Assembly: GCA_027451405.1 (NCBI GenBank)
Contig: DAIDJM010000065.1
Location: forward strand, 1-64,000
Direction: 5' to 3'
DNA: 64,000 bases
From: Acetobacteraceae bacterium
GTDB lineage: Bacteria; Pseudomonadota; Alphaproteobacteria; Acetobacterales; Acetobacteraceae
Made by a program: the position numbers and the translations under genes
Shown here: piece by piece, positions 1 to 64,000 of the stretch
Numbering within the stretch: position 1 is the stretch's first letter
Layout: the number at the start of each line of letters is the position of its first letter
Notes under the pieces: model-generated
Told to the model about the DNA's origin: nothing
The model's input: the letters and a program-made list of their open reading frames with translations, nothing else
Database searches by the model: none

Positions 1-329
1 AGGAGGCCGAGCGCGTCGCGGGCGAAGGCGCGGGCCCGCGGCAGCTCCTCCCGCCCGAGCGCGCGGGCGTAGACGGGGATGAAGCTCGCGCTCAGGGTCC
101 CCTCGCCGAGGAGGTTCTGGGTGATGTTCGGCAGCCGGAGCGCCGCGCTGAAGGCGTCGGCGACCCAGGAGTTGCCGAAGAAGTGGGCGAAGACGCGCTG
201 CCGGGCGAGGCCCACGAAGCGCGAGAGCAGGATGGCCACGCCCACGACGAAGGCCGAGCGCCCGGTGCGCGCCGGTCTCTCGCGGGCGGGCGGCTTCGGG
301 GGGGCGACCTGCTCGGCGGGGACGGACAC
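1..329 (-). CDS. murJ: MurJ lipid II flippase, N-terminal part (runs off the window)
   Basis: Reading the minus strand from a GTG at 329 gives about 109 residues that match the start of MurJ/MviN, the inner-membrane flippase that moves lipid II outward for peptidoglycan synthesis. Visible family signatures are LLSRFVGLARQRVFAHFFG, then ADAFSAALRLPN and GEGTLSASFIPVYARALG, the conserved first two membrane helices and connecting loop. The rest of the gene lies beyond base 1. It is divergent from the GtrA-like gene at 433. The sequence style (AHFFGNSW, NLLGEGTLSASFIP) recalls MurJ of myxobacteria, Gemmatimonadetes or Acidobacteria more than that of alphaproteobacteria. This supports the view that bases 1 to ~745 do not belong with the rest of the window. 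The family call is firm; the start is less sure. Confidence 0.85.
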   Translation of the reverse strand, partial: MSVPAEQVAPPKPPARERPARTGRSAFVVGVAILLSRFVGLARQRVFAHFFGNSWVADAFSAALRLPNITQNLLGEGTLSASFIPVYARALGREELPRARAFARDALGL

Positions 330-432
330 GGAGCCGCGGTTGTACCGCGCCGCGCAACCTCCTGCCAGATCGAAGACTTTTCGACACGGCGTCCCTTGCC
401 AGACGCTCGACCGCGTGCCAGGATGCGCCGCG

Positions 433-837
433 ATGGAAGCGGTGTTCGAGAGGGTCGGCTGGGAGCCCGTGCGGCTCCGCACCCTCGTCGCGCGCTCCTG
501 GGCGGCCCGCGCCTTCCTTGCCGGCGGTCTCGGCGCCTCGGTCGACCTCGCGCTCGTCGGCACCCTCGTCCACTTCGGCGGCATGCAGCCGATGCTCGCG
601 ACCGCCATCGGCGTGGTGGTGGGCGGCGCGATCAACTTCGGCGCGCAGAAGTACCTCGCCTTCCGCGACCGCGACCGCAACGTCGGCCTGCAGGTGCTCC
701 GCTACGTCTCCGGCTACGGCCTCGCCTTCGTGCTCTTCGAGGCGGTGAATTTCGCCGTCCGGGATCGCCAGCGTGATGCCTTTCAGGATCGGCTTGCTGG
801 GGATCGTGGCGTGGAGGTTGTCGATCTGGAGCATTAA
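433..837 (+). pseudogene. GtrA-like membrane protein, truncated and fused to unrelated sequence
   Basis: The ATG at 433 opens a frame whose first ~104 residues look like the GtrA family (PF04138), small multi-helix membrane proteins linked to polyprenyl-phosphate sugar translocation. Features seen are FLAGGLGASVDLALVGTLV (helix 1), a second helix ending near GAINFGAQKYLAFRDRD, and LRYVSGYGLAFVLFEA (start of helix 3). GtrA proteins usually run 120-150 residues with four helices, so this copy stops inside helix 3. From about base 745 the frame crosses into antisense sufC sequence, and the last ~30 residues (RDRQRDAFQDRLAG and on) are not GtrA. An earlier ATG at 79 in the same frame overlaps murJ and is not credible. 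Confidence 0.7.
745..834 (-). pseudogene. sufC: sufC 5' fragment (Fe-S cluster assembly ATPase), cut after ~30 codons
   Basis: From ATG at 834 the minus strand encodes MLQIDNLHATIPSKPILKGI followed by TLAIPDGEIH, the typical N terminus of SufC, the ABC ATPase of the SufBCD scaffold complex. The match continues to about base 745 (GEIH) and is then replaced by the GtrA-like sequence, before the Walker A motif. SufC normally directly follows sufB, as here, so the fragment is in its expected operon position. Loss of nearly all of sufC, plus the usual downstream sufD, would probably be lethal. A misassembly or a segmental join is therefore likelier than a natural remnant. The fragment is too short for gene prediction but the match is clear. 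Confidence 0.8.
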
Positions 838-859
838 CAAAATCCAAGAAGGGAAGAGT

Positions 860-972
860 CTTCTTTTTCTGAAGAAAAAGAAGCAAAAAGACTTTTGTCT
901 GTTTGGCCCGGGAGGTTGAAAGCGCTCGGGAAAGAGAGGAAAGTTTTTTGGTTCTTTTTTTCAAAAAAGAAC
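860..972. repeat. AT-rich paired-hairpin element, copy 1
   Basis: The left hairpin (860-883) has arms CTTCTTTTTC and GAAAAAGAAG around TGAA, followed by CAAAAAGACTTTTGT. The right hairpin (951-972) has arms GTTCTTTTTT and AAAAAAGAAC around TC and is preceded by AAAGTTTTTTG. The two halves face each other across a ~67 bp spacer. This copy lies between sufB and the start of sufC, inside what is normally a tight operon, so it may attenuate or separate the two genes. Confidence 0.85.
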
Positions 973-979
973 ATCTTCT

Positions 980-2449
<1,470 letters not shown>

Positions 2450-2471
2450 ACTGTCGAATTCCGTTTTCTTG

Positions 2472-2912
2472 TCAGACCGGCTGCAGGACAGGCTGGCTGC
2501 CGCAGGCGCGGCGGGGGCGGGCGGCGGCGAGGTCGGCGAGCGAGACTTGCGCGAGCGCCTCGCGGACGGCGCGGTTGACGGGATCCCAGCCGCCATGGAT
2601 CGGGCAGGCATGCGAGGCGTCGCAATCGCCGCCTTCGACACAGGCGGTGAGCGCGATCGGGCCGTCGATCGCGGCGATCACTTCGGCGACGTCGATCGCG
2701 GCGAGCGGGCGGGCCAGGCGATAGCCGCCGCGCGCGCCGCGCTGCGACAGGACGAGCGCCTGGGCGGCCAGAAGCTTCAGGACCTTGGCGACCGTGGGCT
2801 CGGGGATCGCGGTCGCGGCGGCGATGCCGGGCGCGGTCTGCACCATGTCGCCCCGCGCCAGGCTGACCAGGACCACGACCGCGTAGTCGGTGAGTTTGGA
2901 GAGGCGGAACAT
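2472..2912 (-). CDS. Rrf2-family Fe-S regulator of the SUF operon (IscR-like)
   Basis: This 146-residue winged-helix protein starts [19 protein letters not shown], the Rrf2 signature. The recognition helix region is [12 protein letters not shown], and the wing carries [14 protein letters not shown]. Cys91, Cys97, Cys103 and His106 keep the C-x5-C-x5-C-x2-H spacing that ligates the [2Fe-2S] cluster in IscR. The family (SUF system regulator, IscR/SufR-like) represses or activates Fe-S biogenesis genes according to cluster occupancy. Its place as first gene before sufB agrees with autoregulation of the operon. A 15-bp palindrome just upstream is a candidate operator. The start ATG at 2912 is supported by the conserved N terminus. 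Confidence 0.93.
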
Positions 2913-2933
2913 GCTGCGTGCCGATGCACAAGG

Positions 2934-2948
2934 GGACCGGAGCGGTCC
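2934..2948. promoter_or_regulatory. Inverted repeat upstream of the Rrf2 regulator
   Basis: The sequence GGACCG-GAG-CGGTCC is a perfect 6-3-6 palindrome about 22 bases upstream of the regulator start. A TTGACG hexamer lies further upstream on the minus strand (near 2990), a possible -35 box without a convincing -10. The palindrome could be the operator for the Rrf2 protein, but it does not match a consensus I know, and GC-rich DNA yields such palindromes by chance. Confidence 0.3.
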
Positions 2949-3030
2949 GGATTGACGTGCATGTGCGGCGGCCGGAGGACGGCGTCAAGGGTGCCCCGGG
3001 CGCGGGCCCGAGGCACTTGGCGCTCCGGCG

Positions 3031-3915
3031 TCAGAAATACCCGGCCGTCGCCAGATCCTCGAGCAGGGCCGGGTGGGTCGGCGTCCAGCCGAGGCGGGCG
3101 CGGGTCTGGGCGCTGGAGGCGGCCAGATCGGCGGCGACGAACAGGGCGAGAGCGCCGAAATGCTCGCCGGCCTGCTCGGGGGGCAGGGCGGTCACGGGGA
3201 GGCCGAGATGGCCGCCGATCGCCTCGGCGATGGCGCGGAACGGCACGCCTTCCTCCGCGACCCCGTGAAACGGGCCGCCTTCGGCGCCGGCCTCGATCGC
3301 CAGGCGGAAGAGGCGGGCCGCATCGTCGCGATGCACCGCGGCCCAGCGGTTCGCGCCGTCGCCGATATAGGCGGAGACGCCGCGCGCGCGGGCGATGGCG
3401 ATAAGGCCGGGGATGAAGGCGTGATCGCCCGGTCCGTGCACGGTGGGCGGCAGCCGTACGGTCGTGGCGCGGATGCCGCCTGCCGCGAGGATCGCGGCGG
3501 CGCCTTCGGATTGGCGAGGGAAGTGATCGGGGCCGGGCGGGGTGTCGGTCTCGAGCGCCGGGCGGCCTTGGGCCAGCATCATCAGGCCGTTCGTGACCAG
3601 GAGCGGGCGGTCGGAGCCGTCGAGCCCGCGGCCGAGCGCCTCGATTGCCGCGCGGTCGAGCGCGCAGACGCGGGGGAAGTCGCTGAAATCGTGCTCGAAG
3701 GCGGTGTGGATCACGGCGTCGGCGCGGGCGGCGGCGCGGGTGAGGCCGGCGGTGTCTTCGAGCGTGCCGCGCACCGGCTCGGCGCCGAGCGCGGCGAGCG
3801 TGGCGGCCCCTTTGTCCGAGCGGGTAAGGCCCAGCACCTGATGGCCCGCGCTCAGCAGGTCGCGGGCGACGGCGCTGCCGACGAAGCCGGTGGCGCCGGT
3901 GAGGAATACGCGCAT
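3031..3915 (-). CDS. NAD(P)-dependent extended short-chain dehydrogenase / epimerase-like protein
   Basis: This 294-residue Rossmann protein starts MRVFLTGATGFVGSAVARDL, with the GATGFVG dinucleotide-binding loop at residues 7-13. It belongs to the extended SDR / NAD-dependent epimerase group. The usual YxxxK pair is not clear: the region after TNGLMM reads FPRQSEGAAA, so SEGA replaces the typical Y...K and the protein may be an atypical, possibly non-classical member. The substrate is unknown. ATG at 3915 is the natural start; a longer open frame to 4950 crosses the divergent regulator. It is transcribed away from the MmyB-type regulator at 3994 across 78 bases, a common pairing in which the regulator controls the SDR gene. 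Confidence 0.85.
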   Translation of the reverse strand: MRVFLTGATGFVGSAVARDLLSAGHQVLGLTRSDKGAATLAALGAEPVRGTLEDTAGLTRAAARADAVIHTAFEHDFSDFPRVCALDRAAIEALGRGLDGSDRPLLVTNGLMMLAQGRPALETDTPPGPDHFPRQSEGAAAILAAGGIRATTVRLPPTVHGPGDHAFIPGLIAIARARGVSAYIGDGANRWAAVHRDDAARLFRLAIEAGAEGGPFHGVAEEGVPFRAIAEAIGGHLGLPVTALPPEQAGEHFGALALFVAADLAASSAQTRARLGWTPTHPALLEDLATAGYF

Positions 3916-3993
3916 CCTTGGTCTCCGGTTGTTGACCGGGCGCAGTTGGAGCCACAAACTTCCCTGGTAAAGATAAGAGCTTATACGGGTATA

Positions 3994-4890
3994 ATGACTG
4001 ACAGGCTGAACACTGACAGGCTGAACACTGACAGGCTGACCACTGACAGGCTGACCCTGCGCCCGGCACCGGAAAACGCGTTCGCGACCTATCTGCGGGA
4101 CCGGCGGGCCCGGCTCGATCCGGCGGCGTTCGGGCTCGCCGCCCCGCGGCGGCGGACACCGGGACTGCGGCGCGAGGAGGTGGCGGCGCGGGCCGGGATC
4201 AGTGCGACCTGGTACACCTGGCTCGAGCAGGGGCGGGGCGGCGCGCCCTCGGCCGCGGTGCTGGACCGGCTGGCGCAGGCGCTCATGCTGACGGAATTCG
4301 AGCGGGACCATCTGCATGTGCTGGCACTCGGCCGGGCGCCCGAGCCGGCGCGGCGCGCGCCGGACGAGGGGGTGACGCGCCGGCTGCAGCGGGTGCTCGA
4401 CGCGATCCCGGCGGCGCCGGCGATGGTGCGCACGCCGCTTTGGGATGTGGTGGCCTGGAACCGCGCGGCGGCACGGGTGCTCGGGGATTTCGGCGCGGTA
4501 CCGGACGCAGAGCGGAACGTTCTGAAGCTGATTTTCTGCAACCCCGCCGTGCGCGCGGCGCAGCTCGATTGGCAGTCGGCCGCGCGGCTTGTGGTCGGCG
4601 CGTTCCGTGCCGACGCGGCGCGCGCGCAGGCGTGCGAGGAGGTGCAGGCGTTCGTGGAGGGGCTGTCGCGGGCGAGCGCGGAATTTGCGGCGCTTTGGGC
4701 GGAAAACGAGGTGGGCGGATTCGGCGCGGATATCGTGAAGCGCTGGCGGCTGCCGGGACTGGGCGAGACTGCGTTCGATTATTCCGCCTTCAAGGTGGAC
4801 GGGCGGCCCGACCTGACCATGGTGGTCTTCACGCCGGCAACCGAGAGCGATGCGGCGCGGGTCGGCCGGTGGCTGGCGGAGAGCGCATGA
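3994..4890 (+). CDS. XRE-family transcriptional regulator with MmyB-like ligand-binding domain
   Basis: The 298-residue protein has an N-terminal helix-turn-helix (about residues 57-81, with LRREEVAARAGISATWYTWL) and a C-terminal MmyB-like domain (PF17765 type). The latter carries NRAAARVLGDFG, the NVLKLIFCNPAVR stretch and an acidic GLGETAFDYSAFKVDG tail. Such proteins commonly repress a neighbouring oxidoreductase gene, here the divergent SDR. The first 20 codons after ATG are four 15-bp tandem repeats that translate as TDRLN, TDRLN, TDRLT, TDRLT. A TATAAT at 3990-3995 overlaps the ATG. If it is the -10 box, transcription would begin inside the repeats and translation would need a later start that I cannot identify, so the start is uncertain. 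Confidence 0.85.
   Translation: MTDRLNTDRLNTDRLTTDRLTLRPAPENAFATYLRDRRARLDPAAFGLAAPRRRTPGLRREEVAARAGISATWYTWLEQGRGGAPSAAVLDRLAQALMLTEFERDHLHVLALGRAPEPARRAPDEGVTRRLQRVLDAIPAAPAMVRTPLWDVVAWNRAAARVLGDFGAVPDAERNVLKLIFCNPAVRAAQLDWQSAARLVVGAFRADAARAQACEEVQAFVEGLSRASAEFAALWAENEVGGFGADIVKRWRLPGLGETAFDYSAFKVDGRPDLTMVVFTPATESDAARVGRWLAESA
3997..4056 (+). repeat. Four tandem 15-bp repeats at the start of the MmyB-type regulator
   Basis: Four head-to-tail copies of ACTGACAGGCTGAMC (M is A in copies 1-2 and C in copies 3-4) run directly after the putative ATG, in frame. They sit next to a TATAAT hexamer. They may act as a multi-copy operator, as a variable N-terminal tail, or both. Confidence 0.9.
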
Positions 4891-4923
4891 GCGGGTCTGG
4901 GGGCGGCAATCAGAACAGGGATC

Positions 4924-5041
4924 CTTCTTTTTCTGAAGAAAAAGAAGCAAAAAGACTTTTGTTCGTTTGGGACGAGGCGGTTGAACAGCTTCGTTCCATA
5001 CGGATAAAGTCTTTTTGGTTCTTTTTCTTCAGAAAAAGAAC
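4924..5041. repeat. AT-rich paired-hairpin element, copy 2
   Basis: The left hairpin (4924-4947) has arms CTTCTTTTTC/GAAAAAGAAG. The right hairpin (5018-5041) has arms GTTCTTTTTC/GAAAAAGAAC. Between them are CAAAAAGACTTTTGTTCG, a GC-rich stem (GGGACGA with TCGTTCC) and GATAAAGTCTTTTTG. It follows the stop of the MmyB-type regulator by 34 bases. The opposite end abuts a copy of the accC 3' tail. Together with copy 3 it forms a tandem duplication with a period of 197 bases. Confidence 0.9.
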
Positions 5042-5046
5042 GAAAT

Positions 5047-5080
5047 TTACGCGTTGCGTCTCACGAACCGTTCGAGCCAG
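5047..5080 (-). pseudogene. Duplicated 3' tail of accC
   Basis: On the minus strand this stretch encodes WLERFVRRNA and a stop, closely matching the true accC end [11 protein letters not shown] at 5244-5280. Bases 5060-5080 are identical to 5257-5277, an offset of exactly 197. This is a remnant of a tandem duplication that included the hairpin element and the last codons of accC. It is not a gene. Confidence 0.75.
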
Positions 5081-5120
5081 GCGTGGAGCGGCCTTGGGGT
5101 TGGGAGTAAGAAAAGGGATT

Positions 5121-5238
5121 CTTCTTTTTCTGAAGAAAAAGAAGCAAAAAGACTTTTGTTCGTTTGGGACGAGGCGGTTGAACGGTTTCGTTCCATACGG
5201 ATAAAGTCTTTTTGGTTCTTTTTCTTCAGAAAAAGAAC
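5121..5238. repeat. AT-rich paired-hairpin element, copy 3
   Basis: Nearly identical to copy 2, with its left hairpin at 5121-5144 and right hairpin at 5215-5238. The right hairpin ends 5 bases beyond the accC stop codon. It lies between the converging regulator and accC genes, where a bidirectional terminator would be expected. Confidence 0.9.
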
Positions 5239-5243
5239 GAACC

Positions 5244-6587
<1,344 letters not shown>

Positions 6588-6597
6588 CGGGCGGCGA

Positions 6598-7050
6598 TCA
6601 ATCGATCACCATCAGCACTTCGCCGTATTCGACCGGCACGCCGGTCGCGACCAGGATGCGCGAGAGCGTGCCGCTGCGCGGGGCCTTGATCTGGTTGAAG
6701 GTTTTCATGGCCTCGATGAGCAGCAGCGTCTGGCCGGCGCTGACGGTCTGGCCGGCGGCGACGAACGGAGGGGCGCCCGGTTCGGGCGAGAGATAGACGA
6801 TGCCGACCATCGGGCTTTTGACCGCGCCCGGATGCTGGGCGAGGTCGAGTTCGGTCGGAGCCGGGGGCGCGGCGGCCGCGAGCGGCACCGTCTGAGCGGC
6901 CACCGGCACGGCGGCGGCAACCGGCGCGGGCTGGCGCGCGACGCGGATGCGGCTGTCCTTCTCGGCGATCTCGATTTCGGTCAGGCCGGTCTCGACCAGG
7001 ATTTCGGCGAGCGCGCGGATCGCCTCGGCATCGATCGGGGTGCGGTTCAC
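6598..7050 (-). CDS. accB: Biotin carboxyl carrier protein of acetyl-CoA carboxylase
   Basis: AccB carries the biotin that shuttles CO2 from AccC to the carboxyltransferase. The protein is 150 residues. It has an N-terminal helical region, an Ala/Pro-rich linker (about residues 40-67), and a C-terminal biotinyl domain with EAMKTFN, where Lys116 is the biotinylated residue. The start is GTG at 7050, which overlaps the TGA of aroQ (GTGA), implying translational coupling. The open frame extends far upstream, but only the part after this GTG has AccB similarity. The order aroQ-accB-accC is typical of alphaproteobacteria. Confidence 0.97.
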
Positions 7051-7499
7051 GGCTCTTCGTCCATCAGCATTTCGGCGAGCGCGGTCAGCGCGAGGCCGTA
7101 GCCGCGGATGCCGAGGCCGCAGATCACGCCGTTCGCGGCGCGCGACACGTAGGAATGGTGCCGGAATTCCTCGCGGGCATGGATGTTGGTCAGGTGCACT
7201 TCGATCACCGGCAGTTCCACGGCGATCAGCGCATCCATCAGGGCGATGGACGTATGGCTGTAGCCGCCCGGGTTGATGATGATGCCCCGCGCCCGCTCGC
7301 GGCATTCCTGGACCCAGGTGATGAGCTCGCCCTCGGCGTTGGTCTGGCGGAAATCGAGCGCGAGGTCGAGCGCCTGCGCGGTCGAGACGCAGAGCGCCTC
7401 GAGATCGTCGAGCGTGGCCTCGCCGTAGAGGGCCGGCTCGCGCAGACCGAGCAGGTTGAGGTTGGGGCCGTTGAGGACCGCGATCAGGGGCGGGGGCAT
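7047..7499 (-). CDS. aroQ: Type II 3-dehydroquinate dehydratase
   Basis: AroQ converts 3-dehydroquinate to 3-dehydroshikimate in the shikimate pathway. The 150-residue protein shows the type II fold signatures [17 protein letters not shown] near the N terminus, the active-site tyrosine in [16 protein letters not shown], and [17 protein letters not shown] with the catalytic histidine. Type II enzymes form dodecamers and are about 145-150 residues, as here. It is the first gene of aroQ-accB-accC and is divergent from the peroxidase gene. The ATG at 7499 is supported by the conserved start. Confidence 0.98.
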
Positions 7500-7596
7500 G
7501 AAGCGGCGGCGTTAGCATGGGGGCGGGCGCCCTCCAAGCGGCGTGGCTGGAGGCGCAGCCTCCGCCGCCCAAGGCCTGCGCGCCGCGCGGGGCGCG

Positions 7597-8700
7597 ATGG
7601 TCGGCGTGCGGCTGCCATGCTACGCCTGCAGAACGTGCGGTTCCGGGTTCGGGAGAGAGGGATTGCGCTGGCGGCTCGGTTTGGCCGGTATGGCTGCGTT
7701 GGTGCTGGCGGGTGGGGCATTCTGGCTCGCGCCGCGGGGACCCGACCTCGCCGCGCTCAAGGCAGCATACCGGCCCCCGCCGGGCATTCCGTTTCCGCCC
7801 GACAATCCGTTCGATCCGGCCAAGGCCGATCTTGGGCGGGCGCTGTTCTTCGATCCGCGGCTGTCGCGTTCCGGGCGAATGTCCTGCGCCACCTGCCATC
7901 AGCCGCAGCGGAACTGGACCGACGCGCGGCCGGTCGCGGTGGGCGATGCGGGCGCCCCGATGGCGCGGCGGGCGCCGACGCTGGTGGATGCGGCCTTCAT
8001 CGACGCGCTCGGGTGGAACGGGCAGTTCGCCGACATCGAATCGGTGACCTTCACCGCGATCACCGGGCCGCACGTGATGGATCTCGATGCGAGCCAGGCG
8101 CTCGCGCGGATCGCGGCCGATCCGGATTACCGGCGCCGGTTCGCTTCGGTGTTCGCCGATCATGCGGTGTCGGCGGCGAACGTGTCGGCGGCGATCGCGA
8201 CCTTCGAGCGGCTGATCGTGTCGGCGAGCCACTCGCCGTTCGACCGGTGGATCGCGGGTGACGAAGGCGCCATCAGCGTATCCGCGAAGCGCGGGTTCCT
8301 GCTGTTCAACGGGCGGGGGCGGTGCAGCGAGTGCCATTCCGGGTGGAATTTCACGGATGGATCGTTTCACGATATCGGCGTGGCGCGCGGAAACGATCGC
8401 GGGCGCGGGGTCATGTTCCCGAGTTCGGTGAAGCTGCAATATGCGTTCAAGACGCCGACGCTGCGCAACGTGGCGCTGCGGCCGCCCTACATGCATAACG
8501 GGTCGCTCAAGACGCTGGCGGACGTGATCGCGCTCTATGACCGGGGCGGGATCGACCGGCCGAGCCGCGCCGACCCCATTCGGCCGCTGCATCTGAGCGC
8601 GCAGGAGAAGGCGGATCTGATCGCGTTCCTGGAGACGCTGTCGGGGCCGGTGGCGTCGGGAGCGCAGCCGGTGCTGCCGCCGGTGGTGGCGCAGGAATGA
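7597..8700 (+). CDS. Di-haem cytochrome c peroxidase family protein (MauG/CcpA-like)
   Basis: This is a periplasmic or membrane-anchored protein of the bacterial di-haem peroxidase family, which reduces H2O2 with electrons from c-type cytochromes or oxidises other partners. Two c-type haem sites are visible: CATCH at residues 97-101 and CSECH about 150 residues later. The family motif PTLRNVALRPPYMHNGS near the C terminus supplies a distal ligand. A single hydrophobic helix (LGLAGMAALVLAGGAFWLA) precedes the catalytic domain. ATG at 7597 is my choice. An upstream ATG at 7543 would add a low-complexity Ala/Gly stretch, and a TTG at 7660 just before the helix is also possible. Regulation and the electron donor are unknown. 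Confidence 0.88.
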   Translation: MVGVRLPCYACRTCGSGFGREGLRWRLGLAGMAALVLAGGAFWLAPRGPDLAALKAAYRPPPGIPFPPDNPFDPAKADLGRALFFDPRLSRSGRMSCATCHQPQRNWTDARPVAVGDAGAPMARRAPTLVDAAFIDALGWNGQFADIESVTFTAITGPHVMDLDASQALARIAADPDYRRRFASVFADHAVSAANVSAAIATFERLIVSASHSPFDRWIAGDEGAISVSAKRGFLLFNGRGRCSECHSGWNFTDGSFHDIGVARGNDRGRGVMFPSSVKLQYAFKTPTLRNVALRPPYMHNGSLKTLADVIALYDRGGIDRPSRADPIRPLHLSAQEKADLIAFLETLSGPVASGAQPVLPPVVAQE

Positions 8701-8785
8701 GCCGGTTTTGTTGTTTTCCTGAAAGGAGCGGCCGGGAGCCTGACGCGCCGCGTCCCAAGGGGGCTGGCCCGAGCTGGCGCTGCGC

Positions 8786-8799
8786 GTGATTTAGATCAA
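8786..8799. promoter_or_regulatory. FNR/FixK-type binding site upstream of the UspA gene
   Basis: The sequence GTGATTTAGATCAA matches the FNR/FixK consensus TTGAT-N4-ATCAA at nine of ten fixed positions. It lies 54 bases before the UspA start, a plausible distance for an activator site. Universal stress proteins are often induced by oxygen limitation through FNR-type regulators. Confidence 0.6.
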
Positions 8800-8853
8800 G
8801 GCGCCGGGTCGCTATCGTAGGCAGGATGCGTGGGGAAACCGCGGAGCGTTTTC

Positions 8854-9723
8854 ATGATCAAGACGATCCTTGTGCCCATCGAAGGGGCGAGCACCGACCG
8901 GCCGGCGCTGGAGGCGGCGTTGTCGGTGGCGCAGCGGTTCGAGGCGCAGATCACCGCGCTGCATGTGCGGCCGGATGTCGAGGCGGCGGTGGCCTCGATG
9001 ATGGGCAGCGCCAATGCGGCCGGGAACTGGGTCGGGGACATGGCGGTGCAGATGCGCGCCGAGGCAGAGGCGGCAGAGCAGCGGGCGCTGGCGTCGTTTC
9101 ACGCATTCTGCGGCGATTTCGCGGTGCGGGTGGCCGAGAGCGAGCGCGAGGCGGGGCTTTGCATCCGCTGGCTGGCTTGCGTCGGCGCGCTGCCGGCGCG
9201 CCTCGCCGAATTGGGCCGGCTGCACGATCTGACAATCGTGCTGCGCGGACAGGGGGCGCAGACGGGATGGCTCGCCGTGCTCGAAGCGGCGGTGATCGAA
9301 AGCGGCCGGCCGGTGCTGATCGTGCCGCCGGCGGGCGGCCCGGTTCAGGCGGAGACGATCGCGGTCGCGTGGAAGAGCAGCGCCGAGGCGGCGCGGGCGG
9401 TGGCGGCGGCGGTGCCGTTCTTCGGCGTGGCGCGGCGGGTGGCGGTGCTGACCATTGGCGAGAAGGGCGATCTGGAGGCGGCGGACCGGGAAGCGGAGTC
9501 GCTTGCCCGGGCGTTGCGGCACCATCACGGGCAGGTCGAGGCGCGGGCGGTGCGGCCGAACGGGGACGCGGCCGGGGCGCTGTTCGCGGCGGCCGGGGAG
9601 AGCGGGGCCGGGATGCTGGTGATGGGCGGCTACAGCCATAGCCGGTGGCGGGAGCTCGTGCTCGGCGGGTTCACCAAGCGGGCCCTGCGCGAGGCGCCGC
9701 TGCCGGTGCTGGTGTCGCATTGA
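8854..9723 (+). CDS. Universal stress protein family protein with two Usp domains
   Basis: The 289-residue protein begins MIKTILVPIEGASTDRPALE, a classic Usp strand-helix start. A second, weaker Usp domain starts near residue 155 with AETIAVAWKSSAEAARAV and ends with LVMGGYSHSRWRELVLGGFT and PLPVLVSH. The G-2x-G-9x-G(S/T) nucleotide motif is recognisable only in the second domain (MGGYSHSRWRELVLGGFT). Such tandem Usp proteins are cytoplasmic and accumulate under starvation, hypoxia or oxidative stress. An FNR-like box lies upstream. The start is placed at the ATG at 8854; a longer frame from 8830 adds eight residues with no family match. Confidence 0.9.
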   Translation: MIKTILVPIEGASTDRPALEAALSVAQRFEAQITALHVRPDVEAAVASMMGSANAAGNWVGDMAVQMRAEAEAAEQRALASFHAFCGDFAVRVAESEREAGLCIRWLACVGALPARLAELGRLHDLTIVLRGQGAQTGWLAVLEAAVIESGRPVLIVPPAGGPVQAETIAVAWKSSAEAARAVAAAVPFFGVARRVAVLTIGEKGDLEAADREAESLARALRHHHGQVEARAVRPNGDAAGALFAAAGESGAGMLVMGGYSHSRWRELVLGGFTKRALREAPLPVLVSH

Positions 9724-9727
9724 GTTT

Positions 9728-9845
9728 GTTCTTTTTTTGAAAAAAAAGAACCAAAAAAACCCTCTCGCATGAGGACGGTGCCGGTTCAGGCCGCGGTCCT
9801 CCTACGATGAAAGTCTTTTTGCTTCTTTTTCTTCAGAAAAAGAAG
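9728..9845. repeat. AT-rich paired-hairpin element, copy 4
   Basis: The left hairpin (9728-9751) has arms GTTCTTTTTTT/AAAAAAAGAAC. The right hairpin (9822-9845) has arms CTTCTTTTTC/GAAAAAGAAG. Left and right ends are swapped (G...C left, C...G right) relative to copies 2 and 3, with base pairing kept. It starts 4 bases after the UspA stop codon and ends 34 bases before the next gene. Confidence 0.88.
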
Positions 9846-9879
9846 AATCCTTCCTTCTGTCGTCGAAGGAGATCCGCCC

Positions 9880-10200
9880 ATGCGAGCCCGATTTGCTCTC
9901 GTCCTTGCTTTGGTGCTCGGCGGCTGTGGCACGACCGTGGTGCCGGTCGTTGCGGTTCCCAACCCCGCGAAGCCGCTCGATCAGGTGCAGCGGGAGGAGG
10001 CGACGTGCCGGGAGCGTGGGTCGGCCGCGGCGCACGGGCAATGGGCGGCGTTCTTCGCGGCCTATAGCGCGTGCCAGCGGGGCTACGGCAATCAGGTGCA
10101 GCCGGTGCCCTGGGTGTTCGCTTACGGTGTTTATTATGGCCATGTGCTGCCCGGGCCGGAGCCGATGCCGTTCGGGGCGCCGTATTACTCGGTCTATTAG
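9880..10200 (+). CDS. Small predicted lipoprotein, function unknown
   Basis: The 106-residue protein starts MRARFALVLALVLGGCG, a signal peptide with an LGGC lipobox, so Cys16 would be lipidated and the protein anchored to a membrane. The mature part is Pro/Tyr/Gly-rich at its C terminus, with two further cysteines (CRERG and ACQRG) that could pair. A good ribosome binding site (GAAGGAG, 9864-9870) precedes the ATG. I recognise no domain. A MITE-like element inserted exactly at its stop codon; because element and target both supply G after TA, the TAG stop is kept either way. Confidence 0.75.
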   Translation: MRARFALVLALVLGGCGTTVVPVVAVPNPAKPLDQVQREEATCRERGSAAAHGQWAAFFAAYSACQRGYGNQVQPVPWVFAYGVYYGHVLPGPEPMPFGAPYYSVY

Positions 10201-10341
10201 AGCGTGTTTGAGAACCGGTTCTGGCGGCCGTCTGACGGCGATTTCCTGCGCTCCGGTGCTCACGGGCATCAAGCCCGCTCCGCTCCGGTGCTCGCAAATC
10301 ACCGCCAGCCGGCAAACCATAACCGGCTCTCAAACACGCTC
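10200..10341. mobile_element. 142-bp MITE-like element with terminal inverted repeats and TTA target duplication
   Basis: The ends GAGCGTGTTTGAGA... (10200) and ...CAAACACGCTC (10341) are inverted repeats of 21 bp with one mismatch. They are flanked on both sides by TTA (10197-10199 and 10342-10344). It has no coding capacity. The interior holds further inverted and direct repeats, with GCTCCGGTGCTC present twice. TNA target duplication is known for the IS1031 group of IS5 elements in acetic acid bacteria, so a non-autonomous relative of that group is plausible. This assignment is inference. Confidence 0.8.
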
Positions 10342-10344
10342 TTA

Positions 10345-10608
10345 GCCATCGGTCCGAGCACCGGACGCTGGAGACGGAGCCTCTGGCGGCCGGAGGCAAT
10401 CATGGCGGCCTTCCCGCGTGCATTTGCTGCGATAATAGAATAAACTTGCCCCGCACAAGTTCGCGTGAGCAAACAGATCGGCTTCGGTTAACGTTGATCT
10501 GGATCAGCGCAACGGTGTGACTGGCCTGCCAGAACCGCTTCGTGGCCAACGGCACACGCGCCGCGTGGCCGAACATGGAAGAACAGCGGGTACTGGGAGG
10601 AAATTTCG
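10345..10608 (+). promoter_or_regulatory. Leader region with FNR/FixK-like box upstream of the secreted repeat protein
   Basis: This 264-base stretch has no credible gene. At 10494-10507 is TTGATCTGGATCAG, which matches TTGAT-N4-ATCAA at nine of ten fixed bases. GGAGGAAAT lies immediately before the ATG at 10609 as a strong ribosome binding site. The box is 102 bases upstream of the start codon, so it could act from a long leader. Confidence 0.5.
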
Positions 10609-12255
10609 ATGCGAGCATCATCACGGGCGACGTGGCTCGGGCCGCGCGTGGCGACCCGGTGGCCAGGGCTTGCCTTCAAGGCGGCTTTGTCGCTCGGCGC
10701 TGCCATGCCGGTCACCGGCGCGCTGGCTGCCAGCTGGCAGACGATCGTCAACAACGCGGTGGTGGCGCCGCAATCGACGCCACCCGCAGCAACACCGTAT
10801 TTCTTCAGCTACAATCAGCCTGCGGTAAACTGGGCAGGCCAGGTTGTGTTCCGGGCGCGGGCCAAGCCGCTGACCTCGACGGGTGCGGGGGGCGGTGAAC
10901 CGACTCAGGGCGTGTATACGCGGGATATTTCGTCCGCGAACACACCGGTCAAGGTCGTTGCGGACAATCAGGGGACCGTCGTGCCTTCGCCCAATACCAC
11001 GGGTGCGACTTTCATCGAATTTCCCTCGACCCCGCGCAGCGCCGCGGCTTCGCCCATGGTGGCGTTTCGCGGACAGTCTCAGGGTGTGGTGACGTTGCCG
11101 GATGGTACCAAGGTCGGAACGTCGGGGGTCTATGCTTCGCCGCGGGGCACGCTCGTGACCGGGGCAAGCCAGCTCGGCGACGTGCCGGGCTACGCGTATT
11201 TTGAGGTTCCCGGAGCCGTGCCGGGCACGGGTTTCGATCAGTTCCCGGGCTCGCCCTCGCCGCTACGCAACCGGTTCGTGGTGTTCAAGGGCAATTACAC
11301 CGAGAACAACGTCTCCAAAACGGGCGTGTTCTATCGGGACCTGCTGACGGCGAAGGGCAAAGCCGCCGTGCAGCTCGTGGCCGAGACCGGCATGCCGATA
11401 CCCGGCAGCAGCGGCGCGGTGTTCGGTTCGACGGCGCCGCCAAGCGCCGCGACGGATCCGTCGTCGGGCGCCGACAAGGTCGTTTTCACGGGCTTCGATG
11501 TCGAGGAGGCGCCGACGGCGGGCGGCATCTACATCGAGGTCATGGGTCAGCCCGCGACGCTGGCGCCGATCGTGTCGCTGAATGACCCGGTGCCCGGCGT
11601 GCCCGGCGCCACCTTCACCGGTTTCGGCGAGGGACTTTCGTACACCGGCACGCGCGTCAGTTTCTGGGCAAGCTGGGGCAGTGAGACGATGACCGTTCAC
11701 AAGACCTGCCCGACCGACGGCAACAAGGATCTCATCGCATACTGCCTGAAACAATATCCGAACGGCGTCGATCTGACCGAAAGCGTCAACCAGGGGATAT
11801 TCACTGCGAATACGCAAACGAATAAGTTTCACCTTGTGGCGAGGACACAGGCGCCCGACGGCTTCACCGATTTCCTGTACTGGACCTACTCCGGGAAACC
11901 CCCGGGATCTTCGGGCGGCGGCGACGCCGAGCCGCCGCGCTGGCGGTCCTCCAGTTTCACGGCCGTGACGAATGCGGCGGTTGCTTTCAAGGGTCAAAAA
12001 GGCAGCGTCGACGGCCTCTATGTCCATAGTATGAAGACCAACGTCGTGCTGACCGTGCTCGATACGACGATGGATGGTCAGTCGGTCGACCCGATGGCGC
12101 CGTCCGGCTCGACGATCTCCTCGATCGGTCTCGAGCGGGATGGATTCCGCGGAAAATGGCTCACCATCAGCGCCGGCATGGAGAACGCCACGACGGCCGA
12201 GACCTGGGGCGGGTTGTACGGCCATAATTGTGGTGCCGGCTGCGCGACCTGGTGA
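10609..12255 (+). CDS. Secreted protein with tandem beta-rich repeats, function unknown
   Basis: The 548-residue protein has an extended signal peptide ending in ALAASW, about 42 residues in. The mature part repeats a loose ~80-90-residue unit with a (V/A)F(R/K)(A/G) strand, then GVY/GVF/GIYI, then a VxxTGxxVPG-like turn. Examples are VVFRARAKPL...GVYTRD, VAFRGQSQG...GVYASP, VVFKGNY...GVFYRD and VVFTGFD...GGIYIE. This resembles secreted tandem-repeat proteins described by an NxxGxxxxAF-type repeat, probably forming a beta-propeller or stacked sheets. No catalytic motif or C-terminal anchor was seen. A FNR-like box lies upstream. The function is unknown. Confidence 0.75.
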   Translation: MRASSRATWLGPRVATRWPGLAFKAALSLGAAMPVTGALAASWQTIVNNAVVAPQSTPPAATPYFFSYNQPAVNWAGQVVFRARAKPLTSTGAGGGEPTQGVYTRDISSANTPVKVVADNQGTVVPSPNTTGATFIEFPSTPRSAAASPMVAFRGQSQGVVTLPDGTKVGTSGVYASPRGTLVTGASQLGDVPGYAYFEVPGAVPGTGFDQFPGSPSPLRNRFVVFKGNYTENNVSKTGVFYRDLLTAKGKAAVQLVAETGMPIPGSSGAVFGSTAPPSAATDPSSGADKVVFTGFDVEEAPTAGGIYIEVMGQPATLAPIVSLNDPVPGVPGATFTGFGEGLSYTGTRVSFWASWGSETMTVHKTCPTDGNKDLIAYCLKQYPNGVDLTESVNQGIFTANTQTNKFHLVARTQAPDGFTDFLYWTYSGKPPGSSGGGDAEPPRWRSSSFTAVTNAAVAFKGQKGSVDGLYVHSMKTNVVLTVLDTTMDGQSVDPMAPSGSTISSIGLERDGFRGKWLTISAGMENATTAETWGGLYGHNCGAGCATW

Positions 12256-12266
12256 AAGCGGCAAAG

Positions 12267-12304
12267 GCGCCTCCCGATCGGAGCGTATCTTCCGGTCGGG
12301 AGGC
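12267..12304. terminator. Hairpin after the secreted repeat protein
   Basis: Arms GCCTCCCGA and TCGGGAGGC enclose about 20 bases, starting about 12 bases after the stop codon. There is no clear T-tract, so it may slow decay or aid Rho-dependent termination rather than act as an intrinsic terminator. Confidence 0.4.
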
Positions 12305-12336
12305 ACGCTGGAGAGTGCCTCCCTCGGTGCCGGCCC

Positions 12337-12426
12337 GGTGTATTCAAGTCGGTGTATTCAAGTCATGGGGTCTGGGGCCTTACGGCCCCAGCGGGTCCCG
12401 GGCAGAGCCCGGGCCGCCGGAGGCAG
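12337..12426. repeat. Short direct repeat and GC-rich palindromic element (REP-like), copy 1
   Basis: GGTGTATTCAAGTC occurs twice head to tail (12337-12364). It is followed by a stem CTGGGGCC-TTAC-GGCCCCAG (12372-12391), a stem CCCGGGC-AGA-GCCCGGG (12397-12413) and the boundary motif GCCGCCGGAGGC. The same units recur near 38222-38367, 48410-48490 and 52766-52896. This copy lies between converging genes. Confidence 0.8.
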
Positions 12427-12450
12427 GCTTCGACCCAGACGCCCTCCGTT

Positions 12451-14355
12451 TTATTGTTGCTGCTGCTGAACCATCGCCTGCAGCGCCTTGGCGTTGAGCG
12501 ACACGTGCGCCGCGTCCTGGAGCCCCTCGGCGAAGCTTTGCAGCGTGTCTTGCGACAGTGCCTGGGTGAGCTGGTCGCGGGTCTGTTCGAAGGCGGTGGG
12601 GTCCGATTTCGGGTCCGGCACTTTCACCGTGGCGAGGGCGACCACGTAGAACCCTTTGTTGGTTTCGAGCATGTGCGCCTCGCCCGGCTTCATGGCGAAG
12701 ATTGCCGGCTTCATTTCTGCCGGCAGGCCGGGGGCGGGGCGGTTGCGGAACAGCTCCGGGGTGCGGGCGACTTGAACACCGCTGCCCCAGGCGGCCTGGG
12801 TCAGGCCTTCGTGGCGGGCGAGGCCGAGCAGGTGGGTGGCGGCGGCTTCCTGGCTGTGGCGGATCTGGTCGGCGCGCCAGTCGGCGAGGACCTGGGTGCG
12901 GACCTGGTCGAGGGGCTTGAGCGCGGGTTTGGTGATCCCTTCGACCTGGAGCGCATACCACGCATGGTCGGGGCCTTCGACGAGCTGTGGCTGGTCCGAC
13001 GGGCTCGCCTTGAAGGCGTCGGCGACGATGCGCTGGCGCAGGTCGGCGGAGCCGGGGATCGGCGCCGGTGTGCCGTCCGGCGTGTTGCCCTGCGCGTCGA
13101 GCGTGCCCTCGACGCCAGCGGCGCCGAGATCGGCGGGCACTTCGTCGAGATGGGCGCCGCCGGCGAAGAGGTCCTGCAGCTTTTGCGCGCGCGGATCGAC
13201 CAGGTCGGCGGCGCGCTCGGCGCCGAGGCGCTTGCGGATGGTGTCGCGCAGCGCGGCGAAATCGGCGGTCTTGGCGGGCGTGATGGCGGTGACCTTGACG
13301 AGCTGAACGCCGAGCGGCTCGGTGATGGGGCCGGTGACGGCGCCGGGGGCCGCGGCGAAAGCGGCGCGGGCCAGTTCCGGGGCGGGGATGCCGCGCTCGG
13401 TGGTGTCGGTCAGCGTCGCCGTGTTGGCGCCGGCGGCTTTCGCCGCGGCCTGCATCTGCTCCCAGCTGGCGCCGGCGCGCCATTTCTGGGCGAGCGCATT
13501 GGCGCTGGCGGCGTCGTTGGCCGTGATGACTTCGAGCGAGCGCTTTTCTTCCGCCTCGAACTCGCTTTTGTGGGCGGCGAGCCAGGCGCGCATGTCGGCA
13601 TCCGAGAGCGGGAGGGTGCGGCCGATCGTCTCGGGACTGAGGATCACGAGCTTGATGCGGCGATATTCGGGCGCGGTGTAGCGCTGGGGATTGTTCCGGT
13701 AGAACCGCTCGAGCACCGCGTCCGACGGGGCGGCGGGGTCGGGCTGGCCAGCGAATGGCAGAAACACATAGTCGGCCGTGCGGGCTTCGTTGAAGAACTG
13801 GAATATCAGCGCGGTGAGCGTGTCGGAGGGGCGGACATTGGCCTCGATCGGGCGCAGCAATTGCTGGTGGGCGATGTCGGCGCTGACGTCGGCGAGGAAG
13901 CGCCCTTCGGACAGGCCGTTATTCTGGAGCACGGACTGGTAGATCGCCGGCGAGAACTTGCCCGAAGGGTCCTGGAAGGCCGGCATCTCGTAGACGGCCT
14001 GGTCGCGCGCGGATTTGGGAACGGCGATGCCGAGCTTGTCGGCTTCCTCGTCGACCGCGCGCTGCGCGACTAGGCGCTGGAGCGACTGCATGACGATGGT
14101 CTGGCGCAGCGCCTCGATCTGCGCGGGGTCGGGGATCTGCTGCTGGAGGCGGCGGATTTCGGATTGCACCTGCTGGTCGAGCTCGGCCTGGGTGATGGTG
14201 CGGCCGCCGACGGTGGCGATGTCGGAGGCGCCCATGCCGCCGCCGAGCAGGCCGGAGCGGCCGGACACACCCCAGGCCACGAAGGCCGCGGCGAGGGCCA
14301 GGAAGAAAATTCGGGCGAGCCAGGTGTTGGCGAGCGTGCGGAAGAAACCGAGCAT
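12451..14355 (-). CDS. ppiD: Membrane-anchored periplasmic peptidyl-prolyl isomerase (PpiD/SurA-like)
   Basis: The 634-residue protein has a short cytoplasmic N terminus and one transmembrane helix (about residues 13-30, ARIFFLALAAAFVAWGV). A SurA_N-like chaperone region follows (VGGRTITQAELDQQVQSEIRR to ~residue 180), then a parvulin-like domain (about 250-370, with TAEPEYRRIK-type strands and GAVTGPITEPLGVQLVKV). PpiD sits at the Sec translocon exit and helps fold secreted proteins; the catalytic activity of its parvulin domain is often weak. The protein ends in a run of five glutamines from a CTG/TTG repeat. It is divergent from tpiA across 124 bases. Length and domain order fit PpiD of alphaproteobacteria. 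Confidence 0.88.
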   Translation of the reverse strand: MLGFFRTLANTWLARIFFLALAAAFVAWGVSGRSGLLGGGMGASDIATVGGRTITQAELDQQVQSEIRRLQQQIPDPAQIEALRQTIVMQSLQRLVAQRAVDEEADKLGIAVPKSARDQAVYEMPAFQDPSGKFSPAIYQSVLQNNGLSEGRFLADVSADIAHQQLLRPIEANVRPSDTLTALIFQFFNEARTADYVFLPFAGQPDPAAPSDAVLERFYRNNPQRYTAPEYRRIKLVILSPETIGRTLPLSDADMRAWLAAHKSEFEAEEKRSLEVITANDAASANALAQKWRAGASWEQMQAAAKAAGANTATLTDTTERGIPAPELARAAFAAAPGAVTGPITEPLGVQLVKVTAITPAKTADFAALRDTIRKRLGAERAADLVDPRAQKLQDLFAGGAHLDEVPADLGAAGVEGTLDAQGNTPDGTPAPIPGSADLRQRIVADAFKASPSDQPQLVEGPDHAWYALQVEGITKPALKPLDQVRTQVLADWRADQIRHSQEAAATHLLGLARHEGLTQAAWGSGVQVARTPELFRNRPAPGLPAEMKPAIFAMKPGEAHMLETNKGFYVVALATVKVPDPKSDPTAFEQTRDQLTQALSQDTLQSFAEGLQDAAHVSLNAKALQAMVQQQQQ

Positions 14356-14479
14356 GGGCCGGGCTTCTAAAGCGGTTCCCGCGAGGCTGGAACCGCCGCC
14401 GCGCCTTTTTTGACGGGAGAAGGGCTGAGCCGCCCGGGCCCCTGGCGTTTCCGGCGGGAGCCGCTAAACAGCGCCGCCG

Positions 14480-15220
14480 ATGACGCCTCTGATCGCCGGT
14501 AATTGGAAGATGAACGGGCTGCGCGCGGAGTCCGCCGAGCGGGCCCAGCGCGTGGCGCGCGCGGCCGCTGGGGTCGCCGCCGAGCTTTGGTTGTGTCCGC
14601 CCTTCACCGCGATCGGCGCGATCGAGCCGGTGCTGCGCGGGACTCGTGTCGGGCTCGGGGCACAGGATTGCCATGCGCGCGGCAACGGCGCGCATACCGG
14701 CGACATATCGGCGCCGATGCTGGCCGATGCGGGGTGCGGCGCCGTGATCCTGGGGCATTCCGAGCGGCGGGCCGAGCATGGCGAGACCGATGCGCAGGTC
14801 CGGGCCAAGACCGAGGCGGCGATGGCGGCGGGGCTGATGCCCATCGTCTGCGTCGGCGAGAGCGAGGCGGAGCGGCTCGCGGGGCACGCGGTGCACGTGG
14901 TGTGCGGGCAGGTGGCGGCGAGCCTGCCGGACGGGTTTTCCGGGGTGGTCGCCTATGAGCCGATCTGGGCGATCGGCACCGGGCGCACGCCGACCGAGGC
15001 GGATGTCGCGGAGATGCACGCGGCGGTGCGCGCGGCGCTGCGCGACCGGCTGGGGGAAGCGGCGGGGAATGCCGTGCGCATCCTGTATGGCGGGTCGGTG
15101 AAGCCGGAGAATGCGCGCGTGCTGTTGCGCATCCCCGAGGTCGGGGGCGCGCTGGTGGGCGGGGCCTCGCTCGATCCGGACTCGTTCCTGGCGATCGCCG
15201 AGGGCGCGAGCGGGAAGTAG
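14480..15220 (+). CDS. tpiA: Triosephosphate isomerase
   Basis: TpiA interconverts dihydroxyacetone phosphate and glyceraldehyde-3-phosphate. The 246-residue TIM barrel starts [13 protein letters not shown]. It carries Lys10, His93 in ILGHSERR, and the catalytic Glu160 in [12 protein letters not shown], followed by the phosphate-gripping loop and [10 protein letters not shown]. All catalytic residues are present and length is normal. It is the first gene of a plus-strand run tpiA-secG-(amine oxidase)-pyrG-kdsA, a conserved alphaproteobacterial order apart from the inserted oxidase. Confidence 0.98.
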
Positions 15221-15228
15221 CGGTCTGG

Positions 15229-15262
15229 TTTTTCTGCGTAAAAAGAAGCGAAGCGTTTTTCT
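15229..15262. repeat. Degenerate AT-rich hairpin remnant, copy 5
   Basis: The stretch after tpiA reads TTTTTCTGCGTAAAAAGAAG followed by CGAAGCGTTTTTCTCC. It recalls the left half of the paired-hairpin element, with a GCGT loop and shortened arms. It begins 9 bases after the tpiA stop. It is weak alone but fits the position rule of the family. Confidence 0.45.
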
Positions 15263-15361
15263 CCTTTCGCGTGCCGGGCGGTGGTGGGGCCCTGAGGCCC
15301 AGGGGCGACTTCCTCCGGCTCTGGCCAACCCGGCGCGGCGTGGCTAGAAGGCCGCGCAGCC

Positions 15362-15730
15362 ATGCTGTCTCTGTCCGCCCTGTCGATGACCCCGCTCGTG
15401 CCCGTGCTGCGGGTGCTGCATCTGTTCGTGACGCTCGCGATGATCGGCGTGGTGCTGATCCAGCGCAGCGAGGGGGGTGGGCTCGGGATCGGGACGAGCC
15501 AGGGCATGGGCGCGTTCATGACCGGGCGTGGCACCGCGAACCTGCTGACCCGGACGACGGCGATCCTGGGGACGCTGTTCTTCGGCATTTCGCTGGCGCT
15601 GGCGCTGCTCAATCGCGGCACCTCGGGGGTAGGGCGGGATACGCTGACCCTGCCGCCGCAGCCGGTGCATAGCGCCCCGGCCCCGGCCGCGCCGGCCAAG
15701 CCCGCGGTTCCCGTCGTCCCGGTCCACTGA
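15362..15730 (+). CDS. secG: Preprotein translocase subunit SecG
   Basis: SecG is the small SecYEG channel subunit that helps SecA-driven export. The 122-residue protein has two transmembrane helices (VLRVLHLFVTLAMIGVVLIQ and AILGTLFFGISLALALL) joined by the conserved loop QRSEGGGLGIG...GNL/ANLLTRTT. The tail is Pro/Ala-rich (APAPAAPAKPAVP), common in alphaproteobacteria. The start could also be the ATG at 15386. The position between tpiA and pyrG is typical. Confidence 0.95.
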   Translation: MLSLSALSMTPLVPVLRVLHLFVTLAMIGVVLIQRSEGGGLGIGTSQGMGAFMTGRGTANLLTRTTAILGTLFFGISLALALLNRGTSGVGRDTLTLPPQPVHSAPAPAAPAKPAVPVVPVH

Positions 15731-16032
15731 GCGCAAGCCGCGTTTCGGAGGCGGGTTCGCGCTCGGCGTGCGCGCCGAGGCGCTGCCGGCCTTCGGCGTT
15801 CAGGCTCGGGCGTAGCGGCATGCGGGCGCGCCAGGCGGTGAGGGCGGTGAGCGACGGCACGCCGCCGGCGACATAGGGACAATCGGGCAAGCCGGTCGAG
15901 CTCGGCCGGCGCTGGACGATGACGGGCTCGAAAACGATCACGCGCGCGACGCCGCTGGAGGGCGGCTGGACGTCTCCTGGGGAGGGGATGGTTCACCGTA
16001 AGTGAAGGCTTACGGAATGTCGGGAGGCTGAC
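15731..16032. other. Intergenic region between secG and the amine oxidase gene
   Basis: About 300 bases without a gene I can support. The minus strand has an open frame (15941 down to 15609) that looks somewhat codon-biased but overlaps the secG end and matches nothing I recognise. The useful content is the inverted repeat at 15992-16015 and GGGAGG (16020-16025), the ribosome binding site for the oxidase gene. Confidence 0.5.
15992..16015. promoter_or_regulatory. Overlapping palindromes upstream of the amine oxidase gene
   Basis: CCGTAAG-TGAAGG-CTTACGG (15996-16015) is a perfect 7-6-7 inverted repeat. TTCAC-CGTAA-GTGAA (15992-16006) is a second, overlapping one. They end 17 bases before the ATG and next to the ribosome binding site, a position suited to repressor binding. 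The cognate regulator is unknown. Confidence 0.5.
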
Positions 16033-19841
<3,809 letters not shown>

Positions 19842-19854
<13 letters not shown>

Positions 19855-19997
19855 AAAAAAAGAACCAAAAAAACTTTTGGTTTTGAATAGCGGCTGTTTC
19901 GACGGCCTTCCGATGCGAGTCGCATCAGGGTGTTGTTGCAACAGCCCCGTCCAAACAGAGAAAAGTTTTTTTGCTTCTTTTTCTTCAGAAAAAGAAG
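19842..19997. repeat. AT-rich paired-hairpin element, copy 6
   Basis: The left hairpin (19842-19865) has arms GTTCTTTTTTT/AAAAAAAGAAC. The right hairpin (19974-19997) has arms CTTCTTTTTC/GAAAAAGAAG. The spacer is longer than in other copies and holds a further palindrome (GATGCGA-GTC-GCATC). It joins the converging kdsA and carotenoid oxygenase genes; the kdsA stop codon is inside the left hairpin. Confidence 0.88.
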
Positions 19998-20005
19998 AAT
20001 CTCCC

Positions 20006-21268
20006 TTAACTGACAAACACCCCGTGGAACCCATCCGGCACCCGCACCGGTAGCTTCGCCCTCGCAACGGGGCCGGCTTCCAGTTCGCGGGCGTTGAGCA
20101 CCAGCAGGTCGGAGGTCTCGCTCGCTGCGCGGTATTGCACGGCGAGCAGCCAGCCGTCGCCTTCGCCGGTGCCGCCGGGGACGAAGATGGGTTCGGAGAC
20201 ATTGTCGTCGCCCTCGACGCCGAAGCGATCGAGGGCGCCGCTTTCGGCATCGTGGGCGTAGAGGGTGGTGCCGCTGGTCCAGTAGGTGAAGCGGGCGCGG
20301 CGGCCGGCCTTTCGGTCGTCGATGCGCGGGAGTTCGCCCTCGGCGGTGGTGAGGCAGTCGGTTTCGATATCGGAACTGTCGGAGCCGGGTTCGAGGGTGA
20401 GGCGGGTGAGGTGGGCGGCGGTGTCGCCGCCCGGGCCGGGGAACAGGGGCGGCGCTTCCGAGCGCATGGTTTCGATGGCGAGGATGCCGTTCTGGTCCCA
20501 GGCGTTGGCGATGTGGAAGGCGAAGCCGGAGGGGAGCGGCAGCCAGCGCAGGCTGGCGGCGCCGCGCGCGCGGTCGATGAGGCCGAGATGGCGTCCCTGG
20601 TCGGGTTTCCAGGCGAAGCCGCCTTGTTCCAAGTCAAGAACGAGCGGGAAGAGCGGGATCGCGATGTGGTGCTCGCTGACCGCGAAATCGTGGACCATGG
20701 CGCCGGGGAGCGGGGTTTCGATGGTCTCGATCCAGAGCAGCCTGCCGTCGGGGGCGATCTCGCCGAGGCGCAGCTGGTTGCCGAGCAGGCCGTCCGCGCC
20801 GTAGCCGAAGAAGACCAGGTTGCCGGTGCGCGGGCAGCGCTTCGGGTGGGCGGTGAAGGGGCCGGTGGGTAGGTCGCCGCCGAAACATTCCGTACCTAAA
20901 GTGGTCAGTGTTTCGGGATCGAGGCGGACCGGCATGTGCGCCTCTTCGAGCGCCAGCAGATGGCCGGCATGGGCAAGGAGGCTGGTGTTGGCGACGCCGT
21001 CGGGCAGACCGGTCGGATCGCGGCCGGATTGCTGAGCCCAGATGCGGGTGCGGATCCAGCGGTTGCGGTAGGCGACGGCACCGTCGCGGATGCGGAAGGC
21101 GTGAACCATGCCGTCCCCGAAGAACCAGTGGAGCGCGGGGTTGGGGACCACCGGGTTGGGGCCGTTGCGATAGAGCGTGCCGGCGAGACCGCGCGGCAGG
21201 CTCCCTTCCAGCGGGAGGGCCGCGATCGTGCGTTCCTCGGCAACGGGAGCGCGGTTCGGTGGCGGCAT
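20006..21268 (-). CDS. Carotenoid cleavage / lignostilbene dioxygenase family protein
   Basis: This 420-residue non-haem iron dioxygenase (RPE65 family) should cleave a conjugated double bond in a carotenoid, apocarotenoid or stilbene with O2. The four iron-binding histidines can be placed: His141 (FTAHPKRC), His193 (MVHDFAVSEHH), His252 (FAFHIANAWDQ) and His415 (FHGVFVS). The N terminus RGLAGTLYRNGPNP and the loop HWFFGDGMVHAFRI are family hallmarks. It lacks a signal peptide and is probably cytoplasmic. No carotenoid synthesis genes are in the window, so the substrate is open. It converges on kdsA across hairpin element copy 6. Confidence 0.93.
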   Translation of the reverse strand: MPPPNRAPVAEERTIAALPLEGSLPRGLAGTLYRNGPNPVVPNPALHWFFGDGMVHAFRIRDGAVAYRNRWIRTRIWAQQSGRDPTGLPDGVANTSLLAHAGHLLALEEAHMPVRLDPETLTTLGTECFGGDLPTGPFTAHPKRCPRTGNLVFFGYGADGLLGNQLRLGEIAPDGRLLWIETIETPLPGAMVHDFAVSEHHIAIPLFPLVLDLEQGGFAWKPDQGRHLGLIDRARGAASLRWLPLPSGFAFHIANAWDQNGILAIETMRSEAPPLFPGPGGDTAAHLTRLTLEPGSDSSDIETDCLTTAEGELPRIDDRKAGRRARFTYWTSGTTLYAHDAESGALDRFGVEGDDNVSEPIFVPGGTGEGDGWLLAVQYRAASETSDLLVLNARELEAGPVARAKLPVRVPDGFHGVFVS

Positions 21269-21454
21269 CGGAGGCTCCTATCGGAATGGGGCCGGCGGAA
21301 CAGGCCCACGCGATGGCGTGCCAGTCGGCGCCGCGGGCCAATAGCGTGGCGAGATTGTTACCCCACCTCGCCGGAGGTTGGTTGGACTCCGGCCGCCGAG
21401 ACGTGCTGAAGAAGTGCTACCGATGGTTGCAACAAAACTTCTACCTGAGGTTGC

Positions 21455-22459
21455 ATGATGGATGGTCTCGACCGCTGGGCAGTACCGGATATTCGGGTTG
21501 CGAGTGTTGTGTCGCGGGGTTCCCTGCTCAAGGGGCGCCAAGGCGTGCCCGGCGGCCTGCAATCGGTGCTGCGGCATGGCGCCGATCCGCGCGGGTCGCG
21601 GGATTCCAGCCCGGCCTTCGATGCGGCGTTCCGGGCGTTGCCGCCGCAGGGCGGGACGATCCGGGTGCCGGCGGGACGCTACCGGCTGGGCTCGCCGCTG
21701 ATGTGGCGGGGGAAAATCGTGCGGCTCGTGGGGGAGGGAGCGCGGGCTAGCCGGTTGATGGCGGCGCATAACGGGTGGGCGCTGGATTATGCCGCCGAGC
21801 GGGCGGCGTGGCTGGGCGTGGGGCTGGAAGTGGGGGCGATCGGCATCGAGGGTTTGGGGCCGCAAGCGGCGGCAGGCGCGGTGCGGGCGCGGTTCGGGCG
21901 GGACGGGGCGGCAGTGCGGCTTTCCGGCATGCGGCTCGGGGCCGGGCTGCATGGCGGTGTCTGGCTCGAGCATGTGCGGGACACGGATCTGACGGACATC
22001 GTCTTTTCGTGGAACGAGGGGGGTGCCTTCGTGACGATCGCCGGCGGGTGCGACGGCGTGTTGCTGCGCCAGGTGCGGCATGAGGGGCGCGGGCCGAGCG
22101 TGGTTTTCACCACGCAGAGGGGCGAGGCGGTGTTCCGCCATGTCGATCTGCTCCGATGCGATTTCCTGACCGATACGGTCGCGGTGCAGGCCGCGCGCGG
22201 CGTGACGGTGGAGGGGCTGTTCGTCGCCGATGGGGTGGTTGCGGCACCGCAGACCGGGATGGCGCTCGATGGGGTGGAGCAAGCCTTGATCTGCGGAACG
22301 CGGTTCGTGGCCACCGGGGCCGGCAACGGGCCCCTCGTGCGGGTGGCGCGGAGCCGGGGGGTGACCTTGTCGGAATGCGGCTTCACGGGCCGGGGTTCAT
22401 GGGTGGAGGGGCCCGCGAAGGTCGTGGCTTGCTTTGCCGCGGGCGGTCCGGGGCCCTGA
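21455..22459 (+). CDS. Right-handed beta-helix (pectate-lyase-like) protein
   Basis: The 334-residue protein contains the pectate lyase superfamily start FDAAFRALPPQGGTIRVPAGRYRL (about residues 55-80), then a series of beta-helix rungs (GVWLEHVRDTDLTDIVFSW, GVLLRQVRHEGRG, GVTVEGLFVADGVV, GVTLSECGFTGRG). Such folds bind or cleave polysaccharides, but no catalytic residue set is evident and no signal peptide is seen. The start is one of two adjacent ATGs (21455 or 21458). The stop codon lies in the first unit of a GGGGCCCTGAGA tandem repeat. The function is unknown; a role on surface or capsular polysaccharide is a guess. Confidence 0.7.
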   Translation: MMDGLDRWAVPDIRVASVVSRGSLLKGRQGVPGGLQSVLRHGADPRGSRDSSPAFDAAFRALPPQGGTIRVPAGRYRLGSPLMWRGKIVRLVGEGARASRLMAAHNGWALDYAAERAAWLGVGLEVGAIGIEGLGPQAAAGAVRARFGRDGAAVRLSGMRLGAGLHGGVWLEHVRDTDLTDIVFSWNEGGAFVTIAGGCDGVLLRQVRHEGRGPSVVFTTQRGEAVFRHVDLLRCDFLTDTVAVQAARGVTVEGLFVADGVVAAPQTGMALDGVEQALICGTRFVATGAGNGPLVRVARSRGVTLSECGFTGRGSWVEGPAKVVACFAAGGPGP

Positions 22460-22507
22460 GATCCGGGGCCCTGAGAGGGGGGCCCTGAGATGGGGGCCCT
22501 AAGATCC
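22450..22507. repeat. Tandem GGGGCCCTGAGA repeats
   Basis: Four imperfect ~14-bp copies (GGGGCCCTGAGATCC, GGGGCCCTGAGAG, GGGGCCCTGAGAT, GGGGCCCTAAGATCC) lie between the converging beta-helix and LOV-kinase genes. The first copy holds the stop codon of the beta-helix gene. Each unit contains the palindrome GGGCCC. Confidence 0.85.
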
Positions 22508-22516
22508 GGGCACCCG

Positions 22517-23764
22517 TCAGGGCGAGGCGATCGGCAGGAGGAGCCGGACCTTGGTTCCCTTGCCGGGGACGCTCTCGATCTCGAGGCGGCCGCCGGATTG
22601 TTCGGCGAACCCATGCACCATGCTGAGCCCGAGCCCGGTGCCGCTCCCCGGCGGCTTGGTGGTGAAAAAAGGCTCGGTGGCGCGGCGCAGAATCTCGGGC
22701 GGCATGCCTTCGCCGCTATCCTCGACCTCGAGCGCCGCGAGACCGTCGCCGGCGCGACGGGTGCACACGCGAAGCGTGCCGCCCGCGGGCATGGCGTCGA
22801 CCGCGTTGCGGACGAGATTGAGGATCGCGAGTTCGAACTGCCCGGAGTCGATACGTATCGGCAATAGATTTCCGTCGAGCGCGATGTCGACCTGCGTGCC
22901 CGGCGTGGCGCTTTGCGTGATCAGGCTGTCCATGCCGCGCACGAGTTCGCTGAGTTCGGCATCGCGCGGGTCATGGAACTGGCGGCGCGAGAAGCTGAGC
23001 ATCTGCTGCGTCAGGCGGCCGGCGCGGTCGGCGGCCCAGGCGGCGCGCTGCAGCTGGGTGGTCTGGCGCTGGCTGCTGGGCTGGGAAGCGGCTTGCTCGA
23101 GGCTGCCCGCGACGATGGTCATGAGGTTGTTGAACTCGTGCGCGACGCCGGCGGCGAGGCTGCCGAGGGCCTCCATGCGCTGGCTGCGCTCAAGCATGGC
23201 TTCGGCCTCGCGGCGCTTGGTGATGTCGATCTGGCTGCCGAAGAAATAGAGCAGGCTGCCATGCGCGTCGAACACCGGGCTCAGAAACAGCGCATTCCAG
23301 AATCCGGTTCCGTTTTTGCGATAGTTGTAGAGTTCGACCGAGATGTCGCGGCGCTCGCGGATCGCCGCGCCGATCGCCGCGACCGCCTCCTGGCCGGTGC
23401 GCTCGCCCTGCAGGAAGCGGCAGTTGCGGCCTATAATTTCTTTCTCAGAATATCCGGTGAGTTCGCAGAACGCAGCGTTCACGAAAACGAGAGGGTTGTC
23501 CGGCGCGTGCGGGTCCGATAGGCACATCGGCATGCGGGTCATTTGCACGGCCGCGAAAAACACGTCGCTGCCCCGGCTGCCTTGGTTGCCGAGGATGACG
23601 TTGCGGCCATCCGCGATGTGGTGTCCGGGGCCGGCGCTGTGCCGCGGTTGCTCGAAATGATCCGCCAAGATGATTGCTGATCCGGTTTGTGCCGGGGCGC
23701 TCCGGGTGCCGGCGTCCCCTGCGGAATATAGGTCCTGCGGCGAGGCACGCAACTCGCGCCGCAA
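22517..23764 (-). CDS. LOV-domain blue-light sensor histidine kinase
   Basis: The 415-residue protein has an N-terminal LOV photosensor (about residues 70-185) with the diagnostic GRNCRFLQG at 112-120. Cys115 would form the light-induced adduct with FMN. The FMN-contacting NYRKNGTGFWN (Asn151, Asn157) and GSQIDIT (Gln178) are also present. A HisKA/HATPase kinase follows, with phospho-accepting His209 in AAGVAHEFNN, N-box LVRNAVDAM, and G-boxes DSGEGMPPE and GTGLGLSMVHG. There are no membrane helices, so it is a soluble light-regulated kinase. A lone receiver-domain protein starts 65 bases away on the opposite strand and is the likely partner. The exact start codon is uncertain. Confidence 0.93.
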   Translation of the reverse strand: MRRELRASPQDLYSAGDAGTRSAPAQTGSAIILADHFEQPRHSAGPGHHIADGRNVILGNQGSRGSDVFFAAVQMTRMPMCLSDPHAPDNPLVFVNAAFCELTGYSEKEIIGRNCRFLQGERTGQEAVAAIGAAIRERRDISVELYNYRKNGTGFWNALFLSPVFDAHGSLLYFFGSQIDITKRREAEAMLERSQRMEALGSLAAGVAHEFNNLMTIVAGSLEQAASQPSSQRQTTQLQRAAWAADRAGRLTQQMLSFSRRQFHDPRDAELSELVRGMDSLITQSATPGTQVDIALDGNLLPIRIDSGQFELAILNLVRNAVDAMPAGGTLRVCTRRAGDGLAALEVEDSGEGMPPEILRRATEPFFTTKPPGSGTGLGLSMVHGFAEQSGGRLEIESVPGKGTKVRLLLPIASP

Positions 23765-23829
23765 CCGCGCCTTGTGAGGCTGGGCGGCGGCGCTTTGGTG
23801 CGCAGATATCGAAATTCACAAGGCAGTGA

Positions 23830-24207
23830 GTGGGTGATTTGAGTTCGAAGCGAATTCTGGTGGTCGAGGATGAGGATTTGATCCGCCGGATACTCACGGA
23901 AACGTTAGCCGACGAGGGTTATCTGGTGGTCGAGGCGAGCACGGCGGATGAAGCCGCTGAACTGCTCGTCAAAGCGCAGGACGGGTTTGCCGCGGTGATC
24001 ACCGACATCCATACGCCCGGCATGCGCGACGGGATCGAGGTCGGGCGTTGCGCGCACGAGCAGGACCCCGACATCGCGGTGATCTATGTGACGGGAAGGC
24101 CGGATGCGATGCAGGCGGTCGGTGGTCTCGCGCCGAAAGATGCCTTCCTGCGCAAGCCCTATCTGCCGTCGCAGATTCTGGCCCTGCTGCGCACGCTCGA
24201 TCGCTAG
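23830..24207 (+). CDS. Single-domain response regulator, likely partner of the LOV kinase
   Basis: The 125-residue CheY-like receiver has the acidic pocket VVEDED, phospho-acceptor Asp59 in ITDIHTPGM, Thr in YVTGRP and Lys in RKPYLPSQ. It has no output domain, so it would act through protein contacts or a phosphorelay. It is divergent from the LOV kinase. This kind of receiver paired with a soluble hybrid-type kinase is common in alphaproteobacterial general-stress or light signalling. The start is GTG at 23830; TTG at 23839 is an alternative. Confidence 0.9.
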   Translation: MGDLSSKRILVVEDEDLIRRILTETLADEGYLVVEASTADEAAELLVKAQDGFAAVITDIHTPGMRDGIEVGRCAHEQDPDIAVIYVTGRPDAMQAVGGLAPKDAFLRKPYLPSQILALLRTLDR

Positions 24208-24278
24208 AGCAACAGCCGCCTGTGGCAGGCTCCGCGCGCCGATATTGCGGGCCGGGATGTCCCGGCCCGCACCGGCGA

Positions 24279-24554
24279 TCATTCGGCGACGACGCGCAGC
24301 ACCTGGGCGCGCTCATCCTCGAGCACGAGTGTTTGCGCGTTTTCCTTGTGGACCGCGACCAGCCAGTAGGCCTTGCCACATTGTTCCGACATCGCTGCAT
24401 CGATCGCCTGGGCGCCGGGGACGGCGCGCTCGGCGGCGCGCATCGCATCGTCGCGGCCTGCCCCGGCATCGGCACCGACGGTGACGGCGAAGGCGGGCGC
24501 TGTGAGCGGCGTGGCGATGGCCAGGGCGGCAAAGTAGCTTTTCAATGACGGCAT
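24279..24554 (-). CDS. Small secreted PepSY-like protein
   Basis: The 91-residue protein has a signal peptide (MPSLKSYFAALAIATPLTAPAFA) and a short mature part. The mature part has the outline of a PepSY repeat: a helix (AMRAAERAVPGAQAIDAAM), a strand pair (AYWLVAVHKENAQTLVLEDE) and a closing strand QVLRVVAE. One free cysteine is present. PepSY domains are thought to inhibit peptidases or sense ligands in the periplasm. It is divergent from ntrY; an AT-rich patch (24655-24730) between them probably holds promoters. Confidence 0.7.
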   Translation of the reverse strand: MPSLKSYFAALAIATPLTAPAFAVTVGADAGAGRDDAMRAAERAVPGAQAIDAAMSEQCGKAYWLVAVHKENAQTLVLEDERAQVLRVVAE

Positions 24555-24802
24555 CGGGCAGTTCCTTTGTAAGAATGACTTACTCTCACCGCGCCTGTTC
24601 GGCGGCGCGGCTGAGGCTTCGATAGGGGCCTGGGCTTACGGAAAGCTGAGAGGAATAAGAAAATTTTGTGGCATCGCGATCGTCTAATATTTGTTGGATC
24701 GCAACATAATAATGATGCTATTGGAATGGAATGGCCGCCGGCCAGGGGCGGGCAGCGATGCCGCGCTGGCCGGGGGGAGCCGGCCGGGCTAATCTCCACC
24801 CC

Positions 24803-27049
24803 GTGAACGCGCTGCCGCCCCTCGTTCTGCGCCGGTCCCGCACGCGCCGCCTCGTGGACATCCTGCTCGGGAAGCTGGCGACGCTGGCGCTGGCCGCGAT
24901 CGCCGCCGTGCTCGGCATCGGCAGCTTCGTGCTGATGTCGCATGGGGCGCCGCTCACCATCCGCCCCAATCTCGTCACCGCCCTCGTGGTGACCAACGCG
25001 GCGGTGCTGCTGCTGCTCGGGGCCTCGCTCGCCGGGCGGCTCACCCAGGTATGGGTCGAGCGAAGGCGGGGCTCGGCCGGATCGCGGCTGCATATCCGGC
25101 TGGTGCTGCTGTTCGCGGTGGTCGCGGTGATCCCGACCATTCTGGTCGGCGTGTTCGCGACCGCCTGGTTCAGCCTGGGCATCCAGGCCTGGTTCAACGA
25201 CCGGGTGCGGACCGCGCTGCAGGAAGGGTTGCAGGCGAGCCAGGGCTACCTCGCGGAGCACCGGGACGCGATCAAGACCGATGCGCTGGAGCTCAAGGCC
25301 GAGTTCGAGCGCGCCGGCCTCATGCTGCTCGACGATCCGGCGGCCTTCCAGCAGTTGCTCTCGACGCAGACGACGATCCGCGGGCTCGACGAGGCGATGA
25401 TCTACGATCCGAGCACCGGCAATGTGGTGGCGAGCGCCGGGCTGTTCGCCGGTTCCGGGCCGCCGCAGGTGGGGCAGGCAGCGGTCGAGGCGGCGCGGCA
25501 GGGCGAGGTCCCGGTGCTCGGGACGGCCTCGGAGACCGAGGTGCGGGCACTCGTCTCGCTCGCGACCACGCCGCCGCTGCTGCTGCTGATCGAGCGGCCG
25601 GTCGATCCGAGCATCCTTCAGCATATGCGGCGGACGGAGGACGCGGTCGCCGAATATGACCGGCTGGATCAGAACCGGTCGGGCCTGCAGGTGACGTTCG
25701 CGCTGATCTTCGCGCTGGTGGCGCTGCTGGTGCTGGCGGCCGCGGTGCTGATCGGGCTCGTGCTCGCGACCCAGATCGCGCGGCCGATCGGCTGGCTGAT
25801 CGAGGCGGCCGAGCGGGTGCGGGCGGGCGATCTCGCGGTGCAGGTGCCGGAGATCGAGAGCGGGGACGAGCTGGCCGGTCTCTCCCGCGCGTTCAACCGG
25901 ATGACCGGGCAGCTCGCGGCGCAGCGGGGCGAGCTGATGGATGCCTACCGGCAGATCGACGAGCGGCGGCGCTTCACCGAGACGGTGCTGTCGGGCGTCT
26001 CGGCGGGGGTGATCGGGCTCGACGGCGAAGGGCGGATCGAGCTGCCGAACCGGACGGCCGGGGAATTGCTCGGGCGCGATCTGATCGCCTCGATCGGCGG
26101 ACGGCTATCGGTGCTGGTGCCGGAGTTCGCGCCGCTGCTCGAGGCGGCCTCGGCGGCGCCCGAGCGGCCGAGCGCGGGGGAAGTCACGGTGGGGCAGGCG
26201 CGGCGGCAGCGCGTGCTCCTGGTGCGGATCGGGGCGGAGATCGCGGGCGGGCGGGTCGCGGGCTTCGTCGTGACGTTCGACGACATCACCGAGCTGCAAT
26301 CAGCGCAGCGCAAGGCGGCCTGGGCCGACGTAGCGCGGCGGATCGCGCACGAGATCAAAAATCCGCTCACGCCCATTCAGCTTTCGGCGGAGCGGCTGAA
26401 GCGGCGGTTCGCGCGGGAGATCACGTCCGATCCGGAGACGTTCCGGCAATGCGCGGACACGATCGTGCGGCATGTCGCCGATATCGGGCGCATGGTGGAT
26501 GAGTTCTCGGCCTTCGCGCGCATGCCGATGCCGGTGATGCAGCGCGAGGATGTGGGGCGGATCGTGCGCGAGGCGCTGGTGCTGCAGAGGAGCGCGCGGC
26601 CGGAGATCGCCTGGACCACCGACATTCCCGAGCGGGGGCCGATCGCGCGGGTGGACCGGCGGCTGCTTGGGCAGGCGCTCACCAACCTGCTGCAGAACGC
26701 GGCGGACGCGATCGCCATGCGGCCGGCGCCGGCCGAGGCCGGGCAGGCCGAGGCGACGATGCCGATGGGTCATATCGACGTGTCGGTCGCCGAGTCCGAG
26801 GGGCAGGTTCGCATCACTGTGGCCGATGACGGGGTCGGACTGCCACCCGACCGGGCGCGGCTTACCGAGCCCTATGTCACTCACAAGCCGAAAGGAACCG
26901 GACTTGGGCTTGCCATTGTGAAGAAGATCATGGAGGACCATGGCGGATCGGTCACACTGGACGATCGCGCGAGCCACAGTGGGGCGGCCTCCGGCGCGGT
27001 CGCGACGTTGACCCTGCCGCTGATGGAAGCAGGTGCGGATGGCGCATGA
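24803..27049 (+). CDS. ntrY: NtrY-type nitrogen/redox sensor histidine kinase
   Basis: NtrY is the membrane kinase of the NtrYX system that links nitrogen or redox state to gene expression. The protein has three N-terminal transmembrane helices, a large extracytoplasmic loop, and a fourth helix near residue 300. HAMP (RPIGWLIEAAERVRAGDL) and PAS domains follow, then the HisKA motif ARRIAHEIKNPLTPIQ with His516. The ATPase domain has NLLQNAADAI and GTGLGLAIVKKI. GTG at 24803 (VNALPPLVL) is preferred because the upstream ATG at 24731 adds residues with no family match and no ribosome site. It overlaps ntrX slightly, so the pair is coupled. Confidence 0.95.
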   Translation: MNALPPLVLRRSRTRRLVDILLGKLATLALAAIAAVLGIGSFVLMSHGAPLTIRPNLVTALVVTNAAVLLLLGASLAGRLTQVWVERRRGSAGSRLHIRLVLLFAVVAVIPTILVGVFATAWFSLGIQAWFNDRVRTALQEGLQASQGYLAEHRDAIKTDALELKAEFERAGLMLLDDPAAFQQLLSTQTTIRGLDEAMIYDPSTGNVVASAGLFAGSGPPQVGQAAVEAARQGEVPVLGTASETEVRALVSLATTPPLLLLIERPVDPSILQHMRRTEDAVAEYDRLDQNRSGLQVTFALIFALVALLVLAAAVLIGLVLATQIARPIGWLIEAAERVRAGDLAVQVPEIESGDELAGLSRAFNRMTGQLAAQRGELMDAYRQIDERRRFTETVLSGVSAGVIGLDGEGRIELPNRTAGELLGRDLIASIGGRLSVLVPEFAPLLEAASAAPERPSAGEVTVGQARRQRVLLVRIGAEIAGGRVAGFVVTFDDITELQSAQRKAAWADVARRIAHEIKNPLTPIQLSAERLKRRFAREITSDPETFRQCADTIVRHVADIGRMVDEFSAFARMPMPVMQREDVGRIVREALVLQRSARPEIAWTTDIPERGPIARVDRRLLGQALTNLLQNAADAIAMRPAPAEAGQAEATMPMGHIDVSVAESEGQVRITVADDGVGLPPDRARLTEPYVTHKPKGTGLGLAIVKKIMEDHGGSVTLDDRASHSGAASGAVATLTLPLMEAGADGA

Positions 27050-28436
27050 GATTCTGATCGTCGACGACGAGCCCGATATCCGCCTGCTGATCGACGGGCT
27101 GCTCAAGGATGAGGGGTTCGACACGCGGCAGGCGGGGGATTCGGACGCGGCGATCGCGGCGTTCCGCGCGCGGCGGCCGTCGCTGGTGATCCTCGATGTG
27201 TGGCTGCAGGGGTCGCGGCTGGACGGGATCGGCATCCTCAAGGCGCTGCATCGCGAGGAGCCGCATGTGCCCGTGGTGATGATCTCGGGGCACGGCACGA
27301 TCGAGATGGCGGTGACCGCGATCCAGATCGGGGCCTACGATTTCCTGGAAAAGCCGTTCCAGTCCGACCGGCTGCTGCTGGTGGTGCGGCGGGCACTCGA
27401 GGCGGCGCGGCTGCGGGCGGAGAATGCCGAGCTGCGGCTGCGGGCCGGGCCCGAGACCGTGCTCACCGGGTCGAGCCCGGCGGTGCATCAGGTGCGCAAC
27501 CAGATCGAGCGGGTGGCGCCGACCGGGTCGCGGGTGCTGATCACGGGACCCGCGGGAAGCGGCAAGGAAGTGGCGGCGCGCATGATCCATGCGCGGTCGC
27601 GGCGGGCGGAAGGGCCGTTCGTGGTGCTGAATTGCGCGACGCTCAATCCGGGCCGTTTCGAGGAGGAATTGTTCGGCGTCGAGGCGGGCAACGATCCGGC
27701 GTCCGCCCCGCGCCGGGCCGGCGTGCTCGAGCGGGCGCACACGGGCACGCTGCTGCTCGACGAGGTTTCCGACATGCCGCTCGAGACGCAGGGCAAGATC
27801 GTGCGCGCGCTGCAGGATCAGACGTTCGAGCGGATCGGCGGCACGAGCCGGGTGAAGGTGGATGTGCGGGTGCTGGCGACCACCAACCGCGATCTGCAGG
27901 CGGAGATCGCGGCGGGGCGGTTCCGGGAGGATCTCTATTACCGGCTGGCGGTGGTGCCGCTGAAAATCCCGAGCCTGAAGGAACGGCGCGACGACGTTCC
28001 GGAACTGGCACGGTATTTTCTCGCGCGCTCGCGCGAGGTTTCCGGCATGCCGGGGCGGGAGCTTTCGGCGGACGCGATGACCGCGCTGCAGGCTTACGAA
28101 TGGCCCGGGAACGTGCGGCAACTGCGCAATCTGATGGATTGGCTGCTCATCATGGCACCGGGCGGGCCGAGCGAGCCGATCCGGGCGGACATGCTGCCGC
28201 CGGAAATCGGGCAGGGTGCGCCGGCGCTGCTGAATTTCGATCCGACCGCGGACGTGATGGGGCTGCCCCTGCGCGAGGCGCGGGATTTGTTCGAGACGCA
28301 GTATCTGCAGGCCCAGTTGCTGCGGTTCGGGGGGAATATCTCGCGGACCGCCGGGTTCGTGGGGATGGAGCGGAGCGCGCTGCACCGGAAGCTCAAGCAG
28401 CTTGGGGTCAATTCGGAGGATCGGGTGCCGCAATAG
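27039..28436 (+). CDS. ntrX: NtrX-type response regulator (AAA+ domain, Fis-type HTH)
   Basis: The protein has a receiver domain with Asp53 (LVILDVWLQGS), a central AAA+ domain with Walker A GPAGSGKE and Walker B LLLDEVSDMP, and a C-terminal Fis helix-turn-helix (NISRTAGFVGMERSALHRKL). The sigma-54 contact loop that normally reads GAFTGA is replaced by GNDPASAPRR, so it may regulate sigma-70 promoters rather than activate sigma-54. Loss of GAFTGA is known in several alphaproteobacterial NtrX proteins. ATG at 27039 is preferred over GTG at 27033; both overlap the ntrY end. Hairpin element copy 7 follows 13 bases after the stop. Confidence 0.95.
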   Translation: MAHEILIVDDEPDIRLLIDGLLKDEGFDTRQAGDSDAAIAAFRARRPSLVILDVWLQGSRLDGIGILKALHREEPHVPVVMISGHGTIEMAVTAIQIGAYDFLEKPFQSDRLLLVVRRALEAARLRAENAELRLRAGPETVLTGSSPAVHQVRNQIERVAPTGSRVLITGPAGSGKEVAARMIHARSRRAEGPFVVLNCATLNPGRFEEELFGVEAGNDPASAPRRAGVLERAHTGTLLLDEVSDMPLETQGKIVRALQDQTFERIGGTSRVKVDVRVLATTNRDLQAEIAAGRFREDLYYRLAVVPLKIPSLKERRDDVPELARYFLARSREVSGMPGRELSADAMTALQAYEWPGNVRQLRNLMDWLLIMAPGGPSEPIRADMLPPEIGQGAPALLNFDPTADVMGLPLREARDLFETQYLQAQLLRFGGNISRTAGFVGMERSALHRKLKQLGVNSEDRVPQ

Positions 28437-28449
28437 AAGGCAAGGGTTT

Positions 28450-28554
28450 CTTCTTTTTCTGAAGAAAAAGAAGCAAAAAGACTTCTGTCCGGATGAGACC
28501 GAGACGTTTCTCCATCTCGTCTCATGCGTGAGAGTTTGTTTTCAAAAAAAGAAC
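28450..28554. repeat. AT-rich paired-hairpin element, copy 7
   Basis: The left hairpin (28450-28473) has arms CTTCTTTTTC/GAAAAAGAAG. The right half (28534-28554) is decayed (GTTTGTTTTC...AAAAAGAAC). It lies between the co-directional ntrX and dat genes. The AAAAGG just after it appears to serve as ribosome binding site for dat. Confidence 0.8.
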
Positions 28555-28567
28555 AAAAGGCCTTCCT

Positions 28568-29413
28568 TTGTCCCGCACAGCCTATGTCAACGGCCGCTAC
28601 CTCCCGCTCGCCGACGCCGCGGTCCATGTCGAGGATCGCGGGCTGCAATTCGCCGACGGCGTCTATGAGGTTCTCTACGTGCGCGAGGGGGTTCCGCTCG
28701 ATGCGGGGCTGCATCTGGCGCGGCTCGAGCGGAGCCTGCGTGAGCTGAGGCTGGCGCAGCCGGTTCCGCGCGCGTCGCTGGAGGCGGTCGTGGGGGAGAT
28801 CATCCGGCGCAACCGGTTGCGCCACGGGCTCGTCTATATCCAGGTGACGCGGGGGACGGCGCCGCGGTTGCATGTGTTTCCGAAAGCGGGAACCAGGCCC
28901 ACGCTGATCGTGACCGGGCGGCGCGCGGCGCCGATGCCGCCCGACCTCGAGCATTGGACCGCGCGCGCGATCACGCTGCCGGACGAGCGCTGGGCGCGAT
29001 GCGACATCAAGTCGGTCTCGCTGCTGCCGAACGTGCTGGCCAAGCAGGCGGCGAAGGAGGCCGGCGCGATCGAGGCCATTCTCTACGACCGGGACGGCAT
29101 GGTGACCGAGGGGGCGTCGACGAGTGTGTGGATCGTCGATCGCGCAGGGCGGTTGCGGACGCGGGCGCTGGGGCCGGAGATTTTGCCGGGATGCACGCGG
29201 GCGGCGCTGATCGAGGAGATGGAAAAGTCGCAGATCGGCTTCGAGGAGCGGGCGTTCGCGGTCGAGGAGTTGCGGGGGGCGCGGGAGATTTTTCTGACCG
29301 CGGCAACCACTTTCGTGAAGCCCGTGACCGAGCTCGACGGCATCCGGGTGGGGGATGGGCGCGCCGGACCGGTGGCGAGCCGGTTGTTCGCGCTGTTCGC
29401 GGCACGGGCTTGA
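28568..29413 (+). CDS. dat: D-amino acid aminotransferase (class IV, PLP-dependent)
   Basis: The 281-residue fold type IV aminotransferase shows AYVNGRYLPLADAAVHVEDRG, the PLP-binding Lys148 in DIKSVSLLPNVLAKQ, and TEGASTSVW and EEIF/REIFLTAATTFVKP motifs. These fit D-alanine transaminase (D-Ala plus 2-oxoglutarate to pyruvate plus D-Glu), which supplies D-amino acids for peptidoglycan. A branched-chain aminotransferase is less likely given the KSVSLLPNVL motif. The start is TTG at 28568, with AAAAGG five to ten bases upstream, next to the repeat element. The ntrYX-dat-hfq-hflX order is conserved in alphaproteobacteria. Confidence 0.92.
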   Translation: MSRTAYVNGRYLPLADAAVHVEDRGLQFADGVYEVLYVREGVPLDAGLHLARLERSLRELRLAQPVPRASLEAVVGEIIRRNRLRHGLVYIQVTRGTAPRLHVFPKAGTRPTLIVTGRRAAPMPPDLEHWTARAITLPDERWARCDIKSVSLLPNVLAKQAAKEAGAIEAILYDRDGMVTEGASTSVWIVDRAGRLRTRALGPEILPGCTRAALIEEMEKSQIGFEERAFAVEELRGAREIFLTAATTFVKPVTELDGIRVGDGRAGPVASRLFALFAARA

Positions 29414-29420
29414 GGAAGGC

Positions 29421-29438
29421 GGGGCCCCGGCAGGCCCC
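29421..29438. terminator. Short GC-rich hairpin after dat
   Basis: GGGGCC-CCGGCA-GGCCCC lies 8 bases after the dat stop and 150 bases before hfq. It has no T-tract. It may separate dat from a promoter dedicated to hfq in the following 150-base leader. Confidence 0.35.
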
Positions 29439-29592
29439 GTTACGATGAAACAAAGAGTAACCCGGTATGAGGGTCTCCGGCCCTCTTGCCATGCCCCTCA
29501 GCGCCCCTAAACTCGTCGCCGCACGCAAGAACAAAGACCCCGAAACTCGCCTGCCGGCATTTTCGCGCCCGGCACAACCAAAAGGAAAAAAC

Positions 29593-29862
29593 GTGCCCAA
29601 CGACAAATCCCAGAACGTGCAGGATGTGTTCCTGAACCACGTCCGCAAATCGAAGACGCCGGTGACGGTCTTCCTCGTGAACGGCGTGAAATTGCAGGGC
29701 ATCATCACTTGGTTCGATAATTTCTCCGTGCTGCTGCGCCGCGACGGACATACACAGCTCGTCTATAAGCACGCGATCAGCACGGTGATGCCGGGCGCGC
29801 CGATCCAGCTTTTCGATCCCACCAAGCCGGAAGGGAGCGCCCAAGCTGACGCCCCCGCCTGA
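29593..29862 (+). CDS. hfq: RNA chaperone Hfq
   Basis: Hfq is a hexameric Sm-like protein that pairs small RNAs with mRNAs. The 89-residue protein has Sm1 ([22 protein letters not shown]), [17 protein letters not shown], and Sm2 [11 protein letters not shown], with the FDNFSVLL proximal-face residues. A GTG at 29593 with AAAGGA upstream is the start. An open frame from 29467 would add 42 residues with no Hfq similarity and is better read as leader. The tail ([12 protein letters not shown]) is short. Its end overlaps the start of hflX by 17 bases if hflX begins at the CTG described below. Confidence 0.97.
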
Positions 29863-31132
29863 TCTGCCGAACGGCAGCGCGGAACCCGTCCGCGCGGCCG
29901 TCATTCTGCCCTGGGAACGCGATCGCGCGCAGGGACGCGCGGCCGAAGCGCGGCTCGCGGAGGCCGTGGGGCTCGCGGCCTCGATCGGGCTCGTGGTCGT
30001 GCACAGCAATATCCTGCCGCTCAGGGAGCGAAGGCCGGCGACGCTGCTCGGGCCGGGCCAGGTGGAGCTCGAAGCCGGCGCGCTCGCGGAATCGCGCGTG
30101 GCGGTCGCGATCGTCGATGCGTCCCTGACCCCGGTGCAGCAGCGCAATCTGGAGCGCGCCTGGAAGACCAAGGTGATCGACCGCACCGGGCTCATCCTCG
30201 ACATTTTCGGCGAACGCGCGGCGACGCGGGAAGGGGCGCTGCAGGTGGAGCTCGCCCATCTCGATTATCAGCGCTCGCGGCTGGTGCGGTCCTGGACGCA
30301 CCTCGAGCGGCAGCGGGGCGGTTTCGGCTTTCTGGGCGGTCCTGGCGAGACGCAGATCGAGGCGGACCGGCGGCTCATCGGCGACCGGATCGCGAAGATC
30401 CGCCGCGAGCTCGACCAGGTCAGGCGCACCCGCGGGCTGCATCGGGCGGCACGCCGGCGCGTGCCGTTTCCGGTCGTCGCGCTGGTCGGGTACACCAACG
30501 CCGGCAAATCGACGCTGTTCAACGCGCTTACCGGCGCCGAGGTCACCGCGCGCGACCAGCTTTTCGCGACGCTCGATCCGACCATGCGGGGGCTCGTGCT
30601 GCCGTCGGGGCGGCGCATCATCCTGTCCGACACGGTGGGTTTCATCAGCGAGCTGCCGACCCAGCTCGTGGCGGCGTTCCGCGCGACGCTCGAGGAAGTG
30701 GCGGAAGCGGATCTGATTCTGCATGTTCGCGACGCGGCGCATCCCGATACGGACGCGCAATATCGTGACGTGATGACGGTGCTGGCGACGATGGAGAAGG
30801 AGGCGACGCTCTCCTCCGGCTGGCGCGACCGGATCGTGGAGGTTCTGAACAAGGCCGATCTGCTCGGCGGGATCGATGCGGTGGCGCGTCGGCCGGGAGC
30901 GGTCGCGGTTTCGGCGCTGACCGGCGAAGGGCTGCCGGCGCTGCGCGAGGCGATCGATGCCAGGATCGCGGCCGGGATGGAGCAGGCGGAATACGAAATT
31001 CCGCATGCCGATGGCGCGCGGCTGGCTTGGCTCTATGAGCACGGGGAAGTGCTCGCGCGCGAGGATGACGAGAGTGCCGCGCATGTGCGGGTGCGGCTGC
31101 TGCCGGCGGATCGGGCGAGATTCGAAGGGTAG
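29846..31132 (+). CDS. hflX: GTPase HflX, apparently starting at a CTG codon
   Basis: HflX is a ribosome-associated GTPase that rescues stalled or stress-damaged ribosomes. Conserved parts are [38 protein letters not shown] (glycine-rich linker), the P-loop [14 protein letters not shown] near residue 215, LSDTVGFI and NKAD. A GTG at 29966 would cut into the conserved N-terminal domain, because the preceding [20 protein letters not shown] also matches HflX. No ATG, GTG or TTG exists in frame upstream. CTG at 29846 follows an AAGGGAG ribosome site by 8 bases and gives a normal 428-residue protein that overlaps the hfq end. Confidence 0.93.
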
Positions 31133-31180
31133 AGCCTGCTTTCGCAATGGACGAGGCGGCTACCGGTCCCGTGCCAAACG

Positions 31181-31222
31181 GATAAAGTCTTTTTGCGTCC
31201 TTTTCTTCAGAAAAAAAGAATC
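31181..31222. repeat. AT-rich hairpin element, right half only, copy 8
   Basis: GGATAAAGTCTTTTTGCG is followed by a hairpin of TCCTTTTCTTC and AGAAAAAAAGAATCC type. This is the right half of the family consensus, and the preceding ACGAGGCGG...CCAAACGGAT matches the family spacer. The left hairpin is missing. It lies between the converging hflX and TonB-receptor genes. Confidence 0.75.
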
Positions 31223-33571
31223 CTAAAACTTCACCTTCACGCCGCCGAAGAACCCGAGCGGCGCCGCCAGCGAGTAGCTGCGCGGGTTGGTTGCGTTCGG
31301 CGCCTGGGCGAGGAACACGGCGCTGGTCGAGCCGAATGTGCCGAAGGTGTAATAGCGACGGTCGAGCAGGTTTTCGGCTGAGGCGAAGAGTTGCAGGTGG
31401 GGCGTGATGTCGTAGCTGGCGTGGGCGTTCAGCGTGAAGAAGCCGGGCAGGCGCGGGGTGAGGTTCGCTTCGTCGCCGATCAGGAACTGGCCGCTTTGCA
31501 GCAGGCCGTCGAGGCCGGCGTGGAACCGGCTGGTGAAGTCGATGTCGAGGCCGAGCTTCAGCACGTTGCGGGGCAGGCCGGGAAGGGTGTCGCCGGGGCG
31601 TACGGTGATGGTGCCGTTCGGGCTGGCGGCGGGATTGTTGCCGGCAGATTCGACGTAGCCCGATTGGAAGGTGGCGTCGAGATAGGTGTAGTCGAGGTAA
31701 GCGGAGAACCAATCGCCATGGGCGTCGAGCCGGGCCGAGAAGCCCTGGCGGCGGGTCTGCCCGACATTGGCGAAATAGGCGTAGTTCAATATCGGGCTGT
31801 TGATGAAGGTGATGTCGTTCTGGTTTTCTGACCGGAACAGGTTGAAATCGTAGGCGAGGCCGATATCGGCGGGCAGGTCGGCGCGCCCGCGGACGCCGAT
31901 CTGCACGGTGTGGGCGATCACCTGGTTGAGGTTGGGGTCGCCCACGAAGAAATTGGCGAGGCTGCAGGAGTTTTTCGGGCCGGCGCAGGAAAGCTCGGCC
32001 GGGGTGGGGGCGCGGTTGGAGACCGCGTAGCTGGTGTAGAGGGTCGCGAGCGGGCCGAAGCGGTAGGTGGCACCGATTCCGGGGTTGAAATGACCAAAGG
32101 CGTGGTTGCCGGTCAGATCGCCGCCGTGATTGTCGTGCAAATCGATTTCGGCGAAATTGTAGCGGCCGGACAGGGTGAAGGCGAGCGCGCGGGTCAGGTT
32201 GATCGTGTCGGAGGCGAACCACCCGGCATAGGCGTCGGTGACGGCAACCGAGGCAGGAATCGTGTTGCCCGGTTCGTCGATCAGCACGAGCGGGCCGGTG
32301 ACCACGCGGGTGAGCGGCGTCAGGCCGCCGATGAAGGGGGTGGCGCCGAAGCTCGTCTGAGCGCCGTCGAACGAGGCGCCGGTGACGAAGTGGTTGCGAA
32401 GCCCCAATAGCGACCCGGTGTCGGTGAGCTGCAGCGCGGTGCCGTAGCCGTTGCTGTTGGTGCTTTGCACGTCGAGCTGGCTGTATTGGCCGCTCGGGAT
32501 GTAGGCGGGGATGGTGCGGCCGCCGAGCGTGGTGCTGGGCACGCCGGGGGCCTGACAGAGCAGCAGGCTGCCGTTGTTGCAGGGCGTGTCGTTCGGCGCA
32601 TTGCCGTTCAGCACGTGCTGCGAAAAGTAATTGTAGTAGGCTTGTGTCTGCAGCGAGAGCGTGTCGCTGAGCGGCAGGTTGAGACGGATCGAAGGCTGGA
32701 CGAGGCGGTTGTCGATTTCGTTGGGGGCGGTGAATTGCGCGCGCGAATCGGCGGCGAGCAACTGGACCGGCGCGGTGGCGGGGCCGTTGATGACCGAGTT
32801 GCCGAGCGAGAGATCGATGTGGAGTTCGGCGCCCTGATGGCGGATGCCCCAGTCGCCGTAGAAATTCTCGATGTCGGTGGATTGCAGGTCGCGCCAGCCA
32901 TCCTGATGGATGACGCTGCCAGCGACATAGAGCGATTGATCGCCCCATTGCTTGCCGTATTGCGCGTCGGTCTGGATCTGGCCGAACGAGCCGCCGGAGA
33001 GATCGGCCTCCGCGCCATGGAAGGAGAACCCGTCCTTCAGCGCCAGATTGACCGAGCCGCCGAGGGCGTTGAGGCCGAAGAGCGGGTTGGCGCCCTCGAT
33101 GTTGAGGCGGTTGATGGCGACGGAAGGGATCATGTCCCAATTCACCGTGTCGCCGAAAGCGGTATTGAAGCGGATGCCGTTGACGTAGACGGCGATCCCC
33201 TGCGGCGTTCCTTGCAGCGGCGAAACTTCGTAGCCGTTGTAGAAGAGCGAGGGCTGGTAGGGGTTGCCGGCGGCATTGTCGAGATTGACGCCGGAGGCGA
33301 GCGTGCCGAGCGCCTGGAGCAGGTCGGGCGCGCCCTGGCGGGCGATGTCGGCGGCGCCGAGCGACTGGGTGGTGGTGGGAACGAGGTTGCGGTCGATGCC
33401 GCTGCCGAGCAGGGGCGAACTGCCGACCACGGTGATCTGCTCGGTGCTGGCCGGGGGCGGCGGGGGCGCGGGCGCTGGCTCGCTTTGGGCGAGCGCGCCG
33501 GCGCCGGGCCAGGCGGCGGCGAGCAGGGCGAGGCGGAGCGGGGACGATCGCGCTATGCCGGGCGGGCGCAT
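31223..33571 (-). CDS. TonB-dependent outer membrane receptor
   Basis: The 782-residue protein has a signal peptide (LRLALLAAAWPGAGALAQ), a Pro-rich stretch, a TonB-box-like EQITVVGSS, and a plug domain (IARQGAPDLLQALGTLASGVN through GGSVNLALKDG). A beta-barrel follows, ending in KVKF with a terminal Phe. It would import a substrate such as a ferric siderophore, haem or cobalamin using TonB energy; the ligand cannot be read from sequence. Two cysteine pairs (TPCNNGSLLLCQ and LSCAGPKNSCS) are unusual in extracellular loops and could form disulfides. It is divergent from a two-component pair at 33683, with shared operator-like half-sites between them. Confidence 0.92.
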   Translation of the reverse strand: MRPPGIARSSPLRLALLAAAWPGAGALAQSEPAPAPPPPPASTEQITVVGSSPLLGSGIDRNLVPTTTQSLGAADIARQGAPDLLQALGTLASGVNLDNAAGNPYQPSLFYNGYEVSPLQGTPQGIAVYVNGIRFNTAFGDTVNWDMIPSVAINRLNIEGANPLFGLNALGGSVNLALKDGFSFHGAEADLSGGSFGQIQTDAQYGKQWGDQSLYVAGSVIHQDGWRDLQSTDIENFYGDWGIRHQGAELHIDLSLGNSVINGPATAPVQLLAADSRAQFTAPNEIDNRLVQPSIRLNLPLSDTLSLQTQAYYNYFSQHVLNGNAPNDTPCNNGSLLLCQAPGVPSTTLGGRTIPAYIPSGQYSQLDVQSTNSNGYGTALQLTDTGSLLGLRNHFVTGASFDGAQTSFGATPFIGGLTPLTRVVTGPLVLIDEPGNTIPASVAVTDAYAGWFASDTINLTRALAFTLSGRYNFAEIDLHDNHGGDLTGNHAFGHFNPGIGATYRFGPLATLYTSYAVSNRAPTPAELSCAGPKNSCSLANFFVGDPNLNQVIAHTVQIGVRGRADLPADIGLAYDFNLFRSENQNDITFINSPILNYAYFANVGQTRRQGFSARLDAHGDWFSAYLDYTYLDATFQSGYVESAGNNPAASPNGTITVRPGDTLPGLPRNVLKLGLDIDFTSRFHAGLDGLLQSGQFLIGDEANLTPRLPGFFTLNAHASYDITPHLQLFASAENLLDRRYYTFGTFGSTSAVFLAQAPNATNPRSYSLAAPLGFFGGVKVKF

Positions 33572-33616
33572 ATCGCGGTTAAAGCGGCCGCGGGGCCGGT
33601 TTGGCGAGAGGCGGGC

Positions 33617-33645
33617 TTCCCGGGATCGCCGGGAAATTTTCCCGG
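33617..33645. promoter_or_regulatory. Three alternating half-sites between the TonB receptor and two-component genes
   Basis: TTCCCGG-GATCG-CCGGGAA (33617-33635) and CCGGGAAA-T-TTTCCCGG (33629-33645) are two overlapping perfect palindromes built from three half-sites. A TTGACG follows within 4 bases and may be a -35 box. They lie in the 111-base divergent gap, so one regulator could control both directions. The adjacent NarL-type regulator is the obvious candidate. Confidence 0.6.
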
Positions 33646-33682
33646 GTTGACGGGTGTGCGGCGCGTGGCATCGGCTGGGGCG

Positions 33683-35005
33683 ATGTCGCTGCGTTTCCGC
33701 CTGCTGGCCGCGATCTTTCTGGCGTTGCTCGCGAGCTTTTCGCTGAGCGCGGGGCTGTCCGTGTGGCACGCGTCGCGCACGACGCGGGCGGATCTGGCGG
33801 CGTCGCTGCGGGATGCGGGGCGGAGCGCGCAGGCAGCACTCGGGATCTTGCCGGCGGGGGCGGCGGGCTCGGCGGCGTTGCGCGGCCTGGTCGAGGCGTT
33901 CGACGGCAGCCGGCATCTGCAGGCGGCGCTGGTGGCGCCGGGCGGGGCCGTGGCGGTGATGAGCCGGCCGGCGGCGATCGATCCGCCGCCGCGATGGTTC
34001 GTCCGGCTGACCGTGCCGGCCATGGCGCCGATTTCGTTGCCCGTCCGCGGGGTGCCGGGGATCGCGGCGCTGCTTGTGACGGTCGATCCGGTGAGCGAGG
34101 CGGCGGAACGGTGGGGCGAGTTGCGCGGGCGGCTCGCCGGATTTGCGACCTTTTTCGCGCTGGCGGGGCTTTTGGGGAGCGTGATCGTGGCCCGAAGCCT
34201 GCGGCCGCTCATCGCGCTGGCGCAGGGGCTGGCGCGGCTCGGGCGGGGCGAGACACCGCCCGATTTGCCGGTGGGGGGACCGCCGGAGGTGGCGGGACTG
34301 GCACGCGCGTTCAACGGGCTGTCGGCGGCGCTGGCGCGGGCGGAGGCGCGGAACCGGCAATTGTCGCTTCAGGTGCTGACGATTGCCGAGGAGGAACGCG
34401 CGGAGATCGCGCGCGACCTGCATGACGAGATCGGGCCGTTGCTGTTCGCGATCACCAATTTCGCGGCGGCGATCGGGCGGCAGGTGGAGCTCGGCGACGT
34501 GGCGGGCGTGCCGGCGCAGATCGCCGCCATCCAGGACGCGACCGCGCGGGTGCAGCGCGGCGTGCGCGACATGCTCGACCGGCTCGACGAGGCTGGCGCG
34601 GCGCCCGACGATCTGCCGGCGTCGCTGGCCGATCTGCTGGATTTCTGGCGCTCGGTGCGGCCGGAGACAGGATTTTCGCTGATGGCCGATCCGGTGGAGC
34701 GGCTTTCGGCCGAGATGCGGGAGTGTCTGTTCCGGGCGGCACAGGAGGGCGTGAACAATGCGGTGCGGCATGGGCGACCGCGCCACGTCACGGTGCGGCT
34801 CGGCGCGGCGGCGGGGGATGTGTCGCTCAGCGTTGCCGATGACGGCGCGGGGGGGGTGGAGAAGCCTGGGCGGGGATTGGCGGGGATGCGGGCGCGGGCG
34901 GCGGCGCTGGGGGGAACGGTCGGGATTGCGCGGGAGCGGGGATGGGAGGTGACGGTGCGGCTGCCGCGCGAGGATGTTGCCGACACGCAACTGTCGGCGG
35001 CATGA
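33683..35005 (+). CDS. NarX/UhpB-type membrane histidine kinase
   Basis: The 440-residue kinase has a signal-anchor helix (FRLLAAIFLALLASFSLSAGLS), a periplasmic domain (about residues 30-150), a second helix (FATFFALAGLLGSVIVA) and HAMP. It then carries a HisKA_3 dimerisation motif, EEERAEIARDLHDEIGPLL, with His247. The HATPase domain keeps EGVNNAVRHGRPRH and a DDGAGG loop. HisKA_3 kinases pair with LuxR/NarL-type regulators, and one follows immediately with an ATGA overlap. The gene is divergent from the TonB receptor, suggesting it senses a periplasmic signal linked to the imported substrate. The input ligand is unknown. Confidence 0.92.
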   Translation: MSLRFRLLAAIFLALLASFSLSAGLSVWHASRTTRADLAASLRDAGRSAQAALGILPAGAAGSAALRGLVEAFDGSRHLQAALVAPGGAVAVMSRPAAIDPPPRWFVRLTVPAMAPISLPVRGVPGIAALLVTVDPVSEAAERWGELRGRLAGFATFFALAGLLGSVIVARSLRPLIALAQGLARLGRGETPPDLPVGGPPEVAGLARAFNGLSAALARAEARNRQLSLQVLTIAEEERAEIARDLHDEIGPLLFAITNFAAAIGRQVELGDVAGVPAQIAAIQDATARVQRGVRDMLDRLDEAGAAPDDLPASLADLLDFWRSVRPETGFSLMADPVERLSAEMRECLFRAAQEGVNNAVRHGRPRHVTVRLGAAAGDVSLSVADDGAGGVEKPGRGLAGMRARAAALGGTVGIARERGWEVTVRLPREDVADTQLSAA

Positions 35006-35616
35006 AGATCCTCGTGGTGGATGACCATGCGGTGGTGCGCGCCGGCCTGCGGCAGATGGTCACGGCGATGATGGGAGCCGAGGCGCGCGAGGCCGCCGAC
35101 GGCGAGGCGGCGCAGGCGGTGCTCGAGACGTGGCGTCCGGATGTGGTGCTGCTCGATCTGGGGCTGCCGGGCATGGGCGGGCTTGGGCTGCTGCCGGGAT
35201 TCGCGCGGGAGGGGCTGCGGGTGCTGGTGGTGAGCATGCACACGGCGCCGCTCTATGCGACGCGGGCGATGGAGGCCGGGGCGCTCGGCTATGCGTCGAA
35301 GAACGTGGCGCCGGACGAGCTCGTCGCCGCGCTGCGGCTGGTGGCGGAAGGTAAGCGCTATATCGAGCCGCGCATCGCGCAGGCGATGGCGCTGCAGCGG
35401 ATCGATGCGGGAGACCGGCTGCACCGGCTTAGTCAGCGCGACCTCGAGATGTTGCGGCTCATGGCGAACGGTGCGGGCCTTTCGGATATCGCGGCCTCGC
35501 TCGGCATCAGCTATAAAACCGTGGCGAACAATCTCGGGCTGATCCGCACCAAGCTCGGGGTGGCGCGCACGGCCGATCTGATACGGCTGGCGATCGAGAC
35601 CTGCGGCGAGCGGTGA
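35002..35616 (+). CDS. NarL/FixJ-family response regulator
   Basis: The 204-residue regulator has a receiver with Asp52 ([13 protein letters not shown]) and a LuxR-type helix-turn-helix (residues ~140-200, [44 protein letters not shown]). Its ATG overlaps the kinase stop, so stoichiometric coupled translation is expected. It is the likely effector of the HisKA_3 kinase at 33683. The tandem half-sites at 33617-33645 are candidate targets, which would make the pair autoregulated and able to control the TonB receptor. Confidence 0.95.
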
Positions 35617-35635
35617 GCAAGGGAGAGAACGAACG

Positions 35636-36100
35636 ATGACCCGTCCGCCTTTGCCGCCTTTCGATGAGGCGAGTGCTGCGCAGAAGGTTCGCGCCGCGGA
35701 GGACGCCTGGAACAGCCGCGATCCGGCGCGGGTGGTGCTGGCCTACACGCCAGACAGCCGGTGGCGGAACCGCGTGGAGTTTCTGCAGGGCCGCGCCGAA
35801 ATCGAAGCGTTCCTCGCGCGTAAATGGCGACGCGAGCTGGATTACCGGCTGATCAAAGAGCTTTGGACGTTCGCCGGAAACCGCATCGCGGTGCGTTTCG
35901 CCTACGAGTTCCACGACGATTCCGGCCAGTGGTTTCGTGCGTACGGCAACGAGAACTGGCAGTTCGACGAGGATGGGCTGATGGCGGTGCGGATCGCGAG
36001 CATCAACGAACATCCGATCGCGGAGGCGGCGCGGTTGTTCCGATGGCCGCTCGGGGCTCGCCCGGAGGGACATGCGGGGTTGAGCGCGCTTGGGCTTTGA
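35636..36100 (+). CDS. DUF1348 family protein (NTF2-like fold)
   Basis: The 154-residue protein matches the DUF1348 family (PF07080), small NTF2-like proteins. Conserved blocks are [56 protein letters not shown], and [16 protein letters not shown]. The function is unknown; such proteins often appear near regulators or redox genes. It starts 20 bases after the response regulator, possibly co-transcribed. Hairpin element copy 9 begins 7 bases after its stop. Confidence 0.9.
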
Positions 36101-36106
36101 GGAGTG

Positions 36107-36222
36107 GTTCTTTTTTTGAAAAAAAAGAACCAAAAAAACTTTTACGCATGAGACGGGGTGGTTGAGGGTCCGTCACTTATGCGGATAAAGTCTTTTTGGT
36201 TCTTTTTCTTCAGAAAAAGAAC
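36107..36222. repeat. AT-rich paired-hairpin element, copy 9
   Basis: The left hairpin (36107-36130) has arms GTTCTTTTTTT/AAAAAAAGAAC. The right hairpin (36199-36222) has arms GTTCTTTTTC/GAAAAAGAAC. The spacer contains GATAAAGTCTTTTTG as in other copies. It fills the gap between the converging DUF1348 gene and the small gene at 36226. Confidence 0.9.
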
Positions 36223-36225
36223 ATC

Positions 36226-36567
36226 TTACTTTCTGGGATCGAAAGCGCGCCAGTCGCGCTCGTCTTCCGGCGCCGGGCGCGCGGCGAAATCGGCGAGTTC
36301 GTTGCTGCTGCGCCAGCCTTGTTCGTCGGCATCGAGGACCAGCGCGTCCTCGCCGTAGGCGAACCAGGATTCCAGCACTTCGTTCGGGCTCATCCCCGGG
36401 CTGCGGCAGCGCTCCACGCTGTCGCGCACGTAGGCGCGGGCGAAGGCGTTGGCCTGCATGATGGTGGGAAAGCCGCCGATTTCCTCGACCACATTGTCTT
36501 CCGCGCCGCCCGAGAGATCGAGGATGCGCACGCGCCAGCCGCCTTCGGGAGCGAAGAGGTCGCTCAT
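36226..36567 (-). CDS. Small conserved-looking protein coupled to nadE, function unknown
   Basis: This 113-residue acidic protein starts MSDLFAPEGGWRVRILDLSG and has no signal peptide, membrane segment or motif I recognise. The start ATG overlaps the nadE stop (ATGA), which argues strongly for a real, co-translated gene. Trp and acidic residues are frequent in its C-terminal half (WFAYGEDALVLDADEQGW). A role linked to NAD synthesis is only suggested by position. Confidence 0.7.
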   Translation of the reverse strand: MSDLFAPEGGWRVRILDLSGGAEDNVVEEIGGFPTIMQANAFARAYVRDSVERCRSPGMSPNEVLESWFAYGEDALVLDADEQGWRSSNELADFAARPAPEDERDWRAFDPRK

Positions 36568-38219
36568 CGCACGAGCTCCGTGAAACCGTTGGTGATCGGG
36601 TAGCGGCGGTCGCGGCCGAAGGCGCGGGCGGTGATTTTCACGCCGGGGGGCGCCTGGCGGCGCTTGTATTCGGCACGGTCGAGCATTTTCCAGACGCGCA
36701 GCACGGTGGCGCGGTCGAAGCCTTCGGCCGCGAGTTCCTCGACGCCGCGTTCGCGCTCGATGAGGTTTTCGAGAATGGCGTCGAGCGTGGCGTAGGGGGG
36801 CAGGCTGTCCTCGTCGCGCTGGTCGGGGCGGAGTTCGGCGCTGGGGGGTTTGGTGATCACGCGGTCGGGCATGACGGGACCTTCGGGGCCGCGGGCGCCG
36901 CGCGGGCGGTTTTCGTTGCGCCAGCGCGACAGCGCGAACACGGTGGTTTTGTAGACGTCCTTGAGCACCGAGTAGCCGCCGCACAGATCGCCGTAGAGCG
37001 TGGTGTAACCGACCGACATTTCGCTTTTGTTGCCGGTGGTGAGCAGCATATGGCCGAATTTGTTGGAGAGCGCCATGAGGATCAGGCCGCGGATTCGGGA
37101 TTGGATGTTTTCCTCGGTGATGTCGCGTTGCGTCTCCGCGAAGAACGGGTCGAGCGAGGATTGGAAGGCCCGCATCGCGGGTTCGATCGGGATCGTGTCG
37201 TATTTCAGGCCGAGGCGGCGGGCACAGTCGGCGGCGTCTTCGAGGCTTTCGCGGCTGGTATAGGGGCTGGGCAGCATGACGGCGTGGACCCGCTGCGGGC
37301 CGAGCGCATCGGTGGCGATGGCGGCGGAGAGCGCGCTGTCGACGCCGCCGGAAAGGCCGAGGATGATGCCGGGAAAATTGTTTTTGCCGACATAATCGGC
37401 GAGGCCGAGCATGAGGCAGCGATAGGTTTCCTCGAGCGGGTGGGGCTCTGGCGGCAGTGGCTGCGGCTTGCAGACGAGGCGGTCGCCCTCGCGTTCCCAT
37501 TCGGTGACGGCCAGCGCGGGTTCGAACGAGGGCAGGAGGACGGCGAGGCTGCGGTCCGGGTTGAGGACGAAGCTGGCGCCGTCGAAGACGAGTTCGTCCT
37601 GGCCGCAGACCTGGGCGCAAAAGATGAAGGCGAGGCCGGTTTCGACCACGCGGCTGACGGCGAGTTCGATGCGGCGGCCGGATTTGCCGTCCTCGTAGGG
37701 CGAGCCATTGATGCTGAGCAGCAGTTCGGCGCCGGTGGCGGCCAGCGTCTCGGCGACCTCGGGGAACCACCAATCCTCGCAGATCATCAGGCCGAGCCGG
37801 GTGCCGCGGAAGACGACGGGGCCGGGGACGGGGCCGGGGGTGAAGACGCGCTTGTCGTCGAACACGCCGTAATTGGGGAGTTCGTGCTTGGCGCGGCGGG
37901 CGGTGATGCGGCCGGCGTCGAGCAGGAAGGCGGCGTTGTGGATGGCGCTGCCTTCGGCCCAGGGGCCGCCGACGATGAGGCCGGGGCCGCCGTCCGCGGT
38001 GTCGGCGGCGAGGGCGGCGATGGCCTGGTCGCAGCGTTCGACGAAGGCGGGTTTGAGGACGAGGTCTTCGGGCGGGTAGCCGGCGATGGAGAATTCCGGG
38101 GTGACGACGAGGTCGGCGCCGAGGCGCGCGGCTTCGGCGCGGGCGGCGCGGATGCCGGCCAGGTTGGATTCGATCTGGCCTTCGTGGGGATTTATTTGCG
38201 CTATCGCTATTTTAAGCAT
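36564..38219 (-). CDS. nadE: Glutamine-dependent NAD+ synthetase
   Basis: NadE amidates nicotinic acid adenine dinucleotide to NAD+. The 551-residue protein fuses a nitrilase-type glutaminase domain (triad Glu42, Lys111, Cys147 in PEFSIAGYPP, KHELPNYGVF and MICEDWW) to an ATP-pyrophosphatase synthetase domain. The latter carries the P-loop LGLSGGVDSAL (about 288-298), and TTGNKSEMSVGY later. All catalytic residues are present and length is normal for the two-domain form. ATG at 38219 opens the family-typical MLKIAIAQINPHEG; the longer frame upstream runs into mntH. Its end overlaps the small gene at 36567. Confidence 0.97.
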   Translation of the reverse strand: MLKIAIAQINPHEGQIESNLAGIRAARAEAARLGADLVVTPEFSIAGYPPEDLVLKPAFVERCDQAIAALAADTADGGPGLIVGGPWAEGSAIHNAAFLLDAGRITARRAKHELPNYGVFDDKRVFTPGPVPGPVVFRGTRLGLMICEDWWFPEVAETLAATGAELLLSINGSPYEDGKSGRRIELAVSRVVETGLAFIFCAQVCGQDELVFDGASFVLNPDRSLAVLLPSFEPALAVTEWEREGDRLVCKPQPLPPEPHPLEETYRCLMLGLADYVGKNNFPGIILGLSGGVDSALSAAIATDALGPQRVHAVMLPSPYTSRESLEDAADCARRLGLKYDTIPIEPAMRAFQSSLDPFFAETQRDITEENIQSRIRGLILMALSNKFGHMLLTTGNKSEMSVGYTTLYGDLCGGYSVLKDVYKTTVFALSRWRNENRPRGARGPEGPVMPDRVITKPPSAELRPDQRDEDSLPPYATLDAILENLIERERGVEELAAEGFDRATVLRVWKMLDRAEYKRRQAPPGVKITARAFGRDRRYPITNGFTELVR

Positions 38220-38221
38220 TT

Positions 38222-38372
38222 GTTTCCGCAGGGGCTCTGCCCCTGCACCAAGCTGGGGCCGAAAGGCCCCAGACCCCATAACTTGGGGGGACCCTTCTAA
38301 GAAATGGGGTCTGGGGCCTTTCGGCCCCAGCGGGTCCCGGGCAGAGCCCGGGCCGCCGGAGGCGCGCCGTAA
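38222..38372. repeat. GC-rich palindromic element (REP/BIME-like), copy 2
   Basis: Successive stems are GCAGGGGC-TCT-GCCCCTGC (38228-38246), CTGGGGCC-GAAA-GGCCCCAG (38253-38272), CTGGGGCC-TTTC-GGCCCCAG (38311-38330) and CCCGGGC-AGA-GCCCGGG. The copy ends with the boundary GCCGCCGGAGGC. It lies immediately upstream of the nadE start and downstream of mntH. Confidence 0.85.
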
Positions 38373-38389
38373 CCTAACCGCGCTTCGCG

Positions 38390-39670
38390 CTAAAGACTTT
38401 GCGCCAGCAGCACTGCGTTCAGCACCAGGACGAGTCCGGTAGCGCCCCAGGCGAGGGCGCTGGTGCGGGTGTCGAGGCGGAAAGCGCCCATCACCGCTTC
38501 GCGGCGGCTCAGGATCAGCAGGGCGATCATGGGGATGGGCAGGACCAGGCTCAGCACCACCTGGCTCAGCACCAGGCACCAGGTCGGGTCGAAGCCGGCG
38601 GCGACGACGGCGAAGGCGGGGATCATGGTGATGAGCCGGCGCAGTTCGACCGGGATTTTCCAGCCGAGAAAGCCCTGCATGATGAGCTGGCCCGCCATGG
38701 TGCCGACGACCGAGCTCGAGATGCCGGAGGCCATCAGCGAGATCAGGAACAGGCCGGCGGCGGCGCTGCCGAGCAGCGGGCCGAGCGTGTGGTAGGCGGT
38801 GCCGATTTCGGCGACCTCGGGGTGGCCGCGATGGAAGGCGCTGGCGGCCATCATCACCATGGCGGCGTTGACGAGACCGGCGAAGGTGAGGGCGGCGATC
38901 ACCTCGCGGTGGGAAAAACGCACGAGGTCGGCGCGCTCGGCATCGTTGCGGGCGGGCGCGCGGGCCTGGGTCAGGCCGGAATGCAGGAAGATCGCGTGCG
39001 GCATGACGGTGGCGCCGACGATGCCGACCGCGAGCGTGACCGCGCCCTGGCCGGGGAGGCGGGGGACGATCATGCCGAGCGCGGCGGCGCCCCAGTCGGG
39101 CGGGTCGATGGCAAGTTCGGCGAGGTAGGAGAGGCCGATCGCGGCGACGAGGCCGGTGATGGCGAGTTCGAGCGGGCGGAAGCCGCCGCGCTCGAGGCCG
39201 AGCAACAGGAAGACGATGGCGCCGGTGACGATCATGCCGGCGAGGATCGGGAGGTGGGCGAGCAGGGAGAGGCCGATGGCGCCGCCCAGGAATTCGGCGA
39301 GATCGGTGGCCATCGCGGCGATTTCGCTGGCACCCCACATGCCGAGCACGACGCGGCGGGGAAAGTGGGCGCGGCTCAGTTCGGCGAGGTTGCGGTTGGT
39401 GACGATGCCGAGCCGGGCAGAGAGGGCCTGGAACAGCATGGCGATCAGGTTGGCGGCGAGCACGACCCAGAGCAGCGCGTAGCCGTAGCGGGCGCCGGCC
39501 TGGATGTTGGTGGCGAAATTGCCGGGATCGACATAGGCGACCGAGGCGACGATGGCGGGGCCGGCGAGCGGCGCGATGGCGCGCCAGCCACGGCGGCGGC
39601 CGGCCAGGACCTCGCGCACGGCCGCGGTGGTGCGGTCGGTCAGGGCGCGCAGGCCGAGGGTGGAATCCAT
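38390..39670 (-). CDS. mntH: Nramp-family divalent metal (Mn2+) transporter
   Basis: MntH imports Mn2+ (and Fe2+) with protons across the inner membrane. The 426-residue protein has about 11 transmembrane segments. It carries the Nramp signatures YVDPGNFATNIQAG (metal-binding helix 1) and TVMPHAIFLHSGL (helix 6), with the unwound DPGN and MPH metal ligands. It is divergent from mntR across a 35-base gap holding a perfect ATGTAG...CTACAT palindrome, so manganese-dependent repression by MntR is expected. REP-like element copy 2 follows the gene. Confidence 0.96.
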   Translation of the reverse strand: MDSTLGLRALTDRTTAAVREVLAGRRRGWRAIAPLAGPAIVASVAYVDPGNFATNIQAGARYGYALLWVVLAANLIAMLFQALSARLGIVTNRNLAELSRAHFPRRVVLGMWGASEIAAMATDLAEFLGGAIGLSLLAHLPILAGMIVTGAIVFLLLGLERGGFRPLELAITGLVAAIGLSYLAELAIDPPDWGAAALGMIVPRLPGQGAVTLAVGIVGATVMPHAIFLHSGLTQARAPARNDAERADLVRFSHREVIAALTFAGLVNAAMVMMAASAFHRGHPEVAEIGTAYHTLGPLLGSAAAGLFLISLMASGISSSVVGTMAGQLIMQGFLGWKIPVELRRLITMIPAFAVVAAGFDPTWCLVLSQVVLSLVLPIPMIALLILSRREAVMGAFRLDTRTSALAWGATGLVLVLNAVLLAQSL

Positions 39671-39677
39671 GGGCGTA

Positions 39678-39695
39678 ATGTAGTCTTGGCTACAT
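39678..39695. promoter_or_regulatory. MntR operator between mntH and mntR
   Basis: ATGTAG-TCTTGG-CTACAT is a perfect 6-6-6 inverted repeat in the 35-base gap between two divergent starts. Its placement next to both genes and the adjacent MntR gene make it the likely manganese-responsive operator for both directions. Confidence 0.75.
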
Positions 39696-39705
39696 CCTGG
39701 GCAAG

Positions 39706-40167
39706 GTGCTAAAAATGTTTATGGCCAGTAACGAAAGAGCCGGAGCGCCGCTGGAGCCCGAGGCCGATCAGGCAAGACGGTTCGGCCGGATGCGCAGCGC
39801 GCGGGCCACCGAAACGCTCGAGGATTATGCCGAGTTGATCGCCGACCTGCTGGATTGCGAGGGCGAGGCGCGGGCGACCGATATCGCGCGGCGCTTGGGC
39901 GTCTCGCATGTGACGGCGGTAAAGGCGATCGGGCGGCTCAAGCGCGAGGGGCTGGCGACGGCGCGGCCGTATCGGGGGGTGTTTCTGACCGAGGCCGGGC
40001 GGGCGCTGGCCGAGCGGGTGCGGGCGCGGCACCGGCTGGTGGTGGATTTGCTGATCGCGGTGGGGGTGCCGGAAGAGGATGCCGAGACGGATGCCGAGGG
40101 GATCGAGCATTACGTCTCGCCTGGGACGCTGGAGGCGTTCGCGCGGTTTCTGAGCGAGCGGCGCTGA
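39706..40167 (+). CDS. mntR: MntR/DtxR-family manganese-responsive repressor
   Basis: The 153-residue DtxR-type regulator has a winged helix-turn-helix (about residues 35-90, YAELIADLLDCEGEARATDIARRLGVSHVTAVKAIGRLKREGL) and a dimerisation/metal-binding helix region (HRLVVDLLIAVGVPEEDAETDAEGIEHYVSPGTLEAF). The SH3 domain is absent, as in MntR. With Mn2+ bound it should repress mntH from the shared operator. The penicillin-acylase family gene starts on its stop codon (TGATG), suggesting an odd co-transcription. Confidence 0.93.
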   Translation: MLKMFMASNERAGAPLEPEADQARRFGRMRSARATETLEDYAELIADLLDCEGEARATDIARRLGVSHVTAVKAIGRLKREGLATARPYRGVFLTEAGRALAERVRARHRLVVDLLIAVGVPEEDAETDAEGIEHYVSPGTLEAFARFLSERR

Positions 40168-42497
40168 TGCGGCGGGTTTTGCGCTGGGTATTCGGGCTCG
40201 GGCTTGCGCTGGCGCTGCTCGTGCTCGTGGTGGCGGGCGGGGTCGCGGCTTACGGCTATCATGTGCTGCAGGCATCGCTGCCGGCGCTCAAGGGCACGCG
40301 GGCGCTGACGGGGCTTGGCGCCCCTGTGACGGTCGCGCGGGATGCCGGCGGTGTGCCGGCGATCACCGGAGGAAGCCGGACCGATCTGGCGCGGGCGCTC
40401 GGGTTCCTGCACGGGCAGGAGCGGTTTTTCCAGATGGATCTGCTGCGGCGGGACGGGGCCGGGGAGCTTGCGGCGCTGGTGGGTCCGGGCGCGCTGCCGG
40501 TGGACCGGCTGCACCGGGTGCACCGGTTCCGGGCGCGGGCGGCGGCGATTCTGGCTGCCATGCCGGCGGCGGACCGGGGGCTGCTGGACGCGTATGTGGC
40601 CGGGGTGAATGCGGGGCTGGCGGCGCTGGGGCACGCGCCTTGGGAATACACGCTGCTGCGCCAGGCGCCGGCGCCCTGGACCGCGGCCGATACGCTGCTC
40701 GTGGTCGATGCGATGTATTTCGATCTGCAGGCGAGCGGGCCGGCGGGGCAGTTGCAGCGCGCGGCGGCGGAGGCGGCGTTGGGACCCGCGATGGCGGATT
40801 TCCTGTTTCCGCGCAGCACGGCCGAGGACGCGCCGATCGATGGCAGCGTGATCCCGGAGCCGCCGATCCCGGATACCGGGGCACGGCCCGCGGCGGGGCC
40901 GGCGCCGGCGCCGGCGCCGGCGCCGGCCGAGCATGGCTCCAACAATTTCGCGGTGGCCGGGCGGCTGACCGGGACCGGGGCGGCGATGCTCGAGAACGAC
41001 ATGCATCTCGCGCTGCGGGTGCCGAACATCTGGTTCCGGGCGCGCATGACCATCCCGGGGAAGCTCGATCTGAACGGGGTGACGCTGCCCGGGACGCCGT
41101 TCCTGGTGGCGGGGAGCAATGGCCGCGTCGCCTGGGGGTTCACCGACAGCTACACCGAGACCGGGGACGCGGTGGTGCTGCAGATGCTGCCGGGCGATCC
41201 GCCGCGCTACGCGACGCCGTCGGGGCCGCAACCGATCGAGACCCAGCATGAAAGCCTGTGCGCGGCGGGCGGCGGCTGCCAGGATTTTCCGGTGCGCGAG
41301 ACCATCTGGGGGCCGATCGAGGGCACGGACGCGCAGGGGCGGCCGGTGGCGTGGCGCTGGGTGGCGCACGATCCGAACAGCATCCGGATCGGTGGAATGC
41401 TGGGGCTGGAGCAGGCGCAGGACGTGGCCTCGGCCCTGGCGGCGGCGCACGAGGCGGGGATCCCGGCGGAGAATCTGCTGGTGGCGGATGCCGCGGGGCA
41501 TATCGCCTGGACCATCATCGGGCAGGTGCCGCGGCATCACGGGCTCGAGGCGGGGATCCCGCAATCCTGGGCCGATGGGCAGCATGGCTGGGACGGGTAT
41601 CTGGCGCCGGCGGAGGTGCCGGTGGTGCGCGATCCGGGCTCGGGTCGGCTATGGAGCGCCAATGCGCGGGTGGTGGGCGGAGCGGCGCTCGCGCTCCTCG
41701 GCGACGGCGGTTACGCCTGGGGGGCGCGGGCGCAGAAGATCCGCAACGATCTGCTGGCGCGGCCGAGCTTCTCGGAGCGCGATCTGCTGGCGATCGCGAC
41801 GGACGCGGAGGCCGCGGTGCTCGTGCCATGGCAGAAGCTGATGCTGGAGGCGATCGCGGCGCATCCGCAATACGGTTCGTTGCGGCCGGCGGTGGAAGCC
41901 TGGGGCGGGCGCGCGTTGCCGGAGTCGGTGGGGTATCGGCTGGTGCGGCGGTTCGAGCTGGCCTCGGTGCGGCTGATTTACGCGGGGCTGACGCAGCCGC
42001 TCGGGGAAGAGATCCGGCTGCCGGGGAGTGCGCCGCGACCGGCGGAGCGGCTGCTGGAGGCGCGGCCGGGATGGGTGCCGGCGCCGTTTCACAGCTGGGA
42101 TGAACTGACCGGGCGCGCGCTGGCCCGGGTACTGACGGAGGTGCAGAGCACGAAGGGGGGACTGGCGGGCTTCACCTGGGGGGCGGTCAATCGCACCGGG
42201 ATCGGCAATCCGCTGGCGGCTTTCGTGCCGGGGCTGCGGGCGCTGACCGATCCACCCGATGTGCCGGTGGCGGGCGATTCGATCGTGCCGCGGGTGGCGA
42301 TCCCCGGGTTCGGCGCGTCGGAGCGGATGGTGGTGAGCCCGGGGCATGAGGCGAGCGGGATTCTCGAGATGCCGGCAGGGCAGTCGGACAATCCGCTGTC
42401 GCCCTATTACCTGGCGGGCGAGGCGGATTGGGTCGACGGGCGGCCCGCGCCGCTGCTGCCGGGGCCGGCGCGGTGGACGCTGACGCTGACACCGTAA
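40167..42497 (+). CDS. Penicillin acylase family protein (Ntn hydrolase, S45)
   Basis: The 776-residue protein has an N-terminal membrane anchor (VFGLGLALALLVLVVAGGVAAYG) and then a pro-enzyme in the penicillin G acylase / AHL acylase family. Ser258 in EHGSNNFAVAG is the expected autoprocessing nucleophile, preceded by a low-complexity APAPAPAPA linker where the alpha and beta chains would be split. The conserved beta-chain motif MLENDMHLALRVPNIWF follows. It probably hydrolyses amide bonds of acyl-homoserine lactones, N-acyl amino acids or beta-lactams in the periplasm. The gene overlaps mntR by one base. Confidence 0.92.
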   Translation: MRRVLRWVFGLGLALALLVLVVAGGVAAYGYHVLQASLPALKGTRALTGLGAPVTVARDAGGVPAITGGSRTDLARALGFLHGQERFFQMDLLRRDGAGELAALVGPGALPVDRLHRVHRFRARAAAILAAMPAADRGLLDAYVAGVNAGLAALGHAPWEYTLLRQAPAPWTAADTLLVVDAMYFDLQASGPAGQLQRAAAEAALGPAMADFLFPRSTAEDAPIDGSVIPEPPIPDTGARPAAGPAPAPAPAPAEHGSNNFAVAGRLTGTGAAMLENDMHLALRVPNIWFRARMTIPGKLDLNGVTLPGTPFLVAGSNGRVAWGFTDSYTETGDAVVLQMLPGDPPRYATPSGPQPIETQHESLCAAGGGCQDFPVRETIWGPIEGTDAQGRPVAWRWVAHDPNSIRIGGMLGLEQAQDVASALAAAHEAGIPAENLLVADAAGHIAWTIIGQVPRHHGLEAGIPQSWADGQHGWDGYLAPAEVPVVRDPGSGRLWSANARVVGGAALALLGDGGYAWGARAQKIRNDLLARPSFSERDLLAIATDAEAAVLVPWQKLMLEAIAAHPQYGSLRPAVEAWGGRALPESVGYRLVRRFELASVRLIYAGLTQPLGEEIRLPGSAPRPAERLLEARPGWVPAPFHSWDELTGRALARVLTEVQSTKGGLAGFTWGAVNRTGIGNPLAAFVPGLRALTDPPDVPVAGDSIVPRVAIPGFGASERMVVSPGHEASGILEMPAGQSDNPLSPYYLAGEADWVDGRPAPLLPGPARWTLTLTP
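40897..40930 (+). repeat. GCGCCGGC-type microsatellite in the acylase linker
   Basis: A run of GCGCCG units encodes the Ala-Pro linker of the penicillin-acylase family protein. Six-base units allow in-frame length change. It sits just before the autoprocessing serine (codon 258). Confidence 0.75.
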
Positions 42498-42563
42498 CGC
42501 CGTGTAAAAGCGAGCACGAAGCAACTGGACAAGGCTCGCCTCACGCTCCCATCCTATGCCTCT

Positions 42564-43070
42564 ATGAGCGGCTTTGCCGGCACCGATTTTCTCGACGAAT
42601 CCACGCTGACGCAGGGCGTCATCGGGCGGCGGATCGCGGGCTGGCTGTTCGACGCGATCCTGATGGGGCTGATCTCCGGTCTTCTCTGGACGGGTTTGGT
42701 CCTGCTCGGTTTCCTCACCTTCGGTCTGGGCTGGTGGCTGCTGGGCGGCCTCTGGGTGGTTCCGATCGCCTACACGACGCTGTTCGTGTCCTCGACGATG
42801 CAGGCCACGCCCGGGCAGGCGGCGGCGGGGCTGGTCGTGGTGCGCGACGACGACCTGGAACGGCCGACGCCGGCGCAGGCGCTCGTTTATGCCGCCGGTT
42901 ACTGGATCACGCTGGCGCTCAGCGCGTCCCTGCTTTTCCTTCTGGCGTTCTTCTCCCGCCGCAAGCGCTGCCTCCACGACATCGTGGCCGGCGTGCTGGT
43001 GGCGCGGCGGGGTGGCGTGCCGGCGCTGCCGGCGGATTGGAGCTGGCGGCGCGGACCGGACGACCCATGA
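42564..43070 (+). CDS. RDD domain membrane protein
   Basis: The 168-residue protein has the RDD family (PF06271) pattern. The first helix is preceded by RRIAGWLFDAILMGL (the R..D pair), a second and third helix follow, and the closing motif is RRKRCLHDIVAGVLVA. RDD proteins are small membrane proteins, some acting as Na+/H+ antiporters, most uncharacterised. The stop overlaps the bpt start (ATGA). The start ATG at 42564 has a weak ribosome site. Confidence 0.88.
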   Translation: MSGFAGTDFLDESTLTQGVIGRRIAGWLFDAILMGLISGLLWTGLVLLGFLTFGLGWWLLGGLWVVPIAYTTLFVSSTMQATPGQAAAGLVVVRDDDLERPTPAQALVYAAGYWITLALSASLLFLLAFFSRRKRCLHDIVAGVLVARRGGVPALPADWSWRRGPDDP

Positions 43071-43843
43071 CCTACAAGCCGCCGCGGCGGCCGCAATTCT
43101 TCTACACCACGGCGCCGCTGCCCTGCCCCTATGTGGAAGGCCGCATCGAGCGGAAGGTGGTGACCGAAATCACCGGCCCCGATGCCGACGCGCTGCACGA
43201 CCGGCTCTCTCGCGCCGGCTTCCGGCGCAGCCACAACATCGCCTACGCGCCGGTCTGTCCGGCCTGTTCCGCCTGCGTGCCGATCCGCATCGCGGCCCGG
43301 CATTTCGAGCCGGGCGCCAGCCTCAAGCGCGTGGCACGGACGAACGCGGGCACCGAAGGGTTCGAAGTGCCGGCACGGGCGACTGCGGAACAATTCGCGT
43401 TGTTTCAGCGCTATCAGAATGCGCGCCATGGCGAAGGCGACATGGCGACCATGAGTTTCTACGATTTCCGCGCCATGGTCGAGGACACGCCGATCGAGAC
43501 CATCATGGTCGAATTCCGCGATCTCGAGGACCGGCTGGTCGGCGCGTGCCTGGCCGACCGGCTCGGTGACGGACTCTCGGCGGTCTACAGTTTTTTCGAG
43601 CCGGCGCTGGCGCGGCGTTCGCTCGGCACGTTCGCGATCCTGTGGCTGATCGCGCGGGCCAAATCGCTCGGCCTGCCTTACGTGTATCTGGGCTACTGGG
43701 TGCCGGAGAGCCGTAAGATGGCCTACAAGGCGCGCTTCCGGCCGAGCGAGATCCTGAGCGGCGGCGTCTGGCGTACGCTGACGGAGGCGGAACTTTCGGG
43801 TGATTTCAGTCGCTCGGGGACGCTGCTGGTGCCGGCGGGGTGA
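43067..43843 (+). CDS. bpt: Aspartate/glutamate leucyltransferase (bacterial N-end rule)
   Basis: Bpt adds leucine from leucyl-tRNA to proteins with N-terminal Asp or Glu, marking them for ClpAP through ClpS. The 258-residue protein has the N-terminal ATE domain with SHNIAYAPVCPACSACVPIRI and the C-terminal Ate1-like domain with VYSFFEP and YVYLGYWVPESRKMAYKARFRP. The start ATG at 43067 overlaps the RDD stop. Length and motifs fit Bpt rather than the arginyl transferase Aat. Confidence 0.94.
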   Translation: MTYKPPRRPQFFYTTAPLPCPYVEGRIERKVVTEITGPDADALHDRLSRAGFRRSHNIAYAPVCPACSACVPIRIAARHFEPGASLKRVARTNAGTEGFEVPARATAEQFALFQRYQNARHGEGDMATMSFYDFRAMVEDTPIETIMVEFRDLEDRLVGACLADRLGDGLSAVYSFFEPALARRSLGTFAILWLIARAKSLGLPYVYLGYWVPESRKMAYKARFRPSEILSGGVWRTLTEAELSGDFSRSGTLLVPAG

Positions 43844-43958
43844 GCATCATCGTTTCCTGAGGCGACGCGCGTCCGGCTCAGCCATGCCTCGGCCCGCCGG
43901 AGGCGATCGTGGTAGGTCTTCGGCGGCGTCCGTCCGGTCCGGCTGAGAGGAGTTCGTC

Positions 43959-44636
43959 ATGCATCATCCGGCTTGCGGCTGCTGGTCGCGACGGTCGATC
44001 CTGGCGGCTGCCGCGTCCGTGGCGTTTCTGCCGGCGCGCGGCGCGCCAGCGCCGGTGCCGAGCCGCGAGACGCCGGCGGAGGCGCAGGCCGCGCTGCTCG
44101 CGGGGAACCGCCGCTTCATGGCCCACGATCTGCGGGCCTGCACCGAGGATCTCGCGACGCTGCGGCAATCCACGAAGGCGTCCCAGGCACCGTTTGCTGC
44201 GGTTCTCGCCTGTTCGGATTCGCGTGTGCCGGTCGAAATGATTTTCGACCAGACCATCGGCAGGATTTTCGTGGCGCGGGTGGCCGGCAACGTCGCGAGC
44301 GCGGAAGTGATTGCCAGCCTGGAATATGGCGCCGCGGTGCTCGGCACGCGCACGATCCTCGTGCTCGGCCACGGCAATTGCGGCGCGGTGGCGGCCGCGA
44401 TGGCGGGAAAGCCGGCGCCGGGGCAGATCACCGCGCTCTACCGTTCGCTGCGGCCGGCGATCGACGAGGCGGGCGGCGACCTGGTTCGCGCGATCGAGGC
44501 CAATGCCCGGATTCAGGCGAAGCTGCTGCGGGATTCCTCGCCGGTGCTGGCCGGGCTCGTGGGTGCGGGCAAGCTCGGGATCTCGGCCGGCTATTACGAT
44601 CTTGCAACCGGTGAGGTGCGCCTCCTGGGCGCCTGA
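43959..44636 (+). CDS. Beta-class carbonic anhydrase with a Tat-type signal peptide
   Basis: This enzyme hydrates CO2 to bicarbonate. The 225-residue protein has the twin-arginine motif SRRSILAAAASVAFLPARGA at the N terminus, so it is probably exported folded to the periplasm. Zinc ligands are Cys85 and Asp87 (with Arg89) in LACSDSRVP, plus His138 and Cys141 in LGHGNCGAV. A ribosome site (GAGAGGAG) lies before the ATG. Periplasmic beta carbonic anhydrase may help buffer the periplasm or assist acid tolerance. Confidence 0.93.
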   Translation: MHHPACGCWSRRSILAAAASVAFLPARGAPAPVPSRETPAEAQAALLAGNRRFMAHDLRACTEDLATLRQSTKASQAPFAAVLACSDSRVPVEMIFDQTIGRIFVARVAGNVASAEVIASLEYGAAVLGTRTILVLGHGNCGAVAAAMAGKPAPGQITALYRSLRPAIDEAGGDLVRAIEANARIQAKLLRDSSPVLAGLVGAGKLGISAGYYDLATGEVRLLGA

Positions 44637-44683
44637 TTCGGGCCCCTGCCCAACGCGGACCAACGGTGTTTCACTGCCGGACC

Positions 44684-45415
44684 ATGACCGATTCAAGCGC
44701 GATCGTGCTCGCGGCCGGACTGGGCCGGCGCATGCGCCCGCTCACCGAGGAACTGCCGAAACCCTTGCTCATGCTCGGCGGGCGCACCTTGCTCGATTAT
44801 GCGCTCGACCGGTTCGCCGAGGCCGGCATCGCGCGCGTGGTGGTCAATGCGCATTGGCGGGCGGAGCTGCTGCGCGCGCATCTGGCCGAGCGGGCGCGGC
44901 CGCCCGAGACGCGGCTGCGGGTCGAGCCGGAATTGCTCGACACGGGAGGCGCGGTGGCGGCGGCGCTCGCCGACGGGATGCTCGGCGAGGGGCCGGTTTT
45001 CGTCGCCAATGGCGACAGTCTGCTGCTCGACGGGCCGCGTCCGACCCTCGCCCGGCTCGCCGAGGCGCTGACCGAGGCGCACGATGTGGCCATTCTGCTC
45101 GCCCGAGCCTGTCAGGTGCGGGCCGATGTCGGGGCCGGTGATTTCTTTCTCGATTCCTGGGGCCGGCCGCGCCGGCGCGGCGAACGCGAGATCGCGCCCT
45201 ACGTGTTCGCCGGCGTCACGCTGGCCCGCCCCGCCTGCTTCGCCGGGCTGAACGGGCCGGCCTTCTCCATGAACGCGGTATGGGACCGGGCGATCGCGGC
45301 GGGGCGGCTCGCGGCGGTGGTGCATGACGGGCTCTGGTTCCATCTGAGCCGGCCGCCGGATCTGGAAGAGGCCGAGCATCAGCTCGCCGCGCAGATCACC
45401 GGGGTGACGACGTGA
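44684..45415 (+). CDS. murU: Nucleotidyltransferase, MurU-like
   Basis: The 243-residue sugar-1-phosphate nucleotidyltransferase opens SSAIVLAAGLGRRMRPLTEELPKPLL, a nucleotide-binding signature, and keeps VANGDSLL with the metal-binding aspartate. In related bacteria MurU, with the kinase AmgK, makes UDP-MurNAc in cell-wall recycling, and the usual order is tsaE-amgK-murU-addB. Here amgK and tsaE are absent upstream, so the MurU call rests on the protein and the addB neighbour. The GTG at 44666 is an alternative start; ATG at 44684 is preferred. Its stop overlaps addB (GTGA). Confidence 0.85.
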   Translation: MTDSSAIVLAAGLGRRMRPLTEELPKPLLMLGGRTLLDYALDRFAEAGIARVVVNAHWRAELLRAHLAERARPPETRLRVEPELLDTGGAVAAALADGMLGEGPVFVANGDSLLLDGPRPTLARLAEALTEAHDVAILLARACQVRADVGAGDFFLDSWGRPRRRGEREIAPYVFAGVTLARPACFAGLNGPAFSMNAVWDRAIAAGRLAAVVHDGLWFHLSRPPDLEEAEHQLAAQITGVTT

Positions 45416-48348
45416 GCGCGGTTCGCCCACGCATCGCGACGATCCCGCTGGATGCGCCGTTCCTGGAGCGGCTCGCGCAATGGTGGCTGAGGGAAGGGGG
45501 CGAGGCTTTCGCCGATGCGCTGTTCCTGCTGCCGACGCGGCGGGCGGCGCGCGGGCTTGGCGAGGCCTTGCTGCGGGCGAGCGAGGGGCGGGCCCTGCTG
45601 TTGCCGCGCATCACCGCGCTCGGCGCGATCGACGAGACGCCGCTGGCGCTCGCCGGGCGGCTGGTGGCGCCGCCGCCGGTCGATCCGGCCAGGCGCCTGG
45701 CGGTGCTGTCGCGCTGGATCCTGGCGATGCGCGGCGCCCATGGCGCGCCGGAGACCGCGGACCGGGCCTGGCGTCTCGCCGCCGAGCTTGCGGCGCTGCT
45801 CGACGAGGCGGCGCGGGCGGAGATCGATCTCGCGGACGGGCTGCCGCTCGCGGTCGCCGGCGACCTCGCGACGCATTGGGCGGTGACGCTGGATTTCCTG
45901 GCGATCGTGACGCGGCAATGGCCGGCCTGGCTCGCCGAGCAGGGGCTGGCCGATCTGGCCGCGTCGCAGATCGCGAGCCTCGATGCGCAGGCACGGGCCT
46001 GGCGGGAGGCGCCGCCCGCCCATCCCGTGATCGCGGCCGGCAGCACGGGCGCCATTCCGGCCGTCGCGCGGCTTTTGCACGTGGTGAGCCGGTTGCCGCG
46101 CGGGCAGGTCGTGCTGCCCGGGCTCGATCTCGAGCTCGACGAGGCGAGCTGGGAGGCGCTGACCGACACGCATCCGCAGGCGAGTCTGCGGCGGCTGCTG
46201 CGCGCGCTCGATGCGCGCCGCGGGGATGTGGAAAGCTGGGGCGGGACGGAGACCGGCCGGGCGGCCCTGTTCCGCCGGGCGCTGCTGCCGGCCGGGAGCC
46301 TCGCGCAATGGCAGAGCGGGGCGGCGCCGGACACGGATGGGATCGCGCTGCTGCCGTGCCGCGACGAGGCCGAAGAGGCGCTCGCGGTCGCGCTCGCGCT
46401 GCGGAGCGCGATCGAAAAACCCGGCGCGCAGGCCGCGCTGATCACGCCCGATCGGGGGCTCGCGGCGCGGGTGGCGGCGGAATTGCTCCGGTTCGGCATC
46501 GTCGCCGATGACAGCGCGGGCGAGGCGCTGGCCGAGACGCCGCCCGCCCTGTTCCTGCGGCTGCTGGCCGATGCGGTCATGCGCGGCCTGCCGCCGGTGC
46601 CGCTGCTGGCGCTGCTGAAGCATCCGCTCGCCGCGGCGGGATTGGCGCCCGCGCGTTGCCGGGCCGAGGCACGGCGGCTCGAGCGCGACTGTCTGCGCGG
46701 CGCGCGGGCGGCGCCGGGGCTGCAGGCGATGCGCCGGCAGGGCGGGGATGGCGCGTTTCTCGATCGGCTGGCGGGCTGCCTCGCCCCGCTGCTCGCGCTG
46801 GCGCCGGATCGACCGGTGGCGCCAGCCGCGACATTGCTCGCGCTGATCGAAGCGGCCGAGGCGCTCGCGGCCACCGATGAGCAGCCGGGGGCCGAGCGCC
46901 TTTGGTCCGGCGAGGAGGGCGCGGCCCTCGCCGAGCATCTGTCCGCGCTGCTGGAGGCTTTCGGCGATCTGCCGCCGGAGCCTCCGGCCCGGCTGCCCGA
47001 TCTGTTGGCGGCGGCGCTGGCCGGGATCGCGGTGCGGACACGCCGCGCGGTGCGGGGGCGCGAGGGGGCTGAGCATCCGCGCATCTTCATCTGGGGGCGG
47101 CTCGAGGCGCGGCTGCAAGCGGTCGATCTTGCCGTATTGGGCGGGCTTGCCGAGGGGAGCTGGCCCGAGGCGGCCGATCCGGGGCCCTGGCTCAGCCGGC
47201 GCATGCGCGAGGCGGTCGGGCTGCCCTCGCCCGAGGAGGCGATCGGGCTGGCGGCGCACGATTTCGTCTCGGTCTGCTGCGCGGCGGGGGAGGTTGTGCT
47301 GGCCGTTCCGGCCCGGCGCGAGCGGGCGCCGTCGGTGCCGTCGCGCTGGGTGGTGCGGCTCGAGGCGATGCTGCGCGGGCAGGGGGCCCGGCTGGCGGTG
47401 CATGACGCGCTGGCCTGGGCGCGGGCGCTCGATCTGCCGGCCGGACCGGCGCGGCCGGTGGCGCCCCCGCAGCCACGGCCGCCTGTGGCGCTGCGGCCGC
47501 GGAAGCTGAAGGTGACCGAGATCGAGACCTGGCTGCGGGATCCTTATGCGATCTACGCGAAGCATGTGCTGCAGCTGCGGCCGCTCGAGCCGCTGGAACC
47601 AGGGGTGGGCGCGGTCGAGTTCGGGCAAATCGTGCATGACGGGCTCGCCCGCTTCTATCGGGAGCATGGGGCGGCGTGGCCGGAGGGGGCGGCCGGGCGG
47701 CTGCGGCGGGCGATGGACGAGGCGCTGGAAGCGGCGGCGATGCCGGCTTCGTCCTGCGCCTGGTGGCGCCCGCGCTTGCGGCGGATCGCGGATTGGGTGG
47801 CTGAGACCGAGGTGAAGCGACGTGTGCTGAACCCGCCGGCTGCCCTCTGGGCCGAGATTCCCGGGCGCTGGGATTTCGAGGCGCCGGGCGGCCTCTTTAG
47901 CCTCAGAGGTCGCGCCGACCGGATCGAGCGGCGCCCGGAAGGCGGCTTGGCGGTCATCGACTACAAGACCGGCGAGGTGCCGAGCGAGGCCCAGGTCGAG
48001 CGGGGGGAGTTCCCGCAATTGCCGCTCGAGGCCGCGATGCTGCAAGCGGGCGCGTTCGGGGAGGTGCCGGCGGGCAGCGTGGTGGAGCTCGCCTACTGGA
48101 AAATCTCGGGCGGGCGGGAGCCGGGCGCCGAGACGCGTCTGTTCGAGGGCGATGCCGCAAGGCTTGCGGCCCAGGGCACCATTGCGCGGGAACGGCTGGC
48201 CGCGCGGATCGCGGCTTATGACCGCTTCGAGCAGGCCTATCTGGCGCAGCCGCACCCGGAGGCGGTGCCGCGCTTCGGAAAATACGGTCAGCTGGCGCGG
48301 GCGGCGGAGTGGATGGGGCTGGGTGTGGGGGAGGATTCAGGGTTCTGA
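45412..48348 (+). CDS. addB: Double-strand break repair protein AddB
   Basis: AddB is the partner of AddA in the AddAB helicase-nuclease that processes DNA ends for RecA loading. The 978-residue protein has the alphaproteobacterial AddB layout: an inactive UvrD-like helicase fold (FLLPTRRAARGLGEALL near residue 40) and a C-terminal PD-(D/E)XK nuclease domain. The latter shows GRADRIERR and VIDYKTGEV (about residues 835-860). The start is GTG at 45412, overlapping murU. The expected next gene, addA, is not here: a REP-like element and the converging otsA operon follow. Confidence 0.95.
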   Translation: MSAVRPRIATIPLDAPFLERLAQWWLREGGEAFADALFLLPTRRAARGLGEALLRASEGRALLLPRITALGAIDETPLALAGRLVAPPPVDPARRLAVLSRWILAMRGAHGAPETADRAWRLAAELAALLDEAARAEIDLADGLPLAVAGDLATHWAVTLDFLAIVTRQWPAWLAEQGLADLAASQIASLDAQARAWREAPPAHPVIAAGSTGAIPAVARLLHVVSRLPRGQVVLPGLDLELDEASWEALTDTHPQASLRRLLRALDARRGDVESWGGTETGRAALFRRALLPAGSLAQWQSGAAPDTDGIALLPCRDEAEEALAVALALRSAIEKPGAQAALITPDRGLAARVAAELLRFGIVADDSAGEALAETPPALFLRLLADAVMRGLPPVPLLALLKHPLAAAGLAPARCRAEARRLERDCLRGARAAPGLQAMRRQGGDGAFLDRLAGCLAPLLALAPDRPVAPAATLLALIEAAEALAATDEQPGAERLWSGEEGAALAEHLSALLEAFGDLPPEPPARLPDLLAAALAGIAVRTRRAVRGREGAEHPRIFIWGRLEARLQAVDLAVLGGLAEGSWPEAADPGPWLSRRMREAVGLPSPEEAIGLAAHDFVSVCCAAGEVVLAVPARRERAPSVPSRWVVRLEAMLRGQGARLAVHDALAWARALDLPAGPARPVAPPQPRPPVALRPRKLKVTEIETWLRDPYAIYAKHVLQLRPLEPLEPGVGAVEFGQIVHDGLARFYREHGAAWPEGAAGRLRRAMDEALEAAAMPASSCAWWRPRLRRIADWVAETEVKRRVLNPPAALWAEIPGRWDFEAPGGLFSLRGRADRIERRPEGGLAVIDYKTGEVPSEAQVERGEFPQLPLEAAMLQAGAFGEVPAGSVVELAYWKISGGREPGAETRLFEGDAARLAAQGTIARERLAARIAAYDRFEQAYLAQPHPEAVPRFGKYGQLARAAEWMGLGVGEDSGF

Positions 48349-48394
48349 AAGCGGTAGGCGTTCTTTGATGGCCTCCCTTTGATTGCTTCCCTGA

Positions 48395-48500
48395 TTGCCT
48401 CCCACGGGCAGAGGCTCCGCCTCTCTTGCGTCCGGTTCTTCGACAGATGACGCACCGGCGGCAAGCCACTGGGGCCGAAAGGCCCCAGACCCCGCCGGCA
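48395..48500. repeat. GC-rich palindromic element (REP-like), copy 3
   Basis: Stem AGAGGC-TCC-GCCTCT (48410-48424) is followed by CTGGGGCC-GAAA-GGCCCCAG (48469-48488). It lies between the converging addB and otsA genes. The rest of this 193-base gap has no gene, only short direct repeats such as GATTGCTTCC/GATTGCCTCC. Confidence 0.75.
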
Positions 48501-48541
48501 CGCATCAACCAAAACGCATCCGGCTTAAAAACGGAACCTTT

Positions 48542-49996
48542 TCAAATCAATCTCATACCCTGCTCCGGTGCCGGCCGCGGAATGAAGAGCCGCTCACGCG
48601 TCTCCGCGAGAGGTGCGGCGATATCGGCGCGGGTGAGCGCGGAGAGGAAGGCCCTGCCCCAGGCGGCGGGGGTGGCGTTTTCGAGCGTGCGCCAGCATTC
48701 GAGCCAGCGGCCCTGGCGTTCGGCAAGCGACATCGAGAGGGCGCGATCGAGCGCGTCGGCGATGTCGTCCGGGTCGTGCGGGTTGACCAGCAGGGCGGCG
48801 GGCAGCTGGTGGGAGGCGCCGGCGAAGCGGCTGAGCACGAGGACGCCGGGGTCCTGCGGGTCCTGGGCCGCGACATATTCCTTGGCGACCAGGTTCATGC
48901 CGTCGCGGAGCGGGGTGACGAGGCCCACGCGGGCTTCGCGCATATAGCCCGCGACGGTGTTGCGGGCGCCGCCGCGGGCGACGATGCGCAGCGGCGTCCA
49001 GTCGGGTTCGCCCCATTCGCTGTTGATCGCGCCGGCCTCGAAATTCAGCGCCTCGCGCAATTCGCGGTAGGCCGAGACTTCCTTTCGGGATTCGGCGGCA
49101 ATCTGCAGGAAGGTGACGCGGCGGCGGTAGTCGGAGCGGGTCTCGAGCAGGCGGCGATAGCCGGTGAGGCGCTGCGGCAGGCCTTTGGTGGGGTCGAGCC
49201 GGTCGATGCCGAGGATCAGCGCCTGGCCGGTGAGGCTGCGGCGCAGGCGCTCGGTGGCGGGAGAGCGCCAGGCGGCTTCGGCCGCGGCGGCAAATTCGGC
49301 GGCGTCGATCTCGACCGGGAAGGCGCTGACGCGGATTCGCCTTCCAGCGAATTGCACTTCCGAGCTGCCGGGGAGGCGGGTGGCGCCGGTGAGGCGCTGC
49401 GCGGCGGCGACGAAGTTCTCGACGTCGTTCGGGGTCTGCAGGCCGATCAGGTCGGCGCCGAGCAGGTCGCGGATGAGCGCGCTCGCCTGGGGGACGCTGC
49501 AGAGCAGGTCGGGGGCGGGGAAGGGGATGTGGAGGAAAAAGCCGATCGGCGCGGTGACGCCGCGGGCGCGCAGCATCGCCGGCATGGCGGTCAGGTGGTA
49601 GTCATGGACCCAGATCAGGTCGGTCGGGCGCAGCAGGGGCAGCAGCGCTTCCGTCATGCGCTGGTTGACGTCGCGATAGACCTGGGCGGCGCGGCGGTCG
49701 AAGGCCATCGAATCGGGCATCGAATGGAGCAGCGGCCAGAGCGTGCCGTTGGAAAAATCGTTGTAGTAGCGGTCGTGCTCCTCGCGCGTGAGGTCGATGG
49801 TGGCGTAGCGGATGCTGCCGACCTGGGTGGTGTGGACGGTGCGGGAGGCGCTGTCGGCGATCTGGCCGCTCCAGCCGAACCAGAGACCGCCGCGCTTGGC
49901 CATGACGCCGTCGAGGGCCACCGCGAGGCCGCCGGCCTGCACTGTGCCTTCCTGCGGCGCCTGTACTCGATTCGATACGACAACTATGCGGTTCAT
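48542..49996 (-). CDS. otsA: Alpha,alpha-trehalose-phosphate synthase (UDP-forming)
   Basis: OtsA (GT20) joins UDP-glucose or ADP-glucose with glucose-6-phosphate to give trehalose-6-phosphate. The 484-residue protein has VVVSNRVQAP, LIWVHDYHLTAMPAML, IGFFLHIPFPAPDLL, GIDRLDPTKGLPQRL and TPLRDGMNLVAKEYVAAQ. ATG at 49996 overlaps the treY stop (ATGA). It is the last gene of the glgE-to-otsA operon. No otsB phosphatase is present, so trehalose-6-phosphate must be dephosphorylated elsewhere or used directly. Confidence 0.96.
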   Translation of the reverse strand: MNRIVVVSNRVQAPQEGTVQAGGLAVALDGVMAKRGGLWFGWSGQIADSASRTVHTTQVGSIRYATIDLTREEHDRYYNDFSNGTLWPLLHSMPDSMAFDRRAAQVYRDVNQRMTEALLPLLRPTDLIWVHDYHLTAMPAMLRARGVTAPIGFFLHIPFPAPDLLCSVPQASALIRDLLGADLIGLQTPNDVENFVAAAQRLTGATRLPGSSEVQFAGRRIRVSAFPVEIDAAEFAAAAEAAWRSPATERLRRSLTGQALILGIDRLDPTKGLPQRLTGYRRLLETRSDYRRRVTFLQIAAESRKEVSAYRELREALNFEAGAINSEWGEPDWTPLRIVARGGARNTVAGYMREARVGLVTPLRDGMNLVAKEYVAAQDPQDPGVLVLSRFAGASHQLPAALLVNPHDPDDIADALDRALSMSLAERQGRWLECWRTLENATPAAWGRAFLSALTRADIAAPLAETRERLFIPRPAPEQGMRLI

Positions 49997-52761
49997 CCTG
50001 CCTCCAGCAGCGCCACCGGCAAGCGCGCCAATGCATCGGCAAGTCGCAGCCTTCCGCCTGGCCGGATTGCCTCGCCGCCGCCGAGCGCATCCCGCCAATG
50101 CAGGGACGCCAGGCTGCGCGGGAGCACGATGGCCGTGTCTTCCCAGGCGCTCGGGCCTGTATGTGGATGATTCTGACTGAGGAGTCGTGCGGCATGTCTT
50201 GAAATGATTGTGATTGAATGTTGCTGACCCTGTCCTCTTGTAAACGCCAGCGCATGCCGGCAACGGTTCCCTTCGATGGCAAGTTTCGTGTAGCTGCCGT
50301 CAAGAAACAGGCTCGGGCGGCGCGCGCGCAAGGCGAGCGCGCGGCGGAGGATTGCCTGCTTGATTCGGCCGTCGCGCCAGTGGGGCAGGAGCTCGACGGG
50401 AGCCTGGTTGCCTTCGAGTGCGGCGCGGCGGGCGGCGAAATCGACCGGGCGGCGGTTGTCGGGATCGACGAGCGAGAAATCCCAGAACTCGGTGCCCTGA
50501 TAGAGATCCGGGACGCCTGGGGCGGTGGCGCGGAGCAGCGTCTGGCCGAGCGCGTTGATGGTGCCGGCGGGGGCAAGCCGTTCGACGAAGGCGTGGAGGT
50601 CGGCGACGATCTGGGCCGGGCGGTCGGGGTCGAGCACGCCGGCGAGGAAATCCTGCGCGGCTTGCTCGTAGGCTTCATTCGGCGCGGCCCAGCTGGAGCG
50701 ACGTTTGGCTTCGCGCAGCGCCTTCTGTTGCCAGGCGGCGACGCGGTCGCGGAAGGCCAGAAGGCCGTCGCGGTCCTGCGGCGCGAGATCGAGGGGCCAG
50801 GCGCCGATCAGGGTTTCGTACAGCATGATCTCGTCGGCGGCGTCGGGGGCTGGGCCGCCGAGATCGCGCTTGAGCGGGGCGTTGAGGCGGGTCCAGCGGG
50901 CCAGCGCCGCGTCCCAGAGATCGGGAAGTTCGCTGAGCACGGCGAGGCGGGCGCGGGTGTCCTCACCGCGCTTGTGGTCATGCGTGGCGGTGGCGAGCAG
51001 GGCGCGGGGGAAGCGGCGGTTTCGGTCGAGCGCGAGCGCGTGGAAGGCGGCGTCGGTGATGGCGAACTGCTCGGGGTCGCTGCCGACTTCGTTGCGAGAG
51101 AGCAACCGGCCGTAGCGGTAGAAGGCGGTGTCCTCGACGGATTTGGCGGCGGTGGGGGCAGAGAGCTGCTGGAAGCGCACCATGGCGCGCACGCGCTCCT
51201 GGCGGCGCAGGCCGGGCTTGATGTCGCGCAGGCCGGTGCCGGCGAGCCATTCGCCGAGCAGTTCGAGCAGGTCGCGGTCGGCGACGCGGACCGAGCGGCG
51301 GGCGCCGGCGAGCGCCCAGTCGAGCGCGCGGCGATCGGCATCGGAGATGCCGCCGGGGCCGGCATAGATGCGATAGACGCGGAAATGGGCGAGCAATTCG
51401 GTGAGCGTGCGGCTGATGCCGGTGAGCGTGTAGTCGCGCGTGGCGAGCCCCCGCCGGGCGATGCGGTGCAGTGCCACCGCGGTGCTGAACAGTTCGGAGG
51501 AGAGGCTTTCGCGCAGGATCTGGCGGCGCGCGGGAATCGCTTCGTCGTCGAAATTGCCCGAACGGCCGGTGCGCTCGGTCCAGATGCGGGTGATTTCGGC
51601 TTCGCCGTCCGGATCGTGCAGGACGGCGGCGGCCTGGTTCATGAAATCGTAGCCGGTGGTGCCGTCGGTGAGCCAGTCGGCGGGGAGGGATTCGTGCGGG
51701 GCGAGGATTTTCTCGACCCAGAGGATCGGCGCCATGTCGCGCAGGCCTTCGGGGCGTTCGGCGTGGAGGGTTTCGAGCCGGCGGCGTAATTTCCGGCAAT
51801 AGCCGCGCGGGTCGGCGAGGCCGTCGACATGGTCGATGCGGAGCCCGTCGATCAGGCCTTCGGCATAGAGCGCGAGCACTTTGCCGTGCACCGCGTCGAA
51901 CACGCGGGGCAGTTCGGTGCGGAGCCCCGCGAGCTGGTTGACGTCGAAGAAACGGCGCCAGTTGATTTCGTCGGAGGCGGCGCGCCACCAGGCGAGGCGG
52001 AAATTCTGGCGCTCCAGCAGCGTGTGCAGCCGGTCGCGACCGGTGTCGGAGTCTTCGTTGAACAGGGCGAGGGCTTCGGTGATGGCGGGGGCGAGGGTGG
52101 GATCGCGAAGTGCCGCGCGGGCTTCCGCGGCGGCGCGGCGCATGGCGTCGCGCTCGGTGGGGAGATCGGTGAAGGCGCGGGCCGGGGCTTCGAGCGCGCC
52201 GCCTTCGCGCAACAGAACGGCCGCGTAGTCACGCGGGTTGAGCGGGAAGCGGTTGCCGAAATAATCGACGAAGAGGCGGCCGTCTTCGGGATCGAAGCGG
52301 AGACGCAGTTCGCCGGCTTGAAGCGCATCGCCATAGGCTTTGCCTAAAAACGGGGCAAGCATGCGGCCGCGCAGCGTGGCGTCGGGCGGGTCCCAGTCGA
52401 TGTCGAAGAAATCGGCATAGGGGCTGGCGCGGCCCCATTCGAGCACGTCGAGCCACCATTCATTGTCGGCGCCGCCGACGCCCATGTGGTTGGGGACGAT
52501 GTCGAGGATGATTCCCATGCCATGGGCGCGCAGCGTTTCGACGAGGCGGCGGAACTCCTCCTCGCCGCCGAGTTCGGGATCGATGCGGGCGGGGTCGGTG
52601 ACGTCGTAGCCGTGGGTGGAGCCGGGGCGGGAGGTGAGAAGCGGGGAGGCGTAGAGGTGGGTGATGCCTAAGCGTTCCAGATAAGGAACGAGTTCGATGG
52701 CGCGGCCGAGCGGGAAGTCTTTGTGGAATTGCAGGCGGGCGGTCGCGAGAAGTGGTTTCAA
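49993..52761 (-). CDS. treY: Maltooligosyl trehalose synthase
   Basis: TreY (GH13) converts the reducing end of maltodextrins into a trehalosyl end. The 922-residue protein has TARLQFHKDFPLGRAIELVPYLERLGITHLY, HGYDVTDPARIDPELGG, DIVPNHMGV, GLRIDHVDGL, and the family-typical SVEDTAFYRYGRLLS. The start is TTG at 52761. It is preceded by GGAGG five bases upstream, which belongs to the left end of a GC-rich palindromic repeat. The frame open to 52797 covers only repeat sequence. It works with TreZ two genes upstream. Confidence 0.93.
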   Translation of the reverse strand: MKPLLATARLQFHKDFPLGRAIELVPYLERLGITHLYASPLLTSRPGSTHGYDVTDPARIDPELGGEEEFRRLVETLRAHGMGIILDIVPNHMGVGGADNEWWLDVLEWGRASPYADFFDIDWDPPDATLRGRMLAPFLGKAYGDALQAGELRLRFDPEDGRLFVDYFGNRFPLNPRDYAAVLLREGGALEAPARAFTDLPTERDAMRRAAAEARAALRDPTLAPAITEALALFNEDSDTGRDRLHTLLERQNFRLAWWRAASDEINWRRFFDVNQLAGLRTELPRVFDAVHGKVLALYAEGLIDGLRIDHVDGLADPRGYCRKLRRRLETLHAERPEGLRDMAPILWVEKILAPHESLPADWLTDGTTGYDFMNQAAAVLHDPDGEAEITRIWTERTGRSGNFDDEAIPARRQILRESLSSELFSTAVALHRIARRGLATRDYTLTGISRTLTELLAHFRVYRIYAGPGGISDADRRALDWALAGARRSVRVADRDLLELLGEWLAGTGLRDIKPGLRRQERVRAMVRFQQLSAPTAAKSVEDTAFYRYGRLLSRNEVGSDPEQFAITDAAFHALALDRNRRFPRALLATATHDHKRGEDTRARLAVLSELPDLWDAALARWTRLNAPLKRDLGGPAPDAADEIMLYETLIGAWPLDLAPQDRDGLLAFRDRVAAWQQKALREAKRRSSWAAPNEAYEQAAQDFLAGVLDPDRPAQIVADLHAFVERLAPAGTINALGQTLLRATAPGVPDLYQGTEFWDFSLVDPDNRRPVDFAARRAALEGNQAPVELLPHWRDGRIKQAILRRALALRARRPSLFLDGSYTKLAIEGNRCRHALAFTRGQGQQHSITIISRHAARLLSQNHPHTGPSAWEDTAIVLPRSLASLHWRDALGGGEAIRPGGRLRLADALARLPVALLEAG

Positions 52762-52765
52762 GTGG

Positions 52766-52896
52766 GCCTCCGGCGGGCAGGGGCTCTGCCCCTGCACCCC
52801 GCTGGGGCCGGTGGGCCCCAGACCCCGGTACTGGGGTCTGGGGCCTTTCGGCCCCAGTGGGGGTGCAGGGGGCGAAGCCCCCTGCCCGCCGGAGGC
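52766..52896. repeat. GC-rich palindromic element (REP/BIME-like), copy 4, complete
   Basis: This is the best preserved copy, a 131-bp near-palindrome. It has outer arms GCCTCCGGCGGGCAGGGG and its complement at the right end, inner stems GCAGGGGC-TCT-GCCCCTGC, CTGGGGCC-GGTG-GGCCCCAG and CTGGGGCC-TTTC-GGCCCCAG, and the right end CCGCCGGAGGC. It sits between malQ and treY in the operon, supplies the treY ribosome site, and could attenuate or stabilise the transcript. Confidence 0.88.
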
Positions 52897-52902
52897 AAGA
52901 TG

Positions 52903-54879
52903 TTATCCGTTCTTAACGCGCCGCGCCGCGATCCGGCGCATCAGCGCGTCACGATCCCGTAGTTGCGCGCCCAGATCGGCTGGCAGCCGCCGGCGCCAGT
53001 TCGGGTGCTCATCGATCGTGTTGGGAAGATTCGGCTGTTCCTCGAGCCCGAGCACATCCTCGATCGGCAGGATGGCGAGCGCGCAAGCGCTGCCGGCGAC
53101 ATGCACGCAGGCGGCTTCGGCGGCTTGGGCCGGCGCGCTCGCGGCGGGAGGATCGCCTTCGGCGGCGCCGCTCGCCTGCATGGCCTGCCACAGACGCGTG
53201 CGCTCGGCCGCGCGCTCGGCTTCATCCTGTTCGCCGAGCGTGCCGAGCCGCGCGCGCCATTCGAGGTCGCGGCCGCTCCACCAGCCGGCGACGGTCGGTA
53301 GATCGTGGGTGCTGGTCATGGCGGCCGCCACAGGCGACCACGTGGCAGGAGGCTTGAAAGCCTGGGCCTGATCCCGTTCGAACCAGAGCACCCGCATGCC
53401 GTGAATGCCGCGCTCGGAGAGCGTCTCGGCAAAACCTTCCGGGACGGTGCCGAGATCCTCGGCAAGGATGACCGCGCGGCGGCGCTGGGATTCGAGCGTC
53501 AGCAGGCGCAGCAGGTCGGCCTCAGGGAAGGCGAGATAGGTGCCTTCGGTCGCGTCGGCGCCTTCGGGAATGACCCAGAGGCGGCGCAGGCCCATGGCGT
53601 GGTCGATGCGCACGCCGCCGGCATGGGCAAGCGCGGTATCGAGCATGGCGCGGAAAGCCGAGAAGCCGTGCGCGCGCAACCCTTGCGGCGAGAAGGCGGC
53701 GAGGCCCCAGTTCTGGCCGGTGCGCTGGAACAGATCCGGGGGCGCACCGATCGTCAGGCCGGAGAGGATCTGGTCGGGCTGCGCCCACGCCTGGCTGCCG
53801 CCGGAATCGACGCCGACCGCGAGATCGGTGATCAGCCCGATGGCCATGCCGGAGTCGCGCGCTGCGGCTTGTGCGCGTTGCAGGCCGCGATCGGCGAGGA
53901 ACTGCAGGAAAGCGTGGAATTCGACCTGGCGAGCATGCTCGCGCGCGAAATGCGCGACCTCCGGCCGGCGATGATCGCGGAAAGCAGGCGGCCAGTGGCG
54001 CCAGTGCCAGTATTTGTGGTGCTCGCCGAACAGGTGGGCGTGCAGCGCTTCGAAGCGCGCATGAAGTTCGATGGTCTCGCCGCGCTCGCTGCGAAACCGG
54101 TAGAACTCCTCCATGAGGTCGGGATCGGCGCGCTGCTCGGCGAAAATCGAGCATAGGCGCTCCAGCCTGGCGCGCGCGGCGGCGGGCCAGTCGATGAGCG
54201 GGAGGGCCTCGAGCGCGGCGGCGCGGTCCTGCCAGCGCGCATCGGCATTCAGATCAACCGGGCAATGCAGCACATTGAGCGCAACCCGGCTCGACGGGGC
54301 GTAGGGGCTGAACCGGTCTGGATCAGCACTGAATTGCGCGTGCACCGGACTGATCGCGAGCGCCTGCGCGCCGGTTGCGGCAACCTCGCGCGCGAAGTCC
54401 GCGAGGGCCGCGTAATCGCCAATTCCGGCATCGCCCGGGCGCCGCAGCGAGTAGAGCTGCACCGCGATGCCCCAGGCGCGATTGCCGGCGCCGAGATCGG
54501 CACCCGTCGAGGCGCGTGGCGGCGCGACCGCGACGGTCAATTCCTGGCTGCCGATCGTGAGCCGATGGTAGCCGGGCTCCAGGATGGCGCGGATTGTGCA
54601 GCCGCCATCGACGGGCGTCGCGCGGCCGTCGAAGCGCCGCCCATCTTCGAGGGTCAATTCGAAAGACGTCGCCGGCGCGGGCAGAAAAACGGGCTTGCCG
54701 GTATCGGCGGTGATCAGCGGGGGCAGGGTCGATGGCGTCTCGACAGGTCCGAGCGCGGCAAGCACGGAGCGCAGCGTGGGAATACCCACTTGGTGTTCGG
54801 TGCCGAAAATATCGTGCCAGCGGGTTGCGATGCCGACCCGTTCGGACAGCGCTCGAACCTCGTCGTCGTTCAGTGCCAT
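52903..54879 (-). CDS. malQ: 4-alpha-glucanotransferase (amylomaltase)
   Basis: MalQ (GH77) moves glucan segments between maltodextrins, recycling short products. The 658-residue protein has an N-terminal beta domain, then the GH77 core (AWGIAVQLYSLRRPGDAGIGDYAALADFA), the conserved loop ITDLAVGVDSGGSQAW, ADGVRIDHAMGLRRLW-type (GGVRIDHAMGL) with the catalytic aspartate, and LAEDLGTVPE with the acid/base. ATG at 54879 is 7 bases after treZ, indicating coupling. It is followed by GC-rich element copy 4 before treY. Confidence 0.93.
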   Translation of the reverse strand: MALNDDEVRALSERVGIATRWHDIFGTEHQVGIPTLRSVLAALGPVETPSTLPPLITADTGKPVFLPAPATSFELTLEDGRRFDGRATPVDGGCTIRAILEPGYHRLTIGSQELTVAVAPPRASTGADLGAGNRAWGIAVQLYSLRRPGDAGIGDYAALADFAREVAATGAQALAISPVHAQFSADPDRFSPYAPSSRVALNVLHCPVDLNADARWQDRAAALEALPLIDWPAAARARLERLCSIFAEQRADPDLMEEFYRFRSERGETIELHARFEALHAHLFGEHHKYWHWRHWPPAFRDHRRPEVAHFAREHARQVEFHAFLQFLADRGLQRAQAAARDSGMAIGLITDLAVGVDSGGSQAWAQPDQILSGLTIGAPPDLFQRTGQNWGLAAFSPQGLRAHGFSAFRAMLDTALAHAGGVRIDHAMGLRRLWVIPEGADATEGTYLAFPEADLLRLLTLESQRRRAVILAEDLGTVPEGFAETLSERGIHGMRVLWFERDQAQAFKPPATWSPVAAAMTSTHDLPTVAGWWSGRDLEWRARLGTLGEQDEAERAAERTRLWQAMQASGAAEGDPPAASAPAQAAEAACVHVAGSACALAILPIEDVLGLEEQPNLPNTIDEHPNWRRRLPADLGAQLRDRDALMRRIAARRVKNG

Positions 54880-54886
54880 CGCGCGA

Positions 54887-56623
54887 TCAGCTGGCTTCGT
54901 CCACAAAGGCTGCCGTGCAGTATCCGGGTAACCGGCCCGAGGCAAGCGTGGCGGTGCAAAAAATGGGAGCCGTGGGGGCTTCAAACGAAACCGGTGCGGG
55001 ATCGAAATTTCCTGCCAGCGTGAGGCGCCTGCCATCCCCGAGTCGCCACGCCGCTTGCACCGCGCGCGGCCCGATCGGCGTCGCGCCGAGACTGCGGCAG
55101 CCCTCGATGCCAGGGACGATCACGCGTGCGCGAAGCCCGAGCAGCGTTCGGTAATACTCGACCATGGCGCGGCCGTCCGGGGTTGCGGCTTCGCCGGCGA
55201 TCGAGCAGGCGGTGAAGGTCGCCGGGTCGTTGGGGTCGGGAATGCGTTCGCGCCGCGCTTCGTCCTGGAAGGCGGCGAAGTGGCGGAATTCGCGCCGGCG
55301 TCCCTCGCGCACGAGGGGGGCGAGCTCCGCGTTGTGATCGGTGAAGAAGAGGAACGGCCGCTCCGTCCCCGTTTCCTCGCCCATGAACAGTAGCGGAATG
55401 AACGGCGAGAGCAGCATGAGTGCGATCGCGGCGCGCAGCGCGCCCGGATCGGCGAGCGAGGACAGCCGCTCGCCCATGGCGCGGTTGCCGACCTGATCGT
55501 GGTTTTGGAGGCAAATCACGAAAGCGGTGCTGGGCAGGTGGGCGGAGGGCTCGCCGCGGCCTCGTTCACCCTGATCGACGAAACCTTCGGCGAGCGCGCG
55601 GGCCAGCTGCTCGGCCGGGTTTTGAAAGCCGGCATAGTAGCCTTCGAATTCCCCGGTGAGCAGGACATGAAGGCAGTGATGAAAATCGTCGCTCCATTGC
55701 GCGTCGAAGCCGGCCTGGTCGGGCGAGGGGCGGAGCAGCGAGGCGCGGTTGCCTTCGTGCTCGAGCACGAGATGCACGTCGCGGCCGGCGCCTGCGCGCA
55801 ATTCGGCAGCGAGGATCGGCAGAAAGTCCTGCGGTGCGATGGCGTGCACAGCGTCGAAACGCAATCCGTCGAAACGGTACTCCCGAAGCCACATCAGCGC
55901 ATTGTCGATGAAGAAGCGCTGCACTTCCGGCCGTGTGAAATCGATGGCGGCGCCCCAGGGCGTGTGAATCTCAGGGTCGAAAAACGGCTTGGCGTAGACG
56001 TGCATGTAGGCCCCGTCAGGGCCGAAATGGTTGTAGACGACGTCGAGCAGCACCATCAGGCCGAGTCCGTGAGCCGCATCGACAAGCGCCTTCAGTTGCG
56101 CAGGCGTTCCGTACGTTTCGTCCGGCGCGTAAGGCAGGACACCGTCATAGCCCCAGTTGCGGCGCCCGGGGAAATCCGCGACCGGCATCAGCTCGATGGC
56201 GGTGATGCCGAGGTCGCGCAGAAACGGCAGCTGGGCCTGCACGCCCTCGAAGCCGCCGAACAGGCCGGGATGCACCTCGTAAATCACGGCCTCGTGCCAG
56301 GGCCGGTTACACCACCCGACGTTTTTCCAGACGTAATCGTTGGGCTCGACGATCAGGCTGGGGCCGTGGACGTCTCCGCTTTGCGCGCGCGACGCGGGAT
56401 CGGGCACGCGCAAGCCGTCGGGCAGAACGAACTGGTAGCGCGCGCCCGGGCCGGCACTCTGTTCGGCTTCGAACCAGCCGTCGGTGAGGCGCTGCATCGG
56501 ATAGCGCTGCCCATCGAGCTCGAGCGACACCTCCTCGACCGAGGGTGCCCAGAGTGCGAAGCGCACCCGGCCGCCCGGTCGCAGCTCCGGGCCGAAACGG
56601 CGCGTCAGCGGGAAATCGTGCAA
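54887..56623 (-). CDS. treZ: Maltooligosyl trehalose trehalohydrolase
   Basis: TreZ (GH13) releases trehalose from the trehalosyl-maltodextrin made by TreY. The 578-residue protein has an N-terminal E-set domain (VRFALWAPSVEEVSLELDG), then the GH13 barrel with VIYEVHPGLFGGFEGV, VVYNHFGPDGAY, YRFDGLRFDAVHAI and LVLEHEGN. Motifs FVICLQNHDQVGNRA and LLFMGEETGTERPFLFFTDH are characteristic. It lies 7 bases after glgB and 7 before malQ, part of the long minus-strand operon. Confidence 0.94.
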   Translation of the reverse strand: MHDFPLTRRFGPELRPGGRVRFALWAPSVEEVSLELDGQRYPMQRLTDGWFEAEQSAGPGARYQFVLPDGLRVPDPASRAQSGDVHGPSLIVEPNDYVWKNVGWCNRPWHEAVIYEVHPGLFGGFEGVQAQLPFLRDLGITAIELMPVADFPGRRNWGYDGVLPYAPDETYGTPAQLKALVDAAHGLGLMVLLDVVYNHFGPDGAYMHVYAKPFFDPEIHTPWGAAIDFTRPEVQRFFIDNALMWLREYRFDGLRFDAVHAIAPQDFLPILAAELRAGAGRDVHLVLEHEGNRASLLRPSPDQAGFDAQWSDDFHHCLHVLLTGEFEGYYAGFQNPAEQLARALAEGFVDQGERGRGEPSAHLPSTAFVICLQNHDQVGNRAMGERLSSLADPGALRAAIALMLLSPFIPLLFMGEETGTERPFLFFTDHNAELAPLVREGRRREFRHFAAFQDEARRERIPDPNDPATFTACSIAGEAATPDGRAMVEYYRTLLGLRARVIVPGIEGCRSLGATPIGPRAVQAAWRLGDGRRLTLAGNFDPAPVSFEAPTAPIFCTATLASGRLPGYCTAAFVDEAS

Positions 56624-56630
56624 TGCGCGA

Positions 56631-58832
56631 TCAACCGGGCGTCAGGATCAGGGTCGCGAGCGGTGGCAGGGTGAGTGAGAGCGAGAAAGGCAGGCCATGG
56701 GCGCCGTTCGCGTCAGCCTGAACGGAGCCGCCATTGCCCATGTTCGAGCCGCCATAGACCGCCGCGTCGGTGTTCATGGCTTCGACCCATGTGCCGCCGC
56801 AGGGCACACCCACGCGGTATGCCTGGCGCGGCACCGGCGTGAAATTGCACACCGCGAGAACGGGTGCGCCCTCGTTGCCGAAGCGGAGATAGGCGTAGAC
56901 GCTCTGCATTTCATCATCGAGCACGACCCATCGGAATCCCTCCCAGGAAGCGTCACGCTGATGCAGCGCCGGTAGTTCCCGGTAGAGGCGGTTGAGGTCA
57001 CGCAAGGCGGATTGCACGCCGCGATGGCGCTCGTAGTCGAGCAGATACCAATCGAGCCCGTGGTCGTGATTCCATTCGTGCCATTGGGCGAACTCCCCGC
57101 CCATGAAGAGGAGCTTCTTGCCCGGATGCGTCCACATGAAGGCAAAATAAGCGCGCAGATTGGCCAGCCGTTGCCAGTCGTCGCCCGGCATTTTGCAAAC
57201 TAGCGAGCCTTTGCCGTACACGACTTCGTCATGGCTGAGCGGCAGGACGAAGCGCTCGCTGAAGGCGTAGATCAGGCCGAAGGTGAGATTGTGGTGATGG
57301 TAGCGCCGGTGCACGGGGTTCTCGTGCATGTAATGCAGCGTGTCGTGCATCCAGCCCATGTTCCATTTGTAGTCGAAGCCGAGTCCGCCCTGATCGACCG
57401 GGCGTGAGACGCCCGGGAAGGCGGTGGACTCCTCGGCGATGAGTTTGGCGCCCGGTGCGCGCTGCGCCACCGCCTGCGAAAGTTCGTGGAAAAAGCTGAT
57501 TGCTTCGAGATTCTCGCGCCCACCGTAGATATTCGGAATCCATTCGCCTTCGGGGCGGCTGTAATCGCGATAGAGCATGGAGGCGACGGCATCCACACGC
57601 AGACCATCGACATGGTAATGTTCGAGCCAGAACAGTGCGCTGCCGATCAGGTAGGCTCGCACTTCGTTACGGCCATGATTGTAGATCAGCGTGTTCCAAT
57701 CACGATGGAAACCTTCTCTTGGATCCTGGTGCTCGTAGAGCGGGGTGCCGTCGAAAAGCGCGAGGCCGTGTGCGTCGGTCGGGAAGTGGGCGGGCACCCA
57801 GTCGAGGATTACGCCAATGCCGGCCGCATGGCAGCGATCGACGAACAGCGCGAAATCACCGGGTGGTCCGAGCCGCGCGGTGGGCGCGAACTGACCGAGC
57901 GGCTGATAGCCCCAGCTGCCGCCGAACGGGTGTTCCATGATCGGCAGCAGTTCGACATGGGTGAAGCCCATCTGCTTGACGTAGGGCACGAGTTTGTCGG
58001 CCAGTGCGCGCCAGCCGCGTTCGCCGCGATCTTCCTGCGGGAGCCAGGACATGGCGTGCACTTCGTAGATCGAGATCGGTGCGGTCTCTGCCTGGCGGGT
58101 GACGCGCTCCGCCATCCATTCGGCATCGGTCCAGACAGGCTCTGCGGGATCGGCGACGATCGAGGCCGTGCACGGCGGACATTCGGTGCGCCAGGCGACC
58201 GGATCGGCCTTGAGTGGCAGCAGTTCGCCCCACGGCCCGAGCAGCTCGTATTTGTAGATGGTGCCGGCGCCGATTCCCGGCAGGAAGATATCCCAAACGC
58301 CGGGGCCGTAACGGCGCCGCATCGGGTGACGCCGCCCATCCCACTGGTTGAAATCACCGACCACCGACACGCGCGATGCATTCGGCGCCCACACGGCGAA
58401 GCGCACGCCGGTGACACCGTCGATCTCGGTGACGTGCGCGCCCATGACGCGGGCGAAGTCCCGATGACGGCCTTCGGCGAGCAGATAGATATCGAGTTCG
58501 CCGAGTACGGGCGGAAATCGGTAGGGATCCTCGATTTCGCGCGTGGCGCCGCCTTGGGTTTGGATCTTCAGCCGGTAGGGGGTGAGACGCTCGACCGTGC
58601 CGGACCAGAATCCCGCCGGGTGGCGCAGGCTGAGTTTGCCGATCACGGCCCCGGTGTCGCGTGCAACGACCTCCACCCGTTCCGCGCCTTCGGGCAAGAA
58701 GGCGCGCACCACGGCAGTGCCGTCCATCTGATGAGGGCCGAGGATGCCGAACGGGTCGCCGTGCCGGCCTTGCACGATCGCTTCGATCGCGGCCGCGTCG
58801 AGCGGATCGGCGGGAGGCGTTGCGTCCATCAT
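56631..58832 (-). CDS. glgB: 1,4-alpha-glucan branching enzyme
   Basis: GlgB (GH13) makes alpha-1,6 branches in glucan. The 733-residue protein has two N-terminal CBM48 modules (residues 20-110 and 140-240) and a GH13 barrel with catalytic Asp414 in [10 protein letters not shown] and Glu467 in [10 protein letters not shown]. Its [17 protein letters not shown] is also typical. It is placed after treS-maltokinase by 3 bases. In the GlgE pathway it branches the glucan that GlgE extends, and TreY/TreZ then draw from it. Confidence 0.96.
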
Positions 58833-58835
58833 CGT

Positions 58836-61800
58836 TCAGCTCCCGGCGGGTGAGGCAAGAACATGGCCGGCGATCGGCTCGATGCCGGCCAGGGGAATAC
58901 CAATCCAGCTTGGCCGGTTTGCGGCCTCGTAGCGGATTTCATAAGCGGCCTTCTCGATCAAAAAAAGCGTGAGCAACGCGGCTTCCGCGCCTTCCGGGAA
59001 CGGGCGCTCGTGGCCCGAGGCGAGGGCCTCGCGGTAGGCGGCGAGGAAGGCGTTGGCGGCGCCGGTGCGGAAATTGTCGACGAGTGCCGCGCGGCGTTCG
59101 GCGGCTTGCTCGGAGCCGGGCGTGCGGCCCGAAAGCGCGTGAGCACCGGCGTAATCGATCGAGCGGAGCAGGCCGGCGACGTCGCGCAGCGCGCAGGATT
59201 TGGCGCGGCGCTGCGCCATGGTCTTGGCCGGTTCGCCTTCGAAATCAATCAGCGTCGCGTCGCCCTGTGTGACCAGCACCTGGCCCAAATGAAAATCACC
59301 ATGCACCCGGGTTTGCAGCACGCCGTCACCGGCTGCGCGCGCGAGCGGGCGCAGGCGGGCCTGGAGCGCCGGCACCTGGGCCACGAAATTTTCGGCGCGG
59401 CGGCGCACCGTCTCGTCGGGCCACTCCGTGATGCGACCGATCGCCTCGGCGGCAAGCGCAATCTGTTCCGACGCAGCATCGGCCCAGTCCTCGAGCACGG
59501 CAGCATCCGCCGCTTCGGGAGCGAATTCAGGGCGCGGCGTGTCGCGCACCAGAACCAGGTGCATCTCGGCGAGCCGGCGGCCGATCGCGGCCATGAAGCC
59601 GAAGGCGCCGGCGAGCTCGTCCTGTGCGCCCTCGCCGCCCTCCATGCCGGCGGTCTCGGCGGCGGCGCGCTCGAGATAATCGAGCGTCCAGCTCCAGGCG
59701 TCGCCCTGATTCTGAACGAATTCCTGGGCAAGCATCACGGTGTGGGGCGTGCCGGAATCGTCGAGCCGCACGACTTCCCCGAGCAGTCGGGCGATGTTGG
59801 CGAAGCCGGCCTCGGTCAGATAGCCGGTCATTTCGGCTTCTGGATGCACGCCGGCCAGCACGCGGCGCACGATCTTGAGCACGATCGCATTGCCGATGAT
59901 CAGCGAGCTGTTGGATTGCTCGGCCGAGAGGCGGCGGATCTCGGCGTCCGGCGGCACGTCGCGGGCGTCGAGCCGCGGGGTCTTGCGGAAGACGAGCTGG
60001 CCGCCGGCGAACAGGACCGTGCGGGCATCGCGCAGCGCCGCGAGCATTTCGCGGGCAAAACCGTCGAGCGCGAACGCGTCGGTGAGGAAGGCGATCTGGG
60101 CGGCGCGGCGGACGCGGGCGAGTGCCAGCGCCATCGGCAGCGGGCCCGTGACGTCCTCCTCGCGGAAGATGCCGAGCGGGAGCACGTAATTTTCGGTGCG
60201 GTCGGCGAAGCGGGCTTCGGCTTCGGCGAACAGCGAGGCGGTGATGCCGCTGCCGAATTTGACGCCATAGGCGATGCGGGTGCCGAGCAGCTGTTCGCCC
60301 TTGGCGCCGAACCAGCGGCGCTTCTGCAGATAGGCGGGGAGCGCTTCGCCCTCGAGAATGCTGCGGCCGGCGGGGTCGAGCACTTCCTCGAGATATTGCC
60401 GGACGACGATGGTCGCGTAATCGGGCAGCGGGGCGGGCGCCGGCACATGCCAGGCGGGCATGTCGGATTCTGTTGCGAGAACAAACCAGTAAAACGCGTA
60501 GGCGGGCATGGTGAGCAGGTAGGTCATCTGGCCGATCGACGGGAAGATCGAGCCGCCGACGATGTCGACCGGCGTGCGGCCCGCGTAGGCCGAGAGGTCG
60601 AGCTCGACCGCCTGCGCGGTGCGCGAAAGATTATGCACGCAGAGCAGCGTCTCTTCCGTGCCGTCGCTGTATTCGCGGAGATAGATCAGCACCTTGCGGT
60701 TGCCGGGATAGAGGAAGCGCAGCGTGCCGCGGCCGAAGGCGGGATGGCGGCGGCGCACCGCGAGCATGGTGCGCATCCAATTCAGTAGCGAGTGCGGGTC
60801 GCGTGCCTGGGCTTCGACGTTGACCGCCTGGTAGCCGTAGATCGGGTCCATGATCGGCGGCAGCACGAGCGCCGCGGGGTCGGCACGGGAGAAGCCGCCA
60901 TTGCGGTCGACCGACCATTGCATGGGTGTGCGCACGCCGTCGCGGTCGCCTAAGTGGATGTTGTCGCCCATGCCGATTTCGTCGCCGTAATAGATGACGG
61001 GCGTGCCGGGCATCGACAGCAGGAGCGAGTTCATCAGCTCGATGCGTCGCCGGTCGCGCTCCAGCAGGGGCGCGAGTCGTCGCCGGATGCCGAGATTGAG
61101 GCGGGCGCGGCGGTCGGCGGCGTAGGTCTGCCAGAGATAGTCGCGCTCCGCGCTGGTCACCATCTCGAGCGTGAGCTCATCATGGTTGCGCAGAAAGATC
61201 GCCCATTGGCAGGTGATCGGGATTGCCGGCGTCTGGCGCATGATGTCGGTGATCGGGAAGCGATCCTCGCGCGCGATCGCCATGTACATGCGCGGCATCA
61301 GCGGGAAATGGAACGACATGTGGCATTCGTCGCCCTCGCCGAAATATTGCTGGGCGTCCTCGGGCCATTGATTGGCCTCGGCGAGCAGCATGCGGCCGGG
61401 CGCGTGGAGGTCGAGCTCGGCGCGGATGCGCTTGAGGATCGCGTGGGTCTCGGGCAGGTTTTCGTTGTTGGTACCTTCGCGCTCGACGAGATAGGGGACC
61501 GCGTCGAGGCGTAGCCCGTCGACGCCCATGTCGAGCCAGAAGCGCATGATCGAGAGCACTTCCTCGATCACCTGCGGGTTGTCGAAATTGAGGTCGGGTT
61601 GGTGCGCGTAGAAGCGATGCCAGTAATAGGCCTTTGCCTCTTCGTCCCAGGTCCAGTTGGATTTCTCGGTGTCGAGGAAGATGATCCGGGTGCCGGCATA
61701 TTTCCTGTCGTCGTCGGACCAGACATAAAAATCGCGTTCGGGGGAACCCGCGGGCGCGCGGCGGGCGCGCTGGAACCAGGGATGCTGGTCGGAGGTGTGG

Positions 61801-62144
61801 TTGATGACGAGTTCGGTGATCACCCGCAGATTGCGGGCGTGCGCGGCCTCGATGAAGCGGCGGATATCGGCGAGCGTGCCGTAATCGGGGTGGACGCCAC
61901 GGTAATCGGCGATGTCGTAGCCGTCGTCGCGGCGCGGCGAGGGATAGAAGGGCAGCATCCAGATCGCGGTGACGCCGAGTTCGGCGATGTAGTCGAGCTT
62001 GGCGAGCATGCCGGCGAAATCGCCGATGCCGTCATCGTTGGCATCGAAGAAGGATTTTGGATGCAGCTGATAGATCACCGCATCCTTGTACCAGGTCGGG
62101 TCGAGCACCAGGGTCTGAGAGAGAGGGTCAGTCTCGGTGTCCAT
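58836..62144 (-). CDS. treS: Trehalose synthase fused to maltokinase (TreS-Mak)
   Basis: The 1102-residue bifunctional protein turns trehalose into maltose and then maltose-1-phosphate. The N-terminal GH13 TreS part (residues ~10-550) carries Asp214 ([10 protein letters not shown]), Glu256 (LLAEANQW) and Asp322 (FLRNHDE). The C-terminal part (~590-1100) is a Pep2-type maltokinase with [10 protein letters not shown] near its start, and the kinase motifs [11 protein letters not shown] (about residue 948) and LIDFEGEP. Fusion of the two is common in proteobacteria. The start ATG overlaps the glgE stop by one base (TGATG). Confidence 0.96.
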
Positions 62145-63997
62145 CAGATCTCCGGCCGCACGCGCCACAGCGCGAAGGGCCGCTCCGGGGTGAGGGTTGT
62201 GCGTTGCATCTTGCCGCGCCAGACGAGCCGCTCGCCGCTCATCAGATCCTCGGCGACGGCGCTTGCATCGTCGGGCAGATGCCAGAGCCAGAGCGGGATT
62301 TCGAAATCCACCGGCTGGGGGTTACGGGGATCGACGCTGACCAGGGCCAGCACGACATTGGACCGGTCGGGGGTCGCCTTCTCATAGGCCAGCACCGCGT
62401 CGTTGTAGGCGTTGAGGAAGGTGAGGCCGAGATGGGTCTGCAGCGCCGGGTTGAGGCGGCGCGCCTCATTCAGCGCCGCGACCTCGCGCACGATATTGCC
62501 CGGCCTGTCCCAGTCCCAGGCACGCAGCTGGAATTTCTCGCTGTCGCGATATTCCTCGCGGCCCTCAAGCGCCTGCGCCTCGCACAGTTCGAACCCGTTA
62601 TAGACGCCCCAGAGGCCCGAGAGCGTCGCGGCAAGGGCGGCGCGGATCAGGAAGCCGCTGCGGCCGGAATATTGCAGGAAGATCGGGTTGATGTCGGGCG
62701 TGTTGACGAAGAAATGCGGGCGGAAAAAATCGCGCACCGGGGCTTCGGTGAGTTCTTGGAGATAGTCGGTGAGTTCGGACTTGCTGTTACGCCAAGTGAA
62801 GTAGGTGTAGCTCTGCGAGAAGCCGATCTTCGCCAGCCGATACATGATTTTCGGGCGGGTGAAGGCCTCGGCGAGGAAGATCGCGTCGGGGTGGCGGGCG
62901 CGCACTTCGGCGATCATCCATTCCCAGAACGGGAAAGGTTTGGTGTGGGGATTGTCCACGCGGAACAGCCGCACGCCGTGGCCGCACCAGAACAGCACGA
63001 TGTCGCAGAGCGCCCGCCATAGCCCGGGCACGGCGTCTTTGGCGTAGAAATCGACGTTGACGATGTCCTGGTATTTCTTCGGCGGGTTCTCGGCATATTT
63101 GATGGTGCCGTCGGGACGCCAGTCGAACCAGCCTTTGTGCTCGCGCAGCCAGGGATGGTCGGGCGAGCATTGCACGGCGAAATCGAGCGCGATCTCGAGA
63201 CCGTGGCGCGCGGCCTCGCGGCGGAGCTCGGCGAAATCCTCGAAGCTGCCGAGTTCGGGATGGAGCGCGTCGTGGCCTCCTTCCGCGGCGCCGATCGCGT
63301 AGGGGCTGCCGGGGTCGCCGGGCGCGGGGTTCAGCGTGTTGTTCGGGCCCTTGCGGTTGATCCGGCCGATCGGGTGGATCGGCGGGAAATAGAGCACGTC
63401 GAAACCCATCGCGCGGATGCGCGGAAGGTGGCGGATCACGTCGCGGAAATTGCCGTGGCGCGCGGGATCATCGGACAGCGAGCGGGGAAACACCTCATAC
63501 CAGCTGGCGAACCGGGCGCCGATGCGCTCGGCCTCGACCGGCACGGCATGACTTTCGACGCGATGCGGACGGTCGTCGGTTTCGTCCATCAAAGCGCGCA
63601 AATGCTCGTCGAGCATCGCCGCCCGCCGGGCCTCGGTCTCGAGCTTCTCGAGCGTTTTCAGATGCTCGGCGATGGCGCGTCCCGCCTTGCCGCGGTCGCG
63701 GGCGGCGGCGGCGCGCAGCAACGCCTCGCCCTCGCGCAGTTCGAGACTCGTATCGACGCCGGCAGCCGCTTTTTTCTGCACCTCGTCACGCCAGGTGGCA
63801 AAGCGGTCGTGCCAGGCGAGCACGGTGAATTCGTGCCGGCCCAGCGCGCCGAGCGGAAATTCCGCGGTCCAGCGATCGTTGCCGAGCGGGCGCATGCGCA
63901 CTTCGCGCCAGGCGAGGCTGCCAGGGCCGCGATGGCGAAGCGCCGCGGCGATCTGCTCATGGCCGTCGAACACGATATCGGCCTCCACGCGCAGCAC
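62144..63997 (-). CDS. glgE: Alpha-1,4-glucan:maltose-1-phosphate maltosyltransferase (5' end beyond window)
   Basis: GlgE (GH13) transfers maltose from maltose-1-phosphate onto alpha-glucan. About 617 residues are in the window; the family is ~660 long, so 30-50 N-terminal residues lie past 64000. The GTG near 63997 is not a true start. Motifs seen are [56 protein letters not shown] (nucleophile aspartate) and [10 protein letters not shown]. It is the first visible gene of the operon and is coupled to treS-mak. Confidence 0.95.
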
Positions 63998-64000
63998 CTC

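Follow-up and report, generated by a model that had tools for sequence, protein, structure and literature searches.

The apparent fusion of foreign genes to sufC in this genome is almost certainly a contig-end misjoin in a metagenome-assembled genome, with no rearrangement of the SUF operon to explain. The window analyzed here, a stretch of 64,000 nucleotides, was located by a search of its own genome to contig C65 (C65:1-64000), one of 67 contigs in a 3.37 Mb draft that is 97.7% complete. The window and the contig begin at the same base, and the feature therefore sits at a contig end and is not an internal insertion. The sequence switches sharply at 744/745, and the two sides derive from different organisms, bases 1-744 from Myxococcota and those from 745 onward from the host family. 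The initial annotation had proposed a junction near base 745, and this position was confirmed, as the SufC N-terminus on the minus strand and the GtrA part on the plus strand both stop there. Its reading of the minus strand from 834, as roughly 30 N-terminal SufC residues up to GEIH, agreed with the translation of 834-745, MLQIDNLHATIPSKPILKGITLAIPDGEIH, beyond which the match to the family ends. The coordinates of the features are collected in Table 1.

Table 1. Features at the left end of the window, with the evidence on which each assignment is based.
Feature	Coordinates	Strand	Evidence
Foreign contig tail, Myxococcota-type DNA, almost certainly misjoined to the host contig	1-744		Myxococcales MAG relatives; no home elsewhere in the genome; Markov composition
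murJ, N-terminal fragment	3-332	-	PF03023 positions 1-61; 86% amino acid identity to Myxococcales bacterium BP4.bin7
gtrA, N-terminal part truncated by the misjoin	433-744	+	PF04138 positions 4-77 of 117; divergent murJ neighbor in BP4.bin7
Host sufC, first 30 codons	745-834	-	Gene continues on C67 to base 1632; joined ORF of 249 amino acids
Exact overlap with C67 908-972, the true adjacency of both contigs	745-809	-	65 bases identical
Host sufB, upstream of sufC	980-2449	-	79-87% amino acid identity to sufB adjoining sufC in 11 same-family genomes
Host regulator of Rrf2/IscR-like type, preceding sufB	2472-2912	-	ORF and translation; named by eye from sequence

The remainder of sufC was found near the start of another contig of the draft, C67, where sufD and a NifU/SufU-like gene come after it. 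A first DNA search of the genome returned a C67 match of 76 bases at 95%, and close reading gave an exact identity of 65 bases (window 745-809, minus strand, with C67 908-972), on either side of which the two contigs diverge. Joining C65 and C67 through these 65 bases restores the interrupted gene and yields a full SufC of 249 amino acids. The rejoined protein is colinear with 11 same-family SufC proteins, being 68-80% identical over its length, and has the features expected of this ABC ATPase: an ABC_tran match, a Walker A motif (GPNGSGKS) located on the C67 part, sufB upstream and sufD downstream. No second intact sufC was present elsewhere in the genome, the sole SufC match being that on C67. 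A single SufB was found, the only other match being the SufD homologue on C67, and the one NifU/IscU-type scaffold also lies on C67; searches with SufB, SufC, and the NifU/IscU-type scaffold recovered no spare Fe-S system. Because SufB, SufC, and the NifU-type scaffold each occur once, it would not be reasonable to conclude that the organism has a broken sufC, and the gene is predicted to be intact in the organism.

After rejoining, the locus matches the alphaproteobacterial suf operon iscR-sufB-sufC-sufD of same-family genomes in both gene order and protein identities. In all 11 of these genomes sufB precedes sufC, and sufD follows sufC in 10, the remaining locus ending shortly after sufC. 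From these comparisons, the predicted gene order in the organism is iscR-sufB-sufC-sufD. The spacer between sufB and sufC is repeat-rich and about 145 bases long here, whereas the corresponding gap is about ten bases in several relatives. An intergenic, A/T-run-rich hairpin repeat (GAAGAGTCTTCTTTTTCTGAAGAAAAAGAAG...) occurs at 847-990, 4924-5041, and 5117-5238 of the window. About 50 places in the genome carry this repeat at 75-97% identity, and one copy lies between sufB and sufC.

The first 744 bases of C65 contain parts of two genes. The minus-strand frame 332-3 encodes the N-terminal part of MurJ (PF03023 positions 1-61 of 451, E 6e-12, by Pfam); this fragment is incomplete because the contig ends at base 1, and not because of a second rearrangement. 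The plus-strand frame 433-747 encodes the N-terminal part of GtrA (PF04138 positions 4-77 of 117, E 7e-11), in keeping with an earlier description of an incomplete GtrA-like protein starting at 433. The best relative of the MurJ fragment was from Myxococcales bacterium BP4.bin7, with 86% amino acid identity, and further matches were found in Minicystis, Byssovorax, and Sorangium. At the DNA level, the BP4.bin7 MAG matches bases 1-293 with 87.5% identity, and the divergent murJ-gtrA pair recurs in it, with a gtrA of 47% amino acid identity. Among 59 other sampled genomes of the host family no relative of this gtrA was found, and a search of the genome itself returned no second home for 1-744. 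The suggestion that murJ and gtrA were not of alphaproteobacterial type was upheld by database searches that place both in Myxococcota. The third-order Markov score of 1-744 was lower than that of every host 800-bp window tested and fell within the Myxococcota range. The right end of contig C6 scores similarly by this measure, and composition alone would therefore not carry a claim of foreign origin. Judged on its protein and DNA relatives, 1-744 is DNA of a different bacterium, probably a relative of the myxobacteria.

C67 also bears an unrelated tail, of 907 bases, that ends at the same point in sufC, which makes the misjoin a double one. C67 1-907 encodes an exported-looking, repeat-rich protein truncated near its beginning, along with the opening portion of another exported-looking protein, export being judged by eye from signal peptides. 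The repeat-rich protein carries repeated NRQQN...IYxxKHN motifs, and its style presumably resembles that of acidobacterial exported proteins. No Pfam family was assigned to the proteins of this tail, no other copy of the tail was found in the genome, and no plasmid match was obtained. Its relatives are sparse and distant, occurring in two of the 59 other family genomes and in 17 of 298 other sampled genomes of the phylum. Both GC and composition of the C67 tail are host-like, and Markov composition cannot separate it from the host, a point that counts against the misjoin. That the two tails were neighbors in one third genome was considered and rejected, as the C67 tail has no relative in the myxococcal loci.

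Two biological explanations were weighed against a misjoin. A real foreign insertion into sufC, flanked by a direct duplication of 65 bases and carried by the population or part of it, would have the order sufB, sufC start, 65-base repeat, murJ/gtrA ... C67 tail, 65-base repeat, and rest of sufC. The orientation of the tails and the exact 65-base repeat are the trace that an insertion with target duplication is expected to leave, but several observations make such an event very improbable. Both tails start in mid-gene, gtrA being without its C-terminal part and the exported protein of C67 seemingly without its signal-peptide start, and they consist of gene fragments only (murJ, gtrA, the repeat-rich C67 protein, and the beginning of the second protein). 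The junctions showed no recognizable integrase, transposase, or terminal repeats, as far as can be read from the tails, which are the readable part of what would be a longer insert. The tails are also unlike in GC (73.5% for the C65 tail and 66.7% for that of C67), and neither links to another contig end of the bin. Moreover, the insertion would destroy the only sufC found, in a genome in which a second Fe-S scaffold system was not found.

There is equally little chance that a myxobacterial murJ-gtrA segment was horizontally transferred and recombined into sufC in part of the population, as a strain variant. Although the foreign segment is indeed myxobacterial and its gene arrangement is conserved, it lies exactly at a contig end, its transfer would leave the second tail on C67 unexplained, and the event would be lethal or nearly so unless another sufC exists, none being seen in the genome. 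The possibility that the SUF operon had truly been rearranged, raised in the initial annotation, found no support. Together, C65 and C67 restore sufC perfectly. The misassembly that the same annotation had favored was corroborated by the Myxococcota murJ and gtrA and by the rejoining of sufC through the exact 65-base overlap.

Comparison of the contig ends of the bin revealed ten pairs with an overlap of exactly 141 bases. Such overlaps are the signature of a de Bruijn metagenome assembly with k=141, and this value of k points to a MEGAHIT-type assembler. A dispersed G+C-rich palindromic repeat of a second kind, GGGGTCTGGGGCCTTTCGGCCCCAGCGG...CCGCCGGAGGC, is common to many contig ends. Contigs C3 and C41 have a pair of isocitrate dehydrogenase genes at their right ends, within which there is a 65-base identical stretch. 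The idea that 65 bases was an assembler constant was discarded, as this second 65-base identity belongs to paralogues that are 82% alike over 760 bases.

Under a misjoin, the assembler path would have broken within the initial 100 bases of sufC, leaving two dead ends. Their overlap of 65 bases is shorter than the final k of 141, and the path may not survive at that k. Extension of the C65 dead end would then have added about 744 bases from a Myxococcota murJ/gtrA region, and extension of the C67 dead end about 907 bases from another locus. Thin coverage probably caused the break; the 50-copy hairpin repeat, which begins about 40 bases beyond the 65-base overlap, possibly contributed by thinning or tangling coverage. 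The wrong joins were presumably made by chimeric reads or by local extension. Two misjoins within 65 bases of each other would need a shared cause, for which a coverage gap is the likely candidate. All seven assemblers in one published test produced chimeric contigs of species with low to intermediate coverage (PMC7881036). The present case is like other inter-genome chimeric contigs of short-read metagenome assemblies in its foreign contig-end tail, its sharp non-homologous junction, its true partner in the same bin with a short exact overlap, and the k=141 overlaps at other contig ends. Unlike the usual case, it has a pair of misjoins that flank a single 65-base stretch.

Trimming or masking is advised for C65 1-744 and C67 1-907, after which the contigs should be joined. 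Without this correction, annotation would show sufC as truncated and fused and would credit this genome with two foreign genes. The significance of the case is that of a quality note only.

Follow-up and report, generated by a model that had tools for sequence, protein, structure and literature searches.

A LOV histidine kinase and a divergently encoded single-domain receiver in Acetobacteraceae: a probable receiver swap from a hybrid photoreceptor

In a 3.37-Mb draft genome of an Acetobacteraceae bacterium (97.7 percent complete), a gene for a LOV histidine kinase lies head to head with a gene for a lone receiver. Do the two proteins work together, and, if so, where did the receiver come from? 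To answer this, we analyzed the 64,000-nucleotide stretch that carries both genes (the window) together with related loci from other genomes. LOV two-component systems are already known, and what is new here is that a receiver appears to have been swapped, with intermediates still in decay. Two-component proteins, whether split or fused, are mostly seen as end states only. At a probability of about 0.68, we read the locus as a two-gene blue-light two-component module derived from a Xac-LOV-type hybrid that lost its built-in receiver and had it replaced by an unrelated stand-alone one. Both proteins are intact, the pair is recurrent, it is exclusive of an intact built-in receiver, and the two kinds of receiver form distinct clades. 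Flavin binding, light response, phosphotransfer, functional replacement, and output are the parts of this reading that we infer.

The kinase and its neighboring receiver

The kinase is encoded on the minus strand at 22517..23668 and the receiver on the plus strand at 23830..24207 (125 aa, GTG start). A sequence-only reading of the locus had described a LOV kinase and a lone receiver on opposite strands, and both open reading frames are present there and intact. The 65-base spacing that it gave needs revision. The kinase frame is open to a TTG at 23764, which in its longest form would give 415 aa (22517-23764, minus strand). In an N-terminus comparison, 8 of 11 split-clade relatives had a start codon at -50 to -53 from a DP motif, a position that corresponds to TTG 23668 in the window. 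Because this position is conserved, we assigned 383 aa to the kinase and 161 bp to the upstream region shared by the two divergent genes (23669..23829). With TTG 23668 as the probable start, the adduct cysteine and the phospho-histidine become Cys83 and H177; the numbers Cys115, N147, N157, Q178, and H209 used below are those of the 415-aa frame. As a separate observation, three near-copies of GGGGCCCTGAGATCCGGGGCC occupy 22450-22513, between a pectate-lyase-like gene and the end of the kinase gene.

A Pfam search of the kinase frame returned LOV, HisKA, and HATPase domains and no others. The LOV (PAS) photosensor domain (23201..23563, minus strand) scored 78.5 bits against PAS_9, above the Pfam cut-off. 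It contains the motif GRNCRFLQG, which fits the LOV pattern GxNCRFLQ, with the adduct cysteine at residue 115 (codon 23420-23422) and the Asn/Asn/Gln flavin contacts at N147, N157, and Q178. The motif with its cysteine and the flavin contacts had been named in the sequence-only reading and all are present; the number of the cysteine changes with the conserved start. The HisKA dimerization and phosphotransfer domain (22979..23167, minus strand; PF00512, 34.1 bits, cut-off 26.9) carries HEFNNLM with the phospho-histidine H209 (codon 23138-23140). It is followed by a HATPase_c catalytic domain (22529..22846, minus strand; PF02518, 84.7 bits) with intact N, G1, F, and G2 boxes and no receiver after it. 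The only site encoding NCRFLQ in the entire 3.37-Mb genome is the one in this kinase, and a reversed-pattern control gave none. In the predicted structure (mean pLDDT 80.4, pTM 0.48), confidence was high over the LOV core (pLDDT mostly 90-97) and the ATPase domain and lower in the linker and a portion of the HisKA helices, and residues 1-34 were disordered. The LOV part of the model superposed on the Brucella LOV domain 6ph2 at 0.8-0.9 A rmsd over 118 columns. Since the LOV kinase is intact, light sensing is its expected function, and the protein would bind flavin and respond to light. Ahead of the LOV core by 20-30 residues, we also noted a motif common to several split-clade kinases, GHHxxxGRN[VI][IV] (window about 23590-23630, minus strand), at the place of which many hybrids carry GxHHWxxAxI.

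The receiver matched Response_reg (PF00072) at 56.5 bits, above the cut-off, and has every residue of a functional receiver: the acidic pair E13/D14, the phospho-aspartate D59 (codon 24004-24006), T88, and K109. Its description as a lone receiver with an intact Asp59 thus stands. We take these residues, like Cys115, N147, N157, Q178, H209, and the N/G1/F/G2 boxes of the kinase, to be those of photochemistry and phosphotransfer. At the variable positions of the active site, the window receiver has His at D+2, Arg at T+2 (R90), and Phe at K-3. Its best named match was CpdR (NF046022), at 59.7 bits and under the cut-off of 180. We also considered a FATGUY hub receiver, a group (MrrA, SdrG, Sma0114) that it resembles as a stand-alone receiver of alphaproteobacteria. 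However, the motif Tyr that follows T-G in the beta4 loop is R90 here, and Arg was found at that position in all 17 paired receivers described below, while Tyr or Phe at that place is a trait of the receivers built into the hybrids. In PMC9981736, FATGUY-type receivers, with Tyr at that position, are tied to phosphate shuttling.

A hybrid kinase family without its receiver

Among named models, the kinase best matched PRK13557, at 439.1 bits against a cut-off of 631. The match covers profile positions 25-395 of 540, and the frame ends 12 residues past the kinase core, leaving no room for the C-terminal receiver of this family. For comparison, an intact hybrid of the family (L103) scored 769.6 bits and a Massilia hybrid (L017) 622.6 bits, just under the cut-off. 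Xac-LOV itself has 540 aa, with LOV at 39-142, the kinase at 167-396, and the receiver at 417-533, as given in PMC3366940. The window kinase therefore corresponds to a Xac-LOV-type photoreceptor without its receiver. It has the LOV and HisKA/HATPase domains in the same order as the Xac-LOV hybrids of Xanthomonas and Pseudomonas syringae (PRK13557/NF010076), but those carry a C-terminal receiver, whereas here the receiver is encoded separately and is of another type. The best full-length sequence and fold matches, including the best matches of the model in the PDB, were the engineered LOV kinases YF1 and SB2F1 (4gcz, 8a3u, 8a6x), at about 31 percent identity. These, unlike the window kinase, are chimeras with a FixL kinase half, and their partner is FixJ (PMC4682037). 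Caulobacter LovK-LovR offers another likeness, a LOV kinase with a cognate single-domain receiver in the adjoining gene. However, those genes form an operon and not a divergent pair, and a LovK-type assignment failed, as the window kinase reached 180.3 bits against the 450 required by NF052306 (match 23-178 of 334).

We searched for the kinase first in 200 and later in 397 genomes of the family, as well as in 385 of the class. With extra loci from a collection scan and by coordinates, this gave 102 non-redundant loci, numbered L. A locus was called paired if a divergent receiver gene lay within 500 bp of the kinase. This was so in 17 of the 102, of which the window's family accounts for 16, and the arrangement was kept across genera. 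Recurrence of the same divergent pair in so many related loci excludes chance, and the proposal that the receiver is the partner of the kinase holds up as a real candidate. The distance from kinase match to receiver domain was 136-274 bp in 16 of the 17 pairs and 407 bp in the other. Outside the family the kinase is rare: only four of the 385 class genomes were out-of-family and had a match at E 1e-70 or better, all in open frames of at least 583 aa, and one of these (L169) is without a LOV motif. The one pair outside the class, L014, is in a gammaproteobacterial record (Coralloluteibacterium stylophorae) and represents either transfer of the pair or contamination.

Separate and built-in receivers exclude one another. 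Seventeen loci had a divergent receiver, 73 had an intact C-terminal receiver, 12 had neither, and none had both. No intact built-in receiver was found in the 16 paired kinases with an assessable end, 12 of which stop after the ATPase domain and four of which retain a damaged remnant. (For L212, one of the 17 pairs, and for L213, the contig ends where a built-in receiver would be judged.) Conversely, a divergent receiver within 500 bp was absent from all 73 kinases whose built-in receiver is intact, with L153 scanned over 455 bp upstream only. The exclusion has a Fisher's exact p of 9.7e-12, a value that ignores phylogeny although the loci are related. An independent-pairs test, with a kinase tree that left out the partial kinases L210, L211, L212, and L213 and the non-LOV match L169, had only four pairs and cannot reach significance; on average the traits moved together in one. 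In an outgroup-rooted tree, few events suffice to explain the receiver-less group, and the AU test did not reject one origin for the whole of it (p 0.40), so that the association rests on few independent events. The four remnants, each alongside an intact divergent receiver, are in different stages of decay. The built-in receiver of L109 is truncated, with a deletion in the middle and Lys changed to Arg; that of L111 has Asp changed to Glu; in L114 the Asp is missing; and L211 ends ahead of the Asp. Such differently damaged remnants suggest repeated decay after the separate receiver had been acquired.

The receiver beside the kinase may also be an independent gene that shares its promoter region, with the kinase signaling mainly to another response regulator or to ChpT. 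This would fit the window's own kinase clade, where 9 of 18 members lack an adjoining receiver, which means that adjacency is not obligatory. It would also fit the presence of the same receiver type away from LOV kinases; 20 of 22 such receivers had no kinase match in their flanks (about 1.5 kb, or less where the contig ended), the exceptions being L138 and L140. In addition, the genome encodes a ChpT-like protein (contig C41; 27.7 bits, cut-off 22.9). However, intact built-in receivers are excluded where the pair occurs, and when flanks were compared all against all for 19 loci, including the window, the kinase and the receiver were the only genes shared between otherwise unrelated neighborhoods. 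We consider an independent neighbor unlikely. Across 15 pairs, kinase and receiver distances were correlated (Mantel r 0.61, p 0.0001), a value confounded by organism phylogeny, which alone could produce it.

Two types of receiver

The separate and the built-in receivers differ at three positions of the active site. At T+2, all 73 intact built-in receivers have Tyr or Phe, whereas all 17 separate ones have Arg. At D+2, the built-in receivers have I, L, or V (69 of 73) or A or S (the other four), and the separate ones have His, Asn, or Gln in every case. At K-3, no built-in receiver has Phe or Tyr, while Phe is found in 11 of the 17 separate ones, the window's among them. A tree of 51 receivers (17 paired, 22 unpaired with a LOV kinase, and 12 of the 73 built-in) set the built-in receivers apart by a branch with 100/100 support. 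Together, these differences and the branch rule out a broken-off origin. On the other side of the branch, paired and LOV-unpaired receivers were intermixed, and the nearest relatives of the window receiver were unpaired receivers of other genomes and not those of the nearest kin of its kinase. Strict co-inheritance of kinase and receiver is, for this reason, not supported.

With two genes in hand that recur together and a receiver of foreign type, we return to the two-component module. Most likely, the kinase would phosphorylate and dephosphorylate the separate receiver under blue light, as the result of a receiver swap. Blue light would form a flavin-cysteine adduct in the LOV domain, and the adduct would shift the autokinase/phosphatase balance of the HisKA kinase. 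The kinase would then exchange phosphate with the divergently transcribed single-domain receiver, which may in turn act through protein contact. As to origin, a LOV-HK-receiver hybrid would have lost its built-in receiver, and a stand-alone receiver of a different active-site type would have taken over. We infer that the swap replaced a relay-type receiver by a short-lived output or sink type; hydrophilic residues at D+2 and T+2 are predicted to speed dephosphorylation, according to PMC8510515.

Stated in full, the proposal is of a natural swap in Acetobacteraceae from a built-in relay type (hydrophobic D+2, Tyr at T+2, no aromatic at K-3) to a separate output or sink type (polar D+2, Arg at T+2, often Phe at K-3). 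L109, L111, L114, and L211 would be living intermediates that still carry a decaying built-in receiver, and the module would have outlived loss of the light-reactive cysteine in one lineage. We give this fuller account even odds. Within this family the photoreceptor kinase is found in a fused, a decaying, and a split form side by side, and the separate receiver belongs to another lineage. A change of partner by a kinase without loss of signal poses a direct question for the bench, namely whether the intermediates phosphorylate both receivers. The locus also presents a testable light pathway in environmental Acetobacteraceae, and its natural LOV kinase, compact and with a partner that is small, may be of use in optogenetics. 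The literature searched, with subscription papers mostly outside it, covers LovK/LovR and LOV-HK-RR hybrids; it held no account of a split LOV kinase with a separate receiver, which is weak evidence of novelty, and no paper that brings together a LOV domain and Acetobacteraceae.

Possible output, input, and genome context

Could the pair, like LovK and LovR, drain phosphate and so dampen the general stress response under PhyR, the kinase serving chiefly as a phosphatase of the receiver? PhyR is encoded in the genome (contig C43; 265.8 bits, cut-off 240) beside a frame that we read by eye as an ECF sigma factor, LovK-LovR has been demonstrated to be such a sink (PMC5964349), and the His and Arg at D+2 and T+2 are of the kind predicted to hasten dephosphorylation. 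However, the kinase is of the HisKA type and falls outside the LovK family (180 of 450 bits for NF052306). LovKR is an operon controlled by SigT, whereas here the genes are divergent and the window's 161-bp intergenic region has neither an EcfG-type nor a TTGAC/TA...T promoter pattern. The strict EcfG pattern was found in one of the 17 pair intergenic regions (L016). We regard a PhyR drain as improbable. A link of the module to stress control or to a CckA-ChpT relay is possible but unsupported. No Hpt domain (PF01627) was found in the window genome (97.7 percent complete), and hence no CheA P1 domain either. This genome is unusual in that respect, as Hpt was present in 30 of 34 genomes overall. 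We also considered loss of Hpt as the cause of receiver loss, but Hpt occurs in 12 of the 14 genomes compared that carry a pair and in 18 of the 20 that carry a hybrid, and there is thus no association.

On the input side, the adduct cysteine is replaced in L015, L016, L152, and L209 (by Leu, Met, Ser, and Ser, respectively). L015 and L016, two of the 102 loci, keep the pair and also have Cys in place of the second flavin-contact Asn; in this lineage, by comparison with Cys-less LOV kinases that can signal via flavin reduction (PMC4682037), the sensor has probably shifted to a redox input or to a weaker response to light. That the sensor would report flavin redox state as much as light in general, so that light is not the main input, is the least likely of the alternatives, since the window protein retains the cysteine and all flavin contacts and the cysteine position is kept in 95 of 102 loci.

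As to the output of the module, the sequence-only reading had noted a nearby carotenoid oxygenase and considered blue-light control of stress, attachment, or pigments plausible, which may or may not hold. An oppositely oriented gene separates the oxygenase from the kinase, and no flanking gene of the window, this oxygenase among them, was found again next to the pair in more than one of the 18 other loci. Because no neighbor is conserved, neither the carotenoid oxygenase nor any other flanking gene can serve as a clue to output. Further shared flank genes were confined to near relatives, mainly L201, L205, L211, L217, and L218. A plasmid search returned only distant relatives, 42-49 percent identical among the protein matches listed, and no close DNA match (one 61-base piece).

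Two further features of the window were noted. An NtrY-NtrX nitrogen two-component pair lies close downstream of the receiver, at 24731-28436 (NtrX 685.9 bits, cut-off 600). The near-perfect palindrome TTCTTTTTCTTCAGAAAAAGAA is found at six sites (858-882, 4922-4946, 5119-5143, 9823-9847, 19975-19999, and 28448-28472), where 0 were expected in 100 shuffles. The copies at 19975 and 28448 are beside gene ends, and the palindrome is possibly a dispersed repeat or a terminator-like element.
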